NCBI GenBank assembly: GCA_009777615.1
Contig: WRLM01000002.1
Coordinates: 124,001-188,000, forward strand
Source of the DNA: Candidatus Methanoplasma cognatum
Lineage (GTDB): Archaea > Thermoplasmatota > Thermoplasmata > Methanomassiliicoccales > Methanomethylophilaceae
Direction: 5' to 3'
Length of the DNA: 64,000 nucleotides
Both the position numbers and the translations under genes were made by a program. Positions 1 through 64,000 of this stretch are shown one piece after another (within the stretch, counting starts at the first letter, position 1; each line of letters opens with the position of its first letter). The notes under the pieces are model-generated. The model was not told where the DNA came from, searched no databases, and worked only from the letters and a program-made list of their open reading frames with translations.

Positions 1-1
1 T

Positions 2-1126
2 GCATCTGGCACGGTGGCGCTTTCTAATCTTGTAAGTCATATGAAGATGCACGGCATAGATGTCATCTCGTTCTCAATGGGGGAACCCGATTTCGTAACG
101 CCCGGGAACATAATAGAAGCATGCAAAGCATCCCTTGACGAAGGTTTCACACACTACACCCCCTCGGCAGGCATACCCGGGCTGAGGAAGGCCGTGGCCT
201 CAAAGGCATTCTCGGACAACAAGATACACTGCACTGTCAAGAACGTTCTGATCACGCCCTGCAAGCACGCGATATTCATGTCCGCGCTGGCGTTCCTCGA
301 TCCGGGAGATGAGGTCATAATGCCGGACCCCAGCTGGGTTTCGTATGAAGCGTGCATAAGGCTCGCGGGGGCGAAGCCCAAATACGTCCCGACGGAGTTT
401 GAAAAGGATTTCATCATTGAGCCGGACAAGATCGCCGAAGCGATAACACCGAAGACGAGGATGATCCTGCTGAACTCGCCGTCCAACCCTACGGGCAGCG
501 TAATGCCCTGTGAGACTATCAGGGAGATAGCCAAGATCGCCATCGAGAACAATCTGATGGTGCTTTCCGATGAGATATACGAGAGCATAATCTACGAAGG
601 TAAGCACCATTCCATAGCGGCGGTGCCGGACATGTTCGACAGGACGATCACGATATCCGGTCTGTCGAAGACATACGCCATGACCGGCTGGAGGCTCGGT
701 TGGGCCATCGCATCCGAGAACAACATAAAAGAATTGGACAAGCTGCAGACGCACTCGATCTCCTGCTGTGTATCTTTCACTCAGCCGGCTGCCATCGCGG
801 CCATAAACGGGCCTCAGGTGGAGAGGGACGCTATGATAAGGGAGTTCAAGAAGCGCCGTAATCTTGCAGTAGACCTCATAACGGAGATCAAGGGCCTGGA
901 CGTGAACATTCCAAAAGGCGCTTTCTATCTTTTCCCCAAATATGACTCCAAAGTGAAGTCGGAGATATTCTGCACTAAGATGCTTGAAGAAGCGCGCGTC
1001 GCCGTGACCCCCGGATCCGCATTCGGACCCAGCGGCGAAGGGTTCTTCAGGATGTCCTATGCGGCGAGCGAGGAACAGATAAGGGAAGGGCTGTCGAGGA
1101 TCAAACACTTCATACACAACCTTTGA
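2..1126 (+). CDS. Class I/II PLP aminotransferase (5' end outside window)
   Basis: Fold-type I PLP-dependent aminotransferase of the aspartate/aromatic family, a cytoplasmic enzyme moving amino groups between an amino acid and a 2-oxo acid. The frame is already open at base 2 (A-S-G-T-V-A-L), matching the S-x-T-x-x-x-S stretch near the N-terminus of the family, so the true start lies upstream and the GTG at 14 is an internal valine. Visible motifs are SMGEPDF, NSPSNPTGS, the SDEIYE aspartate that holds the PLP ring nitrogen, the Schiff-base lysine in SGLSKTYAMTGWRLGW, and the C-terminal FRMSYA arginine. The next gene downstream is another aminotransferase followed by serA, so a role in serine or aspartate metabolism is plausible, but substrate cannot be read from sequence. 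Confidence 0.9.
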   Translation, partial: ASGTVALSNLVSHMKMHGIDVISFSMGEPDFVTPGNIIEACKASLDEGFTHYTPSAGIPGLRKAVASKAFSDNKIHCTVKNVLITPCKHAIFMSALAFLDPGDEVIMPDPSWVSYEACIRLAGAKPKYVPTEFEKDFIIEPDKIAEAITPKTRMILLNSPSNPTGSVMPCETIREIAKIAIENNLMVLSDEIYESIIYEGKHHSIAAVPDMFDRTITISGLSKTYAMTGWRLGWAIASENNIKELDKLQTHSISCCVSFTQPAAIAAINGPQVERDAMIREFKKRRNLAVDLITEIKGLDVNIPKGAFYLFPKYDSKVKSEIFCTKMLEEARVAVTPGSAFGPSGEGFFRMSYAASEEQIREGLSRIKHFIHNL

Positions 1127-1199
1127 TATAACGCGGGCACGTGCGTTATAATAAATATTGGTTAGCAGATAGCGGAGCCAAATTACATCCCGAGGGATA

Positions 1200-2273
1200 A
1201 TGTTGAACAGGAAGCTTTTCACAGTGGGGCCGGTGAATGTGGAGCCTGAGGTCCTTCACTCAATGACCAGGCCGATGATAACGCACAGGTCCAAAGATTA
1301 CAAGTCATTGCATCAGGCCGTCATCGAGAAGATGAAAAAGGCGCTGGACACAGATATGGATATTCTCATGGTGAGCGGCTCCGCGTCGGTGTTCCTGGAA
1401 GGAATGATCAGGAACGGCGTGAGGTCCAAGACCCTCGGATTGACGAACGGCTCATTCGGTGACAGATCCATAGAGATAGCCGAGCTCAACGGCAAGACCG
1501 TCGATAAGGTGCGGGCCGGGTGGGGGAAAGCGATACGCGCCGAGCACATCAAAGGTAAGGTGAAAGAGGATGTCGAAGCGGTGCACTGGGTAAGCAATGA
1601 ATCGTCGACGGGGGTGTTCAGCGACTCGAACGAGATCGCAGACGAGGTCAGGTCGCAGAACCCGGACGCATTGGTGTTCATCGACGCGGTGACCTCGGCA
1701 TTCGCAATGGACCTGAAGCTCAGGAAGCTGGATGCGGACGCATTGGTTTTCGGCACACAGAAGGCCCTGGCGCTCCCGCCGGGCCTGGCTATGATGGCCG
1801 TTTCCGAAAGGCTGCTGAACAAGGCCAAGACAGTATCCAACAGAGGCTTCTACACAGACCTCCTTAAGGTAAAGAAACAGAATGACGAGAACTATGCCCT
1901 TACGACGCCCCCCGTGTCCCTGATGTATGCGCTGGACTTCCAGCTGGACCGCATCCTTTCGGAAGGTATGCAGGCAAGGTACAGAAGGCATAAGGAGATG
2001 GCAGACACCGTCGAAGAATGGGCCGGCAGGAAGCTCAGCGGCATATTCCCCGAAAAGGGGTTCCGCTCCAACTCGATAAGCGTCCTTAACCGGGGGGATC
2101 TCGATTTCGACAAATTCCATTCGTCCCTGAAATCAAAAGGCTATGAGATATCCGGCGGTTACGGGGAAGTGAAAGAGAATACGTTCAGGATAGGGCACAT
2201 GGGAGACATCATGCCCGCGGGAGTGAGGGAACTGCTCTCCGTGATGGATGAGGTATTGGAGGAAAAAACATGA
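1200..2273 (+). CDS. serC: Class V aminotransferase, probable phosphoserine aminotransferase
   Basis: Class V PLP aminotransferase of 357 residues related to serine-pyruvate/alanine-glyoxylate and archaeal phosphoserine aminotransferases. The N-terminal FTVGPVNVEPEVL, the MVSGSASVFLEGMI phosphate-binding loop, the FIDAVTSAF aspartate and the PLP lysine in FGTQKALALPPG are all visible. Its stop overlaps the start of serA by four bases (ATGA), so the two are translationally coupled; that makes conversion of 3-phosphohydroxypyruvate to phosphoserine the likely job. Start ATG at 1200 follows a weak GAGGG; an AT-rich stretch near 1150-1160 could be the promoter. A general serine-glyoxylate activity is the main alternative. 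Confidence 0.82.
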   Translation: MLNRKLFTVGPVNVEPEVLHSMTRPMITHRSKDYKSLHQAVIEKMKKALDTDMDILMVSGSASVFLEGMIRNGVRSKTLGLTNGSFGDRSIEIAELNGKTVDKVRAGWGKAIRAEHIKGKVKEDVEAVHWVSNESSTGVFSDSNEIADEVRSQNPDALVFIDAVTSAFAMDLKLRKLDADALVFGTQKALALPPGLAMMAVSERLLNKAKTVSNRGFYTDLLKVKKQNDENYALTTPPVSLMYALDFQLDRILSEGMQARYRRHKEMADTVEEWAGRKLSGIFPEKGFRSNSISVLNRGDLDFDKFHSSLKSKGYEISGGYGEVKENTFRIGHMGDIMPAGVRELLSVMDEVLEEKT

Positions 2274-3859
2274 CCGCCAGAATATTGGTCTCAGACGCTC
2301 TCGACGAAGAGGGCATGAACATACTGAAAGACTCAGGCTTCCCTGTGGACGAGAAGGTTGACCTCACGGAGGACCAGCTCTGCGGGATAATCGGAGAGTA
2401 CGACTGTCTGATCATCAGGTCCGGCACTAAGGTCACCAGGAAGGTGATAGACGCCGGGAAGAAACTGAGGGTGATCGGAAGGGCCGGGGTCGGCGTTGAC
2501 AATGTGGACATCCCCTATGCGACGGAGAAAGGGATCCTCATAATGAACACTCCCGCCGCCAACATCATCTCCGCTGCCGAGCATTCATGCGCGATGCTGC
2601 TGTCATTGGCAAGGAACATACCCTTTGCACACAATTCCATGCACAAAGGAGAGTGGAAAAGGTCCAAATACACAGGAGTCGAACTTAACGGAAAGACCCT
2701 GGGGATAGTCGGCGTAGGGCGCGTCGGAGGAGAGGTCGCCAAGAGGATGAAGGCGTTCAACATGACCCTCGTAGGTTACGATCCGTACCTGCCGAAGGAG
2801 GTCGCGGACGAGATAGGAGTGAGGCTGACCACCTTCGAAGAGGTGATACAGATCGCCGATTTCATGACCATCCATACCCCGCTGCTGCCGGAAACAAAGA
2901 ACATGATAAGCCTGCCTCAGTTCAGGATGATGAAGCCAAACGTCAGGATAGCGAACGTGGCGAGAGGAGGCATCGTGAACGAGGGCGATCTCTACACCGC
3001 GTTGAAGGAGAAGGTGATCGCAGGCGCGGCCTTCGACGTCTGGTGTAACGAGCCTCTTGAGGAAAGTGACATGAAGCTTCTGGAACTGGACAATCTGGTC
3101 ACCACCCCCCACCTGGGGGCAAGCACGGTGGAGGCGCAGGAAAGGGTCGCCGTGGAGGTCGCGGTCGCGGCCGTGAAGTATCTGAAGGACGGGGAGATAA
3201 CCAACGCCATAAACGCACCCCGCGGCAAGATGGATCCGGAAACGGAATTGTTCGTCCCGCTGGCGGAGCGCATGGGCATACTTGCCCATGAGATCAACGG
3301 CAACAACCCGATAGACGAACTTGAGATAACATACTGCGGCGAACTTGCGAACAAACAGACGAAAATGCTTACAGTGTCCGTTGTCATCGGCATTCTGAAG
3401 AAAATAATAGGCGCCGACAACGCTAACATCATCAACGCGATGCCCGTCGCCAAACAGAAGGGCATATCGATCAAAGAGTCATCGACCCAGAGGTCGGATG
3501 ATTATTCTAACATGATAGAATTGAGAACGGTGTCCAAAGGAAAGAGGGCATCCATCAGAGGGACGGTATTCGGAGACCAGCCTAGGCTGGTGGGGTATGA
3601 TAAGTTCACTTTCGACGCGCCGATGAGCGGGGACATGGTAATGGTATCCTACAAGGACTCCCCCGGCATAATCGGCGCCGTGGGAACGATATTCGGCAAC
3701 AGCAACATAAATATCGCGCAGATGTCGGTGGGAAGATCCGAATCGGACGCGCTGATGGTCTTGACAGTCGATCAGCATGTTCCGCCCGAGGTCCTCAGGA
3801 AGATCGCCGAGGTCTCCGGCACGAACGATGTCAAATTTGCGGATCTAGTGGAGAACTGA
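2270..3859 (+). CDS. serA: D-3-phosphoglycerate dehydrogenase
   Basis: NAD-dependent oxidation of 3-phosphoglycerate to 3-phosphohydroxypyruvate, first step of serine synthesis. At 529 residues it has the long architecture: substrate and nucleotide-binding domains (Rossmann motif GVGRVGGEVAKRM near residue 150), catalytic Arg in NVARGGIVNEG, Glu in FDVWCNEPLEE and His in TTPHLGASTVEAQ, then an intervening domain and a C-terminal ACT domain (MVMVSYKDSPGIIGAVG onward) that in this family senses L-serine. ATGA overlap with the upstream aminotransferase. Confidence 0.96.
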   Translation: MTARILVSDALDEEGMNILKDSGFPVDEKVDLTEDQLCGIIGEYDCLIIRSGTKVTRKVIDAGKKLRVIGRAGVGVDNVDIPYATEKGILIMNTPAANIISAAEHSCAMLLSLARNIPFAHNSMHKGEWKRSKYTGVELNGKTLGIVGVGRVGGEVAKRMKAFNMTLVGYDPYLPKEVADEIGVRLTTFEEVIQIADFMTIHTPLLPETKNMISLPQFRMMKPNVRIANVARGGIVNEGDLYTALKEKVIAGAAFDVWCNEPLEESDMKLLELDNLVTTPHLGASTVEAQERVAVEVAVAAVKYLKDGEITNAINAPRGKMDPETELFVPLAERMGILAHEINGNNPIDELEITYCGELANKQTKMLTVSVVIGILKKIIGADNANIINAMPVAKQKGISIKESSTQRSDDYSNMIELRTVSKGKRASIRGTVFGDQPRLVGYDKFTFDAPMSGDMVMVSYKDSPGIIGAVGTIFGNSNINIAQMSVGRSESDALMVLTVDQHVPPEVLRKIAEVSGTNDVKFADLVEN

Positions 3860-3868
3860 GGTGCGGCC

Positions 3869-4258
3869 ATGGACGATACTATAACGGTCGAGGAACTTAC
3901 CCTTGCGATAAGGAACAGCATCGACAACAGCATGGGGATGGAGGAAGAACAGGCATACATGCTTGCGAGACACGTCCTTAATTTCTTCGGATATTCGGAC
4001 AGGATAATCGACAATGTCCTTGAACCGGAGGACAGGGACGCATTCTATATGCTTGAGGATGCAGGCCTCCTCACCACAGAAAGGGAAGAGACCACGCTCT
4101 ATGACGGAAGAGAGTGGAGGATACACTACTGGCTCTTCAGGAAGGAGAAGATAAATGAGCTGATGGGAACCAGCCCTTCCGGGACGTCGGAAGAGTCCAG
4201 TGACGAATCGGCGGTCTACGAAGAACTTCCCGACAGCATCTGGCGCAGAAGCGAGTGA
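3869..4258 (+). CDS. Small acidic protein, DUF6015-like
   Basis: A 129-residue acidic protein with no function I can assign. The first 100 residues look folded (helical, with FYMLEDAGLLTTEREE and REWRIHYWLFRKEKI, reminiscent of a winged-helix tail), and the last 30 are Ser/Glu-rich and probably flexible. It resembles small proteins of the DUF6015 type found in Thermoplasmata; I cannot verify that. It starts ten bases after serA and its stop overlaps the helicase start, so it is probably co-transcribed with the helicase. Confidence 0.75.
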   Translation: MDDTITVEELTLAIRNSIDNSMGMEEEQAYMLARHVLNFFGYSDRIIDNVLEPEDRDAFYMLEDAGLLTTEREETTLYDGREWRIHYWLFRKEKINELMGTSPSGTSEESSDESAVYEELPDSIWRRSE

Positions 4259-6162
4259 TGAACGAAGATCCCAAGGCCGCAGATATCTTCCCCTATGAAT
4301 ACAGAGGGGGGCAGAGAGATATGGCGGACCTCATAAGGGATACCGTGAGGAACGGAGCCTCGGTCGTGATCGAGTCAGGGACCGGCACCGGTAAGACCGT
4401 GGTCTCGCTGACGGGCGCTTTGGAGGCTGTTTTTGGGACCGGCAATAAAGTGATCTATCTCACAAGGACGAAGTCCCAGCAGAAGCAGATAATACATGAG
4501 GCCAAAGCAATATCCGGAAAGAGGCCGCTTGTCTGCATAGGGGTTCAGGGCAGGAGCATACACACATGCCCGATGATGTCCAAGGACCCGGAGAACGAGA
4601 CCGGAACGTCCGAGGAATTGTCGAGGCTGTGTTCGGAGTACAAAAAGGATGCCGGCGACGGCAGGCCGTGCAGATATTATGAGAACATAGGCAGCATCGA
4701 TCTGCCGGCCCTGCTCGGGTTTGTCAGGGATGAGCACCCGGAGCCTGAGAAATTCGCAGAATACTGTCTTGGTAAAGGGATATGCCCATATGAGACGGTA
4801 AAGCATCTTATGAAGCACGCGGACGTCGTCGCGGCGCCGTATTCTTTCATATTCATGCCGCACATCCTGGAAAGGTTCCTTGAATGGGCTGGGACGCCCC
4901 TTTCCGGTATGGCGATGATAGTCGACGAAGCGCACAACCTTCCTGACTATCTGAGGGAGGTAATGACTCTGGAATACGGCTCGAAGGCGATGGCCCTCGC
5001 AGAGAAGGAGGCGCGGGAATGGAATGATCCGGAGATCCACGCCGGCCTTTCGGTGACTGACATCATAGCGGTGTTAAGGGACTGTCTCGATGAGGCGCTG
5101 TCCCAATATCTCACGGGCGACGACGGGATGATACCTTCCACCTTCCTCCAGGATGAGCTGATGGAGAGGCTTGGGATGTCGTCGCGTTCCCTCAGTATGG
5201 TATACAAAGGCCTTATGGATCAGGGGGAGATGATCGCCGACATCAAAAAAGCAAGGAAGAAGCTGCCCAGATCCTACATAAGGTCTCTCGGGGCCTTCCT
5301 TTCCGCCTGGAACACAGCGGATGAGGAAACGAACATATTTCTTATCGCGGGGGGAGAGAACCCGAAGTTCCAGGCGTACTGCCTTGATCCGAGGGAAGCG
5401 GCGGAGCCTCTCAGGTCATGCTTGTCGTCGGTACATATGTCAGGTACGCTGGCGCCGCTGTCAGACCACTCCAGAGAGATAGGCCTGGAAGATGCGGTCG
5501 AGCGTGTATTCCCGTCCCCGTTCCCGCCGGAGAACCTCAAGATACTGTATGTCGATGACGTATCGACGAAGTTCGACGAATTCAACAACATACCGGAAGT
5601 GTATCTCAGGATGAAGGATCATTTGGTCTCTCTTGTCAGAACAGTCAACAGGAACACGGCGGTCTTCTTTCCGTCATATGCGGTGATGGAGAGATTCCTC
5701 GCCGACGATATAATGGAAGGGATGGGAAAGGATGTCTTCATAGAAAGAAGGGGAATGACCCAGCCGGAGCTTATGGAGGAGGTTTCTCAATTCAGGCTTT
5801 CGGAAGGAAGCGTCCTTTTCGCGATCACAGGCGGAAGAATAAGCGAAGGGCTGGACTTCCCCGACAAGGATATGGAGATGGCGGTGCTGGTCGGGATCCC
5901 GTATCCCAAGCCGACAGCCAGGCAGGAAGCGCTGAGAAGGTACTTTGACATGGTGTTCGGCAACGGATGGGAACACTCGTCTAAGATCCCGGCGATGAGG
6001 AAGATGAGACAGGCGATAGGCAGGCTCATCAGGTCCGGCACGGACAGAGGCGTCGCGGTCATCCTGGACCGCAGGGTCTTCAATCTTGAGGACATAAAAG
6101 CGGAGCTGACGGGTGACCCGTGCGGGGACGCGACGGAATTCTTTCTCAATAGGCAAAGATAA
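4255..6162 (+). CDS. XPD/Rad3 (DinG)-family ATP-dependent DNA helicase
   Basis: Superfamily 2 5'-3' DNA helicase with an Fe-S domain. Walker A is ESGTGTGKTVV (about residue 42), the DEAH box is VDEAHNLP (about 225), and motif VI is the QAIGRLIRSGTDRG region (about 585). Between motifs I and II lie the spaced cysteines of the 4Fe-4S cluster (THTCPMMS, RLCSEY, GRPCRYY, KGICPYE). The usual roles are duplex or lesion processing in repair. The start is either GTG 4255 or ATG 4258; the second overlaps the upstream TGA by one base. Length of 635 is normal for archaeal Rad3 proteins. Confidence 0.93.
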   Translation: MMNEDPKAADIFPYEYRGGQRDMADLIRDTVRNGASVVIESGTGTGKTVVSLTGALEAVFGTGNKVIYLTRTKSQQKQIIHEAKAISGKRPLVCIGVQGRSIHTCPMMSKDPENETGTSEELSRLCSEYKKDAGDGRPCRYYENIGSIDLPALLGFVRDEHPEPEKFAEYCLGKGICPYETVKHLMKHADVVAAPYSFIFMPHILERFLEWAGTPLSGMAMIVDEAHNLPDYLREVMTLEYGSKAMALAEKEAREWNDPEIHAGLSVTDIIAVLRDCLDEALSQYLTGDDGMIPSTFLQDELMERLGMSSRSLSMVYKGLMDQGEMIADIKKARKKLPRSYIRSLGAFLSAWNTADEETNIFLIAGGENPKFQAYCLDPREAAEPLRSCLSSVHMSGTLAPLSDHSREIGLEDAVERVFPSPFPPENLKILYVDDVSTKFDEFNNIPEVYLRMKDHLVSLVRTVNRNTAVFFPSYAVMERFLADDIMEGMGKDVFIERRGMTQPELMEEVSQFRLSEGSVLFAITGGRISEGLDFPDKDMEMAVLVGIPYPKPTARQEALRRYFDMVFGNGWEHSSKIPAMRKMRQAIGRLIRSGTDRGVAVILDRRVFNLEDIKAELTGDPCGDATEFFLNRQR

Positions 6163-6189
6163 TAAAGGTGCCTGTATTAAGCGAGGTTA

Positions 6190-6444
6190 ATGGAAATAAC
6201 CGTGGATGGCGAAGTCAGTAAGCTGATTATGTCGGAAAGGCGCGATTACAGGATATGCACCTCCTGCACCGGCCCCGCCTTGGTACCAACGACGGTAAAG
6301 ATGCCGAAAGAGTCAGACATCAGGATACCTGTGGGAAACAATACCCTTTATGTTTCAAGGGTTCAGGCCAGATATATAAACAGGATAACCATCGATATGC
6401 TGTATAACAGGGATGACATAGGCTCCTGTTCGGTATTCTACTGA
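6190..6444 (+). CDS. Small conserved-looking hypothetical protein
   Basis: An 84-residue protein I do not recognise. It contains one ICTSCTGP CxxC pair, a beta-strand-rich middle (IRIPVGNNTLYVSRV) and a C-terminal Cys-x-x-Phe-Tyr. It starts 27 bases after the helicase on the same strand and ends exactly where the convergent ThiI-like gene ends. Codon use matches the neighbours, which supports it being real. Confidence 0.6.
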   Translation: MEITVDGEVSKLIMSERRDYRICTSCTGPALVPTTVKMPKESDIRIPVGNNTLYVSRVQARYINRITIDMLYNRDDIGSCSVFY

Positions 6445-7071
6445 TCAGGACAATCTTATCGTATTTTCGGCAGCGTTCGACACAAGTTCGTCAATTCCGG
6501 ATGATACGTCGAATCCCGCCATTTTATTCAGGTCGGCCTCCGTGACGGGTTTGGACGGCACTATCGAACAACCGACAGATCTTTTGATAGAGATATCGTA
6601 AGTTCCGATCTCTTTTGCGACGGCCTCTATCTCGATCTTGTCATATCCGATGAGAGGCCTTACGACAGGCATCTTAAGGCCGCTGCTCACGTATCTCAGG
6701 TTCTTCAGTGTCTGCGAGGCCACCTGCCCCAGAGAGTCGCCCATGACGATCCCGCCGCAGCCGAGCCGGGAAGAAAGCTCCTGGGCGGTCCTGAGCATGG
6801 TCCTTTTGCAGAGGACGCACTGATAATTGCGGTCGCAGGTCTTTGATATCCTCTCCTGCGATATCCCGTGAGGAGCGGAGTAGAGGGGGAAGGGTGAACC
6901 GGTAACGGCTCTCAGCCGCTCCGCCAGTTCCCCGATCTTTTCTATCGAGACATCATCCGCAAAAGGGCGGTTGTCCATGTGCAGGAGTATGACGTCCGCA
7001 CCGATCCTATCCATCAGGTAAGCCGCGACCGGGGAATCGATGCCTCCGGATATCAAAGCGAGGAGCTTCAA
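6445..7071 (-). CDS. ThiI-like PP-loop domain protein (no THUMP domain)
   Basis: Adenylating sulfurtransferase domain of the ThiI family, which makes 4-thiouridine at position 8 of tRNA. The PP-loop is ALISGGIDSPVAAYLMDRIG at residues 5-24; further family motifs are CVLCKRTMLRTA (CxxC), MGDSLGQVASQTLKNL and VRPLIGYDKIEIEAVAKEIG, with a last conserved Cys in SVGCSIVP. At 208 residues it lacks the N-terminal ferredoxin-like and THUMP domains that hold tRNA in full-length ThiI (about 380 residues), so RNA binding must come from elsewhere or the substrate differs. The start is TTG at 7071, overlapping the previous gene's stop (TTGA). Confidence 0.88.
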   Translation of the reverse strand: MKLLALISGGIDSPVAAYLMDRIGADVILLHMDNRPFADDVSIEKIGELAERLRAVTGSPFPLYSAPHGISQERISKTCDRNYQCVLCKRTMLRTAQELSSRLGCGGIVMGDSLGQVASQTLKNLRYVSSGLKMPVVRPLIGYDKIEIEAVAKEIGTYDISIKRSVGCSIVPSKPVTEADLNKMAGFDVSSGIDELVSNAAENTIRLS

Positions 7072-7250
7072 GTGTTGTATCTCCCGAATCCGGAGTTGCC
7101 TCCGAACGCCATCGGCGGATCGTCGTCGTATTCCTCATCGTCGCTGATCATGCTGTACATGGCTTGTATGAACTCTTTGAGCCCGGCTATTTCGACCTTA
7201 AGAGCCTTGACCTCTGCTCTCAGAGCAGCCATTTCATCCGTCTGCTTCAT
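7068..7250 (-). CDS. Small coiled-coil protein in the Csl4 operon
   Basis: A 60-residue protein: heptad-like helix at residues 5-40 (MAALRAEVKALKVEIAGLKE), an acidic DDEEYDDD patch, then a Gly/Asn tail. No family recognised. It overlaps the Csl4 stop (ATGA) and the ThiI-like start (TTGA), so it is squeezed between two real genes in a coupled operon, which is the main argument that it is translated. Confidence 0.7.
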   Translation of the reverse strand: MKQTDEMAALRAEVKALKVEIAGLKEFIQAMYSMISDDEEYDDDPPMAFGGNSGFGRYNT

Positions 7251-7807
7251 AATTTTACATCACCGTAATCGTCAGCAAGTTTCCTGAGGAACGAGCGTTC
7301 GCAGTTCGTGCAGTACAACCCCCTTCCTTTTTTGACGAGTTCTGTTTTGCATGCCCCGCAGAGCGATCTTATCACTCCGAAGTGGTCATCCCTGGTCATG
7401 AGCTGGAGAGAGGGGGAGGTGCTGGTGACCTTCGCTCGTATGAAGTCTCCTTTTCTCAGTTCTTTCGAAACGTCATCGGTGTAGCCCTGCGATATCTTGG
7501 ATACGTGTATGGTTGCGTAGGTCTCCCCGCCCAGTCCTCTTCTGGTGCCTTCTTTCGCGACGACGTCCGCAGTGGCCATGGTGTTCCTGATGTCTGCCAC
7601 TATGGCATATACTATGTCTCCCGTTTTCAGGATGTTGGGGGGGTTGGGGGATATGACCCTGGCGACGCATTCATCATCGTCCAGCTCAAGGATCCCGATC
7701 TGCGACGCATATATCTTTCCGTCGCTCGCGAATGTCCCGTCGGAGGCCAGATATTCCTCCTCCACGGCGACCTCGTCGCCGGGGAATACTTCCGTGTTGT
7801 CTGTCAT
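7247..7807 (-). CDS. csl4: Exosome RNA-binding subunit Csl4
   Basis: RNA-binding cap subunit of the archaeal exosome, which degrades and tails RNA 3'-5' in the cytoplasm. The protein shows the N-terminal domain (FPGDEVAVEEEYLASDGTF), an S1 domain (KTGDIVYAIVADIRNTMATADV through RAKVTSTSPSLQL) and a C-terminal zinc ribbon (CGACKTELVKKGRGLYCTNC). 186 residues is typical. It sits seven bases after the methyltransferase gene; GGTGA lies 7 bases before the ATG. Confidence 0.93.
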   Translation of the reverse strand: MTDNTEVFPGDEVAVEEEYLASDGTFASDGKIYASQIGILELDDDECVARVISPNPPNILKTGDIVYAIVADIRNTMATADVVAKEGTRRGLGGETYATIHVSKISQGYTDDVSKELRKGDFIRAKVTSTSPSLQLMTRDDHFGVIRSLCGACKTELVKKGRGLYCTNCERSFLRKLADDYGDVKL

Positions 7808-7813
7808 TCGATC

Positions 7814-8407
7814 TCACCTTATGTTGACGACCACAATGTCAACGCTGTGCTTCTCTTTACTGTGGAACGTGAATGTATTATGGATATCGTACTTATACAT
7901 TTTATTGTAGACTATTTCTCGGTTGTGTTTTTTCACGTACTCAGTGACAAAATCAAGCGTCTCCGCCATGTGGAAAGAGTACACGCATTCGGCGGACGCC
8001 ATCGCTTTCTTCAGGAAATCCCTGTCGGCGCGGCGGTTCTGACAGCCGAAGGGCGGGTTCATGACGACGGTGTCCGCCTCCTCATGAACTTCGTTCACGT
8101 CCGACACCGCGAACGTTATCTCTGCGCCCACCGAGGCGGCGTGGGCGGTCGCGAGGTCGATCGCTCTCTGAGAGACATCGTACCCTACGACAGCCCCTGC
8201 GCCGAGCATCCACGAACCGAACGAGAGCATTCCGGTCCCGCACCCCAGGTCCATAACCTTGAGGCCTTTGACATCCCCCCTTGCATAAGCGCCGAAAAGG
8301 ACGTCGGCGGCTATTGAGGCAGGGGTCATGTATTGCTCAAGCGAGGGGTCGGGGTCCTCGAACCTCGGAACTTTCTCCAGCTCTATCTCAAGGTCCTTCT
8401 TTTTCAT
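7814..8407 (-). CDS. METTL5-like N6-adenine rRNA/tRNA methyltransferase
   Basis: Class I SAM-dependent methyltransferase of 197 residues. The N-terminal LEQYMTPASIAADVLF, SAM motif VMDLGCGTGMLSFGSWMLGA, acidic VVGYDVS and catalytic NPPFGCQNRRADRDFL place it with METTL5/HemK-type N6-adenine methyltransferases, whose archaeal and eukaryotic members modify rRNA. First gene of the Csl4 operon, consistent with an RNA substrate. Confidence 0.85.
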   Translation of the reverse strand: MKKKDLEIELEKVPRFEDPDPSLEQYMTPASIAADVLFGAYARGDVKGLKVMDLGCGTGMLSFGSWMLGAGAVVGYDVSQRAIDLATAHAASVGAEITFAVSDVNEVHEEADTVVMNPPFGCQNRRADRDFLKKAMASAECVYSFHMAETLDFVTEYVKKHNREIVYNKMYKYDIHNTFTFHSKEKHSVDIVVVNIR

Positions 8408-8471
8408 CCGGCGCTCATATATGCGTCTATATTAAAGCCATTATTTATGGGCGGACGCCGTTGCGCGTCGA

Positions 8472-9518
8472 TCATCTTATCCATACGTACTTAGCGTCTT
8501 TGTAGCTTCCTGTCTTCCTGACCCTTCCTTGCTTCTGAAGCTCGGACAGCTTTGCTTCGATGGTCGCCTGGCTTATGTCAGGCAGGAGTTCCATGATCTC
8601 CTTTTTAGAAATGGATGGGACACTGTTTTTCACGGCCGCTTCTATGCGGTTGCCTTTGTTCGCTTTCTTCTCCCCCACCACATCAAACCGCCTCTCTAAT
8701 TCCCTATAGCAGACGAACAGCGTGAAAATGAAGTTCTCTATGAATGGGAGGTAGTCGTTGCTGTTATCGTGCCAGCCATCCGACGATGCCCTGAGGGACT
8801 CGTAATAACTCCCTTTGTGTTCGTTGATCTGCCCCTCGAACGATATGTACTTACCAACATCGATACCGTTCCTATACATCAGGAGGAGGGACAGGAGTCT
8901 GGACATCCGCCCGTTGCCATCAGGGAAGGGGTGTATGCACAGGAAGTCCAGGATGACGCACGGGATGAGGAAGATTGGGTCTATGCTGCTGTCGTCCTTT
9001 GCGTCGACGTACGCGAGGATGAGCTGTTCCATTGCCTCCTTCGTCTCCTCCGACGGGGTCGGCCTGAACCTCACTCGTCTGGCCCCGTGCTGGTCGACCT
9101 CCATTATGACGTTATCGCTTGTTTTGTACCTCCCTCCGCCGTTAGGCGTGTAGGACATCATCATCCTGTGCATATCCAGTATCAGCCCTTCGCTCAAATC
9201 CATTGACATGTGCTCTTTGTGTACCGTGTCCAGGACGTCTCTGTATCCGGCTATCTCCATCTCGCTGTGGTTGAGAGGCGCGCTGTTCTTGTTGACTATC
9301 TCCTCAATGCGCCTGTCCGTCGTCACAATCCCCTCAATCTCATTGGAACCCTTGATTGATTGGATCCTCGCAATTGATTCCAGGGCGGTGAACGCCTCCC
9401 GGTTGCTCTTCTTCCTGTCTTCTTCTCTTATCCTGAATGCCTCGATCCCTTTGGTGAGCCCCACGGTGTCCGCCCGTATTCTGATGTCTTTTATGAAGGA
9501 GTAGTCGTAGCGCCGCAT
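8472..9518 (-). CDS. Fic-domain protein with C-terminal winged helix
   Basis: Fic enzymes transfer AMP (or a related group) from a nucleotide to target proteins. The active site is HPFPDGNGR at about residue 193 with all key residues (His, Phe, Asp, Gly-Asn-Gly-Arg). The alpha-inhibitory helix motif is present N-terminally as SNEIEGIVT (about residue 56), so the enzyme is of the class that carries its own inhibitor in cis. The last 70 residues (ISKKEIMELLPDISQATIEAKLSELQKQGRVRK) form a winged-helix DNA-binding domain, as in many Fic proteins thought to autoregulate. A palindromic operator frames the predicted TATA box (9541-9604). Confidence 0.93.
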   Translation of the reverse strand: MRRYDYSFIKDIRIRADTVGLTKGIEAFRIREEDRKKSNREAFTALESIARIQSIKGSNEIEGIVTTDRRIEEIVNKNSAPLNHSEMEIAGYRDVLDTVHKEHMSMDLSEGLILDMHRMMMSYTPNGGGRYKTSDNVIMEVDQHGARRVRFRPTPSEETKEAMEQLILAYVDAKDDSSIDPIFLIPCVILDFLCIHPFPDGNGRMSRLLSLLLMYRNGIDVGKYISFEGQINEHKGSYYESLRASSDGWHDNSNDYLPFIENFIFTLFVCYRELERRFDVVGEKKANKGNRIEAAVKNSVPSISKKEIMELLPDISQATIEAKLSELQKQGRVRKTGSYKDAKYVWIR

Positions 9519-9540
9519 CTTTCTGCCTCTTGGTAAATGT

Positions 9541-9604
9541 TACTGCATATATTTTATAATATTTATATGCAGTATTTCTCAGATCCGATAGATTTACTGC
9601 ATAT
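9541..9604. promoter_or_regulatory. Fic gene promoter with inverted-repeat operator
   Basis: An 11-bp perfect inverted repeat TACTGCATATA (9541-9551) / TATATGCAGTA (9564-9574) encloses an AT-rich core that reads TATAAAT-like on the minus strand, 35-45 bases before the Fic ATG. A third copy, TACTGCATAT, lies at 9595-9604. The layout fits a dimeric repressor, possibly the Fic protein's own winged helix. Confidence 0.65.
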
Positions 9605-9727
9605 TTTTCAGCTACCGTTCAAACGCGAGGCAGAATACGACATCTATTGAATATTGTCTGAAAATATGTTGAAAAAGAAAGGGGACACAGGATAGATATA
9701 CTCAGCGGAGGGTGCCGGTCATGCCCA

Positions 9728-10177
9728 TTATGGGTTCTTTGTTCCAAACGGACCCCTGTGCTTTTGTATGCGGAAGAGCGTGAAAACATTGTAGATAATC
9801 AGCAACGCCGCCGCGAGCATCGCCATCTCTCCCAGGATCCCGTCGAAAGCCAATTTCAGGAGCCATAGGAATGATACCAGGACGTATAGCACCCCCATCT
9901 GGGATGTGAGCCTCTGCGCGTCGAACCCCGGCCTCCCTTGCCCCAGCATGTCGCCGGAAGGCGTTCTGAGCATATTGTCCCATCCTATGTAAGTGGCTAA
10001 ACCAGTGACCAGCATCATCACCGAAAGGGACATGAACACCCATGCGGACAAATCTGCCGCCTCAAAGGTTCCGAAGCGGAGCGCGCCTGTCGCGCCGGCG
10101 ATCCACAGCAGGAGCATCAGTGCGGCGCCCTTCCATCTTCCCTTGGCGAACATAATATGGGACCAGTGTGCTCGCAT
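9728..10177 (-). CDS. Membrane protein, DUF3784-like paralogue B
   Basis: About 149 residues with four predicted membrane segments. It is a tandem paralogue of the next gene upstream: the N-terminal KGRWKGAALMLLLW matches RGRWKGALAMGLLW, and the GWDNML...GFDAQRL region matches GFNTMSK...FDMEKV. Start ATG 10177 is preceded by GGGGA at about 8-10 bases; an in-frame ATG at 10153 would mimic the paralogue's N-terminus more closely. Function unknown. Confidence 0.72.
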   Translation of the reverse strand: MRAHWSHIMFAKGRWKGAALMLLLWIAGATGALRFGTFEAADLSAWVFMSLSVMMLVTGLATYIGWDNMLRTPSGDMLGQGRPGFDAQRLTSQMGVLYVLVSFLWLLKLAFDGILGEMAMLAAALLIIYNVFTLFRIQKHRGPFGTKNP

Positions 10178-10199
10178 ATCAAGCTTTCCCCGAAGCCCG

Positions 10200-10625
10200 T
10201 CAGGATCTTTTCGGCGGGTCGACCTTGAACCTTCCCGTGTTGAGGAATACGGCCATGAAAACGACCCCCGCAACGAATGCGACGGTCATCACCCAGAACA
10301 TCATGGGGCCGTAAAACACGGATGACGGCCATGAGAGGAAGAACACATATGACAGCAGGACAAGGGAGGCCCCCGTGAAGGACGTGACCTTCTCCATGTC
10401 GAAGGCCGACCGTTCGTCTTTGGACATTGTGTTGAATCCAGCCAGCAGCATATAGCCGCCCAGGTACACCCCTATCCCGCATACCATGACGATCGACGAG
10501 AAGAGCGGCCAGAGCCACACCATCATGCCCCAGTCGTCCTCGGGGATGCACAACATCACCGCCGCTATGACGGCGGCCCACAGCAGTCCCATCGCCAGGG
10601 CACCTTTCCACCGGCCTCTGATCAT
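10200..10625 (-). CDS. Membrane protein, DUF3784-like paralogue A
   Basis: A 141-residue integral membrane protein with four hydrophobic segments. Between the second and third segments is GFNTMSKDERSAFDMEKV, which matches the YNTMSKEEK-type signature of DUF3784 proteins. Function of that family is unknown. Paired with a diverged copy 22 bases downstream, probably one transcript. Confidence 0.78.
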   Translation of the reverse strand: MIRGRWKGALAMGLLWAAVIAAVMLCIPEDDWGMMVWLWPLFSSIVMVCGIGVYLGGYMLLAGFNTMSKDERSAFDMEKVTSFTGASLVLLSYVFFLSWPSSVFYGPMMFWVMTVAFVAGVVFMAVFLNTGRFKVDPPKRS

Positions 10626-11061
10626 CGACGCAAAGAAAGGGTTTTGAATATATAGCTGCGCGTTTGTTGTTTAAACCTTTTTTTGAAGGAGGACATCCTC
10701 TCGTGGGCTTTCATAGGGTACTTGCCGCACATCTTTGTGTGGCAGCACGGCGTATTTTGGGGCAGGAACAAAACCCTCAAATGCCGCAGCAGAAAACCGA
10801 ATAGTCACTACAGAACGACCACCTCTCTCACATCATGCGGAAAGGTCAACGGGCCTAAGGCGGCCGTTGCTATACTGACGGCGGCCAACGGCGCCGAATC
10901 GCGGGCAATTCAGCGCCGGTATGGGGCTTGCAGATTTTGTGTGGAAACAAGGGACTTTTTACGAAAAACGTCTGTTTTTATTCGTGATGATCGCAAAGAT
11001 ATCCGCCGATGGTTTTTCAATGAACAAGAGGCTTAAATCCTATGAAAGCTAATCCGCTCCC
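10626..11061. other. Non-coding gap before glutamate synthase
   Basis: About 440 bases with no convincing gene. It holds a 7-bp stem GCCGTTG (10863-10869) / CAACGGC (10886-10892) and GC-rich inverted segments around 10855-10915, then turns AT-rich towards a TATA-like CTTAAATC at 11032-11039 that would serve the gltB gene. An open frame at 10683-11036 has no family features and atypical composition. Confidence 0.5.
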
Positions 11062-11079
11062 TTCGTAGGGAACTACGAA
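11062..11079. promoter_or_regulatory. Palindrome/hairpin at gltB transcription start
   Basis: TTCGTAG-GGAA-CTACGAA is a perfect 7-bp inverted repeat with a 4-base GNRA-type centre. It starts about 26 bases after the TATA-like element and ends 11 bases before the ATG, so it covers the expected transcription start or the first bases of the leader. Inside it is CGTA-N6-TACG, close to the GGTA-N6-TACC operator described for the nitrogen repressor NrpR in Methanosarcina. Confidence 0.6.
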
Positions 11080-11090
11080 AGAAGGTTAAT

Positions 11091-12692
11091 ATGTCGATAG
11101 AGAACTCTAAATCAACCACAGGAACGGCGATCCGAGTTAAGGATCCGTGTCCGATAAACGGAATGTGCCCCGTCTGCATCGAAGACTGTAATGTCCTCTG
11201 CGAGGTCGGGAAAGGCGCGCTGAGAGGAAGAGAGGTGCTTTACCCAAGCCCCGAACACTTCGGAAAATCAACAGCCGCCTCCAACAAGGACTATTTCTTG
11301 GACTGGTCTCACTTCCAGATCATGGCGGAGCTGCTGGGTGCGAAAGGCATCGAGCCGGACCCCGACGTGGCGTTCTTCGAGAATGTAGACATCTCGACCA
11401 CAGTAGGCTCGAAGGGGAAGAACCCGATAAGCATGAAGCTGCCCGTACACATCGCGGGCCTCGGCTCTACGGCAGTTGCGAAGAACAACTGGAAAGAACT
11501 GGCCGGAGGCGCGGCGATAGCGGGAGTAAGCGAGGTCATCGGAGAGAACGTATGCGGGATGGATTCCGATTCGGTGTACTCCAACGGAAAAGTGCAGTCC
11601 TCGCCGGACCTGGCCTTCCGCGTGAGCTCTTACACGGACCACTGGGACGGCAAGAACGGACGGATAGTCCTGCAGACGAATGTCGAGGACACCCGTGGCG
11701 GCGTGGACGACTACGGATTATCGAAGCTGAATGTGGAGGTTATAGAGAGGAAATGGGGACAGGGAGCGAAGGCCATCGGCGGAGAGGTAAGGCTCAGCAC
11801 GCTGGAGAGGGCGCTTGAGCTCAAGTCCCGCGGATACATAGTGATGCCTGACCCGGAGGACCCGGAGGTACAGGCCGCTTTCAAAGCGGGGGTGTTCAAG
11901 ACTTTCGAGAGGCACAGCCGCGTCGGATTCCCCGATGAGCGGTCCTTCCTTGAAGATATAGAGAGCCTGAGGCAGAAGGGCGCCAAGAATGTATTCCTGA
12001 AAACCGGAGCATACAAACCGGAGGTTGTGGCGTTCACGATGAAGTGCGCTTCCGAGGCGAAGATAGATCTTCTCACTTTCGACGCCGCCGGAGGCGGAAC
12101 GGGAATGTCCCCGGTCAGCCACATGAATGAGCTCAGCTCCCCCGGGATATGGCTGTTCAGCCAGGTGATGGCATGCGCCAAAGAGCTTAAGAAGCAGGGA
12201 AGGTTCGTTCCGGACCTGTCATTCGCCGGAGGTTTCATCAACGAGACTCAAATGTACAAAGCGTTCGCGCTGTCCGACATGGGCGACGGCCCGCTGGTCA
12301 GATCGATAGGGATGTGCAGAGGACCCATAGCCGCGGCGGTGAAGGGAAAGCACTTCGCGGAACTCGCGGCAAAGGGACAGCTTCCCTCATCCTTCTCGGA
12401 ACATTACGGGAGCGATCCGAACAAGTTCTTCATAGGCGCGATAGGACTGCAAGAGAGGTTCCCCGGCAAGAAGATAGGGACCGACATCCCCTGGGGGGCG
12501 GTCAGTCTGTACACCTATTTCAACGACAGGCTGGGAGAGGGACTCAAACAGCTCATGGCCGGAACCCGCAAGTTCAAGCTTCAATGCATAGAGAACGAAG
12601 ACATCGTCACTCTGTCCGAATATGCAAGCAAGGTCTCCGGGGTGGAGACGCTTGACGCAAGAGCTGCCAGAGTTATGAAATCACTTCTCTAA
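11091..12692 (+). CDS. gltB: FMN-dependent glutamate synthase, large-subunit domain
   Basis: FMN-binding synthase domain of glutamate synthase (533 residues), which reduces 2-oxoglutarate plus ammonia to glutamate. The (beta/alpha)8 FMN site is visible in FDAAGGGTGMSPVSHMNEL (about residue 330) and the downstream SFAGGF and IGMCRGPIA stretches. The N-terminus has the Cys-rich CPINGMCPVCIEDCNVLC typical of the archaeal stand-alone form, likely an Fe-S ligand set. Glutaminase and GXGXG domains are absent, as usual in archaea. GAAGGT lies 5-10 bases before the ATG; a palindrome in the leader suggests nitrogen control. Confidence 0.92.
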   Translation: MSIENSKSTTGTAIRVKDPCPINGMCPVCIEDCNVLCEVGKGALRGREVLYPSPEHFGKSTAASNKDYFLDWSHFQIMAELLGAKGIEPDPDVAFFENVDISTTVGSKGKNPISMKLPVHIAGLGSTAVAKNNWKELAGGAAIAGVSEVIGENVCGMDSDSVYSNGKVQSSPDLAFRVSSYTDHWDGKNGRIVLQTNVEDTRGGVDDYGLSKLNVEVIERKWGQGAKAIGGEVRLSTLERALELKSRGYIVMPDPEDPEVQAAFKAGVFKTFERHSRVGFPDERSFLEDIESLRQKGAKNVFLKTGAYKPEVVAFTMKCASEAKIDLLTFDAAGGGTGMSPVSHMNELSSPGIWLFSQVMACAKELKKQGRFVPDLSFAGGFINETQMYKAFALSDMGDGPLVRSIGMCRGPIAAAVKGKHFAELAAKGQLPSSFSEHYGSDPNKFFIGAIGLQERFPGKKIGTDIPWGAVSLYTYFNDRLGEGLKQLMAGTRKFKLQCIENEDIVTLSEYASKVSGVETLDARAARVMKSLL

Positions 12693-12697
12693 ACCCC

Positions 12698-12736
12698 AAA
12701 GGGCCGCCGAGGCCCTTTGAATTTTATTTTTTAGGC
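12698..12736 (+). terminator. Hairpin plus T-rich terminator after gltB
   Basis: AAAGGGCC (12698-12705), a five-base loop, GGCCCTTT (12711-12718), followed by ATTTTATTTTTTA. An 8-bp perfect stem with a U-rich tail six bases after the gltB stop. Confidence 0.75.
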
Positions 12737-13208
12737 CGGACGGCATGCAAGGAATATTGTTGGAAGGAAGCCTTATAATATGACCACTTCTTATGATTTA
12801 TTCCCATTAATGCCGTTTTTTGAATAATACCTACTATATTTATCTATATATTCATATATATGTAAAATAATGCAGAATTGTTGATAGATTTGCTGTGTTT
12901 CTGCAGTCGGAAGTTTGTAGCCAGCTTATTTTTTTTGCATGTGCGGAATCAGGTTTTTTATGCCATAGAATGGTCTTCTATTAAAAAGTCTCGTATATAC
13001 TGCAAATATATTGTACCTATTGGTTATATATATTGACAAAGGAATATCTATAATGAATCGGAAAAATCTCAGGATGCCGCAACATTCGTGCTCCCCTTTG
13101 ACGGAGAAAATATCGGAAAGGGGATCATCGAACGGGATCGGTTCCGGCAGATGGCCGATCACACGTTTCAAAAAAATACGGTAAAAAGCAGATATGGAGG
13201 AATAAGAA
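12737..13208. other. AT-rich intergenic region upstream of surface-protein gene
   Basis: About 470 bases without a supported gene. It is strongly AT-rich with TATA-like clusters at about 12838-12870 and 13022-13036; the second would give a leader of roughly 150 bases for the surface-protein gene. A GGAGG at 13196-13200 sets that gene's start. Confidence 0.5.
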
Positions 13209-14933
13209 ATGCAGAACAAAGGCAGAATAGGTATATGTCCCTTGCTCGCTCTGGTAGTGGCACTGGTAATGATACCAGCTGCCGCTGTTTCTGTGACAGG
13301 GATTAACGACATCTCATTCGAAGATAGTTTTGGCGGAAACAGAGCGGATGTTTTCTGCGACGTGACCGCAGTATCCGACGGGGTCGTCGCGGTAGGATGG
13401 GCCGAACAAGAGTCCTTCAGGACCGGCGATTGGGCCGGTATCAGCGGAAAAGGCGGCACCGATGCGACCATTGTGAAATACAACGACGCAGGCGACGTTA
13501 TATGGAAGAAGAATTTTGGAGGACGGGGCGATGATATGTTTCATTCGGTGACCGCAGTATCCGACGGGATCATTGCTGTCGGAGCGTCAGGATCGGCATC
13601 GTTCGGCAATGGCGATTGGAGCGGCATCGAGGGAAACGGCGGCACCGACGCGATCATTGTGAAATACAATGACGCAGGTGAAGTCATGTGGAGGAAGAAC
13701 GTCGGAGGAGCGGGCGCGGACGTGTACCATTCGGTGACCGCCGCCCCAGGCGGATTCGTCACCGTGGGATTGTCCGACATCCCCTTTTCCTTTTTTGAAA
13801 AGGGGCCGGACCTCGAATGGAGCGGCTACGGTGTTGCGGTCATTGTAAGATACAATGATAAAGGCGATATTGTGTGGGTAAAGAGCTTTGCAGAGCCCGG
13901 CGGCCATTCTTTTGTTTCGGTAGCAGCAGTATCAGACGGGTTCGTCGTCTTGGGCACCAGTAGCCCTGATGAAAAAGGAAATCGGGACTATGTCGTAAAG
14001 TATGACAGTGCAGGCAATATGAAATGGTGGAGATATTTCTGCGCGGGGGATTTTCGTTCTATAGCGGCTGTTTCTGACGGATTTGTCGTCGTAGGTAGTA
14101 TTTCGGCAAATTATTTCGGATCCGGTATCTGGACGGGGGTCAAAGCAAAAAGCAGCGTTGCGGACGCGGTCATTTTGAAATTCAACAATGCCGGCGATCT
14201 GGTGTGGAACAAGAACTTCGGCGAAGGTACCAGGCCTGTGAAATGCTATTATTTCCATTCGGCAACGGCGGTGCCTGACGGCATCATCGCCGCGGGCGAT
14301 GCGCATGCCGCAAGCGGCGCCAACATAACCTACAGCAATGCAATAGCTGTGAAGTACAGCAACGCCGGCGAGGTCCTGTGGGAGGATGACTCGTCAGGGG
14401 ATCTTCACAGCAAGTTCTACTCGGTGACCGCGGTGCCGGACGGCTTCGTTGCTGCCGGGGCGTCCGGACCGACCCCGATCGAAGGAAAGATAAAACAATA
14501 CGACGCGCTCGTCGTGAAATACGGTACAGTGGGAATCATTCACGTTACGAATATAACCAATGTGCCAAACAGGGCGGCCGTGGGAACATACCTGTCCTTA
14601 ACAGGCACGGTGGCTCCGGCCAACGCCGCCGGTATGGAGATCGTATGGACGGTCAAGGATCCTGGGACCACAGGGGCCACGATCAATGGCAACGTACTCC
14701 ATACGACAAGCACAGGCACGGTCATTGTGACAGCCACCGTTGCGAACGACACGTATGAAAAGGACTTCGCGATCGTCATCGGCACTTCCGAACACGTCGT
14801 TGTAAAGGATGACGGTTTCGGCTCGAACATGCTGCTGTACGCAGGCGCAGGGATAATGATCACTGTGCTCTGCGCCGGCGCGGCGACGATGTTGATTGGA
14901 AGAGGAGCCAAAAGAAACTTCTCCGGGTCTTGA
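13209..14933 (+). CDS. Secreted, membrane-anchored repeat protein (adhesin-like)
   Basis: A 574-residue cell-surface protein. It has a signal peptide (PLLALVVALVMIPAAAVSV), then about eight repeats of 50-60 residues built on SVTAVSDGxxAVG, GGTDAIIVKYNDAG and VIWKKNFGG, a pattern of beta-propeller-like surface proteins. From about residue 455 an Ig-like/BIG2 module follows (AAVGTYLSLTGTVAPANAAG), and the C-terminus is a transmembrane helix (LLYAGAGIMITVLCAGAATM) with a short basic tail. GGAGG eight bases before ATG supports the start. Likely function is adhesion or surface structure, by analogy only. Confidence 0.85.
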   Translation: MQNKGRIGICPLLALVVALVMIPAAAVSVTGINDISFEDSFGGNRADVFCDVTAVSDGVVAVGWAEQESFRTGDWAGISGKGGTDATIVKYNDAGDVIWKKNFGGRGDDMFHSVTAVSDGIIAVGASGSASFGNGDWSGIEGNGGTDAIIVKYNDAGEVMWRKNVGGAGADVYHSVTAAPGGFVTVGLSDIPFSFFEKGPDLEWSGYGVAVIVRYNDKGDIVWVKSFAEPGGHSFVSVAAVSDGFVVLGTSSPDEKGNRDYVVKYDSAGNMKWWRYFCAGDFRSIAAVSDGFVVVGSISANYFGSGIWTGVKAKSSVADAVILKFNNAGDLVWNKNFGEGTRPVKCYYFHSATAVPDGIIAAGDAHAASGANITYSNAIAVKYSNAGEVLWEDDSSGDLHSKFYSVTAVPDGFVAAGASGPTPIEGKIKQYDALVVKYGTVGIIHVTNITNVPNRAAVGTYLSLTGTVAPANAAGMEIVWTVKDPGTTGATINGNVLHTTSTGTVIVTATVANDTYEKDFAIVIGTSEHVVVKDDGFGSNMLLYAGAGIMITVLCAGAATMLIGRGAKRNFSGS

Positions 14934-15058
14934 CGGTAACATCAATACGTATTCGGATACCAGCGGGGGGCTTCTTTCAAACCTAAAGGCTGTAAAAAGG
15001 AATGGCCTCTCTGATCCGGCATGCATTCTTTTTTGCAATCTGAGGTTCCAATTCTCTT

Positions 15059-15205
15059 TCACGGTTTCGAAATGAGATTTTTTCTGAACAGAACGCCGCT
15101 TACTGTCAAGGCCAGGAACAATATGAGCAAGAATGAAGCAGGCCGCTGCCCGAATACCATGGTGATGATGAATATGGCTGCGACCGCACATACGGACAGA
15201 ACCAT
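15059..15205 (-). CDS. Possible 48-residue membrane miniprotein
   Basis: A short frame read from the minus strand between the surface-protein gene and purH. It encodes 48 residues with two strongly hydrophobic segments (VCAVAAIFIITMVFG and FLLILFLALTVSGVLF) separated by GQRPAS and ending in a basic RKNLISKP tail. The two-helix hairpin layout with positive C-terminus is typical of real small membrane proteins, but the ribosome site (GAAGTG) is weak and I see no promoter. Confidence 0.4.
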   Translation of the reverse strand: MVLSVCAVAAIFIITMVFGQRPASFLLILFLALTVSGVLFRKNLISKP

Positions 15206-15318
15206 CAACACTTCTTAAGAGTGGCCCTTCGTCTATTTCCGAAAGGAGCCTTTATCTAACACGACCACCTTTCAAAAACGTACTCACAAAAATGCGGGGT
15301 GCCTCGAAGAAGGGGGTA

Positions 15319-16875
15319 ATGAATTTGGTCAAGATAAGAAGGGCTATTGTCAGCGTTTCCGACAAGAACGGAGTGCTGGAACTCTCGAAAGAACTGACCC
15401 GGATAGGGGTCGAGATAATATCCACAGGCGGCACGCACCGGCTCCTGAAGGACAACGGGATACCTGTAAGAGAGGTGTCGGACGTAACGGGATTCCCGGA
15501 GATGCTGGACGGGCGCGTGAAGACCCTTCACCCCATGCTGCACGGCGGCATCCTTGCCAGGAGGGACGTCCCGGAGCACATGGCCGCAATTGAGGATAAA
15601 GGAATAATGCCGGTCGACATGGTCGTCGTGAACCTGTATCCGTTCAAGGAGGCCGTCCTCAAGGACGGAGCGAAGTACGAGGATATCGTAGAGAACATCG
15701 ATATAGGCGGCCCCAGCATGATAAGGGCGGCGGCAAAGAATTACAGATCGGTCGCGGTGGTCACGAACCCCAGCCAATATCCCCTGATACTGGAAGAGCT
15801 GAGCTCCGGAGGGGAGATATCCGAAGGCTTGCTCGAGAAGCTGATGCTTGAGGCGTTCATCGCGACCGCCGAGTATGATTCAATGATAGCCTCATACATG
15901 TCTGAAAGGTTCGGCGAGGGATTCCCCGCATCGTTCCCTATCCCGTCCGAGAAGGTGGAGGACCTCAGGTACGGAGAGAACCCGAACCAGAAAGCGGCGT
16001 TCTACAAAGCACCGTTCGCAAAAGGCACCACCGTGGCCAAGTCGGAACAGATCCACGGAAAGGAATTGTCGTACAACAACATACTCGATCTGGACAAAGC
16101 TCTGGATATCGCTTTGGATTTCGAAAGGCCCACGGCCGTGGTCATGAAGCACACCAATCCCTGCGGTCTCGCCTCGGAAGATAACATATTCGATGCGTTC
16201 AAAACGGCGTACAACGTCGATCCGTTATCCGCGTACGGCTGCGTCATTTGCCTGAACCGCAACTGCGACATGAGAACGGCGGAGATGATATCGCAGTATT
16301 TTGTCGAGGCCGTGATATGCCCCGACTATGAGCCGGGCGTGTTCGATCTTCTGTCGAAGAAGAAGAACATACGTCTCCTTAGGACGAACTCCCCGATCGC
16401 GCCGTCGGAGAGGCACAGGGAGTTCAAGATGAAGAAGGTCCAGGGAGGGATACTCGTTCAGACCGACGAGGATGTGGTTATAGATCCCAAGGACCTCAAG
16501 GTGGTCACGGAGCGCCGGCCGACCCAGGAGGAGATATCCGCGCTGCTTTTTGCCTGGAAGCTTGCCAAACACGTGACGTCGAACGCAGTCGTCTTCGTAA
16601 AAGGGGAAAGGGCGATAGGCATCGGCGCGGGACAGATGAGCCGTGTGGATTCCGCGAAGATAGCGGCGATGAAAGCGAATGAGCCCACGGCAGGGTCGGT
16701 GATGGCGTCAGACGCGTTCTTCCCATTCAGGGACGGCGTGGACGAAGCCGCGAAAGCGGGCGTGACGGCGATCATACAGCCAGGCGGGAGCATAAGGGAC
16801 CAAGAGGTAATAGACGCGGCCAATGAGCACAATATGGCGATGGTCTTCACGGGCTGCAGAGTGTTCAGGCACTGA
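15319..16875 (+). CDS. purH: Bifunctional AICAR transformylase / IMP cyclohydrolase
   Basis: Last two steps of IMP synthesis: formylation of AICAR and ring closure. The N-terminal cyclohydrolase domain (RRAIVSVSDKNGVLELSKEL, ISTGGTHRLLKDNGI, GRVKTLHPMLHGGIL) and the C-terminal transformylase domain with the catalytic KHTNPCG motif (about residue 280) are complete. ATG 15319 is preceded by a strong AAGGGGGT; an upstream in-frame ATG at 15292 would place that ribosome site inside the gene. Many archaea use PurP and PurO instead, so the bacterial-type bifunctional enzyme is worth noting. Confidence 0.95.
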   Translation: MNLVKIRRAIVSVSDKNGVLELSKELTRIGVEIISTGGTHRLLKDNGIPVREVSDVTGFPEMLDGRVKTLHPMLHGGILARRDVPEHMAAIEDKGIMPVDMVVVNLYPFKEAVLKDGAKYEDIVENIDIGGPSMIRAAAKNYRSVAVVTNPSQYPLILEELSSGGEISEGLLEKLMLEAFIATAEYDSMIASYMSERFGEGFPASFPIPSEKVEDLRYGENPNQKAAFYKAPFAKGTTVAKSEQIHGKELSYNNILDLDKALDIALDFERPTAVVMKHTNPCGLASEDNIFDAFKTAYNVDPLSAYGCVICLNRNCDMRTAEMISQYFVEAVICPDYEPGVFDLLSKKKNIRLLRTNSPIAPSERHREFKMKKVQGGILVQTDEDVVIDPKDLKVVTERRPTQEEISALLFAWKLAKHVTSNAVVFVKGERAIGIGAGQMSRVDSAKIAAMKANEPTAGSVMASDAFFPFRDGVDEAAKAGVTAIIQPGGSIRDQEVIDAANEHNMAMVFTGCRVFRH

Positions 16876-17067
16876 TCATTCTTCAAGGTTGTCGGGCAGC
16901 ATCGGTCTGCCTTCAGCTTTCCTTTTCATATGGCCGCCGGGGCCGCCTCTTTCTTCTCTTGCCTTATCGATGCATTCCGCGTCGTCACATACGAACGCAG
17001 CATAAACGAAGTTGGTGCTGGTCTTGCCGCAGAACTGGCATTTGTAATCTTTGAAGTCGATCGCCAT
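16876..17067 (-). CDS. Small zinc-binding protein
   Basis: 63 residues with CQFCGKTS and FVCDDAEC, four spaced cysteines suggesting one zinc site, followed by a Gly- and charge-rich tail. Function unknown. It follows nadC by 24 bases on the same strand and ends next to the convergent purH stop. Confidence 0.7.
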   Translation of the reverse strand: MAIDFKDYKCQFCGKTSTNFVYAAFVCDDAECIDKAREERGGPGGHMKRKAEGRPMLPDNLEE

Positions 17068-17091
17068 CGCCCCCGCATCGCATTTTCTAAA

Positions 17092-17919
17092 TTAAGACCT
17101 TTCCTCAACATCCAGTGAGAAGTGCACAGCCTTCGGGGAATGTGTCAGGGAGCCCAGGGAAACGATGTCCGCACAGCCCGCAAAGTCGGCGGCATTCTCT
17201 TTGGTTATATTGCCGGAGGCCTCGACCAGCACGTTCTCGCTGACCGATCTGGCCCTATTCCTCAGTTCCTTCGTGTCGGAGGGAGACATATGATCGGCCA
17301 TGATGATATCGGCTCCCGCTTTTGCGGCAAGGACGCCGTCATCAATGTTCGACACTTCTATCTCTATTTTAACGCCTTCAGGCACGTCGGATAGAAGACT
17401 CAGAGCGTTTTCGACGCCGCCGCAGGCAACTATGTGGTTGTCTTTGATCATTACCATGTCATAGAGGCCGGATCTGTGGGGCCACCCGCCGCCCAGAGCG
17501 ACGGCCTTCTTCTCAAAATATCTGAACCCCGGAGTGGTCTTCCGAGTCCCGGCTATTCTCATGCATGGGTCCTTCTCTCTGACCATCCTTACGGCGGAAT
17601 CGGTCTCGGTGGCTATCCCGCTCATTCTCATCAGGAAGTTGAGGGCTATCCTTTCCCCGGTCAGTATCCCCCGGAGGGGACCCTCGAGAATCAGGACCTC
17701 GGTGTTCTTCGGTACCCTTTCCCCGTCGGCCGCCGTCTGTGAAGAGGATACGCCGAGCAGTCTGAATATCTCCGCCGCCTCCTCCAGACCGGCGACCACG
17801 GCATCCTCCTCGCATACTATGCGCGCCCTCCCGGGAACGTCTGGGACGAAGATGCCCGTCGTTATGTCTCCGGACCCCACATCCTCTTCCAGGAATGGTC
17901 TGAGGTCCATCTCAGACAT
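17092..17919 (-). CDS. nadC: Nicotinate-nucleotide pyrophosphorylase (quinolinate PRTase)
   Basis: Converts quinolinate and PRPP to nicotinate mononucleotide in NAD synthesis. Motifs: LEEDVGSGDITT, EGPLRGILTGERIALNFLMRMSGIAT, RIAGTRKTTPGFRYFEKKAV and the SGLYDMVMIKDNHI metal-site region, then the VEASGNITKENAADFAG phosphate loop. I place the start at ATG 17919, which overlaps the stop of the upstream gene (ATGTCTGA); a start at 17958 would lie well inside that gene. Confidence 0.94.
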   Translation of the reverse strand: MSEMDLRPFLEEDVGSGDITTGIFVPDVPGRARIVCEEDAVVAGLEEAAEIFRLLGVSSSQTAADGERVPKNTEVLILEGPLRGILTGERIALNFLMRMSGIATETDSAVRMVREKDPCMRIAGTRKTTPGFRYFEKKAVALGGGWPHRSGLYDMVMIKDNHIVACGGVENALSLLSDVPEGVKIEIEVSNIDDGVLAAKAGADIIMADHMSPSDTKELRNRARSVSENVLVEASGNITKENAADFAGCADIVSLGSLTHSPKAVHFSLDVEERS

Positions 17920-19147
17920 CCAGCTCGAATACCTTTCCCAGTTCGGGAAGGATGACATTGTAATCCTGAAGGTCCGGGAGGAAGAGCTCTCTTGTTTCGG
18001 AGTGCATCAAGACTATGTTGTCCGGGTCGCATTTCTTTGCGAACTCCACAAGTTCGTCGTGGCCCGCGTGAGCGGAGAAGTCATACTTCGCGATCTCGCA
18101 TTTGATCTTCACCATCTCTCCGTCGAGGATGATGCTTCCGGTCTCGAGAAGGAGCCTCCCGTTCGTGTCCTCCGCCTGGTAGCCGACAAGGAGTATGGCG
18201 TTCTTCGGATCGTCCTTGAGGGTCCTCAGATACCCAAGCACCGGGCCGCCGTCAAGCATTCCGCCGGTCGTGACGATGATCTGCCCTTTCACAGAGTGTT
18301 TCCTCATGTTCGCGTTCCTCACTTCTCTGAATGTCTTCTTGGCACTTCGCATGGTGCGCGGATCCCTCAGGTATTCCGGATAGCTCAGGAAGAGTTCCGT
18401 GACCGATTTACCCATCCCGTCGACCCACATCTCGTATCCGAGGTCCTTCAGTATGATCATTATCTCCTGCGTCCTGCCGACCGCAAAACACGGGACTATC
18501 ACCGTCCCTCCCCTGTCTATCACTTCGTCAATCTTCGCTATGAACGCGTCGGCCGTCTCATCCCGCGAGGGGTGGTTCCTGCCGCCGTACGTACCTTCGA
18601 TTATCAGGTTCTTGCATTTCACGGGTTTGGCCCCGAAGACAAGCTTCTGGTTCGCGGTGTGCAGGTCGCCGGTGTACACCGTGCTGTTGTCGTATTTGAA
18701 TTCGAACATGGCCGCCCCGGGGACGTGGCCCGCCGAGTGGAGCGTGACATCAGTGTTCCCGAGCTCGATGGTGTCCTTGAACGTGAAAGGCACCACCAGG
18801 TTCAGTGTTCTCTCCACGTCGCCGATGGTGTAAGGTTCGCTATATCCTTCGGCCGTTGCGATCTTGAGACTGTCGTAAAGCATGATCTCCGTTATCTCCG
18901 CAGAGAGCGGGGTCGTGAACACTTCGCATTTATCCCTTCCGCATACGGACGGAACCATGCCGCAGTGGTCCAAATGACAGTGCGTCAGGAACAGGTGGTC
19001 GACCCTTGGCGGCACTAGTGGGTATTCGGGTGGTTTCGTCGGACTCATGCCGTATTCGACAAGCATGGTCTTATTATCGCCTTCTATCGTCATTCCCATG
19101 CGGCCGACCACGTCCGCGCCGCCGAGAAATCTAAATTTCATTATCAT
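17912..19147 (-). CDS. Metallo-beta-lactamase/beta-CASP ribonuclease family protein
   Basis: Two-metal hydrolase of the RNA-processing beta-CASP group. The zinc signature is THCHLDHCG (about residue 57-65), with further ligands in SAGHVPGAAMF and YTGDLH; the beta-CASP part has VPCFAVGRTQEIM, TTGGMLDGGPV and the late FSAHAGHDELVEF histidines. At about 411 residues it is shorter than KH-containing archaeal CPSF1, so an aCPSF2- or RNase-J-like nuclease is most likely. The start ATG 19147 has AAGGAG about ten bases upstream. First gene of a unit with nadC. Confidence 0.88.
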   Translation of the reverse strand: MIMKFRFLGGADVVGRMGMTIEGDNKTMLVEYGMSPTKPPEYPLVPPRVDHLFLTHCHLDHCGMVPSVCGRDKCEVFTTPLSAEITEIMLYDSLKIATAEGYSEPYTIGDVERTLNLVVPFTFKDTIELGNTDVTLHSAGHVPGAAMFEFKYDNSTVYTGDLHTANQKLVFGAKPVKCKNLIIEGTYGGRNHPSRDETADAFIAKIDEVIDRGGTVIVPCFAVGRTQEIMIILKDLGYEMWVDGMGKSVTELFLSYPEYLRDPRTMRSAKKTFREVRNANMRKHSVKGQIIVTTGGMLDGGPVLGYLRTLKDDPKNAILLVGYQAEDTNGRLLLETGSIILDGEMVKIKCEIAKYDFSAHAGHDELVEFAKKCDPDNIVLMHSETRELFLPDLQDYNVILPELGKVFELDV

Positions 19148-19350
19148 TGATGGAGTTCTCCTTTTTTTTGAATGCCTTTTCGGCACGTGTGAAAAGAGAG
19201 CCGCGCCGCGGCATCTCTTCGACAGTGAATAGTGATGCCATTATCCATGGCAGTTTGCACGTAGTAAGGTATTTATCTTGCATATATTTAGTTTCCTAGT
19301 GTGGGTATGTTGGAGAAAAAATCTCCCTATCCATGCGAAAATACTAAAAT

Positions 19351-20838
19351 ATGTATGCTGGTTATGTAGACATGGCAACAGCTTTGAAAGGAGAGAAAAT
19401 CATAGGCGGAGTGGGTATAGCCGCCGTCGTAGTGTTTCTTGTTGCAATGATCATTACGGTCATCACAAAAGATGGTTTCATCTTTGGGAGCGGAAGTTTG
19501 AGCGACCTTTTCCCAGAGGAAATCTTTGCAGTCGGCTGCATATTAGCCGGTGCGATAGGAGCGCTTTTCGGCCTATTGATAACATACAAAAAACCGGAAG
19601 CGAAAGTATTCATAGGCAAGGTCCGCGGACTCCTGATGATCCTGGCTGGCGCCGTGCTCGCCACACTTGGGATAACGAGCATCCTGGAAATAGCGGACGT
19701 AGAACAAATGATCGTCTATCTGCTCATAGCGCTGATAATATTGGCGGCGGCCGCGGACATGTTCTGTGACTGGGTCACCGACCAAAAGATACTCATGGCG
19801 GTCTCTCTGATCCTGACGCTGATCATGGCGCTCACAGGAGTACTGAGTCAGACAGGCGACAATAACATAATGGGATTCGTCTTCGCGGTCTTTGTGGCGG
19901 CATGGGTCGCGATGCTGGCCATGATGAGGTTCGTTCCCGTAGCGGAACCGGTACCCGAAAAATCGGGTAAGAAAGGCAAGAAAGGGAAGGCACAGGAAAA
20001 AGGAGCGAAGAAGAACGCACCGATGCCGAAACCTTATCCTGCAAAGAAAGAGGCCGCTCCGGCGCCCAAAAAAGCAGCGACGGAGAAGCCTGTCTACAAA
20101 GAAGTTCCGAAGAAAGAGGAGCCGAAGAAGAAAGAGGAGCCGAAGAAAGAAGAGCCAAAACCTGCCGCAGAGGCCAAAAAAGAGGAGCCGAAGCTCAAGG
20201 TGATGAGTTCCAGAGAGGCGGCGGCGGCAAGGGACGCCCGCAAAAAAGAAGAGGAACCCGTACCGGAACCTGTGGCGGAACCCGTACCGGAACCTGTGGC
20301 GGAACCCGTTGCAGAACCTGTGACAGAGCCTGTGGCGGAACCAGTTAAGGAACCCGTACCGGAACCTGTGGCGGAACCCACCGTAGAACCTGCGGCAGAG
20401 CCGGCGTCAGAGACCGTTACGGAACCGGTTGCAGAGGCCGAGCCGGAATCCATTGTGCTTGTTGTGCCGGATGATTCGGAAACAGAGACCGAGGAAGCGC
20501 CCGAAGAGTATTACGAGGACTTTGATATCATGGAAGAGACCCCCGACGCACTGCTGAGGAGGGCAACGTGGAATAAAGGACTCAGATGCAGAAGGGACTA
20601 TGGGGAGAACCAGATCCCGATAGCCTTCGTCAAGGCCAAGGTCGCGGTGTATGTGCTGCCGGAGATGGGAGACACATCCATTGACGACAAGCTCAGAGCC
20701 GAGGGATGGACCGTGTTCCGTTATCTGGAAAGCGAGATAACGGACGGCAAGGAGCAGGCGGAGGAGATCAACAAGGCCGTGAAGGAGAATCTCAAAGCGG
20801 AACGCGCCGCAAAGAAGAAGAAAAGCTCCAAGAAATGA
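19351..20838 (+). CDS. Membrane protein with Pro-Glu-rich linker and degenerate Vsr-like domain
   Basis: Three-part protein of 495 residues (or 488 if ATG 19372 is used). Residues 15-195 hold about six membrane segments. Residues 200-390 are low complexity: Lys-rich, then tandem PEPVAEPV-type repeats. The C-terminal 100 residues (LRRATWNKGLRCRRDYGENQ, IPIAFVKAKVAVYVLP, LRAEGWTVFRYLESEI) follow the strand order of Vsr/DUF559 endonuclease folds. The PD of the usual GKPDIAF motif is replaced by IPIAF, so catalysis is doubtful. A cytoplasmic domain tethered to the membrane by a rigid linker is the likely topology. Function unknown. Confidence 0.72.
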   Translation: MYAGYVDMATALKGEKIIGGVGIAAVVVFLVAMIITVITKDGFIFGSGSLSDLFPEEIFAVGCILAGAIGALFGLLITYKKPEAKVFIGKVRGLLMILAGAVLATLGITSILEIADVEQMIVYLLIALIILAAAADMFCDWVTDQKILMAVSLILTLIMALTGVLSQTGDNNIMGFVFAVFVAAWVAMLAMMRFVPVAEPVPEKSGKKGKKGKAQEKGAKKNAPMPKPYPAKKEAAPAPKKAATEKPVYKEVPKKEEPKKKEEPKKEEPKPAAEAKKEEPKLKVMSSREAAAARDARKKEEEPVPEPVAEPVPEPVAEPVAEPVTEPVAEPVKEPVPEPVAEPTVEPAAEPASETVTEPVAEAEPESIVLVVPDDSETETEEAPEEYYEDFDIMEETPDALLRRATWNKGLRCRRDYGENQIPIAFVKAKVAVYVLPEMGDTSIDDKLRAEGWTVFRYLESEITDGKEQAEEINKAVKENLKAERAAKKKKSSKK

Positions 20839-20912
20839 TCCTTTTACCAAACCCTTTAAACCTTTCCATTTTTGCGCAGGTTTTTAAATGCCTATATTGT
20901 TGATGTAGCGGG

Positions 20913-21707
20913 ATGAGGATGGATAACAGCCCTGTTCGCCAAAAAGTGGTAAAGCTGCTTGATATTGACAACGACGTCTACAGCATGAGGATGGCGGCCG
21001 TATTATGCCTCGGACTGTCCGCACTTCTCTGGTGGATACCAATATTCGGTCCGGCTGTCGCCGGCTACGTCTGCGGAAGGAAAACGGGATCGATGGTAAA
21101 AGGAATGATCTGCTCGCTGGTCTGCGGAGCGGTCCTGCTCTTGATCGTCTGGGGTCTCTCCGCGTCCGTTCTGGGTCATGGGGGATACCCTGATGTCCCG
21201 GCGGGTGAGGCGGCCGCTTCCCTGAAGGGGATAGTCGGCGCCACCGCCGCTTATCTTCAGACATTCTTCACCGAAGGGACCTCAAGCATAAACCTTGTGA
21301 ATCTGGGCGTCGTCACGGTGTTCGGAGGGGTAGGAGGCATACTGTCAAGGCAGATACGGAAGGAAACGGCGCATCTGATCGCGATAGGTGCCACGGAAGG
21401 TTCCGCAAGACCCGTCGCCAGGTCCATGCTCCTGTACAGCAGGAACAAGGAACTGGGATTCGAGTCCTTCGACGACTGCATAGCCATGCAGAAGATGACG
21501 ACAAACGAGAACAAGGACACGAAAGCCGAGCGTAAGGAGGAAAAAGGCGGAACGGCAAAGGCGCGGGAAGGAAAGCCCGTGGCTACGACCGTTCAAACAG
21601 TAACGACCACGGTGTCGAACACCGCGCCCCAGGCGCAGAGCGGCAAGGCCGAGAGCCCTTTCTCCGATATTCTGGAGAGGTCGGAACGAAAAAAGGGTAA
21701 TATTTAA
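20913..21707 (+). CDS. Membrane protein of unknown function
   Basis: 264 residues. Three or four membrane segments lie in the first half (MRMAAVLCLGLSALLWWIPI, GPAVAGYVCGRKTGSMVKGM, CSLVCGAVLLLIVWGLSA, VVTVFGGVGGILS); the GPxxAGYxxGR pattern resembles DUF5518-type archaeal membrane proteins. The last 80 residues are charged and Thr-rich, probably cytoplasmic and disordered. An AT-rich stretch 25-30 bases before ATG 20913 suggests a leaderless message; ATG 20919 is an alternative start. Confidence 0.72.
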   Translation: MRMDNSPVRQKVVKLLDIDNDVYSMRMAAVLCLGLSALLWWIPIFGPAVAGYVCGRKTGSMVKGMICSLVCGAVLLLIVWGLSASVLGHGGYPDVPAGEAAASLKGIVGATAAYLQTFFTEGTSSINLVNLGVVTVFGGVGGILSRQIRKETAHLIAIGATEGSARPVARSMLLYSRNKELGFESFDDCIAMQKMTTNENKDTKAERKEEKGGTAKAREGKPVATTVQTVTTTVSNTAPQAQSGKAESPFSDILERSERKKGNI

Positions 21708-21772
21708 GCGCAAATGCGCGCGCTAAAAATATTTTAATATTGTCAGCCGTTGTACTAACAGAGGTAAAAGAT

Positions 21773-22072
21773 TTGTTCTGTTCCGCATGCGGCTCGATGA
21801 TGTTCCCGAAGGAAGAAGTATATGTTTGTAACTCGTGCGGCTTCACCAAAGAGAAAGGAGGCAGGGCGCAGGTTTTCGTGACCGACTCCGAAGACAGAGA
21901 AACGACCGTCATAACCGAGAATATCGCCACTCTTCCGAAGACACGCATAACCTGTCCCGAATGCAACAATTCCGAGGCATACTTCGTGTTAAGACAGACG
22001 CGTTCGGCCGATGAACCGGAGACAAGGATATACAGATGCTGCAAATGCAATCACTCGTGGAGAGAATACTGA
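21773..22072 (+). CDS. tfs: Transcription factor S (TFIIS/RPC11-like)
   Basis: RNA-polymerase cleavage factor that rescues backtracked complexes. Two zinc ribbons are seen: FCSACGSMMFPKEEVYVCNSCG at the N-terminus and CPECNNSEAYFVLRQTRSADEP...CCKCNHSWREY at the C-terminus, the latter including the acidic tip, here as SADEPE, at the place of the catalytic RSxDE loop. The start is TTG 21773: GAGGT at 21761-21765 is spaced correctly and it gives the usual MFCxxCG N-terminus; an upstream TTG at 21740 lies in the TATA box. 99 residues. It opens a run of seven same-strand genes. Confidence 0.93.
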   Translation: MFCSACGSMMFPKEEVYVCNSCGFTKEKGGRAQVFVTDSEDRETTVITENIATLPKTRITCPECNNSEAYFVLRQTRSADEPETRIYRCCKCNHSWREY

Positions 22073-22098
22073 ACCTCAGGATGGATGTTGGTGAGTAA

Positions 22099-22836
22099 AT
22101 GTTCAAGGCAGAAATAAAATCGGAAACCCTCAAGGGACTGGTCAACATCATCTCGACGCTCATAGACGAGGTAAAGTTCACGATCACCCCGGAGGGCATG
22201 ACGCTGAAAGCGGTCGATCCGGCGCACGTCGCTATGATCGAGCTCAGGATAGGGGCGAAGGCTTTCGAGTCATACTCCGCGAACGAGACAGAGATAGGCC
22301 TCGACCTGGACAAGGTCAAAACGGTCCTTAAGCTGGCAGGCCCGGGCGATATCGTCGCGATGGAACAAGACGAGGACAAAGGGAGATTTGTCTTCAGGAT
22401 AAGCAACGTTACGAGATCCATGAACCTGGTGGAGACCTCAAGCATGAACGACCCAAAAGTGCCGCAGCTGACGCTCTCGGCGAACGCGGTGATGCCGGTG
22501 GATCAGCTCCAGAGAGGCATAAAGGCGGCCGAGTCCATATCGGACCACATATCGCTTAGGGCCGGACCGGGGATATTCGAGCTGTCGTGTGAAGGCGACA
22601 CAGATGACGCCAGCCTGAAACTGACTGGTTCCGATCTAGACAGCCTGGAGGCGCCGTCCGAGGTGCAGAGCCTGTTCCCCCTCGACTATTTTTCCAACAT
22701 CCTGAGAGCTATACCCTCGGGAACCAAGGTAAGAGTGGAACTCGATAAGGACTTCCCGGTCAAACTGGTGTTCGAACTGGCCGGAGGAGAGGCCAAAGTG
22801 GTGTATTTCCTGGCACCCAGGATCGAGAGCGACTGA
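22099..22836 (+). CDS. pcn: DNA polymerase sliding clamp PCNA
   Basis: Trimeric ring clamp that tethers replicative polymerase, ligase and FEN1 to DNA. The 245-residue protein has the characteristic FKAEIKSETLKGLVNIISTL start, the LKAVDPAHVAMIELRI element, the interdomain connector (MNDPKVPQLTL) and the C-terminal VVYFLAPRIESD. Follows tfs by 26 bases and precedes transketolase by 18, so co-transcription is likely. Confidence 0.97.
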   Translation: MFKAEIKSETLKGLVNIISTLIDEVKFTITPEGMTLKAVDPAHVAMIELRIGAKAFESYSANETEIGLDLDKVKTVLKLAGPGDIVAMEQDEDKGRFVFRISNVTRSMNLVETSSMNDPKVPQLTLSANAVMPVDQLQRGIKAAESISDHISLRAGPGIFELSCEGDTDDASLKLTGSDLDSLEAPSEVQSLFPLDYFSNILRAIPSGTKVRVELDKDFPVKLVFELAGGEAKVVYFLAPRIESD

Positions 22837-22854
22837 TAAGGATCCGGAGTTGTC

Positions 22855-23679
22855 ATGGTCAGCACAAAAGAGGAGCTGGAGAGTAAGGCCAATATTCTAA
22901 GGCGGGATGTCATAGAGGCCACTTCGAAGGCCGGATCTGGACATCCGGGGGGCTCTCTCTCCTCCGCGGACCTGATGGCCGTGCTTTACTTCAGTGTGAT
23001 GAACCACGATCCCGCTGACCCGGAATGGGAGGACAGGGACCGTTTCATCCTGTCCAAGGGCCACGCCGCGCCGATACTGTACGCCGCGCTGGCCGAATCG
23101 GGGTATTTCCCCAAAGAGGAGCTTCAGACCCTCAGGAAGATAGGCTCCAATCTCCAGGGACACCCCGTAAGAGGAAAGGTGCCCGGAGTGGAGATGTCCA
23201 CGGGCTCTCTGGGCCAGGGACTTAGCATGGCATGCGGCATGGCGCTGGCCGGAAAACTCGACAAGAAAGAATACAAAGTCTTCTGTCTCCTCGGGGACGG
23301 GGAGCTTCAGAGCGGGCAGAACTGGGAGGCCGCGATGCTCGCCCGCCATTATCAGCTTAACAATCTCATAGCGTTCGTGGACCGTAACCAGCTGCAGATC
23401 ACGGGCGGCACGGAATGCACAATGTCTCTGTTCCCCCTGCAGGACAAATGGAGGGCCTTCGGGTGGAACGTCATCATAATAGACGGACACAGTCTGCCCC
23501 AGATACTGGAGGCATGCTCGAAGGCGAAACGTTCGGAGACGAACCCCACGGCGATCATTATGAACACGGTAAAAGGAAAAGGCGTCTCCTTCATGGAGAA
23601 CAACTGCGATTTCCACGGAAAGGCATGCAAGACCGACGAAGAGGACAAAGCGTTAAAGGAACTGGTGTGCAGGGCATGA
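22855..23679 (+). CDS. Transketolase, N-terminal (ThDP-binding) subunit
   Basis: First half of a split transketolase, which moves two-carbon units between sugar phosphates. Residues 20-250 contain KAGSGHPGGSLSSADLMAVLYF, SKGHAAPILYAALAE, GSLGQGLSMACGMAL and the ThDP motif CLLGDGELQSGQNWEAAM...NLIAFVDRNQLQ. In archaea lacking an oxidative pentose path the enzyme supplies erythrose-4-P and pentoses. Stop overlaps the start of the second subunit (ATGA). Confidence 0.95.
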   Translation: MVSTKEELESKANILRRDVIEATSKAGSGHPGGSLSSADLMAVLYFSVMNHDPADPEWEDRDRFILSKGHAAPILYAALAESGYFPKEELQTLRKIGSNLQGHPVRGKVPGVEMSTGSLGQGLSMACGMALAGKLDKKEYKVFCLLGDGELQSGQNWEAAMLARHYQLNNLIAFVDRNQLQITGGTECTMSLFPLQDKWRAFGWNVIIIDGHSLPQILEACSKAKRSETNPTAIIMNTVKGKGVSFMENNCDFHGKACKTDEEDKALKELVCRA

Positions 23680-24632
23680 CCGAAAATAAGCTCGCCCAGA
23701 GGAATTATTACGGGAAGGCGCTGGCCGATCTCGCCGCGACGGATCCCAATGTGGTGGTGCTAGACGCCGACCTTGCCGATTCTACGAAAACATCGGAATT
23801 CAGGAAGGTCGCGCCGGAGAGGTTCATCGAAGTGGGGATAGCGGAGCAGAATATGATCGGCGTCGCGTCGGGACTGGCGGCCTCCGGGAAAACGGTGTTC
23901 GCATCCACGTTCGCCGTGTTCGCCACAGGGAGATGCTGGGAACAGATAAGACTGGCGGTGGCTTACCCGAAGCTCAATGTGAAGATAGTGGCGACCCACT
24001 GCGGAATAAGCGTAGGCGAGGACGGGGCGTCCCACCAGGCGCTCGAGGACATTGCGATAATGAGGGCGCTGCCGAACATGACCGTCATATCTCCCGCCGA
24101 CGCATACGAGACGTACGCGGCGACGATGGAGATAGCCGGATTCTGCGGCCCGGTCTACATGAGGATGGGGCGTTCCGAGTTCCCAGTGATAACGGAGAAG
24201 GATGCCAAGTTCGTCATAGGCAGGGCCGCCGTACTCAGGGAAGGGAACGACGTGACCCTTGTGGGAACGGGGCAGATGGTCTACCACTGCATGGAGGCTT
24301 CCAAAATCCTCTCCGAAGAAGGAATAGATGCGGAAGTGGTCAACATGTCCACGATAAAGCCGCTTGACAAGGTCACCCTGAGAACGTCGCTGCAGAAGAC
24401 AGGCTGTTCGGTGACCGCCGAGGAGCACAGCGTCATCGGAGGGCTGGGATCGGCGGTCGCCGATTTCCTGTCCGCAGAGATGCCGACCCCCCTGGAGATG
24501 GTTGGCACGAAGGATACGTTCGGGGAGTCCGGGACTCCGAGTCAGCTCTTTGAGAAGTACGGATTGACACCGCGTGACATCGCGGAGGCGGCGAAGAGGG
24601 CCGTAGAAAGGAAGAGGGAGTTGGAAGGATGA
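23676..24632 (+). CDS. Transketolase, C-terminal subunit
   Basis: Second half of the split enzyme: pyrimidine-binding domain ([36 protein letters not shown] with the catalytic Glu, [36 protein letters not shown]) and the C-terminal regulatory-type domain ([17 protein letters not shown]). I start it at ATG 23676, overlapping the N-subunit stop; the same frame extends further upstream only as an overlap inside the previous gene. Overlaps the next gene by four bases. Confidence 0.95.
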
Positions 24633-25276
24633 GGATATTCATTGACACTGCAAACCTTGACATGATAAGAGAGATAAACAGCTGGGGGATCCTGGACGGG
24701 GTCACCACGAATCCGAGCCTGATAGCAAAGGAGAACACCGACACAAGAACGAGGGTCAGAGAGATAGCGGACATAGTGAACGTTCCGATATCGGCGGAGG
24801 CGATGTCCCTCGACGCCGAGGGAATGATAGCGGAGGGCCGCGAGCTCGCTTCCATCCATCCGAACATAAACGTAAAACTTCCCATGTGCATAGACGCCCT
24901 CAAAGCCACTAAGGTGTTATCCGGCGAAGGCATCGACGTTAACATGACGCTGATATTCTCGCCTCAGCAGGCGCTGCTGGCGGCAAAGGCCGGAGCGAGG
25001 TATGTCTCCCCCTTCGTCGGGCGCCTGGATGACATAGGGACGTACGGGTCGGAGGTCCTGGGACAGGTGGTCGACGTTCTTTTCAACTACGGATTTGACA
25101 CGGAAGTGATAGCGGCTAGCATAAGAGGGCCTATGCACGTATTCGAGGCCGCGTCCATGGGATGCGACATTGCCACCATACCTTACAATGTGCTGCTTCA
25201 GATGGTGTCCCACCCCAAGACGGACGAGGGCATACAGAACTTCATAAAGGACTACGAGAAGTCCAAGAAATCGTGA
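24629..25276 (+). CDS. tal: Transaldolase-like (fructose-6-phosphate aldolase/TalC family) protein
   Basis: Class I Schiff-base aldolase of 215 residues. Visible are [29 protein letters not shown] at the N-terminus, the catalytic lysine in INVKLPM (about residue 85) and [15 protein letters not shown]. Short TalC-type members are annotated as transaldolase in methanogens; with the adjacent transketolase it completes non-oxidative pentose interconversion. Confidence 0.93.
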
Positions 25277-25280
25277 TGAT

Positions 25281-26432
25281 ATGCATGATGCGGTGGTGGT
25301 CGGCGGAGGCCCGGCCGGAACCGTCACAGCCGGCCTTTTGGCGAAGGATCATGACGTTGTCGTCATAGAGGAGCACGCATCATCCGGGCTGCCCATGCAG
25401 TGTGCCGGCCTTCTGACAAAGAACGCCGTCGGTCTGTTCGGCGTCAGACCGGACATTCTCAGCGAGATTACAGGCGCGGACGTTATCTTTCCAGGCGGAG
25501 GGAAGTTAGAGTTAAGGTTCAAAGGCGCCGCAGCGGTGCTAATAGACAGAACGGATCTAGACAGGAAACTGGCACATAATGCAGAGGACAGCGGCGCCGA
25601 CATAAGGTACGGCGTGAAATACCGCGGCAGCAGGGTATCGGAGGATCGTGTTTCCGTATCAACGAACGAAGGGGAGACGGAGTCCAGGCTGCTGGTCGGA
25701 GCCGACGGACACAGCTCCAAAGTGGCCGCATCCCTCGGCGGTAATTTACCAAGAGAATATGTCTACGGTATCGGGGCGGACGCCAAACTAAGATCGGAGC
25801 ACAGTGACATCATGACGTTAAGGATAGGATCGGAGTTCGCGCCTGGGTTCTTCAGCTGGGAGATACCGTTTGGAGATATGGTAAGGGTCGGCCTTTGCGT
25901 AAAGGAAGGAACGGGAAGCACCCCCAATGAATTCCTGAAAAGGCTGCTGAAAGCCTCCGGCATCGACGGCAAAGACGTGGAAACAAAATACTCTGGAAAG
26001 ATACCTCTCGGAGGAAGGCAGAGATCCTACGGGGAGAGGACCCTTCTGATAGGGGACGCCGCGGGGCAGGTCAAACCGGTATCGGGCGGAGGTCTGTATC
26101 CCATATGCAAAGCGGCCCCGATCCTGGCAAGGACCGCAAAGGAAGGTCTTCTGAATGACGACATATCGGCAAAATATCTTTCCGGATATGAAAAAGGATG
26201 GAAAAAAGAGATCGGGAAAGAACTTTCCAGAGGATACAGGATAAGGAAGATATTCACCAAACTGTCAGACAAAGATCTGGACAAAGTGTTCGGAGCGATA
26301 GACAGGAACAATATGAGATCGATCCTCAGCGATATCGACATCGACGACCCGAGCGGCGTGGCGGTTCCCATGCTCAGAGATCCGCGGGTAGGATTAAGGC
26401 TCCTTCCATTCATCATACGGGGGATCCTATGA
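25281..26432 (+). CDS. Geranylgeranyl reductase family flavoprotein
   Basis: FAD enzyme that saturates the isoprenoid chains of archaeal membrane lipids (digeranylgeranylglycerophospholipid reductase type). Residues 5-35 are the Rossmann VVVGGGPAGTVTAGLLA; GLPMQCAGLLT carries the conserved Cys; LIGDAAGQVKPVSGGGLYPI is the second FAD motif (about residue 255). 383 residues is usual. Four bases after the transaldolase; its stop overlaps taw2. Confidence 0.92.
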   Translation: MHDAVVVGGGPAGTVTAGLLAKDHDVVVIEEHASSGLPMQCAGLLTKNAVGLFGVRPDILSEITGADVIFPGGGKLELRFKGAAAVLIDRTDLDRKLAHNAEDSGADIRYGVKYRGSRVSEDRVSVSTNEGETESRLLVGADGHSSKVAASLGGNLPREYVYGIGADAKLRSEHSDIMTLRIGSEFAPGFFSWEIPFGDMVRVGLCVKEGTGSTPNEFLKRLLKASGIDGKDVETKYSGKIPLGGRQRSYGERTLLIGDAAGQVKPVSGGGLYPICKAAPILARTAKEGLLNDDISAKYLSGYEKGWKKEIGKELSRGYRIRKIFTKLSDKDLDKVFGAIDRNNMRSILSDIDIDDPSGVAVPMLRDPRVGLRLLPFIIRGIL

Positions 26433-27451
26433 GGGTGGTGAAGCAGGCGCGCATAAGATCGTCGGAGGCGGCCGACATAATCCCATACCTGATGGAGCTG
26501 GGTCTTGTCGACAGGTCGGCAAAGATAAGCAAGGACGGGGATCAGAGGCTGGTGCCGGTCACCGCCGGCAGAGAGGGCGAGATGATCGAGATGGGGTATG
26601 AGCTCACGGAAGGGCAAGCGTATACGGTTGAAAGAAGAAAGCCGCAGGAACGGATCCTGGACGAGCTTTCCGACCTCCCGGAGGAAGCGGCGACGGCGCT
26701 GCCCATGAGATGGGAGTACGCCGGAGAAGTGGTCATACTGAGACTTGACGAGAAATGCCGCCCTTACAAAGAGAGGATAGGGGAGGCGTACGCCCGCATC
26801 CTCGGAGCTAAGACCGTATGCGCCGACATCGGCGGGATCGCCGGAGAACTGAGAAGACCCAGCACAGAGATCCTTTACGGAAGCGGCACAGAGTCGGTCA
26901 GGCTGGAGAACGGCATATTCTATGAGTTTGACGTAAGCAGGATAATGTTCGCTTCCGGGAACATTGACGAAAGGTTACGTATGAAAGAGATCAACTGCGA
27001 AGGGGAGACGGTGGTCGATATGTTCGCCGGGATCGGATATTTCACTCTCCCTGTGGCAAAATTCACCGGCGCCAGAAAGGTGTTCGCCTGTGAGAAGAAT
27101 CCGGATTCGTACCGGTATCTGATAAAAAATTCTGAACGGAACGGGGTCGCCGAAAAAGTGATACCGATCCTGGGGGACAACAGGTCCATTCCCGGGAAGA
27201 GGTTCGCCGACAGAGTGATAATGGGATATGTTCAGACTACCTCGGCGTTCCTGCCGAAGGCGCTGGAGATCGTGAAACGCGGCGGGATCATCCACTATCA
27301 CGACACGTTCTACGTGAACGAATACAAAGAAAGGATCGAGGGGATATTCTCAAAGGCGTCCGGAACGGATTTTGAAATAGAACTGATAAAGGAAGTGAAG
27401 TCCTTCGCTCCGTCCGTCTCCCATTATGTCGCCGATGTGAGAATACTTTAA
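26429..27451 (+). CDS. taw2: tRNA wyosine-pathway aminocarboxypropyltransferase Taw2 (Trm5/TYW2 fold)
   Basis: SAM-dependent enzyme acting on the modified guanosine 37 of tRNA-Phe. The catalytic core reads VDMFAGIGYFTLPVAKFTGA and FACEKNPDSYRYLIKNSERNGV; the later DRVIMGYVQTTSAFLP...GGIIHYHDTF matches the Taw2/TYW2 variant, whereas Trm5 methyltransferases have DRVxMNLP at this position. 340 residues from ATG 26429, which overlaps the upstream stop (ATGA). Trm5 is the alternative call. Confidence 0.85.
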   Translation: MRVVKQARIRSSEAADIIPYLMELGLVDRSAKISKDGDQRLVPVTAGREGEMIEMGYELTEGQAYTVERRKPQERILDELSDLPEEAATALPMRWEYAGEVVILRLDEKCRPYKERIGEAYARILGAKTVCADIGGIAGELRRPSTEILYGSGTESVRLENGIFYEFDVSRIMFASGNIDERLRMKEINCEGETVVDMFAGIGYFTLPVAKFTGARKVFACEKNPDSYRYLIKNSERNGVAEKVIPILGDNRSIPGKRFADRVIMGYVQTTSAFLPKALEIVKRGGIIHYHDTFYVNEYKERIEGIFSKASGTDFEIELIKEVKSFAPSVSHYVADVRIL

Positions 27452-27690
27452 ACGCCGCTTTTATTGGCCTTTAACAACAAGGTGAAAGTGATATACCCAG
27501 CAATGTACAGATCAACGCCGACCATAAGATCTTAGCGATCTTTGCGGGCGCGGAGCGCAGGATGCCGGAGTTTGAAACGACGCTTTAAAGCGTGAGCGGA
27601 CGTATAAGCATCCAACCGCGGACCATCCGTACTTTCGGAAGATTCGGAGACCCCTATGTTATGTATTTAAGCGAATTTGGACATGAAATA
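27452..27690. other. Non-coding DNA between taw2 and a structured segment
   Basis: No gene supported. It contains the perfect 14-bp palindrome ACGCTTTAAAGCGT (27580-27593), a GATCTTAGCGATC inverted repeat near 27529-27541, and a TATA-like GTATTTAAG at 27663-27671 about 25 bases before the hairpin array that follows. Confidence 0.5.
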
Positions 27691-27907
27691 CTGCCGTTAG
27701 GATGGGAAGCCCCGGTTCGGAGCCTTCCACAGAGGCGGCGAACCGGGACCATCCGGCAGGAGGTGATAACGTAGCCAACAGCCCCATCGGCCCGGTGATC
27801 CGCATTAAGATCGGGGACGTGATCGTTACGATCCGTACCTGATCCCAATGCGGGACGGTTGATCCACGTTACGGATCCGTCTCCTCATAGGAGGGGACGT
27901 TAAACCC
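27691..27907 (+). ncRNA. Candidate structured RNA: four consecutive hairpins
   Basis: Four strong stem-loops follow one another. (1) 27691-27759: stems CTGCC/GGCAG, GGATGG/CCATCC and CCCGGTTCG/CGAACCGGG, about 20 pairs. (2) 27800-27853: CCGCATT/AATGCGG, GATCGGG/CCTGATC, GATCG/CGATC round a TTA loop. (3) 27855-27880: ACG/CGT and GATCC/GGATC. (4) 27881-27893: CTCCT-CAT-AGGAG. A TATA-like element lies about 25 bases upstream. I find no match to the conserved cores of SRP RNA, RNase P RNA, 5S rRNA or tRNA. It may instead be a decayed gene or DNA-level repeats; a 46-codon frame (27702-27842) runs through it. Strand is inferred from the TATA position. Confidence 0.4.
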
Positions 27908-28112
27908 GCTGCGTAATGTATGAATGAGCTGTCTCTTTATATACTCTCCCGTGAAAACGGCTTTCAGGAAATCATATTGAAGAATAATACCTGGGCGAAC
28001 TTTTTTCTCTCGCAGACCCAACTCACTCCACCAAGAGGGGCCGACCTAAGAAGAAAGTCTCTCCAGGGTGGGATTAGTGTGGGATGCAGGAGTGCCGCTC
28101 AGGCGGCGACGT
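27908..28112. other. Gap with strong TATA box and a hairpin next to the minus-strand stop
   Basis: CTTTATATAC at 27934-27943 is a good archaeal TATA box on the plus strand, yet no plus-strand gene follows, so it may drive a short RNA. GCCGC-TCAG-GCGGC (28094-28107) lies just past the stop of the minus-strand gene and may help end its transcript. Confidence 0.45.
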
Positions 28113-29618
28113 TCAAACCGATTCGCCTGAACTGCTGGCCGTCAGCAGGGTGTTCATCGCCTCGCGGTATCTTTCGCCCTCGGCCTCTATCACGGCCTTT
28201 GCGAAAGGCACAAGGAAATTCACGAAGTCTGTTTCATCGGAGGTAAGATGCAGGGGAAGCTTCACATTCGGGTCGGCCGCGACGGCGAAGGCGGCATAGA
28301 TGGACCTGTACTTGCGATCCTTAAGCGTATCCGGGGCCACCGACCTTACGACCGCATCGCCGCCGCCCACCTTCGCCGCTTTTGCCAGGGTGTCCGAGAA
28401 CTTGGTCATCGGTTTCGGCTTCCTGAATTCCGGAAGCTTTGCGACCACATCGGCGGAGATGAACGATCTGTGGGCCTCACCGAGCGCCTGCGACGGCGTA
28501 CCCTTAGGCTTTTCAGACATCTTATCGGCGAATTCCTGCGAAGTGTGGAAGGCTATCAGTTCCTTCCAGTGGCCGTCCCAAAGGTATGTGAGCGCTTCCG
28601 AGGTCTTGCCGTTCTTTACGACCACGCATTCCGGCACGGAGCTTAGGAATCTTTTTAGCGTTTCTTTCTCGTCATCCGGGCCGGAAAGGGCAGATATGAA
28701 CGAATCCAGGCCGGAGCCGTAATTCTCCGTTCCTATTATGTATGCCGAGACATCCCCTTTCTTAAGGCTTCCCAGCTTCTCTCTCTTTATGGTGTTCAGC
28801 AGGATCCTGTCGTTGATCTCTCCCCGCAGATATCTCTTCAGAAGGTCGCCCTCGACCTTCTCCTTATCGCTCTCGCTTGCAGAGTGGTAAGGGTGTATGA
28901 CGTTCACTTCGATATCATCCAGAGGATCGACCGCGCATATCTTCGATATAAGATACTGTATAGTGGAGACCTCTTTGGAGCAGTTCTCGCAGATCCTTAT
29001 GTGCTCGTCTCTGGATTTTATTTTTATATCGAGGATCAGGGCGTCCTTGTGTCCGCAGTCCAGCCCGTCGTCCTTGAATTCATAAGGGGAGTCCCAGAAT
29101 GTCTCGTAGAGATAATCCTCGGGCATGTTCGGGAAGTTTGTGCACACAAGCCCGTCGCGGAATGAGTAAAGATGAAGTTTGTTCCGTTTGATGAATGCGT
29201 TATAATAAAGAAGCCTTATCCTCGGGTCGTCGTAGTACTGGCAGCCGATGAGCTTGTCGTTCCCTACGGTCCCCCGCACGGCGAACGGGACCTTCTCTCC
29301 GGCGATCGTGGCGGTCGCCAGCATCGGTATCTTTCCGGCGGCGTTCAGAGATATGGTCCCCGCATAGGCCCTGGCCATGTCGTCTGAACCTTTGGACGCC
29401 AGCTTTATGAGCGCGTCCGCATCCCCTTTATATCTGGAGATGCCGTCGATGGCCTTGAAGGTCTTATCGAAGATACATTTCCTGCAGTTGCCGGCGCACA
29501 TGGGCCTGAGCAGAGCAGGATCGTTGGCGAGGTTTCTGGAACGTTCGAGGATCTCCTCCTCAAGTCTTTTTGGTGTCTGTTTGACGCCTCTCATCCTAAA
29601 GCGCTTCTTCTCTGCCAT
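28113..29618 (-). CDS. Cysteine-motif protein of unknown function
   Basis: A 501-residue protein I do not recognise. The N-terminus is basic (KKRFRMRGVKQTPKRLEEEI) and followed by CAGNCRKCIF at about residue 41; a second pair of sites, LDCGHKDA and RICENCSKEV, lies near 185-215, so metal binding is likely. The middle contains LFSF- and IIGTEN-type strands and the C-terminus is helical (FVNFLVPFAKAVIEAEGERY). Codon use matches the core genome. Stand-alone unit; the upstream sequence reads as a weak TATA (CTTAAATAG complement region, 29641-29650). Confidence 0.7.
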   Translation of the reverse strand: MAEKKRFRMRGVKQTPKRLEEEILERSRNLANDPALLRPMCAGNCRKCIFDKTFKAIDGISRYKGDADALIKLASKGSDDMARAYAGTISLNAAGKIPMLATATIAGEKVPFAVRGTVGNDKLIGCQYYDDPRIRLLYYNAFIKRNKLHLYSFRDGLVCTNFPNMPEDYLYETFWDSPYEFKDDGLDCGHKDALILDIKIKSRDEHIRICENCSKEVSTIQYLISKICAVDPLDDIEVNVIHPYHSASESDKEKVEGDLLKRYLRGEINDRILLNTIKREKLGSLKKGDVSAYIIGTENYGSGLDSFISALSGPDDEKETLKRFLSSVPECVVVKNGKTSEALTYLWDGHWKELIAFHTSQEFADKMSEKPKGTPSQALGEAHRSFISADVVAKLPEFRKPKPMTKFSDTLAKAAKVGGGDAVVRSVAPDTLKDRKYRSIYAAFAVAADPNVKLPLHLTSDETDFVNFLVPFAKAVIEAEGERYREAMNTLLTASSSGESV

Positions 29619-29957
29619 TATGAGTCCTAATGTAAACCAGTCTTAAATAGCTGATGAGAGTTGGGCTCAATCCATTCGATACACTTGGGGCAATCCAGAA
29701 ACTCTGAACTATCAGTTTAGAGGGAGGGCCTTTTAGAGGGCGGGTAGCCTCACTCTCTTTTCTGCATGTACCAGATGGAACGGAAAGCATCGGCCGTTGG
29801 CCTTTGGATGTGGTTAGGACACAGGAAAGAGAATGCAGACGTCTCTATCTGTAAGAGAGAGGGGAGGGGGCATTTATGGGTCCTTCTCTGAGTTGAATAG
29901 AAAGGGGCGTTGGCGTAGCCAACAATTATTCCTATGCATATCCGATAGGGATTCAAC
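29619..29957. other. Intergenic region before the PARIS-like gene
   Basis: About 340 bases without a supported gene; purine-rich runs, and a GTTGGC-GTA-GCCAAC hairpin at 29909-29923. It marks the change from core-genome composition to the AT-rich defence gene. Confidence 0.4.
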
Positions 29958-29976
29958 CATTGTATATATAATTCGA
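29958..29976 (+). promoter_or_regulatory. TATA box of the PARIS-like gene
   Basis: ATTGTATATATAATTCG at about 29958-29974 is followed by AATTCGAATT. Transcription would begin near 29988-29992, which excludes the TTG at 29978 as the start codon and favours ATG 30020. Confidence 0.65.
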
Positions 29977-30019
29977 ATTGTATTTAGAATTCTATAAGCT
30001 TGGATTGGAAAAATGTATT

Positions 30020-31918
30020 ATGGCAGATGACACAAAGTATAAAACTCAACAACAAAAGAGAATCGATGGTTATGTTAGGGCTATCGACTCTGCATTAAAC
30101 ATCATTAATGAAATGAAAATGGAGCAATGGACCGAGGAATCAATAAACAAACTATTTTCTCAAAGAGGTATAATTGTTGTCGGACCACCTCAAATGCATC
30201 AGCACAATGTCAAATATCTAAATGAGTTTGATTTCGACCGGTCTTCAAAAAAGTTAGAAGATATGAGGGAACGTTCTAAGTTCATATTCAGTTCAAACGA
30301 GTGGAAGGGATACAATCCTTCGTACCAAGGTCATATTTCTTCTATGTTTGAAGCTTTTAAAGCAGAGGTTGATAAATTTCTCCTTAACCAAGAACCTAAT
30401 GTATTCATTCTCGATAAAATAGTAGCTTTTCTGAGATTCATAAGTCAGAATTCTGACACACACATCGATGAACTCTTTGAGATCTTTAAATATGGAAACA
30501 AAAATTATGTTATTTTTGGCAAAAACGGATCAGGAAAGACAAAACTTCTGGAGAGAGTCTCCAGCAGTATTTTAACTGGGAGTTCTTTTGTTATTCCCGC
30601 GAAACGCAATGTGAATAGCATCGGAGGTGCTGGTTTAGTAAGGCAAAAAATCGACTTAAAAGAAATACTCTCTGAAAAAAATAATCCGGTTTATTACTTA
30701 ACAAGAGCAGTTCGAAACCGAGCTTTTGAAGAAATTGATAAAAAAATTACCCCCAACATACAAGAAAAATTTTTTGAAATATTCAATAGTCTGGGACTTG
30801 AAAGAAAAATCCAGATAGAACAAGATCACCCATACCTATATGCGGAAGGGAAGAATAAGTATTCATTAATTGAGGGAAGTGATGGCGAAATAACGGTCGC
30901 ATATATGATAATGGCCACCTTATTATTGCCATCCAACGCATTTGTTTTCATCGATGAGCCAGAAAATCATCTGAACGGTTCGCTTATGCAAAAACTATTT
31001 GACAGGTTGGAGGACGAAAGGCCAGATCTAGTATTCATATATCTCACACATGTGGTAAACTTTGTAGAGAGCCGTAAAAATGTTGAATTGATCTACCTGG
31101 AGAAGACCGCCGCAACCCCTCACGAGTTTAAATTCAAGAACGTCAAGGATTTTGACTCGGTCGATTTGGATATGATTTTAAGCATAGAGGGCACGCAAGA
31201 TGATATTATTTTTTGCGAGGGCGATGACAAAAACTCGATCGATTGTAAGATTCTTGAAAGCGCATATGCTAACTATATCGTAAAACCTGTTGGTTCATGT
31301 GAGCGAGTCATCAATTGTGTCTACGGATTGAGTGAAAAATATAACTTCCTCCGCAGAAATGCATATGGCATCATAGATGGTGACTTTAGAACAGAAGATG
31401 AGAAAAAGAGCCTACGTGATAAAAATATATTTGTTTTAGAATACAACGAGTTGGAAAACTTATTGATAGATAGCGAGATTTTGGCGTGTGTTAACAAGAA
31501 CACGATGGATAAAGACATTGAAAAAGTAAATAAAGATTTGATTAAAATCATAAAAAAGAGAAAACGCGCTACGATGGATGATTACCTCAACAAGCGCTAT
31601 AACAGGATACTTAAGGCAGAAAAGCTCCGCTATAATGAAAATTTAGTGGAAGAAATTGACAGTCTTAATGAAAAAAACAAAAAAACCATCATGGATGAAA
31701 TACATAAATATGAAAGCGACTTCGACGATTGTATCTCTCGGGGCGATTATAATGCCCTGATAAGGCTAGTTCCAGCGAAAGGGATTGTTGACGAAGCGGC
31801 ACAGCAGATTGGGATCAAAGGAAAAGATGATTACATAGGCAGGGTCATTAAACTCATAAAACAAAATAAAGAGGTCAGACAACTGGTTTTGAATAAAATC
31901 GGATTCGATATCAAATGA
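30020..31918 (+). CDS. Fused AAA ATPase-DUF4435 (TOPRIM) protein, PARIS-like (AriAB)
   Basis: Two-domain protein of 632 residues. The N-terminal ABC-type ATPase has Walker A FGKNGSGKTKL (about 165), the signature-like IEGSDGEITVAYMI, and Walker B AFVFIDEPENHL (about 305). The C-terminal DUF4435 domain begins DDIIFCEGDDKNSIDCKIL (about 393) with YGIIDGDFR and VLEYNELENLLID, the acidic residues of a TOPRIM-like nuclease. This is the composition of the PARIS anti-phage system, in which AriA senses phage anti-restriction proteins and AriB halts translation; single-chain fusions are known. The gene is far more AT-rich than its neighbours and uses AT-ending codons, a sign of transfer. Start chosen from TATA position. 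Confidence 0.82.
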   Translation: MADDTKYKTQQQKRIDGYVRAIDSALNIINEMKMEQWTEESINKLFSQRGIIVVGPPQMHQHNVKYLNEFDFDRSSKKLEDMRERSKFIFSSNEWKGYNPSYQGHISSMFEAFKAEVDKFLLNQEPNVFILDKIVAFLRFISQNSDTHIDELFEIFKYGNKNYVIFGKNGSGKTKLLERVSSSILTGSSFVIPAKRNVNSIGGAGLVRQKIDLKEILSEKNNPVYYLTRAVRNRAFEEIDKKITPNIQEKFFEIFNSLGLERKIQIEQDHPYLYAEGKNKYSLIEGSDGEITVAYMIMATLLLPSNAFVFIDEPENHLNGSLMQKLFDRLEDERPDLVFIYLTHVVNFVESRKNVELIYLEKTAATPHEFKFKNVKDFDSVDLDMILSIEGTQDDIIFCEGDDKNSIDCKILESAYANYIVKPVGSCERVINCVYGLSEKYNFLRRNAYGIIDGDFRTEDEKKSLRDKNIFVLEYNELENLLIDSEILACVNKNTMDKDIEKVNKDLIKIIKKRKRATMDDYLNKRYNRILKAEKLRYNENLVEEIDSLNEKNKKTIMDEIHKYESDFDDCISRGDYNALIRLVPAKGIVDEAAQQIGIKGKDDYIGRVIKLIKQNKEVRQLVLNKIGFDIK

Positions 31919-31932
31919 ATTTTTTTTTGTCT
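31919..31932 (+). terminator. T-rich terminator after the PARIS-like gene
   Basis: A run of nine T directly after the stop codon followed by further T-rich sequence, the common archaeal U-tract termination signal. A TCGGAC/GTCCGA inverted repeat follows near 31953-31972. Confidence 0.6.
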
Positions 31933-32014
31933 TTCTTTGTTATACGAGGGAGTCGGACAGGCATAGTCCGAACCCCTTCCCAATCGGTTCCGAGAATCGC
32001 CTTTTTATAGGTTA

Positions 32015-32084
32015 GTTTATATAGAAGAACAAACCATAACCCCCTTAGAAATTCCATAACGATAAAGGAATAATACTTGGAGGT
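32015..32084 (+). promoter_or_regulatory. Thermosome promoter and ribosome site
   Basis: TATA element GTTTATATAG at 32015-32024 and Shine-Dalgarno TTGGAGGT at 32077-32084, nine bases before ATG 32094. The leader is about 50 bases. I see no clear heat-shock operator. Confidence 0.65.
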
Positions 32085-32093
32085 TTGAATAAA

Positions 32094-33728
32094 ATGGGTT
32101 TGGGTAACGCACCTATCTTGATCCTCAGGGAAGGAACCAAGAGGGATAAAGGAAAAGACGCACAGTACAACAACATCACCGCCGCCAGGGCTATCGCTGA
32201 CGCAGTCAGGAGCAGCCTCGGACCGAGAGGGATGGACAAGATGCTCGTAGATTCAATGGGAGACGTGGTGATCACCAACGACGGTGTCACGATCCTCAAG
32301 GAAATGGATGTACAGCACCCCGCGGCAAAGATGCTGGTCGAAGTGGCCAAGACGCAGGACGCGGAGGTAGGGGACGGAACGACCACATCCGTCATAATCG
32401 CGGGCGAACTCCTGAAGAAAGCGACCGACATGATAGATTCCAACGTACACCCGACGATCATAACCGCGGGATACAGGCTCGCTAACGTGAAGGCCCAAGA
32501 GGTCCTCAAGAAAGTTTCTATGAAAGTGAGCGTAAAGGACGAAAAACTTCTGAAACAGATAGCGGAGAACGCAATGATCAGCAAACAGGTCGGAGGATCG
32601 AAGGAATTCTTCGCGGACATGGTCGTCGACGCTGTCAAAACAATCCTTGACAAGGATGACAAAGGCAATTACACAGCCGACCTGAAGAACATTCAGACGG
32701 TCAAGAAAGCAGGCGCGAGCATGAACGAGTCGCTGCTCGTCAAAGGTCTCATACTGGATAAGGAACCGGTCTCCCCCTCGATGCCTAAGAAGGTGAAAGG
32801 AGCGAAGATCGCCATCGTCGACGCGGCATTCGAGATCAAGAAAACGGAGATAGACGCAAAGATCCAGATAACCGACCCCTCGCAGCTCTCCGCCTTTGTG
32901 AAAGAAGAGGAGAACATGCTCAAAGCGATGGTCGATCAGGTCAAGAACGCGGGCGCGAACGTCGTGTTCTGCCAGAAAGGCATAGACGACCTTGCGCAGC
33001 ACCTCTTTGCGAAAGCAGGCATCTATGCATGCAGGCGCGTGAAGAAATCGGACACGGAGAGACTGGCAAAGTCCACCGGAGCGAGCATCTGCCACAAGAT
33101 CATAGAGTTCGGCCCGGAGGACCTCGGATACGCGGACCTCGTCGAGCTGAAAGTGGTCGAGAATGAAGAGATGACCTTCATCACCGGATGCAGAGACCCC
33201 AAGACAGTGTCCATACTGGTCAGGGGGGGAACAAACCACGTCGCGGACGAAGTGGAGAGGTCCCTCGTCGACGCATGGTCCGTCGTCAAAGTTTCGATAG
33301 AGGACGGGATGATCGTCACCGGCGGAGGCTCCACGGCGATGGAGATAGCGATGCAGCTCAGGGATTACGCGGCGTCGGTAGGCGGAAGGGAACAGATCGC
33401 CATAGAAGCATTCGCTTCGGCGATGGAGATAATCCCGACCACTCTGGCCGAGAACGCCGGGCTTGATCCGATCGATATCAACATCCAGATGAGGAAAGAG
33501 CACAAGAGCGGAAAGGTTCACGCGGGCCTGAACCCCTTCACGGGGAAGGTCGAGGACATGAGCAAGCTCAATGTCATCGAGCCGCTCAGGGTCGGTAAGC
33601 AGGCCATCAACTCCGCTACCGACGCAGCGGTGATGATCCTCAGGATCGATGACGTCATAGCATCGAAGTCAAGCTCGATACCGGAATACGGCACCGGCGA
33701 CGAGATGCCTTCGTTCGATGACGACTGA
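32094..33728 (+). CDS. thsA: Thermosome (group II chaperonin) subunit
   Basis: ATP-driven protein-folding chamber of archaea, 544 residues. It starts with the typical MGLGNAPILILREGTKRDKG, has the nucleotide-binding VRSSLGPRGMDKMLVD, NDGVTILKEM and VGDGTTTSVIIAGELL, the catalytic-Asp region and the C-terminal VMILRIDDVIASK. The tail is short and acidic (MPSFDDD) without the Gly-Met repeats of many thermosomes. ATG 32094 chosen because GGAGG lies nine bases before it; an in-frame TTG at 32085 is too close to that site. Confidence 0.96.
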   Translation: MGLGNAPILILREGTKRDKGKDAQYNNITAARAIADAVRSSLGPRGMDKMLVDSMGDVVITNDGVTILKEMDVQHPAAKMLVEVAKTQDAEVGDGTTTSVIIAGELLKKATDMIDSNVHPTIITAGYRLANVKAQEVLKKVSMKVSVKDEKLLKQIAENAMISKQVGGSKEFFADMVVDAVKTILDKDDKGNYTADLKNIQTVKKAGASMNESLLVKGLILDKEPVSPSMPKKVKGAKIAIVDAAFEIKKTEIDAKIQITDPSQLSAFVKEEENMLKAMVDQVKNAGANVVFCQKGIDDLAQHLFAKAGIYACRRVKKSDTERLAKSTGASICHKIIEFGPEDLGYADLVELKVVENEEMTFITGCRDPKTVSILVRGGTNHVADEVERSLVDAWSVVKVSIEDGMIVTGGGSTAMEIAMQLRDYAASVGGREQIAIEAFASAMEIIPTTLAENAGLDPIDINIQMRKEHKSGKVHAGLNPFTGKVEDMSKLNVIEPLRVGKQAINSATDAAVMILRIDDVIASKSSSIPEYGTGDEMPSFDDD

Positions 33729-33740
33729 AACCATTAAAAC

Positions 33741-33755
33741 GGGGCCTCTGGCCCC
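33741..33755 (+). terminator. Hairpin after thermosome gene
   Basis: GGGGCC-TCT-GGCCCC, a perfect 6-bp GC stem 12 bases after the stop codon, followed by AT-rich sequence that also contains the grpE promoter (TATTATATATATTTC). Confidence 0.6.
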
Positions 33756-33794
33756 ATCAATATTATATATATTTCAACTAAAGGAGGCCTACCG

Positions 33795-34319
33795 GTGACT
33801 GAGAAGTCTAAAAAGAAGAAGGCGGAAGAGGATGTCGAGGAGACATCCGGAGATATGGCGGATGCCCTTTCCGAGGCCAATGCCAAGGCGGAAGAGTATC
33901 TGAACATGGCCAGAAGGCTTCAGGCGGACTTCGACAACTTCCGCAGAAGAACGGAGAAGGAGAACGAAGAGTTCAGGAAATTCGCCGCATGGGGCATGGC
34001 AAAGAGTCTGCTGAACATAGCGGACGATATGGAAAGGGCATTGGGAACGGCAAAAGAGGAAACGGAGCTGGTAGCAGGAATAAGAGGGATAAGGCAGAAT
34101 CTGATGAAGATCCTGGAGGAGAACGGTCTCACCGAGATACCCACGGACTGCAGGTTCGATCCGAACCTCCATGAGGCTCTGTGCACAGTGGAAGCGGACA
34201 CCGACGGCGAGATAGCCGAAGTGTTCCAGAAAGGATACCGCATGAACGATAAGATACTTAGATACCCGAAGGTCAAAGTAACAAAGAAAAAGGAAAGTGA
34301 TGAAACATGTCAAGAATAA
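33795..34319 (+). CDS. grpE: Nucleotide exchange factor GrpE
   Basis: Releases ADP from DnaK. The protein has a charged N-terminus, a long coiled-coil (residues 25-70, [20 protein letters not shown]) and the beta-domain GFRF-type end ([21 protein letters not shown]). Start is GTG 33795 with AAAGGAGG at 33780-33787. The end overlaps dnaK by 13 bases, so the three chaperone genes form one unit. Confidence 0.94.
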
Positions 34320-36163
34320 TAGGAATAGATCTAGGAACGAGCAATTCAGCCGCATCGATAATGGAAGGCGGAAGGCCGACCATGATCCCCAGCGCGGAGG
34401 GAACCAGCGTCGGAGGGAAGTCATTCCCGTCCTATGTGGCATTCACGAAGGACGGCCAGCTGCTGGTCGGAGAACCGGCGAGAAGGCAGGCAGTGACGAA
34501 TCCGGACGGCACGATAAAGAATGTGAAGAGGAAGATGGGGTCGAACGAGAAGGTCACCGCCCTCGGAAAGGAATACACCCCTCAGCAGATCTCGGCGTTC
34601 ATTCTTCAGAAAATAAAGAAGGACTCCGAATCATACCTCGGCGAGAAGATAGAAAAAGCGGTCATAACCGTGCCCGCATACTTCAACGATAACCAGAGGC
34701 AGGCGACCAAGGACGCGGGAGCGATCGCCGGGCTGGAAGTGGTCCGCATAATAAACGAGCCTACCGCCGCGGCGCTGGCTTACGGATTGGACAAAAGCGG
34801 GACCTCTCAGAAGATAATGGTCTTCGACCTCGGAGGAGGAACACTGGACGTTACGATCATGGATTTCAGCGACGGCGTGTTCGAAGTCATTTCCACGTCA
34901 GGCGACACCCAGCTGGGAGGGTCGGACATGGACGAGGTCATCACAAAATATGTGCTGGCACAGTTCCAGAAGGAGACCGGGATAGACCTCTCCAAGGACA
35001 ATATGGCATTCTGGAGGGTCAGGGAGGCATGCGAAAAGGCGAAGATCGAACTGTCCACAACAATGCAGACTGAGATCAACCTCCCGTTCATATCGTCGGA
35101 CGCATCGGGCCCGAAACACCTGATACAGACGATCACCAGAGCGAAGCTGGAAGAGCTGGTGGAGCCGATAGTCCAGAGATGCAAGAAATCCATCGATCAG
35201 GCGGTCTCCGATTCGAAGCTTTCGTCGGACGCGATAGACAAGATCATAATGGTCGGGGGGCCGACAAGGATGCCGATAGTTCAGAATTTCATAGAGAGCA
35301 TCGTCGGGCCGAAGATACAGAGGGGCATCGACCCGATGGAGTGCGTCTCCATGGGCGCGGCCGTCCAGGGAGCTGTGCTCTCCGGAGACGTGAAGGACGT
35401 TCTGCTTCTGGATGTCACGCCTCTTTCGCTCGGAATAGAGACGCAGGGAGGCATCGCCACCACCCTTATAGAAAGGAACACCACGATCCCGACAAAAAGG
35501 GCGCAGATATTCTCCACCGCGACGGACAATCAGCCGGCGGTGGAGGTCAACGTCGTCCAGGGAGAGAGGAAGATGGCGGCGGATAACACCTCGTTAGGAA
35601 GATTCATCCTCGACGGCATACTTCCGGCGCCCAGAGGGATGCCTCAGATAGAGGTAACCTTCGACATCGACGCCAATGGGATAATAAACGTCTCCGCCAA
35701 AGATAAGGGAACCGGAAAAGAGCAGAAGATCACCATCGCGTCCAGCAACAAACTGTCGAAGGACGAGATAAGCGAGCTCGTAAAACAGGCGGAGATGTTC
35801 GCGGACGCGGATAAGAAGAAGCTTGAGGCGATCGAAGCGAAGAACCAGGCGGAGACCATGATCCACTCGGTCCGCAAATCGCTGGACGAACTGGGAGAGA
35901 AGGTCTCCCAGGAGGAAAGGGTGTCGGTGGAAGCAGCGGTGAGCGACCTGGAGGGCGCGGTCAAAGGAGGTAGCGCGGAAGACATTAGATCAAAGCTCGA
36001 TGCGCTGATGAAAGCGATGGGTCCGATCAGCCAGAAGATATACCAGGAAGCTGCGGCGCAGCAACAGCAGGCTCAGGGCGCGGACGCCGGGCCCGAGAAC
36101 GCGGAACAAGATGATTTCATCGACGCGGACTACAAGATCGTGGACGATGAGGATAAGAAGTAA
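34307..36163 (+). CDS. dnaK: Hsp70 chaperone DnaK
   Basis: ATP-dependent chaperone of 618 residues. Signature motifs [44 protein letters not shown] and [19 protein letters not shown] define the ATPase domain; [16 protein letters not shown] starts the peptide-binding domain, followed by the helical lid and an acidic tail. In archaea this system was acquired from bacteria and coexists with the thermosome. Confidence 0.97.
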
Positions 36164-36173
36164 GGTAAGCTGA

Positions 36174-37322
36174 ATGCCGAGAGACTACTACGAAGTGCTG
36201 GGCGTCGCCAAGGACGCATCATCCGATGATATAAAGAGAGCGTACCGCTCCCTCGCTAAAAAATACCATCCGGATGTGACCGACCTCTCCAAAGAGGACG
36301 CGGAGGCGAAGTTCAAGGAGCTGTCCGAGGCGTATGAGGTGCTTTCCGACGAAGGGAAGAAGAAACTCTATGACCAGTACGGGCACGCCGGAGTGAACAG
36401 CCAGTTCGGCAGCGGAGGATTCTCTTGGGAAGATTTCACCCACGCGGATGATATCAGCGATATATTCGGCGATATATTCGGCAGCATGTTCGGAGGAAGC
36501 TTCGGAAGGCGTCAGCAGACAAGGTCCAGGAGCTCCCAGAGGCAGGGGGAATCCCTCAGGTACGATCTGGAGGTCTCCCTCCAGGATGTGCTGAAAGGGA
36601 AGACCTCCGATCTTACCGTTCCGCACTCCGTCCCCTGCGGCGACTGCAGGGGCACCGGAGGCAAGGACGGTAAGATCGAAACATGCCAGACATGCAACGG
36701 CGCAGGGCAGGTCCAAAGGGTCAGCCGCACGCCGTTCGGTAGCATGGTCTCGGTCACCGACTGTTCCGCATGCGGCGGATCCGGAAGGTCATTCAAAGAA
36801 CGCTGCCCCAGGTGCAAAGGCTCGGGGAGATTCAACGTCTCTTCCAAGGTTTCGGTCGATATTCCGAAGGGAGTGGAGGAGGGAATGAGGATCCGCGTAC
36901 CGGGAGCGGGGGACGCCGGATATAACGGAGGACCTCCCGGGGACCTGATAGTGGTGATCCACTTAAAGGACGATAAGAGCTTTGAGAGGGACGGAATGAA
37001 CCTTTGGTCCGAGGTAGTAACCACTTACTCCAAGCTTGTCCTCGGAGGGGAGGAGACCGTCAAAACGATCGACGGGGAAACAATATCTCTGACGATACCT
37101 CCCGGGACCCAGGTCGGCGGCGTCCTGAGACTGGCGGGCAAAGGCCTGCCGAGAATGAACCAGAACACAAGAGGGAATATGTTCGTCCGCGTGAAGATGA
37201 ACGTTCCAAGCAAAGTATCGCCTTATGAGAAAGAATTACTAACTAAACTGGACGAACAGGCAGGAAAGAGACCCGCCGGGAAAACCAAATCGAAGCTGAG
37301 GCAGAAACTGGACGACCTCTGA
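36174..37322 (+). CDS. dnaJ: Hsp40 co-chaperone DnaJ
   Basis: Stimulates DnaK and delivers clients. J domain with KKYHPDV (about residue 30), Gly/Phe-rich segment ([27 protein letters not shown]), then four CxxCxGxG zinc repeats ([31 protein letters not shown]-type) and the C-terminal substrate domain. 382 residues, type I DnaJ. Ten bases after dnaK. Confidence 0.96.
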
Positions 37323-37362
37323 TTTAAACCAATACCCATATACCATAGAAAGGCGGCGCATC

Positions 37363-38286
37363 ATGATAGACACTCCGATCATGTGGGCGATATTCTTCGC
37401 GGTGATCATCGTGATGTTCGCCGTGGACATGGGGGTCCTCAACAGAGGATCCAAGCACATGTCTGTGAAAAAAGCGCTGGGAATGACGGCGCTCTGGGTA
37501 AGCATTGCGCTGTCATTCGGCGTTTTCATATATTTTGAGATGGGATCGGCCGCCGCGACCCAGTATGTCACAGCATACGTGATAGAGGAGATGCTCAGTG
37601 TTGACAATCTTTTTGTTTTCATTGTGATTTTCGGGTACTTCTGCGTCCCGGACGAGTATCAGCACAAGGCGCTGTTCTACGGAATAATGGGGGCGTTAGC
37701 ATTCAGGGCGCTGTTCATATTCGCCGGATCGGAACTTCTTGAGACGTTCGACTGGATGATGTACATCTTCGGCGCGGTGCTGATATACGCCGCGATAAAG
37801 ACGGTCATGAAGAAGGACGAGAACAAAGACAGCAAAATGGCCGCGAAACTTAGCAGGAGATTCAATATGTGCTCCGGTTTCCGCGGGGATAAGTTGTTCA
37901 CCGTTGTCGACGGCGTGAGGATGGTGACCCCGCTGTTCATGTGCATACTCGTGATCGAACTGACCGACATAATGTTCGCGTTCGATTCCATACCGGCGGT
38001 CCTGGCGATCACTACGGATAAGTTCATCGTCTATACGTCGAACATTTTCGCGGTGGTCGGCCTGAGGTCGCTGTTCTTTGTTATAAAAGGATCGATGGAG
38101 CACCTGGAGTATCTGAAGTACGGGCTGGGGGCGATATTGGTGTTCATAGGCGCCAAGATGCTGCTGTCTGAGTATTATCATGTGGATGTGGTGTTGTCCC
38201 TTGCGTTCATACTGGCCGTGCTGGCGGTGACCGTGGCGGTCTCGCTGTATGCGAGGAAGAGAAAGGTGAAGGCTGCAGGGACATAA
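37363..38286 (+). CDS. TerC/Alx-family membrane protein
   Basis: Integral membrane protein of 307 residues with about eight helices, of the family linked to tellurite resistance and Mn2+ export. The family signature YVIEEMLSVDNLFVFIVIF is present (about 70-90), as is the second acidic helix LVIELTDIMFAFDSIPAVLAIT with FRALFIFAGSELL between them. No regulatory RNA is visible in the 40-base gap upstream. Confidence 0.92.
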   Translation: MIDTPIMWAIFFAVIIVMFAVDMGVLNRGSKHMSVKKALGMTALWVSIALSFGVFIYFEMGSAAATQYVTAYVIEEMLSVDNLFVFIVIFGYFCVPDEYQHKALFYGIMGALAFRALFIFAGSELLETFDWMMYIFGAVLIYAAIKTVMKKDENKDSKMAAKLSRRFNMCSGFRGDKLFTVVDGVRMVTPLFMCILVIELTDIMFAFDSIPAVLAITTDKFIVYTSNIFAVVGLRSLFFVIKGSMEHLEYLKYGLGAILVFIGAKMLLSEYYHVDVVLSLAFILAVLAVTVAVSLYARKRKVKAAGT

Positions 38287-38293
38287 TTGCGCT

Positions 38294-38306
38294 CTTTTTT
38301 TTTTTG
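38294..38306 (+). terminator. T-tract terminator after terC
   Basis: About 13 consecutive T residues a few bases after the terC stop, a typical archaeal U-tract signal; it separates terC from the tRNA-Ser region. Confidence 0.6.
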
Positions 38307-38329
38307 AAAAACTCTGATGTTGAAAAAAT

Positions 38330-38388
38330 GGTGCCGAGGAGGAGATTTGAACTCCCGAGGCGAAACACCAGCGGTTTTCGAGACCGCC
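38330..38388 (-). repeat. Duplicated 3' part of tRNA-Ser(CGA), probable attachment-site copy
   Basis: 59 bases identical to the 3' part of the tRNA-Ser gene at 38523-38581 except for two positions (discriminator side A/G and one base in the variable arm). It covers anticodon stem, variable arm, T arm and 3' acceptor strand; sequence beyond 38388 no longer matches, so a full tRNA cannot form. Such 3'-half copies are what integration into a tRNA gene leaves at the far end of an element. Only 134 bases lie between the copies. Confidence 0.8.
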
Positions 38389-38524
38389 GCTCTACTCAAT
38401 ATCTATTACTGTCAGACTCCGGCTACCATAACAAAACATTGACAATTCCCACAATAGGGAGTGTTTTTCAATCAACATTTCAAAAGAAAGTAGATATTTT
38501 CTGTAATGCGGTGTTATTTATAGG

Positions 38525-38607
38525 CGCCGAGGAGGAGATTTGAACTCCCGAGGCGAAACGCCAGCGGTTTTCGAGACCGCCACCTTACCGGACTAGATTA
38601 CCTCGGC
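38525..38607 (-). tRNA. tRNA-Ser (anticodon CGA)
   Basis: Complete class II tRNA on the minus strand: acceptor GCCGAGG/CCTCGGC, anticodon stem GCGGT/ACCGC with loop CTCGAAA (anticodon CGA), long variable arm GGCG-TTT-CGCC and T arm with loop TTCAAAT. The 3' CCA is not fully encoded (GCC-TA follows), so CCA addition is post-transcriptional. Reads UCG codons. Confidence 0.93.
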
Positions 38608-38833
38608 CCATTCAGGCAATTAGTTACTTGTATTATTACTCTTCCATAATGGCCTTTCCGTTTGAAATAGTGATTGCACACATAATTCAGCTATTGTTAT
38701 GGATTGTATAGGCCTTGAGGGGTTAATTGCATCCAGAATTGAACAACCAGCCTGTGGACCACAATGATAAACATTTTGCTTGGACCACCATATATAGTAT
38801 CGATGTGATATTCTCTTCATTGGTCAGGATAGA

Positions 38834-41800
38834 ATGTTGTCGGAAAAGTTGAAGGTGCATCTGGAGCAGGCGTATAAGAAGTTAAAAGCAAGCGTGTATT
38901 ATGATAAAACCCAAACAATTTTAAGAAAACAAATAGCAGAGTTTGAAACGAGTGACGACATTGAGGAAAAGATCGGCGATATGGCGAAAAGGATATGCGA
39001 TGATTGGGAAGGGTTTCAGGAAGAGATACTACGGCGCATTTCGATTTTTAGTTTTCCAAAAAAGATTTCCGATTCAGTTTCGAAAATAGAGGGAAAAGTG
39101 ATTATTAACGCGCCATCAAAAAATCTCAAAGTAGAGTCTCTGAATTATTTCATCGATTTGCCCGTCGAAGGACACATACTAGGCATCTTATGGGTCATGG
39201 AGGTAGGCTCAATTTTAGACAATGAGCTTTATGAAAAATCATATGGCAATCGTTTGAGGAAGGAATTCCGTGACGAAAAGGAAATGGGAAATGGGTATTC
39301 TCCTTATTTGTTTAAACACTATTTTGAAGAATATGAATCATGGTGGAGTAAAGCACTCGACTCTGCAAAATCTCTTATGAAAGAAGAAAAAGATGCACTT
39401 ATTCTGTGCATGGACCTCTCAAAATTCTACTATTCTGTTTCCTTTAGCGAAAATGACTTTTCTCAAATGTTTAAAAAATATGAAGAAACAGTTGAAAAAA
39501 TAGGCACAGAAGCATCGGAAAAAATGGATTATTGTTATAATGTCGTCATGCAACTCAACAAGTTCGTTTTCAATGTAATGGGGGTTTATGGAGCAAAGTT
39601 GTATCCCGCAATGAAAAAACATATGGGAAAGGACAAACAATGTCTGCCGATTGGGTTTTCTCCATCATGCATTCTTTCCAACTACAAGTTGAAAAAGATG
39701 GATAGTGCAATATTAGATAGTCTTAGTCCAGTGTATTATGGCCGGTATGTAGATGATTTTATCATAGTATTAAGCATAGACAAGACTTCGAAAGTTAGAG
39801 AAACAATATGGGAAAAAAATAATGAAGTCAAGTCTTCTGACATCCTTACATTGTATTTTGAAAAAGAAAGGCCAAGTGTCAAAAATGGGATTCATTTAGT
39901 TCGTGTAGGGAGGAAATCTTCAAAAATTTCAGAATATTCAATATTTATAAACGATGAGAAGACCAAATTTAAAATCAATATAGAGAAGGTCCAGTGTTTT
40001 TACTTCTATTCAGATAAGACTGATGCACTAATAGACGCATTTAAAAAACACATATCGGAAAATGTAAGTGAATTCAACTTAATGCCCGAAGAGTATCTTG
40101 GTATGGAGAAGATAGACCAGGTCTACAACCTCAGGAGGGCGGAAGCATCAAAGTTCAGAGGCGTAGAGGGCATCGAGATAAGCAAGTTTGAATTATCAAA
40201 GCTTGTTGGGAAACAGATCACAACAAGCAACATAACAAAAGACTATGATCATCAGTTTCTCAACGATTCTCTAAAAATATTTGACGAATTCAATATTCTG
40301 AGCAACTATACGCTTTGGGAAAATATGTTTTTATACTACATTATCAACGATAAGTATGTTTTTGTGATGGAATTTATAAAATCAATTTTGAAATCACTTG
40401 ACAGCATAACTATTGATGCTGAAAAAAATCTGAATGGGGACATAAAAACAGTAAATGCGACACTGAAGGAGCATTTCATTTCCTCCCTGTCTAGAGCATT
40501 GTCTTTGCGCATCGGAATACACACAAGGAACTTCTTGAAAGGGCTATATAATGAACTGTCTCAGCAAAAAATAGGACAGAACTGGTTTAAAGATAGCACC
40601 ACCGTCAAGGAAATAGAAGATCTATGCAGAGCGTTTTATAGATCTGGATTTTTCGATAAGCGTTTAACACCCATACTTATTTTACATGGGTTGGAAATCG
40701 ATGAAGAAAATGAGGACGTGAAATTGTATTGCCTCGAGGATGTAATTAAGTTATATGGCAAAGTTTCAGATGCTGATTTTCGCTATAGCAACTATCCTTA
40801 TATGGTATCTCCCTTTGATATCAAAATGTTGAGGTCACTTCTTTTAATGAGAGGCGGCAACCCGACCGATTCTAAAAAAAGTGAATGGAAACAAGTTTCA
40901 AAGGATTACTGTACAATTAATTTCAAAAAGGATACGAGGTGTACCTTGCTCGATGATGCTGTGTTTTATGTTGATAGTGAAGAAATTGAAAACAAAAACA
41001 CGGACAGAAGATACAGTGTGATCAAGGTAGGCAACGAAAAGAAAAACGAGTTCAAAATTGCGATTGCCAATACAAATGCAACCAAAGATGGGCTGAAAGA
41101 AGTATTAGTAGGAAATCCGGAGAGAACTCTAAAGCGCTATAACAACCTGGCAGAGATCGTCAATCAAGCCATAAAAGGTGGTGCGGATATGCTGATTTTT
41201 CCAGAGACGTATGTGCCTTTCGATTGGTTAAAGTTGTTGAGTAAAAAAGCTCTCCGAAACAATATGTCGATAATAGCTGGCGTCGAACACTTAAAATTCG
41301 TTGATAAAGATGGAAATAGTAATGTTTACAACTTGACGGCAACAATCCTTCCCTTCAGAGGAGAGGTATATCGGTATTCATTTTTAGAATTCCACAATAA
41401 AGTTCATTACTCTCCTATCGAGGTAGGCCTTATCAGTGGTTACAGGTGCAGACATGTTTGCGGAAAAAGGTATGAGGTTTTCTGCTGGAATGATGTTTGG
41501 TTCGCACCTTATTGCTGTTATGAGGTAACTTCTATCAAAGATCGTTCACTTTTCCAGTCAGTAGCCGATTTGATCGTAGTGGTTGAATGCAATATGGATG
41601 TGAACTATTTTGGGAGTATCATAGAATCTTTGAGTAGGGATCTTCACTGTTATTGTGCACAGGTAAATTCTGCGAAATATGGAGACAGCAGGATAACACA
41701 ACCGACAGAGACTGAAAGGAGAGACATTGTAAGGACAAAAGGCGGTAAAAACCACACCGTCATCATCGATAAAATTAACTTAGATAGCCTTAGAGATTTC

Positions 41801-41932
41801 CAGCTAAAGGAACACAATTTACAAAAAGAAGACCCGAGATTCAAATACACTCCTCCAGACTTTGATAAAGAACATCTGATAAAGAAAATCAAAGGAACGT
41901 GGTTTGATGATCATAAAGGAAAAAACACGTGA
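38834..41932 (+). CDS. DRT1-like defence reverse transcriptase fused to nitrilase
   Basis: 1032 residues. The N-terminal half is a reverse transcriptase: motif A ILCMDLSKFYYSV (about 190), motif B-like CLPIGFSPSCILSNYKL (about 275) and motif C YYGRYVDDFII with intact YVDD (about 303). Residues 735-1010 form a nitrilase domain with its Glu-Lys-Cys triad: LIFPETYVPFD (about 790), FHNKVHYSP (about 855) and APYCCYEV (about 893). RT-nitrilase fusion is the hallmark of the UG1/DRT type 1 anti-phage group. No maturase or endonuclease domain is present, so it is not a group II intron. Strongly AT-rich with a TATA box (CATATATAG, near 38789) and sited beside a tRNA-Ser, consistent with horizontal transfer. 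Confidence 0.87.
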   Translation: MLSEKLKVHLEQAYKKLKASVYYDKTQTILRKQIAEFETSDDIEEKIGDMAKRICDDWEGFQEEILRRISIFSFPKKISDSVSKIEGKVIINAPSKNLKVESLNYFIDLPVEGHILGILWVMEVGSILDNELYEKSYGNRLRKEFRDEKEMGNGYSPYLFKHYFEEYESWWSKALDSAKSLMKEEKDALILCMDLSKFYYSVSFSENDFSQMFKKYEETVEKIGTEASEKMDYCYNVVMQLNKFVFNVMGVYGAKLYPAMKKHMGKDKQCLPIGFSPSCILSNYKLKKMDSAILDSLSPVYYGRYVDDFIIVLSIDKTSKVRETIWEKNNEVKSSDILTLYFEKERPSVKNGIHLVRVGRKSSKISEYSIFINDEKTKFKINIEKVQCFYFYSDKTDALIDAFKKHISENVSEFNLMPEEYLGMEKIDQVYNLRRAEASKFRGVEGIEISKFELSKLVGKQITTSNITKDYDHQFLNDSLKIFDEFNILSNYTLWENMFLYYIINDKYVFVMEFIKSILKSLDSITIDAEKNLNGDIKTVNATLKEHFISSLSRALSLRIGIHTRNFLKGLYNELSQQKIGQNWFKDSTTVKEIEDLCRAFYRSGFFDKRLTPILILHGLEIDEENEDVKLYCLEDVIKLYGKVSDADFRYSNYPYMVSPFDIKMLRSLLLMRGGNPTDSKKSEWKQVSKDYCTINFKKDTRCTLLDDAVFYVDSEEIENKNTDRRYSVIKVGNEKKNEFKIAIANTNATKDGLKEVLVGNPERTLKRYNNLAEIVNQAIKGGADMLIFPETYVPFDWLKLLSKKALRNNMSIIAGVEHLKFVDKDGNSNVYNLTATILPFRGEVYRYSFLEFHNKVHYSPIEVGLISGYRCRHVCGKRYEVFCWNDVWFAPYCCYEVTSIKDRSLFQSVADLIVVVECNMDVNYFGSIIESLSRDLHCYCAQVNSAKYGDSRITQPTETERRDIVRTKGGKNHTVIIDKINLDSLRDFQLKEHNLQKEDPRFKYTPPDFDKEHLIKKIKGTWFDDHKGKNT

Positions 41933-41998
41933 GGTGCTGTTAGGCAAAAATATAATCAAATATCTTAATATCTGAATATCATAAGGTGTGTCAGCGCC

Positions 41999-43324
41999 AT
42001 GTCTCAGATTGCATCAGAAATAAAGAAAGCTAAATCTGCTGTGCTTGTAATTGCAACTATCAGTACGGAAGTAAAAAACAATGCGCTCAAAGCGATGGCT
42101 AGGGCTTTAGATAAAAATAGGAAAATGATTCTTGAAGCCAATGCCAAAGATGTCTTAGAAGCAGATAAGGTGGCGGAGAAAGGCTATCTATCCTATGCCC
42201 TTGTGAAGAGACTAAAAGTCAATGATGAGAAGATATCTGGAATGATTGAAGGAATAGAAGACGTGATAAAGCTTGCAGATCCGGTCGGAGAGACCATGTC
42301 AGCACTCAGGCTGGACGACGGCCTGGACTTGTACCAGATCAAATGCCCGATAGGGATGCTGGGAGTTATCTTCGAATCCCGGCCGGACGTCGTCCCGCAG
42401 ATATTGTCGCTTTGCCTCAAAAGCGGCAACGGAGTGGCGTTCAAAGGTGGATCGGAAGCGTCGAATTCAAACAGAGTTTTGTTTGATGTGTTAACAGAAG
42501 CGGCTGCTTCGGCAGGTATTCCGAAAGAAGCGTTCGTCCTGATGGAGACAAGAGAGGATATAGGCCAGATACTTGGAATGCACGAATACATCGATCTTCT
42601 GATTCCGAGAGGATCAAATGAGTTTGTCAGGTACATTCAGAACAACACCAAGATCCCAGTGCTGGGACACTCGGCGGGGATATGTCATGTCTACATTGAC
42701 GATGAGGCCGATATCGATCTGGCACTTGCAGTTACGCTGGACTCGAAGATACAGTATCCGGCCGTTTGCAATGCGGTCGAAACACTGCTCGTAAATTCAA
42801 AGATAGCGGACAAATTCCTCCCGAGGATGGCTAAATTATTCAATGAGAATAATGTGGAGATTAGAGTTGATGAGAGATCCAAATCCTCAATTCCGAAAGA
42901 AATCCCGGTCGTTGACGCCAAAGAAGAGGACTGGGATACTGAGTATAATGATATGGTAATCTCCATAGCAATAGTAGATGGCTTAGAGGAAGCGATCGAC
43001 TTCATCAATTTACACGGATCACATCATACAGATGCGATAATAACAAAAAATAAGGACAAGCAGTCCGAGTTTGTAAGATCTGTGGACTCCGCTGACGTTT
43101 TTATCAATGCATCAACCAGGTTCTCCGACGGATTCAGATACGGGAAAGGTGCAGAGGTAGGAATAAGCACAAATAAGATCCATTCAAGAGGCCCTGTTGG
43201 AATGGAAGGTCTGATAATCTACAAGTATGTCCTCGTAGGAAACGGACAGGTCGTCAAAGATTATGTCGGAAAGGACGCAAAGAAATATCTGCATCAGAAA
43301 ACAGATCAGAAATACGGTCAGTGA
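41999..43324 (+). CDS. proA: Gamma-glutamyl phosphate reductase
   Basis: NADPH-dependent second step of proline synthesis. The aldehyde-dehydrogenase-like fold shows GMLGVIFESRPDVVPQILSL, AFKGGSEASNSNRVL, DLLIPRGSNEFVRYI, the catalytic Cys in YPAVCNAVETLL, and INASTRFSDGFRYGKGAEVGIS. 441 residues. AAGGTG upstream of ATG 41999. Base composition is intermediate between core and defence genes, more AT-rich at the 5' end. Confidence 0.95.
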   Translation: MSQIASEIKKAKSAVLVIATISTEVKNNALKAMARALDKNRKMILEANAKDVLEADKVAEKGYLSYALVKRLKVNDEKISGMIEGIEDVIKLADPVGETMSALRLDDGLDLYQIKCPIGMLGVIFESRPDVVPQILSLCLKSGNGVAFKGGSEASNSNRVLFDVLTEAAASAGIPKEAFVLMETREDIGQILGMHEYIDLLIPRGSNEFVRYIQNNTKIPVLGHSAGICHVYIDDEADIDLALAVTLDSKIQYPAVCNAVETLLVNSKIADKFLPRMAKLFNENNVEIRVDERSKSSIPKEIPVVDAKEEDWDTEYNDMVISIAIVDGLEEAIDFINLHGSHHTDAIITKNKDKQSEFVRSVDSADVFINASTRFSDGFRYGKGAEVGISTNKIHSRGPVGMEGLIIYKYVLVGNGQVVKDYVGKDAKKYLHQKTDQKYGQ

Positions 43325-43329
43325 TATGC

Positions 43330-44448
43330 ATGGATAGAAAAGAGCTTCTTGGAGAGGTTGAGAGGATCGTTATAAAAGTGGGGACCACAACGATCACCAA
43401 GGGCAGTTCGATGGCTTCTAAGGAAATGATGGATTCTATAGCCAGGCAGGTCAAGGAGCTTAAGGATGGGGGGAAAGAGGTCCTCATCGTGACATCAGGA
43501 GCGATCGGAATAGGGCTCAATGTAATGGGTGTTAAACCGCATCCAAGTGACATCCCTCTAAGACAGGCGGCATCGTCCGTCGGTCAAAGCATCTTGATGC
43601 AAAAATGGAACGAAAGCTTCCAAGAATATGGCCTCACAGTAGCGCAGATATTGCTTACGATGGATATATATTCTGACAGGGACAGTGTTCTTAATCTTAA
43701 CAATACGGTAGATGTGCTATTATCACACAACATTGTGCCAGTGTTCAATGAGAATGATGCAGTATCGATCAAAGAGATAGACGCGGTGTTCGGGGACAAC
43801 GACACTTTATCCGCATTGGTGGCCAGCAGGATGGATGCAGACCTTCTCCTTATACTGTCCGATGTAGAGGGACTATATGACAGGAATCCAAAGAAGTATG
43901 ACGATGCAAAGTTCATATCGGTCGTTACCGAGGTCACGAAAGAGATAGAGGATATGGCAGGGGACCCCGTCACAGGTTTGGGTGTCGGCGGGATGAAAAC
44001 GAAGATCAAGGCCGCAAAGATCTGCAAGGATGCAGGGTGCAGGATGATAATAGCATCAAGCGAGGTCGACAATGTGATAGGAAAGGCGATCAGTGGCGAA
44101 GAGGCCGGTACACTATTCATTTCGGATATGCACATCGGTAAGAAACGCCGTTGGCTGAAGACCGCTCGTTCCTATGGCGTCATTATGGTCGACGAAGGCG
44201 CGTGCAAAGCCATACTGGGGCACAGGTCCCTTCTTCCTGCGGGCATAACTGAGGTCCAAGGCAATTTCAGCAGAGGGGATGTCGTAAGCATCTGCCACAA
44301 TGGAGCGGTCGTTGCAAAGGGAACTCCTCAGTATGATTCCGTAGAGATACAGAAGATAAAGGGAAAGCACAGCAGCAGTATCAAGGACACACTAGGTCAC
44401 GCAATGAAGTCGGCCGTGATATTGAGCGAGGACATGGTGATCTTATGA
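43330..44448 (+). CDS. proB: Glutamate 5-kinase
   Basis: ATP-dependent phosphorylation of glutamate, first step of proline synthesis. The amino-acid kinase domain has VIKVGTTTITKG, IVTSGAIGIGLNVMG, NENDAVSIKEIDAVFGDNDTLSALVA and GTGVGGMKTK-type GLGVGGMKTKIKAAKI; residues 280-365 form a PUA domain. ATG 43330 gives the usual N-terminus; GTG 43321 overlaps the proA stop and is the alternative. The 3' end overlaps the convergent methylase gene by six bases. No proC is in the window. Confidence 0.94.
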   Translation: MDRKELLGEVERIVIKVGTTTITKGSSMASKEMMDSIARQVKELKDGGKEVLIVTSGAIGIGLNVMGVKPHPSDIPLRQAASSVGQSILMQKWNESFQEYGLTVAQILLTMDIYSDRDSVLNLNNTVDVLLSHNIVPVFNENDAVSIKEIDAVFGDNDTLSALVASRMDADLLLILSDVEGLYDRNPKKYDDAKFISVVTEVTKEIEDMAGDPVTGLGVGGMKTKIKAAKICKDAGCRMIIASSEVDNVIGKAISGEEAGTLFISDMHIGKKRRWLKTARSYGVIMVDEGACKAILGHRSLLPAGITEVQGNFSRGDVVSICHNGAVVAKGTPQYDSVEIQKIKGKHSSSIKDTLGHAMKSAVILSEDMVIL

Positions 44449-45654
44449 GGGCCCCTTTACAATCGAATCAATCTCGATGAGTCTTCTTCCCATTTTTTCC
44501 ACCAGCGGCACGACCAATGCGTTCCCCATTACGAAGTACCTGAATCTCTCAGGCATAGCCTTCGTCCAATCATCATCGAAACCGTTGATCCTTTCACACT
44601 CAATTGGAGTAAGGATGCGGTATCCGCCAGTATCGTCTTTGATGATATGGGAACTTCTGTTGACTGTGCCCTCACTTGTCAACATGGTACGTGCCGGTCT
44701 GTCTAGATGGTCCGGGAATGCCATGCTCCCCTCGGAATAGCTGTATTTTATCCCATCCTTACTGACCCTTTCTAGCTTTTTTGACCCCTTCAGTTCCTTC
44801 CATTTGCTGGTGTCAGCAACATAGTATTCCTTATCGACCGTTTCCTCAAGTATCTCACTGAGGGTCCCTATAGCCCCGTTATATTCGGGAAGGCACTCTC
44901 TTGTGTAAACGTGATAAGACCTCATTATCCCCCCGTTGTAGAGGTGTTCTGCAAAGTCATTAGAGATGTCGGCCAACGAGGGGTATCTCGTCTTTCCAAT
45001 GAAGAATGAAGCGGACCTCTTCGGGTCTGGTCTTTTCATTGGGAATTCTTTAGCAAAGAAACCATCGGTGCTGAGCAGTCTCTTCCTGTCGGCCCCCCGA
45101 ATACGTTTATAGTAATCTGTGCCCTTGTGATATGCGAATATGAACACACGGCGTCTTCTTTGAGAGAAACCATACTCTGCTGCGTTGATCACTCTCCATT
45201 CCACGTCATATCCTTTCTCCGCAAGACATCGCAGTATGATGCCGAAATCCCTGCCCCTCTGGCCCGCAGGCGAGCGAGTCAGTCTGTCAACATTCTCCAG
45301 CAAGATATATTTGGGGCGCTTTTTGTCGATGATGTAATCAATATGCCACCAAAGGACACCTTTTTTCCCCTCTATTCCCTTTGCCTGCGTTCGTGCTACA
45401 GAATAGTCCTGACATGGGAAGCCGCCTACTAAAAGATCATGGTCCCTTACGTTCTCCCTTGCGATGCCCACGTCCTCATTGACATGGAATTCGGAGATGC
45501 CATAGTGCTGCTGATAGCAATCGAATGCGTATTGGGATTTGCTCCCAGGCTCCCACTGATTAGACCATACTATCTCAAACTTAGAGGATGCCCTCTCCAG
45601 ACCAAGGCGGAACCCGCCCACTCCTGCGAACAACTCCACGACACGCATCCTCAT
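44443..45654 (-). CDS. DNA (cytosine-5) methyltransferase
   Basis: Type II m5C methylase, 403 residues. Motif I is VVELFAGVGGFRLGLE, motif IV GGFPCQDYSVA with catalytic Cys 81, motif VI LLENVDRL (about 120), motif VIII QRRRRVFIFA, and motif X-like MGNALVVPLVEKMG at the C-terminus. The variable target-recognition region (about 190-330) decides specificity, which I cannot read. It is followed upstream on the same strand by vsr and a BglII-type endonuclease, i.e. a complete R-M-V cassette. Confidence 0.95.
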   Translation of the reverse strand: MRMRVVELFAGVGGFRLGLERASSKFEIVWSNQWEPGSKSQYAFDCYQQHYGISEFHVNEDVGIARENVRDHDLLVGGFPCQDYSVARTQAKGIEGKKGVLWWHIDYIIDKKRPKYILLENVDRLTRSPAGQRGRDFGIILRCLAEKGYDVEWRVINAAEYGFSQRRRRVFIFAYHKGTDYYKRIRGADRKRLLSTDGFFAKEFPMKRPDPKRSASFFIGKTRYPSLADISNDFAEHLYNGGIMRSYHVYTRECLPEYNGAIGTLSEILEETVDKEYYVADTSKWKELKGSKKLERVSKDGIKYSYSEGSMAFPDHLDRPARTMLTSEGTVNRSSHIIKDDTGGYRILTPIECERINGFDDDWTKAMPERFRYFVMGNALVVPLVEKMGRRLIEIDSIVKGPS

Positions 45655-45724
45655 CCAACGCTACTACGCCCGACATCTAATTTAAGGTTGATTAAGAGGT
45701 CACCGAATGTACCCGAAAGTGAAC

Positions 45725-46171
45725 TCACCTTTCATTTAGGGTCGATAGTATCGTATCGACGATCGACTTTAAATTACTATTGATCCCACATTCCCAGACA
45801 GTAATGACGGCCCAGCCCTTTTCTTCGAGGAGAGCTGTCTTTATTCGATCCCTTTCTTTGTTCTTTTCGAACTTGTCACTCCAGAAATCAGTATTGCTTT
45901 TTGGGAGAGGTAGATTGCAATGGGGACATCTGTGCCAAAAACAGCCGTTCACGAATATGGCAATCTTTTTTCCCGGATAAGCTATGTCTGGCTTTCCAGG
46001 GACTTTCCATCGGAGCCTGTATCCTCCTGCTCCGTTCTCCTTGAGCGATTTCCGAAGCATCATCTCCGGCCCGGTGTCCTTCGATTTATTAGAGCTCATT
46101 ACTTTTGAGACTACTTCGTTCTTTGGAAGAGGAGAACGCTTGTCACGTACGTATGCGGTTCGTTTGGGCAT
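45725..46171 (-). CDS. vsr: Very short patch repair (Vsr) endonuclease
   Basis: Nicks 5' of T in T:G mismatches left by deamination of 5-methylcytosine. 148 residues from ATG 46171. Motifs: VMSSNKSKDTGPEMMLRKSL, YRLRWKVPGKPDIAYPGKKI (catalytic Asp in PDI), IFVNGCFWHRCPHC (His and zinc-binding Cys) and KGWAVITVWECGI. Pairs with the downstream m5C methylase. Confidence 0.94.
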   Translation of the reverse strand: MPKRTAYVRDKRSPLPKNEVVSKVMSSNKSKDTGPEMMLRKSLKENGAGGYRLRWKVPGKPDIAYPGKKIAIFVNGCFWHRCPHCNLPLPKSNTDFWSDKFEKNKERDRIKTALLEEKGWAVITVWECGINSNLKSIVDTILSTLNER

Positions 46172-46209
46172 ATAATAAGGTCCTTTGTTATCGATTTTTC
46201 TCCATATTA

Positions 46210-46854
46210 TCACAGTTTATACTGAGAAACTTTGTTCATAATAATAGTGGGGGGCGTTGTGCCCGCCCTCGGTTCGATGTAAAATGTCTCGGGGCCCTCT
46301 ATACCAACAATCATCAGTGGAACGCTTATTATATTGCTAAAAGGCAGAAGATAGTCTAAGAATTTTTCATATGTTCCTACCGCGCTATCGAAGTTACCCT
46401 TATCCTTTAAGTCGTTAGTTGCAGTTATGATCACTCCGGCTGAGGTCTGAATGGCCTTCCTGACGTGATTGAGTTGACTCGATAATACAGGTTTCATAAG
46501 GTTCCATGCCGTAGCCTCTCCATGGTTGAAGGCAACCTCTATGGCAATGAGGTCCTTTGAGAAATCAAGCGTCCACTTGGTGCCCCTCTCACTCAAATAG
46601 CGAGAATCGTTGAATATTGGACTCTGTCTGTTCCAGCCTCTTTTGACCAGTCGCTCATCGATCAATCGGTTAATCGGCTCAGACAGACTTTTTTTCCTAG
46701 ATCTTTTTACCTCTTCGTATTTCCTAATAAGGTCTTGATCCGTTATGCTCTCAATGACCTTTGTTACGTCCTCCCAAAGTCCAAGATAGGCAGGGTCGTT
46801 CTCAAATATAACTCTGGCATCTCTGAAGGAATGTAGCCTATATCTCAATAGCAC
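46210..46854 (-). CDS. Type II restriction endonuclease, BglII/BstYI family
   Basis: About 214 residues. LDFSKDLIAIEVAFNHGEA closely follows the DFxKDRxAIEVxF active-site strand of BstYI/BglII enzymes, with later matches in VGTYEKFLDYLLPFSNIISVPL. That family cuts GATC-centred sites (for example RGATCY or AGATCT), but the exact site cannot be stated. Reading the frame further upstream runs through the tRNA-Val gene, so the start must lie after it: GTG 46854 or TTG 46848 are candidates. No strong promoter separates it from the tRNA, so read-through from the tRNA is possible. Confidence 0.82.
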   Translation of the reverse strand: MLLRYRLHSFRDARVIFENDPAYLGLWEDVTKVIESITDQDLIRKYEEVKRSRKKSLSEPINRLIDERLVKRGWNRQSPIFNDSRYLSERGTKWTLDFSKDLIAIEVAFNHGEATAWNLMKPVLSSQLNHVRKAIQTSAGVIITATNDLKDKGNFDSAVGTYEKFLDYLLPFSNIISVPLMIVGIEGPETFYIEPRAGTTPPTIIMNKVSQYKL

Positions 46855-46907
46855 ACCATATGATAAAACGATCCGTCTGGTTAATATTCTTATTGTAATG
46901 ATAATGG

Positions 46908-46980
46908 TGGGCCCGGCCGGATTTGAACCGGCGACCTCCGCCATGTCAAGGCGACGTCATAACCCCTAGACCACGAGCCC
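46908..46980 (-). tRNA. tRNA-Val (anticodon GAC)
   Basis: Minus-strand cloverleaf: acceptor GGGCTCG/CGGGCCC, anticodon loop CTTGACATG with GAC, T arm GCCGG-TTCAAAT-CCGGC, discriminator A, and CCA encoded at 46905-46907. Reads GUC/GUU codons. Its 3' end is about 50 bases from the restriction gene. Confidence 0.93.
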
Positions 46981-47077
46981 AGCACTTCTCGTAATGGATG
47001 GTGGTTATTATATCTTTCTGGTTCTTCCGATTCAAACCGGTTCTTCCTAACATTAATTGGAGATAGGTTTGTTGAAA

Positions 47078-48217
47078 TTAGAGTGGTAAATCACAGGCCA
47101 TCATCATTTTGGTAGATGTCGAGGTTTCTCTCTTACGTTCCTCTAATCTGAAAGCTTCATCAAAAGACCCAGCCTTTTTGAATTTTTGGACTAAAGCAGA
47201 ATATGGTGGAAAGCTCCCCCCAAACCCTATTACTCTTCTAGCTTTTGCAACAGCCTCCAGCTGGTTTGGTTTCCACAACGGAGACACGAATTCGTTTTTT
47301 GTCTTTGTGTTGAACGGCACAAACCGCATGGGATATGTAACGCAACCCAAATCCATTATGTCGATAACTCGCTCGTAAAATTCTTCGGGCGTGTCGTAGA
47401 AATCACTTTCGTAATCATAGAAGTTGTATAGCGCATAAAATGAGATTCGCCTTCTATCAAAACCAGCCGAATCAAGCATTCTCACGGCTCTGTGTACTGC
47501 TTTTTTTTCATGTAGTCCATCATATGCCATTCGCATGTCTCTGATTTTAAGCTCTGAGAGTGCTTTCGCTTTTTCCTCCGTCATCAACCTTGCATCGAGA
47601 CCCTGATTAAAATCAACTGTTTTGTTCAATGGTGCAAGCTTGTCCAGTTTATTTTTCCAATCAGGGAGAGCAAGAAAATTATTGTCCCATATGATGATGT
47701 TCTTATGTTCAGGGTGTACATGGAATGATGGGTCAAGGAGAACATTTCTAAGGTCACCCTCCATCGTTGGTACCATACAAAATGGACACTTGTTTATACA
47801 GCCGCGGGATGTAAATAATATCGACCCATCCCACCCTTTCCACTTTTCTATGGTTTTTAGTATGTCATAGTTTGGCATAAATTTTTCGGCCTGAGCATTG
47901 AGGCCTTTATGAATTTTCACATATGGATACTCAGTAGTTATTTCATCAGGAAGAAGCGATGCATATATTCCCCCAACATGTATTTCTGCATCAGGAAATT
48001 GTTTGTGATAGAATTCTATTGCTTGATGGACAGGTTTCCATGCATATGTGAAAAGCGATGTTATTTCTATTCGGTTCGGTACCATGTCTGTTATGACAAC
48101 CGTACCTCTTACCATCTTAACATTATCTGCCAACGCAAGATAATGTGAAGCGAGCTTCATAAGCCCCAATGGAGGGTAGCGCGAGTAATATGAAGGTTCC
48201 ACAAGCAAAATGTTCAT
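47078..48217 (-). CDS. Radical SAM protein with B12-binding-like N-terminal domain
   Basis: 379 residues. The N-terminus (NILLVEPSYYSRYPPLGLMKLASHYL...AEIHVGGIYASLLPDEI) resembles the Rossmann cobalamin-binding domain of class B radical SAM enzymes, though no clear DxHxxG cobalt ligand is seen. The 4Fe-4S motif is SRGCINKCPFCMVP (CxxxCxxC, about 136-143), followed by barrel strands (VDFNQGLDARLMT, RMAYDGL, ISFYALYNF). It is not viperin-like. Its ATG overlaps the stop of the GHKL ATPase gene (ATGA), so both are made together. AT-rich and flanked by defence genes; substrate unknown. Confidence 0.85.
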   Translation of the reverse strand: MNILLVEPSYYSRYPPLGLMKLASHYLALADNVKMVRGTVVITDMVPNRIEITSLFTYAWKPVHQAIEFYHKQFPDAEIHVGGIYASLLPDEITTEYPYVKIHKGLNAQAEKFMPNYDILKTIEKWKGWDGSILFTSRGCINKCPFCMVPTMEGDLRNVLLDPSFHVHPEHKNIIIWDNNFLALPDWKNKLDKLAPLNKTVDFNQGLDARLMTEEKAKALSELKIRDMRMAYDGLHEKKAVHRAVRMLDSAGFDRRRISFYALYNFYDYESDFYDTPEEFYERVIDIMDLGCVTYPMRFVPFNTKTKNEFVSPLWKPNQLEAVAKARRVIGFGGSFPPYSALVQKFKKAGSFDEAFRLEERKRETSTSTKMMMACDLPL

Positions 48218-50043
48218 GGACTTCCCTTGCCATTATTATTTTTTGCAAGATATTTTATTGTCTCTTGGATGAAACAACATCCCCTATAATCCGTAGCGAT
48301 TCCTTCTAGTCTTTCGCTACTAATTGCACATGTGCCGGGGATATGAACGACACTGCTCAATGCAGACAGCATATCTACTTGTAAAAGTTGCCTATATGCG
48401 TCTCTGTGGTTAGAGTTTATTTTGCCGCGAAATGGACCATTGTTATCCAAAATCGCGCTTTTAAGTCTACTCTCAGCCCCTCTGATATTTTTACGAAAAG
48501 AGGCATCATCCCACAATCCTGCTGATTCAAGCATCCCTTCTATGCAAAGCGAATATGCGGTTCTTAATAGACAAGCTGATGCGAGAGGATATCGAGAATA
48601 GGCTCTACCTTTCGATAAATGTTTAAGTTCTTCTGCGACACGGATAATGCCATTTTGAACGTTGTCTGTATTATCCAAACCAGCCCATTTAAGTGTCCCA
48701 AAGAATTTATCTGGTCTTGGGTCCATAGCTACGCTGAGTGCTTTTTCAGAACTTTTGACAACCAATCCATCGAGCAAATCTTCTTGTCTTTTTTTCTCAG
48801 CGATAACTTCATCTAGTACAGGCCGAATATCATTTTCATAATCGCCAGGTAAATTTTTTATATCTTTCCATTTTTTTCTTATGGAACGAGCTTTTTCTTT
48901 TGCGGAATCATCATGTCCCTCTTCTAATAGAATTTCTATTTTATCGATATTATTTTTTTGAAGCAACCCTGATGTTAAGTATGCAAGTGGATTGAGGCCT
49001 TTGTTTATGAATTCTCCTACAGAATCCATTAGATGCATAGTTTTTATTCCCGAGACCTCGAGCCCATCTCTTCCTGCATCTTCTATTATTTCGGGATCGA
49101 GTATATGAATTTCACCATATTGCCATTCCTTGAAGCTTTTCGCCATCCTTGTGACCAAGGTTTTGTCGCCAACTCTCACTCCATGTTTACGGTAGTGAAT
49201 GCCGAATTGGTTTATTTTCAATTTATTATTGCTATTAGTAGAAACAAACCAGCCTACTGCGAGAGCGGGAGCACTTACGTCTTCAACTTTTAATTTACCA
49301 TTGGTCATCATTGGCCTAAACTCTTTAAATATAAGATCATCGAATATTCCATTTGAACTTTGTGGGTCTCGTTTTATCTCATCTCCATTGACAAAAATTT
49401 TTGAACTTGAAATGATAATGTCATAGGCTGAGAGTCTGCTCTTTATTTTTTCTGCAAGGATAAAATCGTCATTAAACTCAAGTGGCATCGTACCTTCGAG
49501 GTATCTTGATATGCTGTCTGCTGAGAACATATTGAAAAGAGGAGGATATATTCCAGATAGCGTAATTTTTGTATATGCTCTAGAATCATCCTCTGGCGTT
49601 TGAGGTAGCTCTTCAATCTCCCCCGGAACTGCTTCTGTCAGTGCGTCTATTATTGATCGATTACGATCTATTCTAACCAACGGCTCACAAGAAATGGAAA
49701 CGTGTAGCTTGGACCCATCTTTTTTTTTCGTTACTACATCAATATTTTTACATATAGCCGCACCACTCCATATGCCAATCCCTCTCCATCCTATGTTATT
49801 CTTCCCTTTGAATGAAATCCCCACACGAAGGGCGCCCTCCAACTCTTCAAAGGTCATGCCAACTCCGTTGTCCAGTATACTTACCGATGCGCCATCATTT
49901 AGAGCATCTATCCATATTTTTTTCGCTGACCCATCGATGGCATTTTGCACATACTCTCTAATGCAATTTAGATTGTTGGCATAAAGTCCTGAGGTAATCA
50001 CTTCCATAATAGATGAACCTATATCTGCCCCATCAAACTTCAT
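48214..50043 (-). CDS. GHKL (HSP90-like) ATPase, candidate defence protein
   Basis: 609 residues. The Bergerat ATP site is complete: N box LNCIREYVQNAIDGS (about 25-40), DNGVGM (about 57) and GWRGIGIWSGA (about 84). Residues 100-330 resemble the transducer part of HSP90/MutL/MORC proteins. The C-terminal 200 residues are helical; RYPLASACLLRTAYSLCIEG and the later SSVVHIPG resemble helical C-terminal modules that accompany other defence ATPases (inference). It has a TATA box (TTTATATAG on the minus strand, near 50085-50094) and is the first gene of a two-gene unit with a radical SAM protein. Composition is AT-rich. Confidence 0.85.
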   Translation of the reverse strand: MKFDGADIGSSIMEVITSGLYANNLNCIREYVQNAIDGSAKKIWIDALNDGASVSILDNGVGMTFEELEGALRVGISFKGKNNIGWRGIGIWSGAAICKNIDVVTKKKDGSKLHVSISCEPLVRIDRNRSIIDALTEAVPGEIEELPQTPEDDSRAYTKITLSGIYPPLFNMFSADSISRYLEGTMPLEFNDDFILAEKIKSRLSAYDIIISSSKIFVNGDEIKRDPQSSNGIFDDLIFKEFRPMMTNGKLKVEDVSAPALAVGWFVSTNSNNKLKINQFGIHYRKHGVRVGDKTLVTRMAKSFKEWQYGEIHILDPEIIEDAGRDGLEVSGIKTMHLMDSVGEFINKGLNPLAYLTSGLLQKNNIDKIEILLEEGHDDSAKEKARSIRKKWKDIKNLPGDYENDIRPVLDEVIAEKKRQEDLLDGLVVKSSEKALSVAMDPRPDKFFGTLKWAGLDNTDNVQNGIIRVAEELKHLSKGRAYSRYPLASACLLRTAYSLCIEGMLESAGLWDDASFRKNIRGAESRLKSAILDNNGPFRGKINSNHRDAYRQLLQVDMLSALSSVVHIPGTCAISSERLEGIATDYRGCCFIQETIKYLAKNNNGKGSP

Positions 50044-50267
50044 TTTTTCAACCCGTTTACAGTAGGTAATAGGGGGGTTTTTACTATATAAAGGGGTTCT
50101 TGATTATGTGCAGACGTCCATTCTCATGAATGTCCGCCACAGTGAGCGATAAAAGTGCTCACAAAGTAGGCGCACTGTAAATCTTCAACACAAATATTCG
50201 GATATTTCTGACCGGAAATCATGCAATAATACAAAAAATCAAAAACAAAGACTCCCCTCCATATATC
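50044..50267. promoter_or_regulatory. Divergent promoter region of the GHKL and Mrr-like genes
   Basis: A near-palindromic CTATATAAAG at 50085-50094 can serve the minus-strand GHKL gene about 45 bases before its ATG. An imperfect inverted repeat (GACGTCCATTC / GAATGTCCGCC region, 50111-50140) lies in the middle. The plus-strand gene lacks a clear TATA; AT-rich sequence at 50227-50250 is the likely site. Confidence 0.45.
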
Positions 50268-51476
50268 ATGAAGACTCTCTACACGGAAGGTCTCGACAGC
50301 GAAGGGTTCGTAAAACTATGTGAGGATATCTTCTCAGCTTTCTACAAATCAAAAACAAAACGTTCATTCCTTTTCGACGACGGCAACACCGACTTTGTTG
50401 TCCTAAGCAATAACAACATCGCCGTCGACTGCAAACATCCCGCCAAAGCCCCGGTGGGAAAGCCCGCCGTGGAGAAGTTCTCTCTCGCCATGAAAAAGAA
50501 AAAGGTGAAGGAAGGCATCATCGTAACATCCGGTCGCTTCGCGTCCACCGCTCAGAAATACATCGACGAGAACAATCTCCCCGTCACTCTGATGGATCTT
50601 GAAAGACTCGCTGCGATCGCGTTCAAGGCTGGCATAAAATTAGTTTACAAGAAAGAAGAGCCCGAAGCCTTCACTATAATATCCAACAGCGACAGGGAGT
50701 TCAAGGAACACCTCGCCAAAAAACTGAAACAGGATCTCCAGTGTTCAGAAGAGATAGGTCTGAACCTATCGATCAAGAGAAGGGACATATCGCTCGTATT
50801 ATTCTACAAGATCGATTACAGAGTGGACGCCGAGTTCACCGCATCCGGTAAAGTCATACACAAGGAGACGGGAGAAGGTTCCTTCTACGTCAGCGAGAGA
50901 ACGGGGAAGATCGAAGGAGAGGATTTCGCAAAGGTCTATGACATGGCCCCGAGGATGGCCTACGATCCGGAAGGAAAGGACGCGGCCCTCCTGAAGCCGA
51001 GGAAGCAGATATTGGACGCCCTGTACGATCGCGTGCAGGACGCCCACACCAAGTACGTTCCGTATATGGCCAAACCCGATAAACTCAGCACGAAGACCTG
51101 CTCCCCGTCGAAGAAGGACATCACCATCCAGAACATCATGTGCCTGTACCTCCCGTTATCTGACGTTGAATACGAAATGTTCGGAAAGAGCAGGACCATC
51201 CGGTCGCTGGAGAGCAGCTCGGCGGAGTTCAGCGTCATTGAACCAAAAGCATACAGTTGCGACATATGCGGCGGAAAGATCGCAAAGGACGGCGCCGTAT
51301 GCGTCAAATGCGGTAACGTGACCGACGGAAAACACGGCGTGCGCTGCAGCCGGTGCAGCAAGACCCTGTGCACAAATTGCGCCCTAGCCATCAGTAAATT
51401 CCTTGGAAAGAAGGAACCGATCTGCGGCGAATGCGCGAACAAAGAGCCGGGTCTGAAGATAAAGGATTACAAGTGA
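50268..51476 (+). CDS. Mrr-like endonuclease-fold protein with C-terminal zinc ribbons
   Basis: 402 residues. The first 110 follow the Mrr/DUF2034 restriction-nuclease fold: FVKLCEDIFSAFY helix, NTDFVVLSNNNIAVDCKHPAK (Asp...Asp-x-Lys in place of the usual Asp...Gln/Glu-x-Lys), GIIVTSGRFASTAQKYI and the ITLMD-type VTLMDLERLA. The middle (150-320) is unassigned. The C-terminus holds two or three zinc ribbons (CDICGGKI, CVKCGNV, CSRCSKTLCTNC, CGEC). Codon use is like the core genome. An eroded copy of its zinc-ribbon end lies at 52949-53046. Confidence 0.75.
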   Translation: MKTLYTEGLDSEGFVKLCEDIFSAFYKSKTKRSFLFDDGNTDFVVLSNNNIAVDCKHPAKAPVGKPAVEKFSLAMKKKKVKEGIIVTSGRFASTAQKYIDENNLPVTLMDLERLAAIAFKAGIKLVYKKEEPEAFTIISNSDREFKEHLAKKLKQDLQCSEEIGLNLSIKRRDISLVLFYKIDYRVDAEFTASGKVIHKETGEGSFYVSERTGKIEGEDFAKVYDMAPRMAYDPEGKDAALLKPRKQILDALYDRVQDAHTKYVPYMAKPDKLSTKTCSPSKKDITIQNIMCLYLPLSDVEYEMFGKSRTIRSLESSSAEFSVIEPKAYSCDICGGKIAKDGAVCVKCGNVTDGKHGVRCSRCSKTLCTNCALAISKFLGKKEPICGECANKEPGLKIKDYK

Positions 51477-51512
51477 TCCGTTCATAGCTGGTACTGTAAA
51501 AAATCAATTAAA

Positions 51513-51541
51513 ATAATGGTCATTATGACAATGAACATTAT
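51513..51541. repeat. Tandem 14-bp palindromes, cluster 1
   Basis: ATAATG-GT-CATTAT at 51513-51526 and the imperfect copy ACAATG-AA-CATTAT at 51528-51541, i.e. a 15-bp period. They sit just past the 3' end of the ATPase gene. Confidence 0.7.
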
Positions 51542-51551
51542 TTCAGACGGT

Positions 51552-52853
51552 TCACATGTCGTCAAGGGAAAGTATCCTGAATTCGACGTCGAACCCTTTC
51601 AACCCGTAAACTGTTTCGGATTTTTCCCTGAGTTTATGGACATCTGCTTTTTTAGGATCGCGTTTCACTTCCGCCACTACAGCTTTCATGTTCATATCGT
51701 TCACGGCAATGATGTCGATCTCGTTCTGCCCTTTCCTGTCCCAATATGATCCTATGCTCGTCAGTCTTTCCTCCTCGGACATCTTCTCTTTGAAGTAATT
51801 CTCAAGCACAAATCCGCTGTATTGCGAATAATCGCTTTCTATCATCTCTTTCAAAAGACCATATTCGCCCCTCTCTATGAGCGACCGGTTTCCGCCGATG
51901 AATCTGAAGTAAAATCTCATGTAGTTGTCCGAGATGTGCCATCTGATACCCCTGCTGTTCTCTTTGGAAAAGATCGGTTTGTTCCTTGTTATAAGATTAT
52001 ACTCCTTCTCCAGGTTATCCAGGTATGAAATTGATTCCTTTCCTATCGCATCGTTTATCTCTCGGAGGGTATTATTTCCGGTAGCGATCAATTCCAGGAT
52101 CGAATAATATGTTCCGTAATCCTTTCCGAACTCGGATATGAGAAGATCCCTCCCTTCGGTTAAGAACAGAGAATTCGGGCGGCAGATGCGTTCCAGCATC
52201 TTATCAAAAGAGGTCGCTCCAGCATCCATCAGCAGTTCGATGTACATGGGGACGCCCCCGGTTACCATGTAGAGGAAGAGCAGATCATCCGGAGAATATT
52301 CGGGATTGTGATCTTTGAGTATTCTTTTCACCACGCTTGGTTTGAAGGGACGGATGTTGAACTTTGAAGTGGCTCTGCCGAAAAGCGGTTCTTTGTATCT
52401 GTCGAAGATCCTGACCATCATCGAGTATATGGATCCGCTGACTATCAGATTCACCATGGATGCGGATCTATACGCATCCCAATGTTTCTGTATGCTGCTC
52501 GTTATGGATTTATCGGCCCTGTCTAATTCCTGGAATTCATCTATCACGAAGGTGAAGTTGTTCTTTGTACCGTATTCCATCAGCTCTTCGAAAAGGTCGC
52601 TGAAGCTGTCGCCTGATATTTTTATACCCAAGTATTTTTTTGTGTCCCTGATCAGCTCTTTACAGAGCATCGCTTCGCTTTTGCGTTCTGCGAAGAAATA
52701 AAGGAAGCTGTTTCCCTTTTCGGACTCCAGTATCAGCGCAGTTTTGCCTATGCGTCTTCTTCCTGTTATCACTGTGAAAGTGCCGCCTTTTTTTGACATT
52801 TCGCGAGTCTCTTTGAGGATCTCCAGCTCTGTCTCTCTGTCATAGAATTTCAT
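51552..52853 (-). CDS. Archaeal AAA ATPase with DUF234 nuclease-like C-terminus
   Basis: 433 residues starting FYDRETELEIL. STAND-like archaeal ATPase: Walker A VITGRRRIGKTALIL (about 32), Walker B TFVIDEFQEL (about 110), sensor-type LIVSGSIYSMM, then a winged helix (LREINDAIGKESISYLDNLEKEYNLI). The C-terminal DUF234 domain has SYWDRKGQNEIDIIAVND...AVVAEVKRD, the Glu/Asp/Glu-x-Lys pattern of PD-(D/E)XK nucleases. Function of this expanded archaeal family is unknown. Start ATG 52853 fits a promoter at 52884-52922 with two palindromes over the transcription start, suggesting autoregulation. Flanking tandem palindromes and neighbouring gene debris suggest it arrived as a cassette. Confidence 0.86.
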   Translation of the reverse strand: MKFYDRETELEILKETREMSKKGGTFTVITGRRRIGKTALILESEKGNSFLYFFAERKSEAMLCKELIRDTKKYLGIKISGDSFSDLFEELMEYGTKNNFTFVIDEFQELDRADKSITSSIQKHWDAYRSASMVNLIVSGSIYSMMVRIFDRYKEPLFGRATSKFNIRPFKPSVVKRILKDHNPEYSPDDLLFLYMVTGGVPMYIELLMDAGATSFDKMLERICRPNSLFLTEGRDLLISEFGKDYGTYYSILELIATGNNTLREINDAIGKESISYLDNLEKEYNLITRNKPIFSKENSRGIRWHISDNYMRFYFRFIGGNRSLIERGEYGLLKEMIESDYSQYSGFVLENYFKEKMSEEERLTSIGSYWDRKGQNEIDIIAVNDMNMKAVVAEVKRDPKKADVHKLREKSETVYGLKGFDVEFRILSLDDM

Positions 52854-52883
52854 CCGCAATATCTCCCCAAGACCATAATTAAC

Positions 52884-52922
52884 ATAATGACCGTTATCAT
52901 AATGACCATTATTATAAATAAA
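52884..52922 (-). promoter_or_regulatory. ATPase promoter with two tandem 14-bp palindromes (cluster 2)
   Basis: ATAATGACCGTTAT (52884-52897) and ATAATG-AC-CATTAT (52899-52912), 15 bases apart. A minus-strand TATA (ATTTATAATA, 52911-52920 complement) precedes them, so a protein bound here would cover the transcription start. Confidence 0.7.
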
Positions 52923-52948
52923 TATTTTCTTGTCCAGCAATACCGAAG

Positions 52949-53046
52949 TGCGTGAAATGCGCGTGTGCGGCCGATGAGAAGCACAGCATACGTTGCAGCG
53001 GGTCATCGGGAAGAAGGAGCCTTGGCCGAAGGTAAGCGACTGCAAG
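52949..53046 (+). pseudogene. Eroded copy of the Mrr-like gene's zinc-ribbon end
   Basis: Translating from 52949 gives C-V-K-C-x4-D-x-K-H-x-x-R-C-S, matching CVKCGNVTDGKHGVRCS of the intact gene, then after a deletion of about 60 bases and a frame change G-K-K-E-P...D-C-K, matching GKKEP...KDYK at its C-terminus. Third-position differences are many, so this is an old paralogue remnant rather than a fresh duplication. No intact frame remains. Confidence 0.7.
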
Positions 53047-53082
53047 TATTCTCTATACTGGCACTATCTGAATTCTGTTAAT

Positions 53083-53126
53083 TTAATGGCTATTAAATTA
53101 ATGACCATTAAATTAACGGCCATTAA
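53083..53126. repeat. Three tandem 14-bp palindromes (cluster 3)
   Basis: TTAATGGCTATTAA (53083-53096), TTAATGACCATTAA (53098-53111) and TTAACGGCCATTAA (53113-53126), exact 15-bp period, same WTAATG-RC-CATTAW type as clusters 1 and 2. Located 25-70 bases before the TATA-like GATATATC of kae1. Confidence 0.75.
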
Positions 53127-53179
53127 TTTGTTTGGAAAGGGATAGTGATATATCTCTGATTCCAATCTACTGTTAATTC

Positions 53180-54166
53180 ATGATTACGCTCGGCATCGAA
53201 GGAACGGCCCACACGCTCGGTGTAGGTGTGGTTGATTCTGAGAAGAAGGTCCTATCGAACGTGATAGACATGTTCAGGCCGCAGGAGGGCGGACTGCACC
53301 CGAGAGAGGCCGCCAACCACCATTCCGATGTTGTCTCCGCAGTTATAACAAAGGCCGCGGAAGAGGCGGGCGTATCGCTTAAAGAAATCGACTTGATATC
53401 GTTCTCCATGGGGCCGGGGCTCGGCCCCTGTCTGAGAGTCGCGGCGACGGCCGCCCGTTCATTATCTTCAAGGTTAGGGATACCCATAATGGGCGTGAAC
53501 CACTGCATAGCGCACATCGAGATCGGGAATGCGACAACCGGCTGCGGCGACCCCGCGATGCTGTACGCTTCCGGGGGAAACACTCAGGTCATTGCTTATT
53601 CCGACGGAAGATACCGCATTTTCGGAGAGACCCAGGACATCGGCGTCGGGAACATGCTGGATAAATTGGGCCGCGAACTGGGCCTCGGATTCTACGCCGG
53701 ACCCGTGATAGAGAAGCTCGCCAAGGATGGGGATAGGCTTCTGGATCTTCCGTACTCGGTCAAAGGGATGGATGTCGCGTTCTCCGGGATAATGACCTCC
53801 GCTCTTCTTATGAGGAAGAAAGGCCACAGTCTGGAAGACATAGCGTACTCTGTGCAGGAAACGGCCTTCTCGATGCTCACGGAGGTCATGGAAAGGGCGA
53901 TGGCCCACATCGGTAAGGATGAGGTCCTCCTGGGCGGCGGAGTGGCGCAGAACCTCCGTCTGCAGGATATGATAAGGATCATGGCCGAGGACCGCGGGGC
54001 CGAGATGTTCGTTCCCGACAGAAGATTATGCATCGACAACGGCGCGATGATCGCCTGGCTTGGTAATATCATGTACAATTCCCGGATAAGGATGAACATC
54101 GAAGATACCGCCGTTAGGCAGAGATTCAGGACCGATGAGGTAGAGGCCGTATGGAGAATGTCCTGA
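53180..54166 (+). CDS. kae1: tRNA threonylcarbamoyladenosine transferase Kae1 (KEOPS)
   Basis: Catalytic subunit of KEOPS that transfers threonylcarbamoyl to A37 of ANN-decoding tRNAs. The ASKHA fold shows LGIEGTAHTLGVGVVD, the metal-binding GVNHCIAHIEIG (His about 108 and 112), YASGGNTQVIAY, GxxVGNMLDKLGRELGLG and LLGGGVAQNLRL. 328 residues with no fused Bud32 kinase, unlike some euryarchaeal relatives. A TATA-like element about 25 bases before the ATG suggests a leaderless message. Confidence 0.96.
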   Translation: MITLGIEGTAHTLGVGVVDSEKKVLSNVIDMFRPQEGGLHPREAANHHSDVVSAVITKAAEEAGVSLKEIDLISFSMGPGLGPCLRVAATAARSLSSRLGIPIMGVNHCIAHIEIGNATTGCGDPAMLYASGGNTQVIAYSDGRYRIFGETQDIGVGNMLDKLGRELGLGFYAGPVIEKLAKDGDRLLDLPYSVKGMDVAFSGIMTSALLMRKKGHSLEDIAYSVQETAFSMLTEVMERAMAHIGKDEVLLGGGVAQNLRLQDMIRIMAEDRGAEMFVPDRRLCIDNGAMIAWLGNIMYNSRIRMNIEDTAVRQRFRTDEVEAVWRMS

Positions 54167-55510
54167 TCAGCGGCCGCGCTGTTTCCCTATGATCTTATCC
54201 AGATTCAGAAGGAACTCGTCGCATCTCTCCTTCTGACAAGAACCGCCGCTGGCTATCCGGTGTCCGCCGCCCCTTCCCCCAACGGACGCACAGGCTTCTT
54301 TCAATGCCGTCGAGAGATCCACTCCCTTATCCAAAAGGTCGAATGTCGCTCTTGACGAGATCTTCGCCATGTCCTCGGAACGGTTGATCCCTATCGTAGG
54401 TTTCGAGGGATTTCCAATGAACTGCATCGCGATGCTGCATATCATCCCGGTGAATCCGGAGGCCGAACTGTCGAACCATTGGATGTTGTCCATTTGATTG
54501 AGCCCGGCTCTCTGCAGCGACAGCACGGCATCCATTATCTGTTCCTTTGAGGTGTTCTCAAGCTCAGCCGCCTTCGACATGCTCTTCGGGTCTCCCATGC
54601 CGGCGGAGACCCCGACGCCGCCGAGACCCATGCGCCCGCATCCGTTCAGAAGCGACCCTAATGTCTCAGCGTCCGTATCCCAATCCTTAAGCTGATATCT
54701 TGTGCGGGAGATCTCAAGCATTGTTTGCAGGGAGACTACCTGTTCGACAAGTTTCAAAGCGATCAGGGACGACAGTTTTCTTCTTTCCTTCTCTGTCAGA
54801 TCCTTGTAGAACTTCTCCCTCCCGATCCCGGCCGCATCAAGCAGACCGGCGACACCCTCCGCGCTGCCGCTTATCCCCGCCAGGTACGGTTCCGTCGAAA
54901 GAAAGAGCTCGGAGGTGAGCTGCCCGGAAGGTATCATCGATCCGTCCAGCGTTTTGATATATCCCTTTTCCGATCCTCCTTCGTAAAGGTAGACGTTCAG
55001 CCCCTTCAGGCCGTTGATGTGCTGTTTGTCCCCGGCGATCCCGGCGAACGCCACCTGGACCAGGTCCCAATTCTTTTTGTTCATGGTTATCGAGAACAGG
55101 AAGGCCATGGTCGCTCCGCAGCCGTCCGTCATTCCGTCGATACCGTAAAGGTGCGGGTTCGCGTGGCATATTCTTTTTGCCTGCTGTTCGGGAGCGTGGT
55201 GGTCCAGTACTACAACATCGCAGCTCAAAGCGTCCAGCTGCTCCACGTACGACGCGCCGAGGTCCGTGAGGATGATGCACTCCGAGGGGGTGTTCCTTAT
55301 CATCTCCATGTTCTGATCGTTCAGGCTTGTCAGAAGGGTCACTCTGAAGGCCTTTCCGGCCCTCAGAAGGGTCTTTGCTATTATTGAGGCCGCGGATATC
55401 CCGTCGGCGTCATAGTGAGAGTAGACCTGAATGAAATCGTGGCCGTTGACTATGCCTACGGCATCGGATAAAGTTGTAAGAAGTTTGGAAGGTAGGACGG
55501 TATCGTCCAT
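54167..55510 (-). CDS. RecJ-like DHH-family exonuclease
   Basis: Phosphoesterase of the archaeal RecJ/GAN group, 447 residues. DHH motifs: YSHYDADGISAASII (motif I), ILTDLGASYVEQL (II), VVVLDHHAPEQ (III) and the DHHA1 GGRGGGHRIASGGSC near the C-terminus. Archaeal members act on single-stranded DNA or RNA ends and associate with GINS. It follows the S15 gene by seven bases, a common archaeal arrangement, and converges on kae1. Confidence 0.92.
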   Translation of the reverse strand: MDDTVLPSKLLTTLSDAVGIVNGHDFIQVYSHYDADGISAASIIAKTLLRAGKAFRVTLLTSLNDQNMEMIRNTPSECIILTDLGASYVEQLDALSCDVVVLDHHAPEQQAKRICHANPHLYGIDGMTDGCGATMAFLFSITMNKKNWDLVQVAFAGIAGDKQHINGLKGLNVYLYEGGSEKGYIKTLDGSMIPSGQLTSELFLSTEPYLAGISGSAEGVAGLLDAAGIGREKFYKDLTEKERRKLSSLIALKLVEQVVSLQTMLEISRTRYQLKDWDTDAETLGSLLNGCGRMGLGGVGVSAGMGDPKSMSKAAELENTSKEQIMDAVLSLQRAGLNQMDNIQWFDSSASGFTGMICSIAMQFIGNPSKPTIGINRSEDMAKISSRATFDLLDKGVDLSTALKEACASVGGRGGGHRIASGGSCQKERCDEFLLNLDKIIGKQRGR

Positions 55511-55517
55511 AAGACCC

Positions 55518-55973
55518 TCACTTGAGCATTATCTCTGCGTTTGCGAGAGAGTATTTCCAGTTTGCGGGAAGAACGCCGTTCCTTTTGTAGTAGCGTTCCA
55601 GCCTCCTGATCTTAGCTTCGATCAGGTGCAGTCCCCTCAGGTTGGAGACGTCCCCTCTGTTGTTCTTGACGTGAACGTTAAGAGAGATCGCTCTTCTCAT
55701 AAGATTTGAAAGGTCTTCCGGAAGATTGGGCATTACTCCCTTCTCCTTCATGATCTCGGTGACGGTCTTCCCCGTTGCCAATCTGACACTGGGTATCCCG
55801 TACTGATCCCTGAGTACCAGCCCGATCCTAGCAGAGGTCATTCCCTGCTCGGTGAACTGTACGATGAGGTCCTCTATCTCGGTGGCTGTAAGAGGTACCC
55901 ACTCCGGGTTCTCGGTTATCATGGGGCGTTGCGAACTGGATCTGCCCTTTCTTCTTGCGTGCATTCTTGCCAT
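55518..55973 (-). CDS. rps15: 30S ribosomal protein S15
   Basis: Small-subunit protein of the archaeal/eukaryotic S15/S13e type, 151 residues. N-terminal MARMHARRKGRSSSQRP is the archaeal extension; IEDLIVQFTEQGMTSARIGLVLRDQYGIPSV and LMRRAISLNVHVKNNRGDVSNLRGLHLIEAKIRRL-type segments identify the family. Confidence 0.97.
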   Translation of the reverse strand: MARMHARRKGRSSSQRPMITENPEWVPLTATEIEDLIVQFTEQGMTSARIGLVLRDQYGIPSVRLATGKTVTEIMKEKGVMPNLPEDLSNLMRRAISLNVHVKNNRGDVSNLRGLHLIEAKIRRLERYYKRNGVLPANWKYSLANAEIMLK

Positions 55974-56055
55974 ATTTTGATTCTCCGATCATTATATATG
56001 CGGCGAGGCTAGACACTCCAATTAAGAAGGAGTATTAAAAGATTCACCCTTATAT

Positions 56056-56409
56056 TCACTTTTTAAGGGAGCGTACGACGGAACGCGCCCATGGTACTAC
56101 CGTATCGTACTCGGACCTTTCGAAAGCGATCCTGTCCGGGACCTCCGAGAAAAGTTCGGAGTCCATCTCAGGCGAGCCGTTCACTTTATCGAGGAGAAGG
56201 CAGGCGCAGACCCGGCAGTGGCCGATGTCTTTGATCTCCAGGACCCTGATGTCATATCCCGCCTCTTCCAGGAATTCCCTCTTTGCCGCTTCCTCCGCCG
56301 ATTCTCCCTCATTGATGCTTCCTCCCGGCATCTCCCACCCTTCGCGTTTCTTGTTGAAGACCATAAGAAAACGGTCGTCATCGAAGGCTACGGCATAAAC
56401 GGTGGCCAA
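56056..56409 (-). CDS. Nudix hydrolase
   Basis: 117-residue pyrophosphatase acting on a nucleoside diphosphate linked to another moiety. The Nudix box G-x5-E-x7-REUxEExGU is complete in GGSINEGESAEEAAKREFLEEAGYD (residues about 28-52, Glu residues intact). Substrate cannot be deduced; 8-oxo-dGTP-type cleaning is possible. One base after the fibrillarin gene on the same strand. Confidence 0.92.
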   Translation of the reverse strand: MATVYAVAFDDDRFLMVFNKKREGWEMPGGSINEGESAEEAAKREFLEEAGYDIRVLEIKDIGHCRVCACLLLDKVNGSPEMDSELFSEVPDRIAFERSEYDTVVPWARSVVRSLKK

Positions 56410-56410
56410 G

Positions 56411-57070
56411 TCACTTCCTCTTGATGACCATCATGCTGTGGGCGTTCTCGTACGGCTCCAGGTCCCTGGAATCCAGTATCTCGAACCCTCTTTCCCTCAG
56501 CTTGTTCTCGGATGCTTTATAGACCTCGGAAGGCTCCGAAGCGACATCCTCCGACCTGGCCTTGATAGCCACCATTCCCATGTCCGCATTGAAGAAGTCC
56601 ATGTTGTTCGCGATTATCTCCGCCTGCCGTTTCTGCGCGACGTCAGCATAAACGAGATCCAGCAGCCCGACGGCGAACTGATACCCCTCCGGGTCGGTCG
56701 CGTCCCCTAGGATAGGTATCATGTTCGGCCGGGCGGCGCAGGTGTTCACAAGGTCCCTGAACATCCTCGGCGCGAACTCCACGCAGTAGATCTTCCCGTC
56801 CACGGCGATGTCCGAGATATGAGACGCGGTTGTCCCGCTGGAAGCACCCAGATACAGGATCCTGCTGTCGCTTTTTATCGGAAAGACCTCGCCGCCAGCT
56901 TTGATGTAAGCGGCGAGCTTGCTCTTTCTGGGATTCCATTCCCTGTATTCCTGGCCGGAGACCTTCACAAGCTTCTCCCCGTACACCCTTACTTCGGGGT
57001 TCGACGACAGCGTATAGAGTTTGTTGTTCTCGGAATATACTGAACCGCCTGTGCTGCCTACGGGGATCAT
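56411..57070 (-). CDS. flpA: Fibrillarin-like 2'-O-methyltransferase
   Basis: Methylates rRNA and tRNA ribose guided by C/D box RNAs. WNPRKSKLAAYIKAG, ILYLGASSGTTASHISDI (SAM motif), VYCVEFAPRMFRDL-type and DLVYADVAQKRQAEI with ANNMDFF are classical. 219 residues. The partner Nop5 is not next to it in this window. Confidence 0.96.
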   Translation of the reverse strand: MIPVGSTGGSVYSENNKLYTLSSNPEVRVYGEKLVKVSGQEYREWNPRKSKLAAYIKAGGEVFPIKSDSRILYLGASSGTTASHISDIAVDGKIYCVEFAPRMFRDLVNTCAARPNMIPILGDATDPEGYQFAVGLLDLVYADVAQKRQAEIIANNMDFFNADMGMVAIKARSEDVASEPSEVYKASENKLRERGFEILDSRDLEPYENAHSMMVIKRK

Positions 57071-57201
57071 TGGTTTGTAATGGGACTATGATTTAATAAT
57101 TACTGTGTATAGAGAAAACAAAAAGGAGTACCCTCAGACTTATATACAAACTATGTGGATTTTCAATAGGTGGACGTAATTCACACAAAGGAGGAAAAAT
57201 A

Positions 57202-57654
57202 ATGGTTGACTTTAAAGCAAGGACCTCGATATTTGCGCTTATAGTTCTGATAGGCGGCATTATCGGGGCCGTAAGCGTATTCTTGGCATGGATAGATTTC
57301 TTTGGCTTTACCCGCAGCGGCTGGGAAATGATAAAGGACATATCCGAAAGCGCATCGCTGAGCGGGATCTCAGATAACTATCCCATGTACATGCCGCTGG
57401 TCGTCCTGATATTCTCTATCGGCGGACTGCTCAGCGGACTGTTCACAGTCTTAAAACCGGGGAGAATAGGCGGAGGAGGAGCCACAGTATGCGGGCTTCT
57501 CGTGCTGATAGCGGTAATCGTGTACGTTTGGTACTTCAATGACAATAATATCATGGAGTTCTTAGGCACAGGAGCCTACGCCGCCCTCGCCGCCGGCCTG
57601 ATAATGCTGATATTCGGAGCACTGGGCACGGCGTCGAAGACCGGTACCCGATGA
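57202..57654 (+). CDS. Four-helix membrane protein, paralogue 1
   Basis: 150 residues with four hydrophobic segments (ALIVLIGGIIGAVSVFLAW, MYMPLVVLIFSIGGLLSGLF, VCGLLVLIAVIVYVWYF, AALAAGLIMLIFGALG). The GAVSVFLAW...YMPLVV pattern recurs in the next gene, so they are tandem paralogues. AAAGGAGG about nine bases before ATG 57202. Function unknown. Confidence 0.75.
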   Translation: MVDFKARTSIFALIVLIGGIIGAVSVFLAWIDFFGFTRSGWEMIKDISESASLSGISDNYPMYMPLVVLIFSIGGLLSGLFTVLKPGRIGGGGATVCGLLVLIAVIVYVWYFNDNNIMEFLGTGAYAALAAGLIMLIFGALGTASKTGTR

Positions 57655-57723
57655 AGGCTGAACAAACGGCGCTAACGAAACCCTTTACAACATTCTTTTA
57701 ATCTCCAACTCCTACGTTCACTC

Positions 57724-58257
57724 ATGCCCGATGAAAGTACGAAATTCGCCGCTGATCCGGATCTTTTCAAGATAATGATGCTGATCGGCGCCGTCATGGG
57801 GATAGGAAGCGTGTTCCTGGCGTGGTTCAGTCTGGATATGTTAGTAGCCAGGTTTGAGTATAACGGGTTCGATTTCTATCTTAAGGGCCTCGACCTCCCC
57901 GACGGTTATCCCTCCGCGGGATATTACGCGTACATGCCGCTGGCGGTATTTGCGGCAGCCGCGATCTCGGTGATCCCGGCCGCGCTGTCTTTCACCAAAC
58001 GCGGGAAGAATGGTGCGGCAGCCGCGACCGTTCTGGGAGCCGTTATGCTGGCGGCGACGCTTCTTTACATCTTCTATCCTATGTCGAAGATGGCGCTCAT
58101 CAGTTCCGGGGCGGACCTGATAGCCGACATAAGGCTGATGGATTACTTGGGAGCAGGCGTCTACCTGGCGGTCATCGCAAGCATGCTTCTGATCATAGGG
58201 GGCGCGATCGTAATGCTGCGCAATAAGGCCGATGCCGGCGTCCAAAAAAGCGAATAA
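57724..58257 (+). CDS. Four-helix membrane protein, paralogue 2
   Basis: 177 residues, same layout as the preceding gene: GIGSVFLAWFSLDM, then YAYMPLAVFAAAAISVIPAAL, a third helix ending YIFYPM, and AVIASMLLIIGGAIVML. The loop between helices 1 and 2 is longer. A TTTAATC TATA-like element about 30 bases upstream suggests its own leaderless transcript. Function unknown. Confidence 0.75.
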   Translation: MPDESTKFAADPDLFKIMMLIGAVMGIGSVFLAWFSLDMLVARFEYNGFDFYLKGLDLPDGYPSAGYYAYMPLAVFAAAAISVIPAALSFTKRGKNGAAAATVLGAVMLAATLLYIFYPMSKMALISSGADLIADIRLMDYLGAGVYLAVIASMLLIIGGAIVMLRNKADAGVQKSE

Positions 58258-58295
58258 ATCAAAAGAACAATATATTGCGACCAACTCTTTCGGTC

Positions 58296-59900
58296 ATGAT
58301 GGATGTTCTGAGCGACATAGCCGATGCGGTAGAGGAAGCTATAAGGAAGATCCCCGACTCTAAATGCAGAGGAGAATGTTTAGGAATGGGCGCCGACGGG
58401 ACGTCCACCTCTCAGATCGACAAGATAGCCGAGAACACCGTCCTTGCGTTCATCCAAAAGAACAACATCCCCTTGAACGTCCTGAGCGAGGAGATCGGGT
58501 TCGTCGACAACGGCGGTAAAGAGACGCTGGTCCTGGACCCCATAGACGGAACATCTAACGCGGTCGCCGGGATCCCGCTTTTCACGATATCGCTGGCCGT
58601 CGGCACAGGATCCCTTTCCGGCGTCCACACGGCATACCTCCGGAACCTTGCCACCGGCGACGTCATAACCGCCGAAAAAGGGAAGGGCGCATATAAGAAC
58701 GGCATAAGGATCCACGTCAGAAAGGCGGAAATGGACGATCTGTTCCTGATGATCTATCTCGGGAACGGAGCGCACCCGGATTCGTTCGACCTCGCAAAGA
58801 GGGTCAAATCGTCGCGCTCGTTCGGCTGCGCGTCGTTGGAGATGGTCCTGGTCGCGGAGGGGGAAGCGGATGGTTTCATGATGCATTCCGAGCGATATTC
58901 ACGTGCGATAAGGATAGTGGACATCGCGGCCAGCGCTCTCGTGCTGAGGGAGGCGGGAGGAGAGATCTATGATCTCGACGGAAACGTGCTGGATATGGAC
59001 TTCGACATCGGATGTCATTCCAATTTCATCGCCTTCGGCGACCGGAGAGCGTATGATTTCATCGTCAAAGCGAAGAACGAGATACCCGAATCGCCGATCT
59101 ACGGCATATGCGCGAACATCGGGATACCGGAGGCCAGAGAGTATGCGAGAAGGGTGATGAAAGCTCTGAGCGGCTGCGATTATGTCCTTGATGAGGGGAT
59201 CGCCTCCGAACTGGGCATGAAAGGGTACCCCGTCGAGGATATGAAAGTGGACATCATGATAACGATCGGCGGGGACGGGACCATCCTCCGCACCTCTATG
59301 CAGAACAAAGCGCCGATGATAGGGATAAACGCTGGGGGAGTCGGATTCCTGGCAGAGGTCCATGTGAACGATATCGAAGAAGGGATCAGGAGGCTGCGCT
59401 GCGGGGAGTACGTGGTGGAGGAGAGGTTCAAGATCAGCTCGTGGTATGAGGGAGAATACCTCGCGGAAGCGGTGAACGAAGCCGTCGTACATACGGACTC
59501 CATCGCGAAGATAAGACATTTCAAAGTATACGTGAACGACAGGCTCATGACAGAGGTCCGCGCCGACGGGATAATCGTGTCGACGCCCACCGGCTCCACC
59601 TGCTATGCCATGAGCCTCGGAGCGCCGCTGATCGACCCCCGCGTCAACGCCGTGGTGGTCGTACCGATGGCCGCTTACAAGTTCGCGTCAAGGCCGTTCG
59701 TGGTCCCGGCGGACGCAAAGGTGACGGTGGAGACCGTGATGGACAGCGGATGCATGCTGGTCATTGACGGGCAGAAAGAATATGAGATAAAGGGTAAGAC
59801 CCACATAGACTTCATCAGGTCGTCGGAGACTGTCAGGTTCATAAGGTTCAACACCGATTTCTATTCAAGGGTAAGGGAGAAACTGGTGAACGCGATATGA
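58296..59900 (+). CDS. Inositol-phosphatase-like domain fused to NAD kinase
   Basis: 534 residues. Residues 1-255 are an IMPase/FBPase-like phosphatase (DGTSTSQIDKIAENTV, LSEEIGF, the metal motif LVLDPIDGTSNAVAGIPLF, later RIVDIAASALVLREAGG). Residues 270-530 are NAD kinase (ITIGGDGTILR, GINAGGVGFLAEV, RADGIIVSTPTGSTCYAMSLGAPL). The fusion, known in some archaea, could pair NADP formation with an NADP or sugar-phosphate phosphatase. ATATATTG at 58269-58276 is the probable TATA box, so the TTG at 58275 cannot be the start; ATG 58296 (or 58299) would begin a leaderless message. Confidence 0.92.
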   Translation: MMDVLSDIADAVEEAIRKIPDSKCRGECLGMGADGTSTSQIDKIAENTVLAFIQKNNIPLNVLSEEIGFVDNGGKETLVLDPIDGTSNAVAGIPLFTISLAVGTGSLSGVHTAYLRNLATGDVITAEKGKGAYKNGIRIHVRKAEMDDLFLMIYLGNGAHPDSFDLAKRVKSSRSFGCASLEMVLVAEGEADGFMMHSERYSRAIRIVDIAASALVLREAGGEIYDLDGNVLDMDFDIGCHSNFIAFGDRRAYDFIVKAKNEIPESPIYGICANIGIPEAREYARRVMKALSGCDYVLDEGIASELGMKGYPVEDMKVDIMITIGGDGTILRTSMQNKAPMIGINAGGVGFLAEVHVNDIEEGIRRLRCGEYVVEERFKISSWYEGEYLAEAVNEAVVHTDSIAKIRHFKVYVNDRLMTEVRADGIIVSTPTGSTCYAMSLGAPLIDPRVNAVVVVPMAAYKFASRPFVVPADAKVTVETVMDSGCMLVIDGQKEYEIKGKTHIDFIRSSETVRFIRFNTDFYSRVREKLVNAI

Positions 59901-60271
59901 GCAGGATCTACGGGGTAAGCGTGGATTTCATCGACGGATTCAATGAATCTGCCAAGTCCACGTACCCGGATGAATTCATATGCTTCCACAGGGAATACGA
60001 TGGTGTGATCTCCGAGATGATATTGGTGCCTGGGTCCGTATACGGGGAGAGCCACAGCTTCATAAACGATTGGATGTCGCCGGTGGATTTCCATAAATCC
60101 GGGTCGGCGCATTCCCACCCCGGGTACAGCAACGAGCCCTCCGACGCAGACCTGGATTTCTTCAATTACATGGGAGGGGTCCATTTTATAACATGCCAGC
60201 CCTATGACAGAAGGAGCTGGAAAGCCTACGACTCGAGAGGAAGGGTCGTCGATCTTGAGATCATATTCTGA
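59897..60271 (+). CDS. JAMM/MPN+ metalloprotease-like protein
   Basis: 124 residues. The zinc motif is SAHSHPGYSNEPSDADL (H-x-H-P...S-x-x-D, about 74-90) with an upstream glutamate in EMILVPG, the JAMM arrangement of deubiquitinases and archaeal desampylases that cleave SAMP conjugates. Its ATG overlaps the NAD-kinase stop (ATGA), so the two are co-expressed; the reason is unclear. Confidence 0.85.
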   Translation: MSRIYGVSVDFIDGFNESAKSTYPDEFICFHREYDGVISEMILVPGSVYGESHSFINDWMSPVDFHKSGSAHSHPGYSNEPSDADLDFFNYMGGVHFITCQPYDRRSWKAYDSRGRVVDLEIIF

Positions 60272-61624
60272 TCACATGCAGCTGCGCGCGATGTCCTTTG
60301 CCAGCTCCATCATGCTGACTGCGTATACTCTGTCCTTTGCCTCTGCCGTAATGTCGATGTATTCGGGATCGGCCGCGTTCCTGGAGATGGCGAACCATCC
60401 TCCGGTCATGCCGACCCTTCCGCCCTCGATCTCCCAGATATCTTCCGAATCCAGTTCTTTGAGCCTTTCGCCGAGTTTCCTGTAGAAGAGCTCGATGTTG
60501 CCCGGACCGTATATCGATTCTTTAAGGACGATATATCTGGGGAATGACGCAAGCAGGTCGCTTATGCTGTTCTCCCCCGACATCCTGGTGAGGATAACGG
60601 CGGCGTTTATGGCGTCGGGGCACATCGTCACATCGGGGAATATGAAGGTCCCGTCGGCCATCGCGCCCATTTCCGCATTGTTGTTCTTTATGGCTTCGGT
60701 TATCGATTCCAGGTCGTTGTCGGTCCGTATTATCCGTCTTTCGCTGTGAGCTTTCGCATCAGAGGAAAGACCTTCTCCGATCAGATCCCTGAACGCATCG
60801 TCCACCACCGCCGAGGCGTCGAAGGGCACCACCGCCGACGACGGCTTCAGGTAAAGCAGCAGCAGCGCAAGAATGCTTTCCGGATCGACATATTTTCCGT
60901 TCTCGTCGAAAAGCGCGAGCTTCGTCCCGTCGCCGTTGAGCGCTATCCCTATGCTCCCGAGTTCCATACCGACCACTTCGGCAAGGCCCGTGACGTCGTT
61001 CATGCCCACCCCCGGCGGTCTGGGGCTGTACCGCGGGTCGATCTGCGCGTTCATCGTCGTCAGGTCGGCGCCCGCCGACGCCAATATCGCCGGGGCGCAC
61101 AAAGACGTGCTTCCGCAGCCGCAGTCCAATATCACGGGCGCGTCCACGCTATTCCCGTATTTCTCACGCATCGTTCGGTTATAGTCATCTGCGGCCGTGT
61201 CGCAGGCCCTCATGCTTCCGATATCCCTGTATCCCGGAAGAGGCTGGTCCCTCCTGCCGTCCGTTATGATCTGCCGCAGCTGCTCTTTTGTGAAGGCCGA
61301 GCCGTCGGGGTTCATGATCCGTATACCGCTGATCCTCCCCTGCTCGTCGGGTTCCCCGACCATCATTACGCAGTCGGAACCCCCGGACGCCAAGGCCGCC
61401 GCCGGCGCGGGAACGACGCCCGCATCGCTGACTTCCGCGCCAGCCGAAAGCAGCCCGCTTATAAGTGAGTTCTTTATCATTCTGCTGCTCGGACCGGCGT
61501 CGGACCCGACGCATACTGTTCTGCAGGACATCCCGACCGTCTGCCCGATCCTCAGAGCGTTCTCGGCGGTCATGTCTTCCTCAGTTACGGAGCGGAGCAT
61601 CAGCGCGGGGGCGTTTTTCATCAA
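60272..61624 (-). CDS. Phosphohexomutase-family protein lacking catalytic motifs
   Basis: 450 residues with the fold of alpha-D-phosphohexomutases (PMM/PGM/GlmM). The expected catalytic-serine motif TASHNP is replaced by MMVGEPDEQGRISGIRIMNP (serine lost), and the Mg2+ loop DGDxDR reads ALNGDGTKLALFDENG (two of three aspartates lost). The sugar-binding GEMGA-type (NAEMGAMADGTFIFPD) and phosphate-binding end (RVGMTGGWFAISRNAADPEY) are altered but present. It is probably a non-catalytic paralogue or has a different reaction. It converges on the JAMM gene with no gap. Confidence 0.82.
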   Translation of the reverse strand: MMKNAPALMLRSVTEEDMTAENALRIGQTVGMSCRTVCVGSDAGPSSRMIKNSLISGLLSAGAEVSDAGVVPAPAAALASGGSDCVMMVGEPDEQGRISGIRIMNPDGSAFTKEQLRQIITDGRRDQPLPGYRDIGSMRACDTAADDYNRTMREKYGNSVDAPVILDCGCGSTSLCAPAILASAGADLTTMNAQIDPRYSPRPPGVGMNDVTGLAEVVGMELGSIGIALNGDGTKLALFDENGKYVDPESILALLLLYLKPSSAVVPFDASAVVDDAFRDLIGEGLSSDAKAHSERRIIRTDNDLESITEAIKNNNAEMGAMADGTFIFPDVTMCPDAINAAVILTRMSGENSISDLLASFPRYIVLKESIYGPGNIELFYRKLGERLKELDSEDIWEIEGGRVGMTGGWFAISRNAADPEYIDITAEAKDRVYAVSMMELAKDIARSCM

Positions 61625-61802
61625 TATCCTAAGAAATATTCCGGTTGATATTTCTTGTCATGCGGCCGCAATTGACCCAGCGTGAAAAATGCATTTGAGG
61701 CCGTTTTTGACCCAGTTTTTCCCCGATTTATTAAAAACTTTTAAATATTCCTCATCTGGATATTTATTCCACTATGCCAGATGGCTAGAGGGTGTGAAAG
61801 AG

Positions 61803-62021
61803 ATGGTCATGGAGAAGATAGACATCGTAAAAGCAAAGCAGATCGCACAGAACAAGGGACTCAAGCCTGGAAAGGTAAAGGGGACTTCCGGAGTACAGTT
61901 CACCAAAGGGAGCAACGACAGATTATCCGTAATAACATGGGATGAGTTCGAAATGATCCTGAAACAGAGGAAGCTGTCCATATACGAGAGCGGCGGCTGG
62001 ATGAAGATAATGAAGGCGTGA
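61803..62021 (+). CDS. Small hypothetical protein
   Basis: About 72 residues (70 if ATG 61809 is used), basic, with MEKIDIVKAKQIAQNKGLKP and WDEFEMILKQRKLSIYESGG; no family recognised. TTTAAATAT at 61740-61748 is the probable TATA, which argues against earlier in-frame ATGs at 61689 that would precede transcription. Codon use is normal. Confidence 0.6.
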   Translation: MVMEKIDIVKAKQIAQNKGLKPGKVKGTSGVQFTKGSNDRLSVITWDEFEMILKQRKLSIYESGGWMKIMKA

Positions 62022-62099
62022 GCTTTCATATCCTCTTGCGTGCACATGCCTTTGTGTGCACGTACCTCTTTATATGAAAAAGTGAATCAGCCCGTTTAG

Positions 62100-62183
62100 G
62101 CAGGGGTAGTCAAGCCTGGCCAACGACGCTAGATTCAGGGTCTAGTCCTTAGTGGTCCAAGGGTTCAAATCCCTTCCCCTGCA
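62100..62183 (+). tRNA. tRNA-Leu (anticodon CAG)
   Basis: Class II tRNA: acceptor GCAGGGG/CCCCTGC, anticodon stem CTAGA/TCTAG with loop TTCAGGG (anticodon CAG), variable arm, T arm AAGGG-TTCAAAT-CCCTT, discriminator A. CCA not encoded. TATA box CTTTATATG at 62068-62076. Reads CUG codons. Confidence 0.94.
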
Positions 62184-62516
62184 CTTATCATATCGATCCG
62201 TCCGCCTGTTTGCCGCAATTCAGCGGCAAACGGCCTCCCATATCCTATCCGTTGCCCGCACGGGCGTAAGGTCAGATCATATTGGTCGGGATCATATTTT
62301 CATTACCGTCGAGCGCCGGCCGGCCGCCATATGCGCAGACACGTCCTTTTTCCCTGAGCTTATGACGAACCAGAACGCCCCGATATTCTCCTTTTGGGAT
62401 CGGAATTAAATTGGCTGTTTGTAACAACCCGCAGATGACAGAAGGCTCATATAAAGTGGTTAATTAATGGACGCAGGCGGGGTGAACCCCGCCCTTGTCC
62501 CGTTTGATCGTAGGCT
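62184..62516. other. Gap between tRNA-Leu and the LRR gene
   Basis: 333 bases without a supported gene. GTTTGCCGC-AATTCA-GCGGCAAAC (62208-62231) is a perfect 9-bp stem about 25 bases after the tRNA and may mark its 3' processing or termination region; no T-tract follows. The rest shows nothing I can name. Confidence 0.5.
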
Positions 62517-64000
62517 TTACGGCCTTCTCGGGCGTATAACGAACATATACACTACCGCCAGAAGTACTACCGCCGCTATCGCGGCAATCGCGGCGATGAG
62601 CGTCGTGTTGCCGCCGCCGGGGGCAGGCTCCTCCGTTACCGCGCCGACGGAGATGATTATCATCTTGGTCTTTGCCGGGCTACTGCTGTCTTCCACCAGG
62701 ATGACCGCCGTTGTCGCGGTTTGCTCCGCCGCTGGACGCTCGCCAGTGATCTCTCCCGTATCCTCGTCGATATCAAGCCATGAAGGGCCGGCGCTGATGT
62801 AGAAATAGTACGGGGCCGTCCCGCCCGATACGCCGCCCTGTACGGTTATCGGCTTAACGGTCGTCCCAAGTTTACCAGCTGGCACATTGAAGCCCGCATT
62901 GTTTGTAAAAGCAAGGGGCGCGCCGCTGTACTGCGGAGAGAAGTAGAAATCCGGTTTATCCCAGCCCGAAGATGGGAAATGAAGGAGGGACGTAGCGCCG
63001 GTCACGTTGGTCTCAGCGGCGATGTAGTTGTAATTTACGCGAAGGTAATTCAGCAATGCGTTCTTGGACACATCAAGCGAGGTCAGTTCGTTGTAAGAGC
63101 AGTCCAGCGCCGTCAGCAACACGTTCTTGGACACATCAAGCGAGGTCAGTTCGTTGTAAGAGCAGTTCAGTACCTCCAGCGATGTGTTCTTTGATAAGTC
63201 CAGCGAGGTCAGGCTGTTGTGGGAACAGTACAGGTCTCTCAGCGATGTGTTCTTGGACACATCCAGGTCGCTCAGGTTGTTATAACCGCAGTCCAGTATC
63301 ACCAGCGATGTGTTCTCAGACACATCCAGCGCGTCCAATCTGGTGTAGTGGCAGCTCAGGCTTTCCAACGATGTGTTCTTGGACACATCCAGCGCGTCCA
63401 GGTCGTTATAAGAGCAGTCCAGGTATACCAGCGATGTGTTCTTGGACACATCCAGCGCGTTCAGTTTGTTTTCGTTGCAATTCAGCCATTCCAACGCTGC
63501 ATTCTTGGATAAGTCCAGTGCGGTCAGGTCGTTGTCGTAGCAACCCAGGCTCCTCAGCGATGTGTTCTCGGACACATCCAGCGCGGTAAATTTATTGCCG
63601 CCGCAATCCAGCCATATCAGCGCTGCACCTTTGGGCACGTCCAGCGCAGTCAGCTCGTTGTTGCTGCAGCGCAGATATTTCAGCGCGGTATTCTTGGATA
63701 CATCCAGCGAGGCCAATTCGTTGTAAGAGCAGTCCAGATCGTCCAGCAGGATGTTCTTGGACAAGTCCAGCGCAGTAATGTTGTTGTCGTGGCAGTTCAA
63801 GTATTCCAGCAGGATGTTCTTGGACAAGTCCAGCGCAGTAATGTTGTTCATCTGACAGCTCAGAATTTCCAGTTGGGTACAGCCGGACACATCCAGCGCG
63901 GTCAGGTTGGCGTTGCCGTTGCAATACAGCCATACCAGCGCGGTCAGGCCGGAGACGTTGAGCATACCGCCTGTCAGACCCTTTACGTCCAGATCCAGAT
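62517..64000 (-). CDS. Leucine-rich-repeat surface protein (5' end outside window)
   Basis: The frame stays open to the window edge (L-D-L-D-V-K-G-L-T-G-G before the first ATG at 63965), so the N-terminus and signal peptide lie outside. About fifteen 21-residue LRR units of the form LxxLDCSxNxLTxLDVSKNT follow, then an Ig/cadherin-like module (SAGPSWLDIDEDTGEITGERPA), a short Pro/Gly spacer and a C-terminal transmembrane helix with RPRRP. This is a cell-wall- or membrane-anchored, internalin-like surface protein; such proteins are common in gut methanogens. The DNA is itself repetitive (63-bp units). Confidence 0.88.
   Translation of the reverse strand, partial: LDLDVKGLTGGMLNVSGLTALVWLYCNGNANLTALDVSGCTQLEILSCQMNNITALDLSKNILLEYLNCHDNNITALDLSKNILLDDLDCSYNELASLDVSKNTALKYLRCSNNELTALDVPKGAALIWLDCGGNKFTALDVSENTSLRSLGCYDNDLTALDLSKNAALEWLNCNENKLNALDVSKNTSLVYLDCSYNDLDALDVSKNTSLESLSCHYTRLDALDVSENTSLVILDCGYNNLSDLDVSKNTSLRDLYCSHNSLTSLDLSKNTSLEVLNCSYNELTSLDVSKNVLLTALDCSYNELTSLDVSKNALLNYLRVNYNYIAAETNVTGATSLLHFPSSGWDKPDFYFSPQYSGAPLAFTNNAGFNVPAGKLGTTVKPITVQGGVSGGTAPYYFYISAGPSWLDIDEDTGEITGERPAAEQTATTAVILVEDSSSPAKTKMIIISVGAVTEEPAPGGGNTTLIAAIAAIAAVVLLAVVYMFVIRPRRP

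Follow-up and report, generated by a model that had tools for sequence, protein, structure and literature searches.

In the window (the whole 64,000-nucleotide stretch of DNA analyzed here, from the gut-type methanogen Candidatus Methanoplasma cognatum), a GHKL ATPase and a radical SAM enzyme (rSAM) are encoded by two overlapping genes that belong to a widespread and apparently undescribed pair. Relatives with intact active sites recur across phyla and stand beside four types of restriction-type effector module, C5/N6 methylases are missing from nearly all of the DISARM-like loci, and viruses carry lone copies of the rSAM. With modest confidence, we favor the reading that the pair is the modification or self-marking core of a modular, modification-based defense family and that the viral copies serve self-protection.

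The GHKL gene comes first and the rSAM gene follows on the same strand, with the four-base overlap that an earlier, sequence-only reading had described and that is likely to couple their translation (Table 1). By eye, a TATA-box-like TTTATATA of archaeal type was located at promoter-like distance before the GHKL start; in line with that reading, it is a putative single promoter for both genes, none being needed between them. The pair is AT-rich, as stated before (GC 0.39–0.40 across 47–50 kb, vs. ~0.54 in the flanks), and sits in an AT-rich defense island. A divergent Mrr_cat nuclease with a zinc ribbon lies upstream; downstream, beyond a tRNA-Val gene that marks the boundary and is outside the system, are a BglII-like restriction enzyme, a Vsr nuclease and a C5 methylase, which make up a separate restriction-modification (R-M) cassette. 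The position given for the pair, between an R-M cassette and an Mrr-like nuclease, was accurate. Membership of the pair in the R-M cassette or in an Mrr system was rejected because neither is conserved beside relatives; the Mrr_cat nuclease is a possible local effector, although none adjoined the pair in its relatives. Insertion mediated by the tRNA was also rejected, as no repeat of tRNA-Val of ≥18 bp was present within the window.

Table 1. Positions of the gene pair, its promoter element and surrounding genes in the window
Feature	Position	Strand	Basis or remark
GHKL (Bergerat-fold) ATPase, 609 aa	48214..50043	-	ORF, Pfam, fold, conserved motifs
Radical SAM enzyme (rSAM), 379 aa, phrog_9298 family	47078..48217	-	ORF, motif, fold
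Start/stop overlap of GHKL and rSAM genes, 4 bp	48214..48217	-	ORF coordinates
TATA-box-like TTTATATA (50092-50085), 5′ of GHKL start	50085..50092	-	by eye; putative promoter
tRNA-Val, 3′ flank of the pair	46905..46980	-	
Mrr_cat nuclease with zinc ribbon	50268..51476	+	
R-M cassette: C5 methylase, Vsr nuclease, BglII-like restriction enzyme	44443..46944	-	behind tRNA-Val
Reverse transcriptase-nitrilase, 1032 aa	38834..41932	+	PADLOC
AAA_21 + DUF4435 protein, 646 aa	29978..31918	+	
ATPase_2/DUF234 AAA protein	51552..52853	-	

Elsewhere in the window, the reverse transcriptase-nitrilase is of the UG5 kind (PADLOC RT_UG5-nitrilase, E 5e-215), adjoins tRNA-Ser and is a candidate antiviral reverse transcriptase in an archaeon. 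The AAA_21 + DUF4435 protein, AT-rich and inserted beside a thermosome gene, resembles an OLD/PARIS-type defense ATPase, and the ATPase_2/DUF234 protein strongly matches PDC-S27 (E 3.5e-41), a candidate single-gene defense family.

The GHKL protein matches Pfam HATPase_c_3 (E=3e-12) and has Bergerat motifs N, G1 and G2 together with an S5 domain, which place it in the GHKL superfamily. Its active-site residues (E30, N34, D58, G60, G62 and G85-x-R-G-x-G90) are kept in ≥30 of 34 homologues, in agreement with its earlier description as a complete Bergerat-fold ATPase. The N-terminal ATPase and S5-like domains gave an Hsp90/TRAP1 fold match (fold search, E 5e-14); the AF2 model, with a pLDDT of 71.8, is moderate in quality. 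From about residue 430 the C-terminal region is helical and divergent, differs from that of its own clade and gave no match in Pfam, plasmids or the PDB. Weak matches were found to a MORC3 structure (6e-05) and to the BbrUII/HgiDII restriction enzyme (1e-08). Like the MORC/paraMORC restriction GHKL proteins (Iyer 2008, PMC2292703), the family combines GHKL with an S5 fold and appears to share helicase, nuclease and methylase neighborhoods; unlike them, its constant partner is the rSAM, and the word "radical" is absent from PMC2292703. Within the host's family, further GHKL matches were weak, involved the N-terminal domain and were rejected as relatives of the pair.

The rSAM has the CxxxCxxC motif (C140/C144/C147) within a TIM barrel, which defines the radical SAM superfamily; the motif, correctly recognized in the sequence-only reading, is invariant in 54 of 54 homologues and supplies the sole conserved Cys columns among them. 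Matches to Pfam were marginal only (3e-4), vs. E 1e-61 for phrog_9298. In the AF2 model (pLDDT 94.7) a short Rossmann-like front domain precedes the barrel, and the nearest solved folds (fold search) were a MtaB methylthiotransferase model, AprD4 and B12-dependent TokK, so that the front domain, as modeled, appears B12-binding-like in fold, as had been claimed. In AprD4, one of the two best experimental matches, the cobalamin-binding-type front domain is vestigial, so that the rSAM may or may not bind B12. Searching the rSAM profile against the PDB gave few weak matches, MiaB/RimO methylthiotransferases among them; identity as a methylthiotransferase (MiaB/RimO/MtaB) was rejected because three conserved Cys allow no second (UPF0004) Fe-S cluster. 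PPR matches in the PDB search were rejected as well, since they look compositional and no single stretch passes alone.

Single-sequence searches returned no GHKL match in genome contigs and no rSAM match in viral contigs, and a seven-sequence alignment was needed to detect relatives. The profile made from it was run over 84,980 species genomes and found at least 541 rSAM relatives, of which the best 80 were retained and the rSAM ORF recovered in 78. Among these 78 loci (best 80 of at least 541), which come from about 20 phyla, a GHKL gene is immediately adjacent to the rSAM gene in 44, co-directional in 43 of the 44, in both gene orders (31 and 13) and separated by ≤20 bp in 35 of the 44. Within the same best 80 of at least 541, GHKL-partnered rSAM genes occur in more than 10 phyla, and carriers include Methanobacteriota, Thermoplasmatota, Bacillota, Acidobacteriota, Chloroflexota, Thermodesulfobacteriota, Nitrospirota, Bacteroidota, Planctomycetota, Verrucomicrobiota, Myxococcota and Pseudomonadota. 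The constant part of the family is the rSAM, not the ATPase, GHKL being missing from some effector-linked rSAM loci (best 80 of at least 541). Alphaproteobacterial plasmids have a DGQHR-rSAM-GHKL arrangement, a human-gut contig brings together NurA-like, HerA-like, GHKL and rSAM genes, and in Marinitoga camini virus 1 a 44%-identical rSAM adjoins HerA/NurA. Near the DGQHR-rSAM-GHKL operon, the alphaproteobacterial plasmids also carry a second GHKL gene paired with a PIN_8 protein (L003 1-2419, L004 1435-4988, L014 4209-7653), possibly a further GHKL-based system.

Effector modules were found by clustering neighbors and by family scans of the 78 loci. At least one of four restriction-type modules is present in 46 of the 78, and 13 of the 78 have no partner or effector (best 80 of at least 541). 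The modules, again counted among the best 80 of at least 541, are DrmA + DrmB + NERD helicase (DISARM-like, 18 loci), ParB-like u340 + u136 + SNF2 helicase + u340 (14 loci), PbeA + PbeC + a small protein in the DndE position (9 loci) and a HerA/NurA-like module (5 loci), the names of which come from the Marinitoga virus annotation and a profile built on it, with no confirmation from Pfam. On a quick rSAM tree whose long viral branches are unsure, modules change frequently (7 changes for 9 carriers of Pbe, 8 for 18 of the DISARM-like module, 10 for 14 of ParB/SNF2 and 4 for 5 of HerA/NurA), as expected for exchangeable parts. Beside the rSAM, GHKL is sometimes substituted or accompanied by DGQHR proteins, which match DpdB/DndB and Pfam DndB; this likens the loci to Dnd/Dpd systems, from which they differ in that no other Dnd/Dpd modification protein was recognized and the SNF2 helicase is only DpdE/ZorD-like. 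Adjacency of homologues (44 of 78, 43 of 44 on the same strand) and defense-type neighbors (46 of 78) are both frequent (best 80 of at least 541), and the ATPase does not belong consistently to a single known system alongside different partners. The proposal that the pair is a defense system is strengthened by its pairing and its defense neighbors; the local R-M cassette and Mrr nuclease, on which it had also drawn, are not conserved partners.

In the u340-u136-SNF2-u340 module, which has no PADLOC name, two ParB_N-like paralogues flank the DpdE/ZorD-like helicase; the arrangement is conserved in L032, L034, L051, L061, L062, L065, L081, L085, L088 and L095 and is also found on plasmids L005 and L014. 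Clostridial DISARM-like loci (L055, L066, L069, L071, L077, L079, L086, L087, L102) add a UvrD-type helicase, a NERD helicase resembling the RT-associated NERD-Hel family and an extra protein of 330-550 aa, which in L086 gave a bactofilin-like match.

Canonical DISARM combines DrmA, DrmB and DrmC with a methylase. As in DISARM, DrmA (PADLOC E 2e-171) and DrmB (5e-58) are present, in Clostridia and archaea within the same operon as the rSAM pair; unlike in DISARM, rSAM + GHKL (or DGQHR) replace the C5/N6_Mtase methylase (DrmMI/DrmMII) in 16 of 18 DISARM-like loci. In these 16 genomes no PF00145 (C5) or PF02384 (N6_Mtase) was found on the rSAM contig, in a scan that covered these two families alone and included some short contigs; in the two exceptions an N6_Mtase gene lies ~6 kb from the rSAM and a 74-aa methylase fragment ~19 kb away. 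Like PbeABCD and CxC ABC-ATPase-DndE systems, other loci have PbeA (E 5e-222), PbeC (E 5e-174) and, where DndE (PbeD) would be expected, a small protein, all adjoining the rSAM. Pbe systems frequently come with Dnd or methylase genes, and no rSAM gene is given for them, radical SAM being mentioned for DndC only (PMC10853773). The relatives here differ from PbeABCD in this respect: when the Pbe-type loci were scanned for motifs, no DndC-like PP-loop and no C5-methylase motif turned up, and the one N6-type match falls within a GHKL gene. Because nearly all DISARM-like loci have no C5/N6 methylase and the Pbe-type loci no such motifs, the rSAM holds the place of a modification enzyme. Against a marking role for the rSAM, the HerA/NurA-like locus L033 does contain an N6 methylase; in favor of it, the rSAM gene adjoins DNA methylases in a phage and in an archaeal plasmid, and the fold of the enzyme is closest to those of a methylthiotransferase and a B12 rSAM methylase.

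Viruses of Methanomassiliicoccales, the likely order of the window host, carry distant rSAM copies of the same enzyme family, phrog_9298; viral copies of the family are mostly without GHKL and effectors. A partner or effector accompanies 3 of 34 viral rSAM loci; among genome loci flanked by ≥6 kb on each side, drawn from the best 80 of at least 541, the figure is 28 of 34 (Fisher p=7e-10). The contrast is not purely a host/virus effect because retrieval patterns differ slightly and viral copies are on average more distant. By analogy with orphan phage methylases, a lone viral rSAM would fit self-marking; it would fit other virus-specific roles too.

In the mechanism that we infer, the rSAM would use radical chemistry to mark host DNA, and its partner, the GHKL protein or a DndB/DpdB-like DGQHR protein, would draw on ATP to open or clamp the DNA, to position it or to link marking to restriction. 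The interchangeable modules (DrmA/B + helicases, PbeA/PbeC/DndE-like, ParB-like + SNF2, or HerA/NurA-like) would attack unmarked DNA, and viruses bearing the rSAM alone would mark their own genomes and escape. The fuller claim, that these loci represent a new epigenetic self-marking class in which the rSAM and a GHKL/DndB-like ATPase make a novel DNA mark used by all four effector types and stolen by viruses, is tentative and falls just short of probable.

The sequence-only reading had suggested inducible synthesis or modification of a nucleotide, RNA or peptide, a suggestion that fares less well than DNA modification because the rSAM fills the DISARM/Pbe modification slot and occurs alone in viruses. 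One form of it would make the pair an induced effector or signaling arm, in which the GHKL protein senses infection and the rSAM makes a toxic or signaling nucleotide in the manner of viperin. The Hsp90-like GHKL fold would suit a conformational switch, viperins are rSAM enzymes that are antiviral via a nucleotide analogue (PMC12926258), and no other effectors accompany the window pair. We nevertheless consider this improbable: across the family the rSAM occurs with four unrelated nuclease/helicase modules, each an effector in its own right, its lone presence in viruses would be odd for a toxin-maker, and no sequence link to viperin was seen, its weak PDB profile matches including MiaB/RimO. 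Those same matches, with the MtaB model as best fold match and a tRNA gene adjoining the window pair, speak for an rSAM whose substrate is RNA (tRNA) or a partner protein, for example as a methylthiotransferase-like enzyme countering tRNA-cleaving viruses. This is less likely again, since the three conserved Cys leave no second cluster, the partners are DNA machines (DrmA/B, PbeC, DndB-like) and a tRNA gene was present in 3 of 11 archaeal or related loci scanned, two of them lone-rSAM loci and the other, L192, with the tRNA >7 kb from the pair.

How the window copy itself acts is the weakest link in the self-marking reading, because no effector module adjoins the pair. In the quick tree the window rSAM groups with GHKL-partnered archaeal copies (L024-L031) in a clade that has support; of these, L025 has Pbe genes and L029 DISARM genes. 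No effector module was recognized in the window or in five of its closest paired relatives (L024, L026, L028, L031 and L192), with flanks of ≤10 kb, several of them contig-limited; the window, unlike DISARM, is itself without Drm genes and has no DrmA + DrmB core. A host-encoded Pbe, DISARM or HerA/NurA effector acting in trans was rejected: the host genome gave no PbeC, only one weak stray match to DrmA (E 8e-4) and no HerA of the rSAM-linked kind (a query that had no positive control). The window copy may therefore be an orphan or use the Mrr nuclease. Lowest of the alternatives we rank the possibility that it is an orphan or decaying remnant on a mobile island, comparable to an orphan methylase and devoid of its own defense activity. 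Among 17 genomes of the genus a single one has it, its nearest relative, L023 (67–68% identity), retains the rSAM without GHKL, no effector is adjacent and the GHKL C-terminus has diverged; yet both frames are intact, the active sites are conserved, the 4-bp coupling is retained, and in L192, from another member of the order, the pair is retained close to an integrase-like gene. The window pair may still work in the proposed way, as a self-marking core, despite having no adjacent effector module.

PADLOC 2.0 gave no match for the rSAM and only weak GHKL-domain matches for the ATPase (E 2e-4 or worse), and the open-licence literature searched yielded no paper that links an rSAM with GHKL, DISARM, Pbe or DGQHR as parts of a defense system, although a description elsewhere is possible; within these sources, the assertion that no named anti-phage system has the pair is correct. 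Prokaryotic DNA carries self/non-self marks in the form of base methylation, phosphorothioation and 7-deazaguanine. An rSAM in the modification slot points to a further DNA mark, which standard methylation callers may miss. Such a mark would explain DISARM- and Pbe-type operons that have no methylase or Dnd genes, and the many unannotated viral phrog_9298 genes would become candidate anti-restriction genes.
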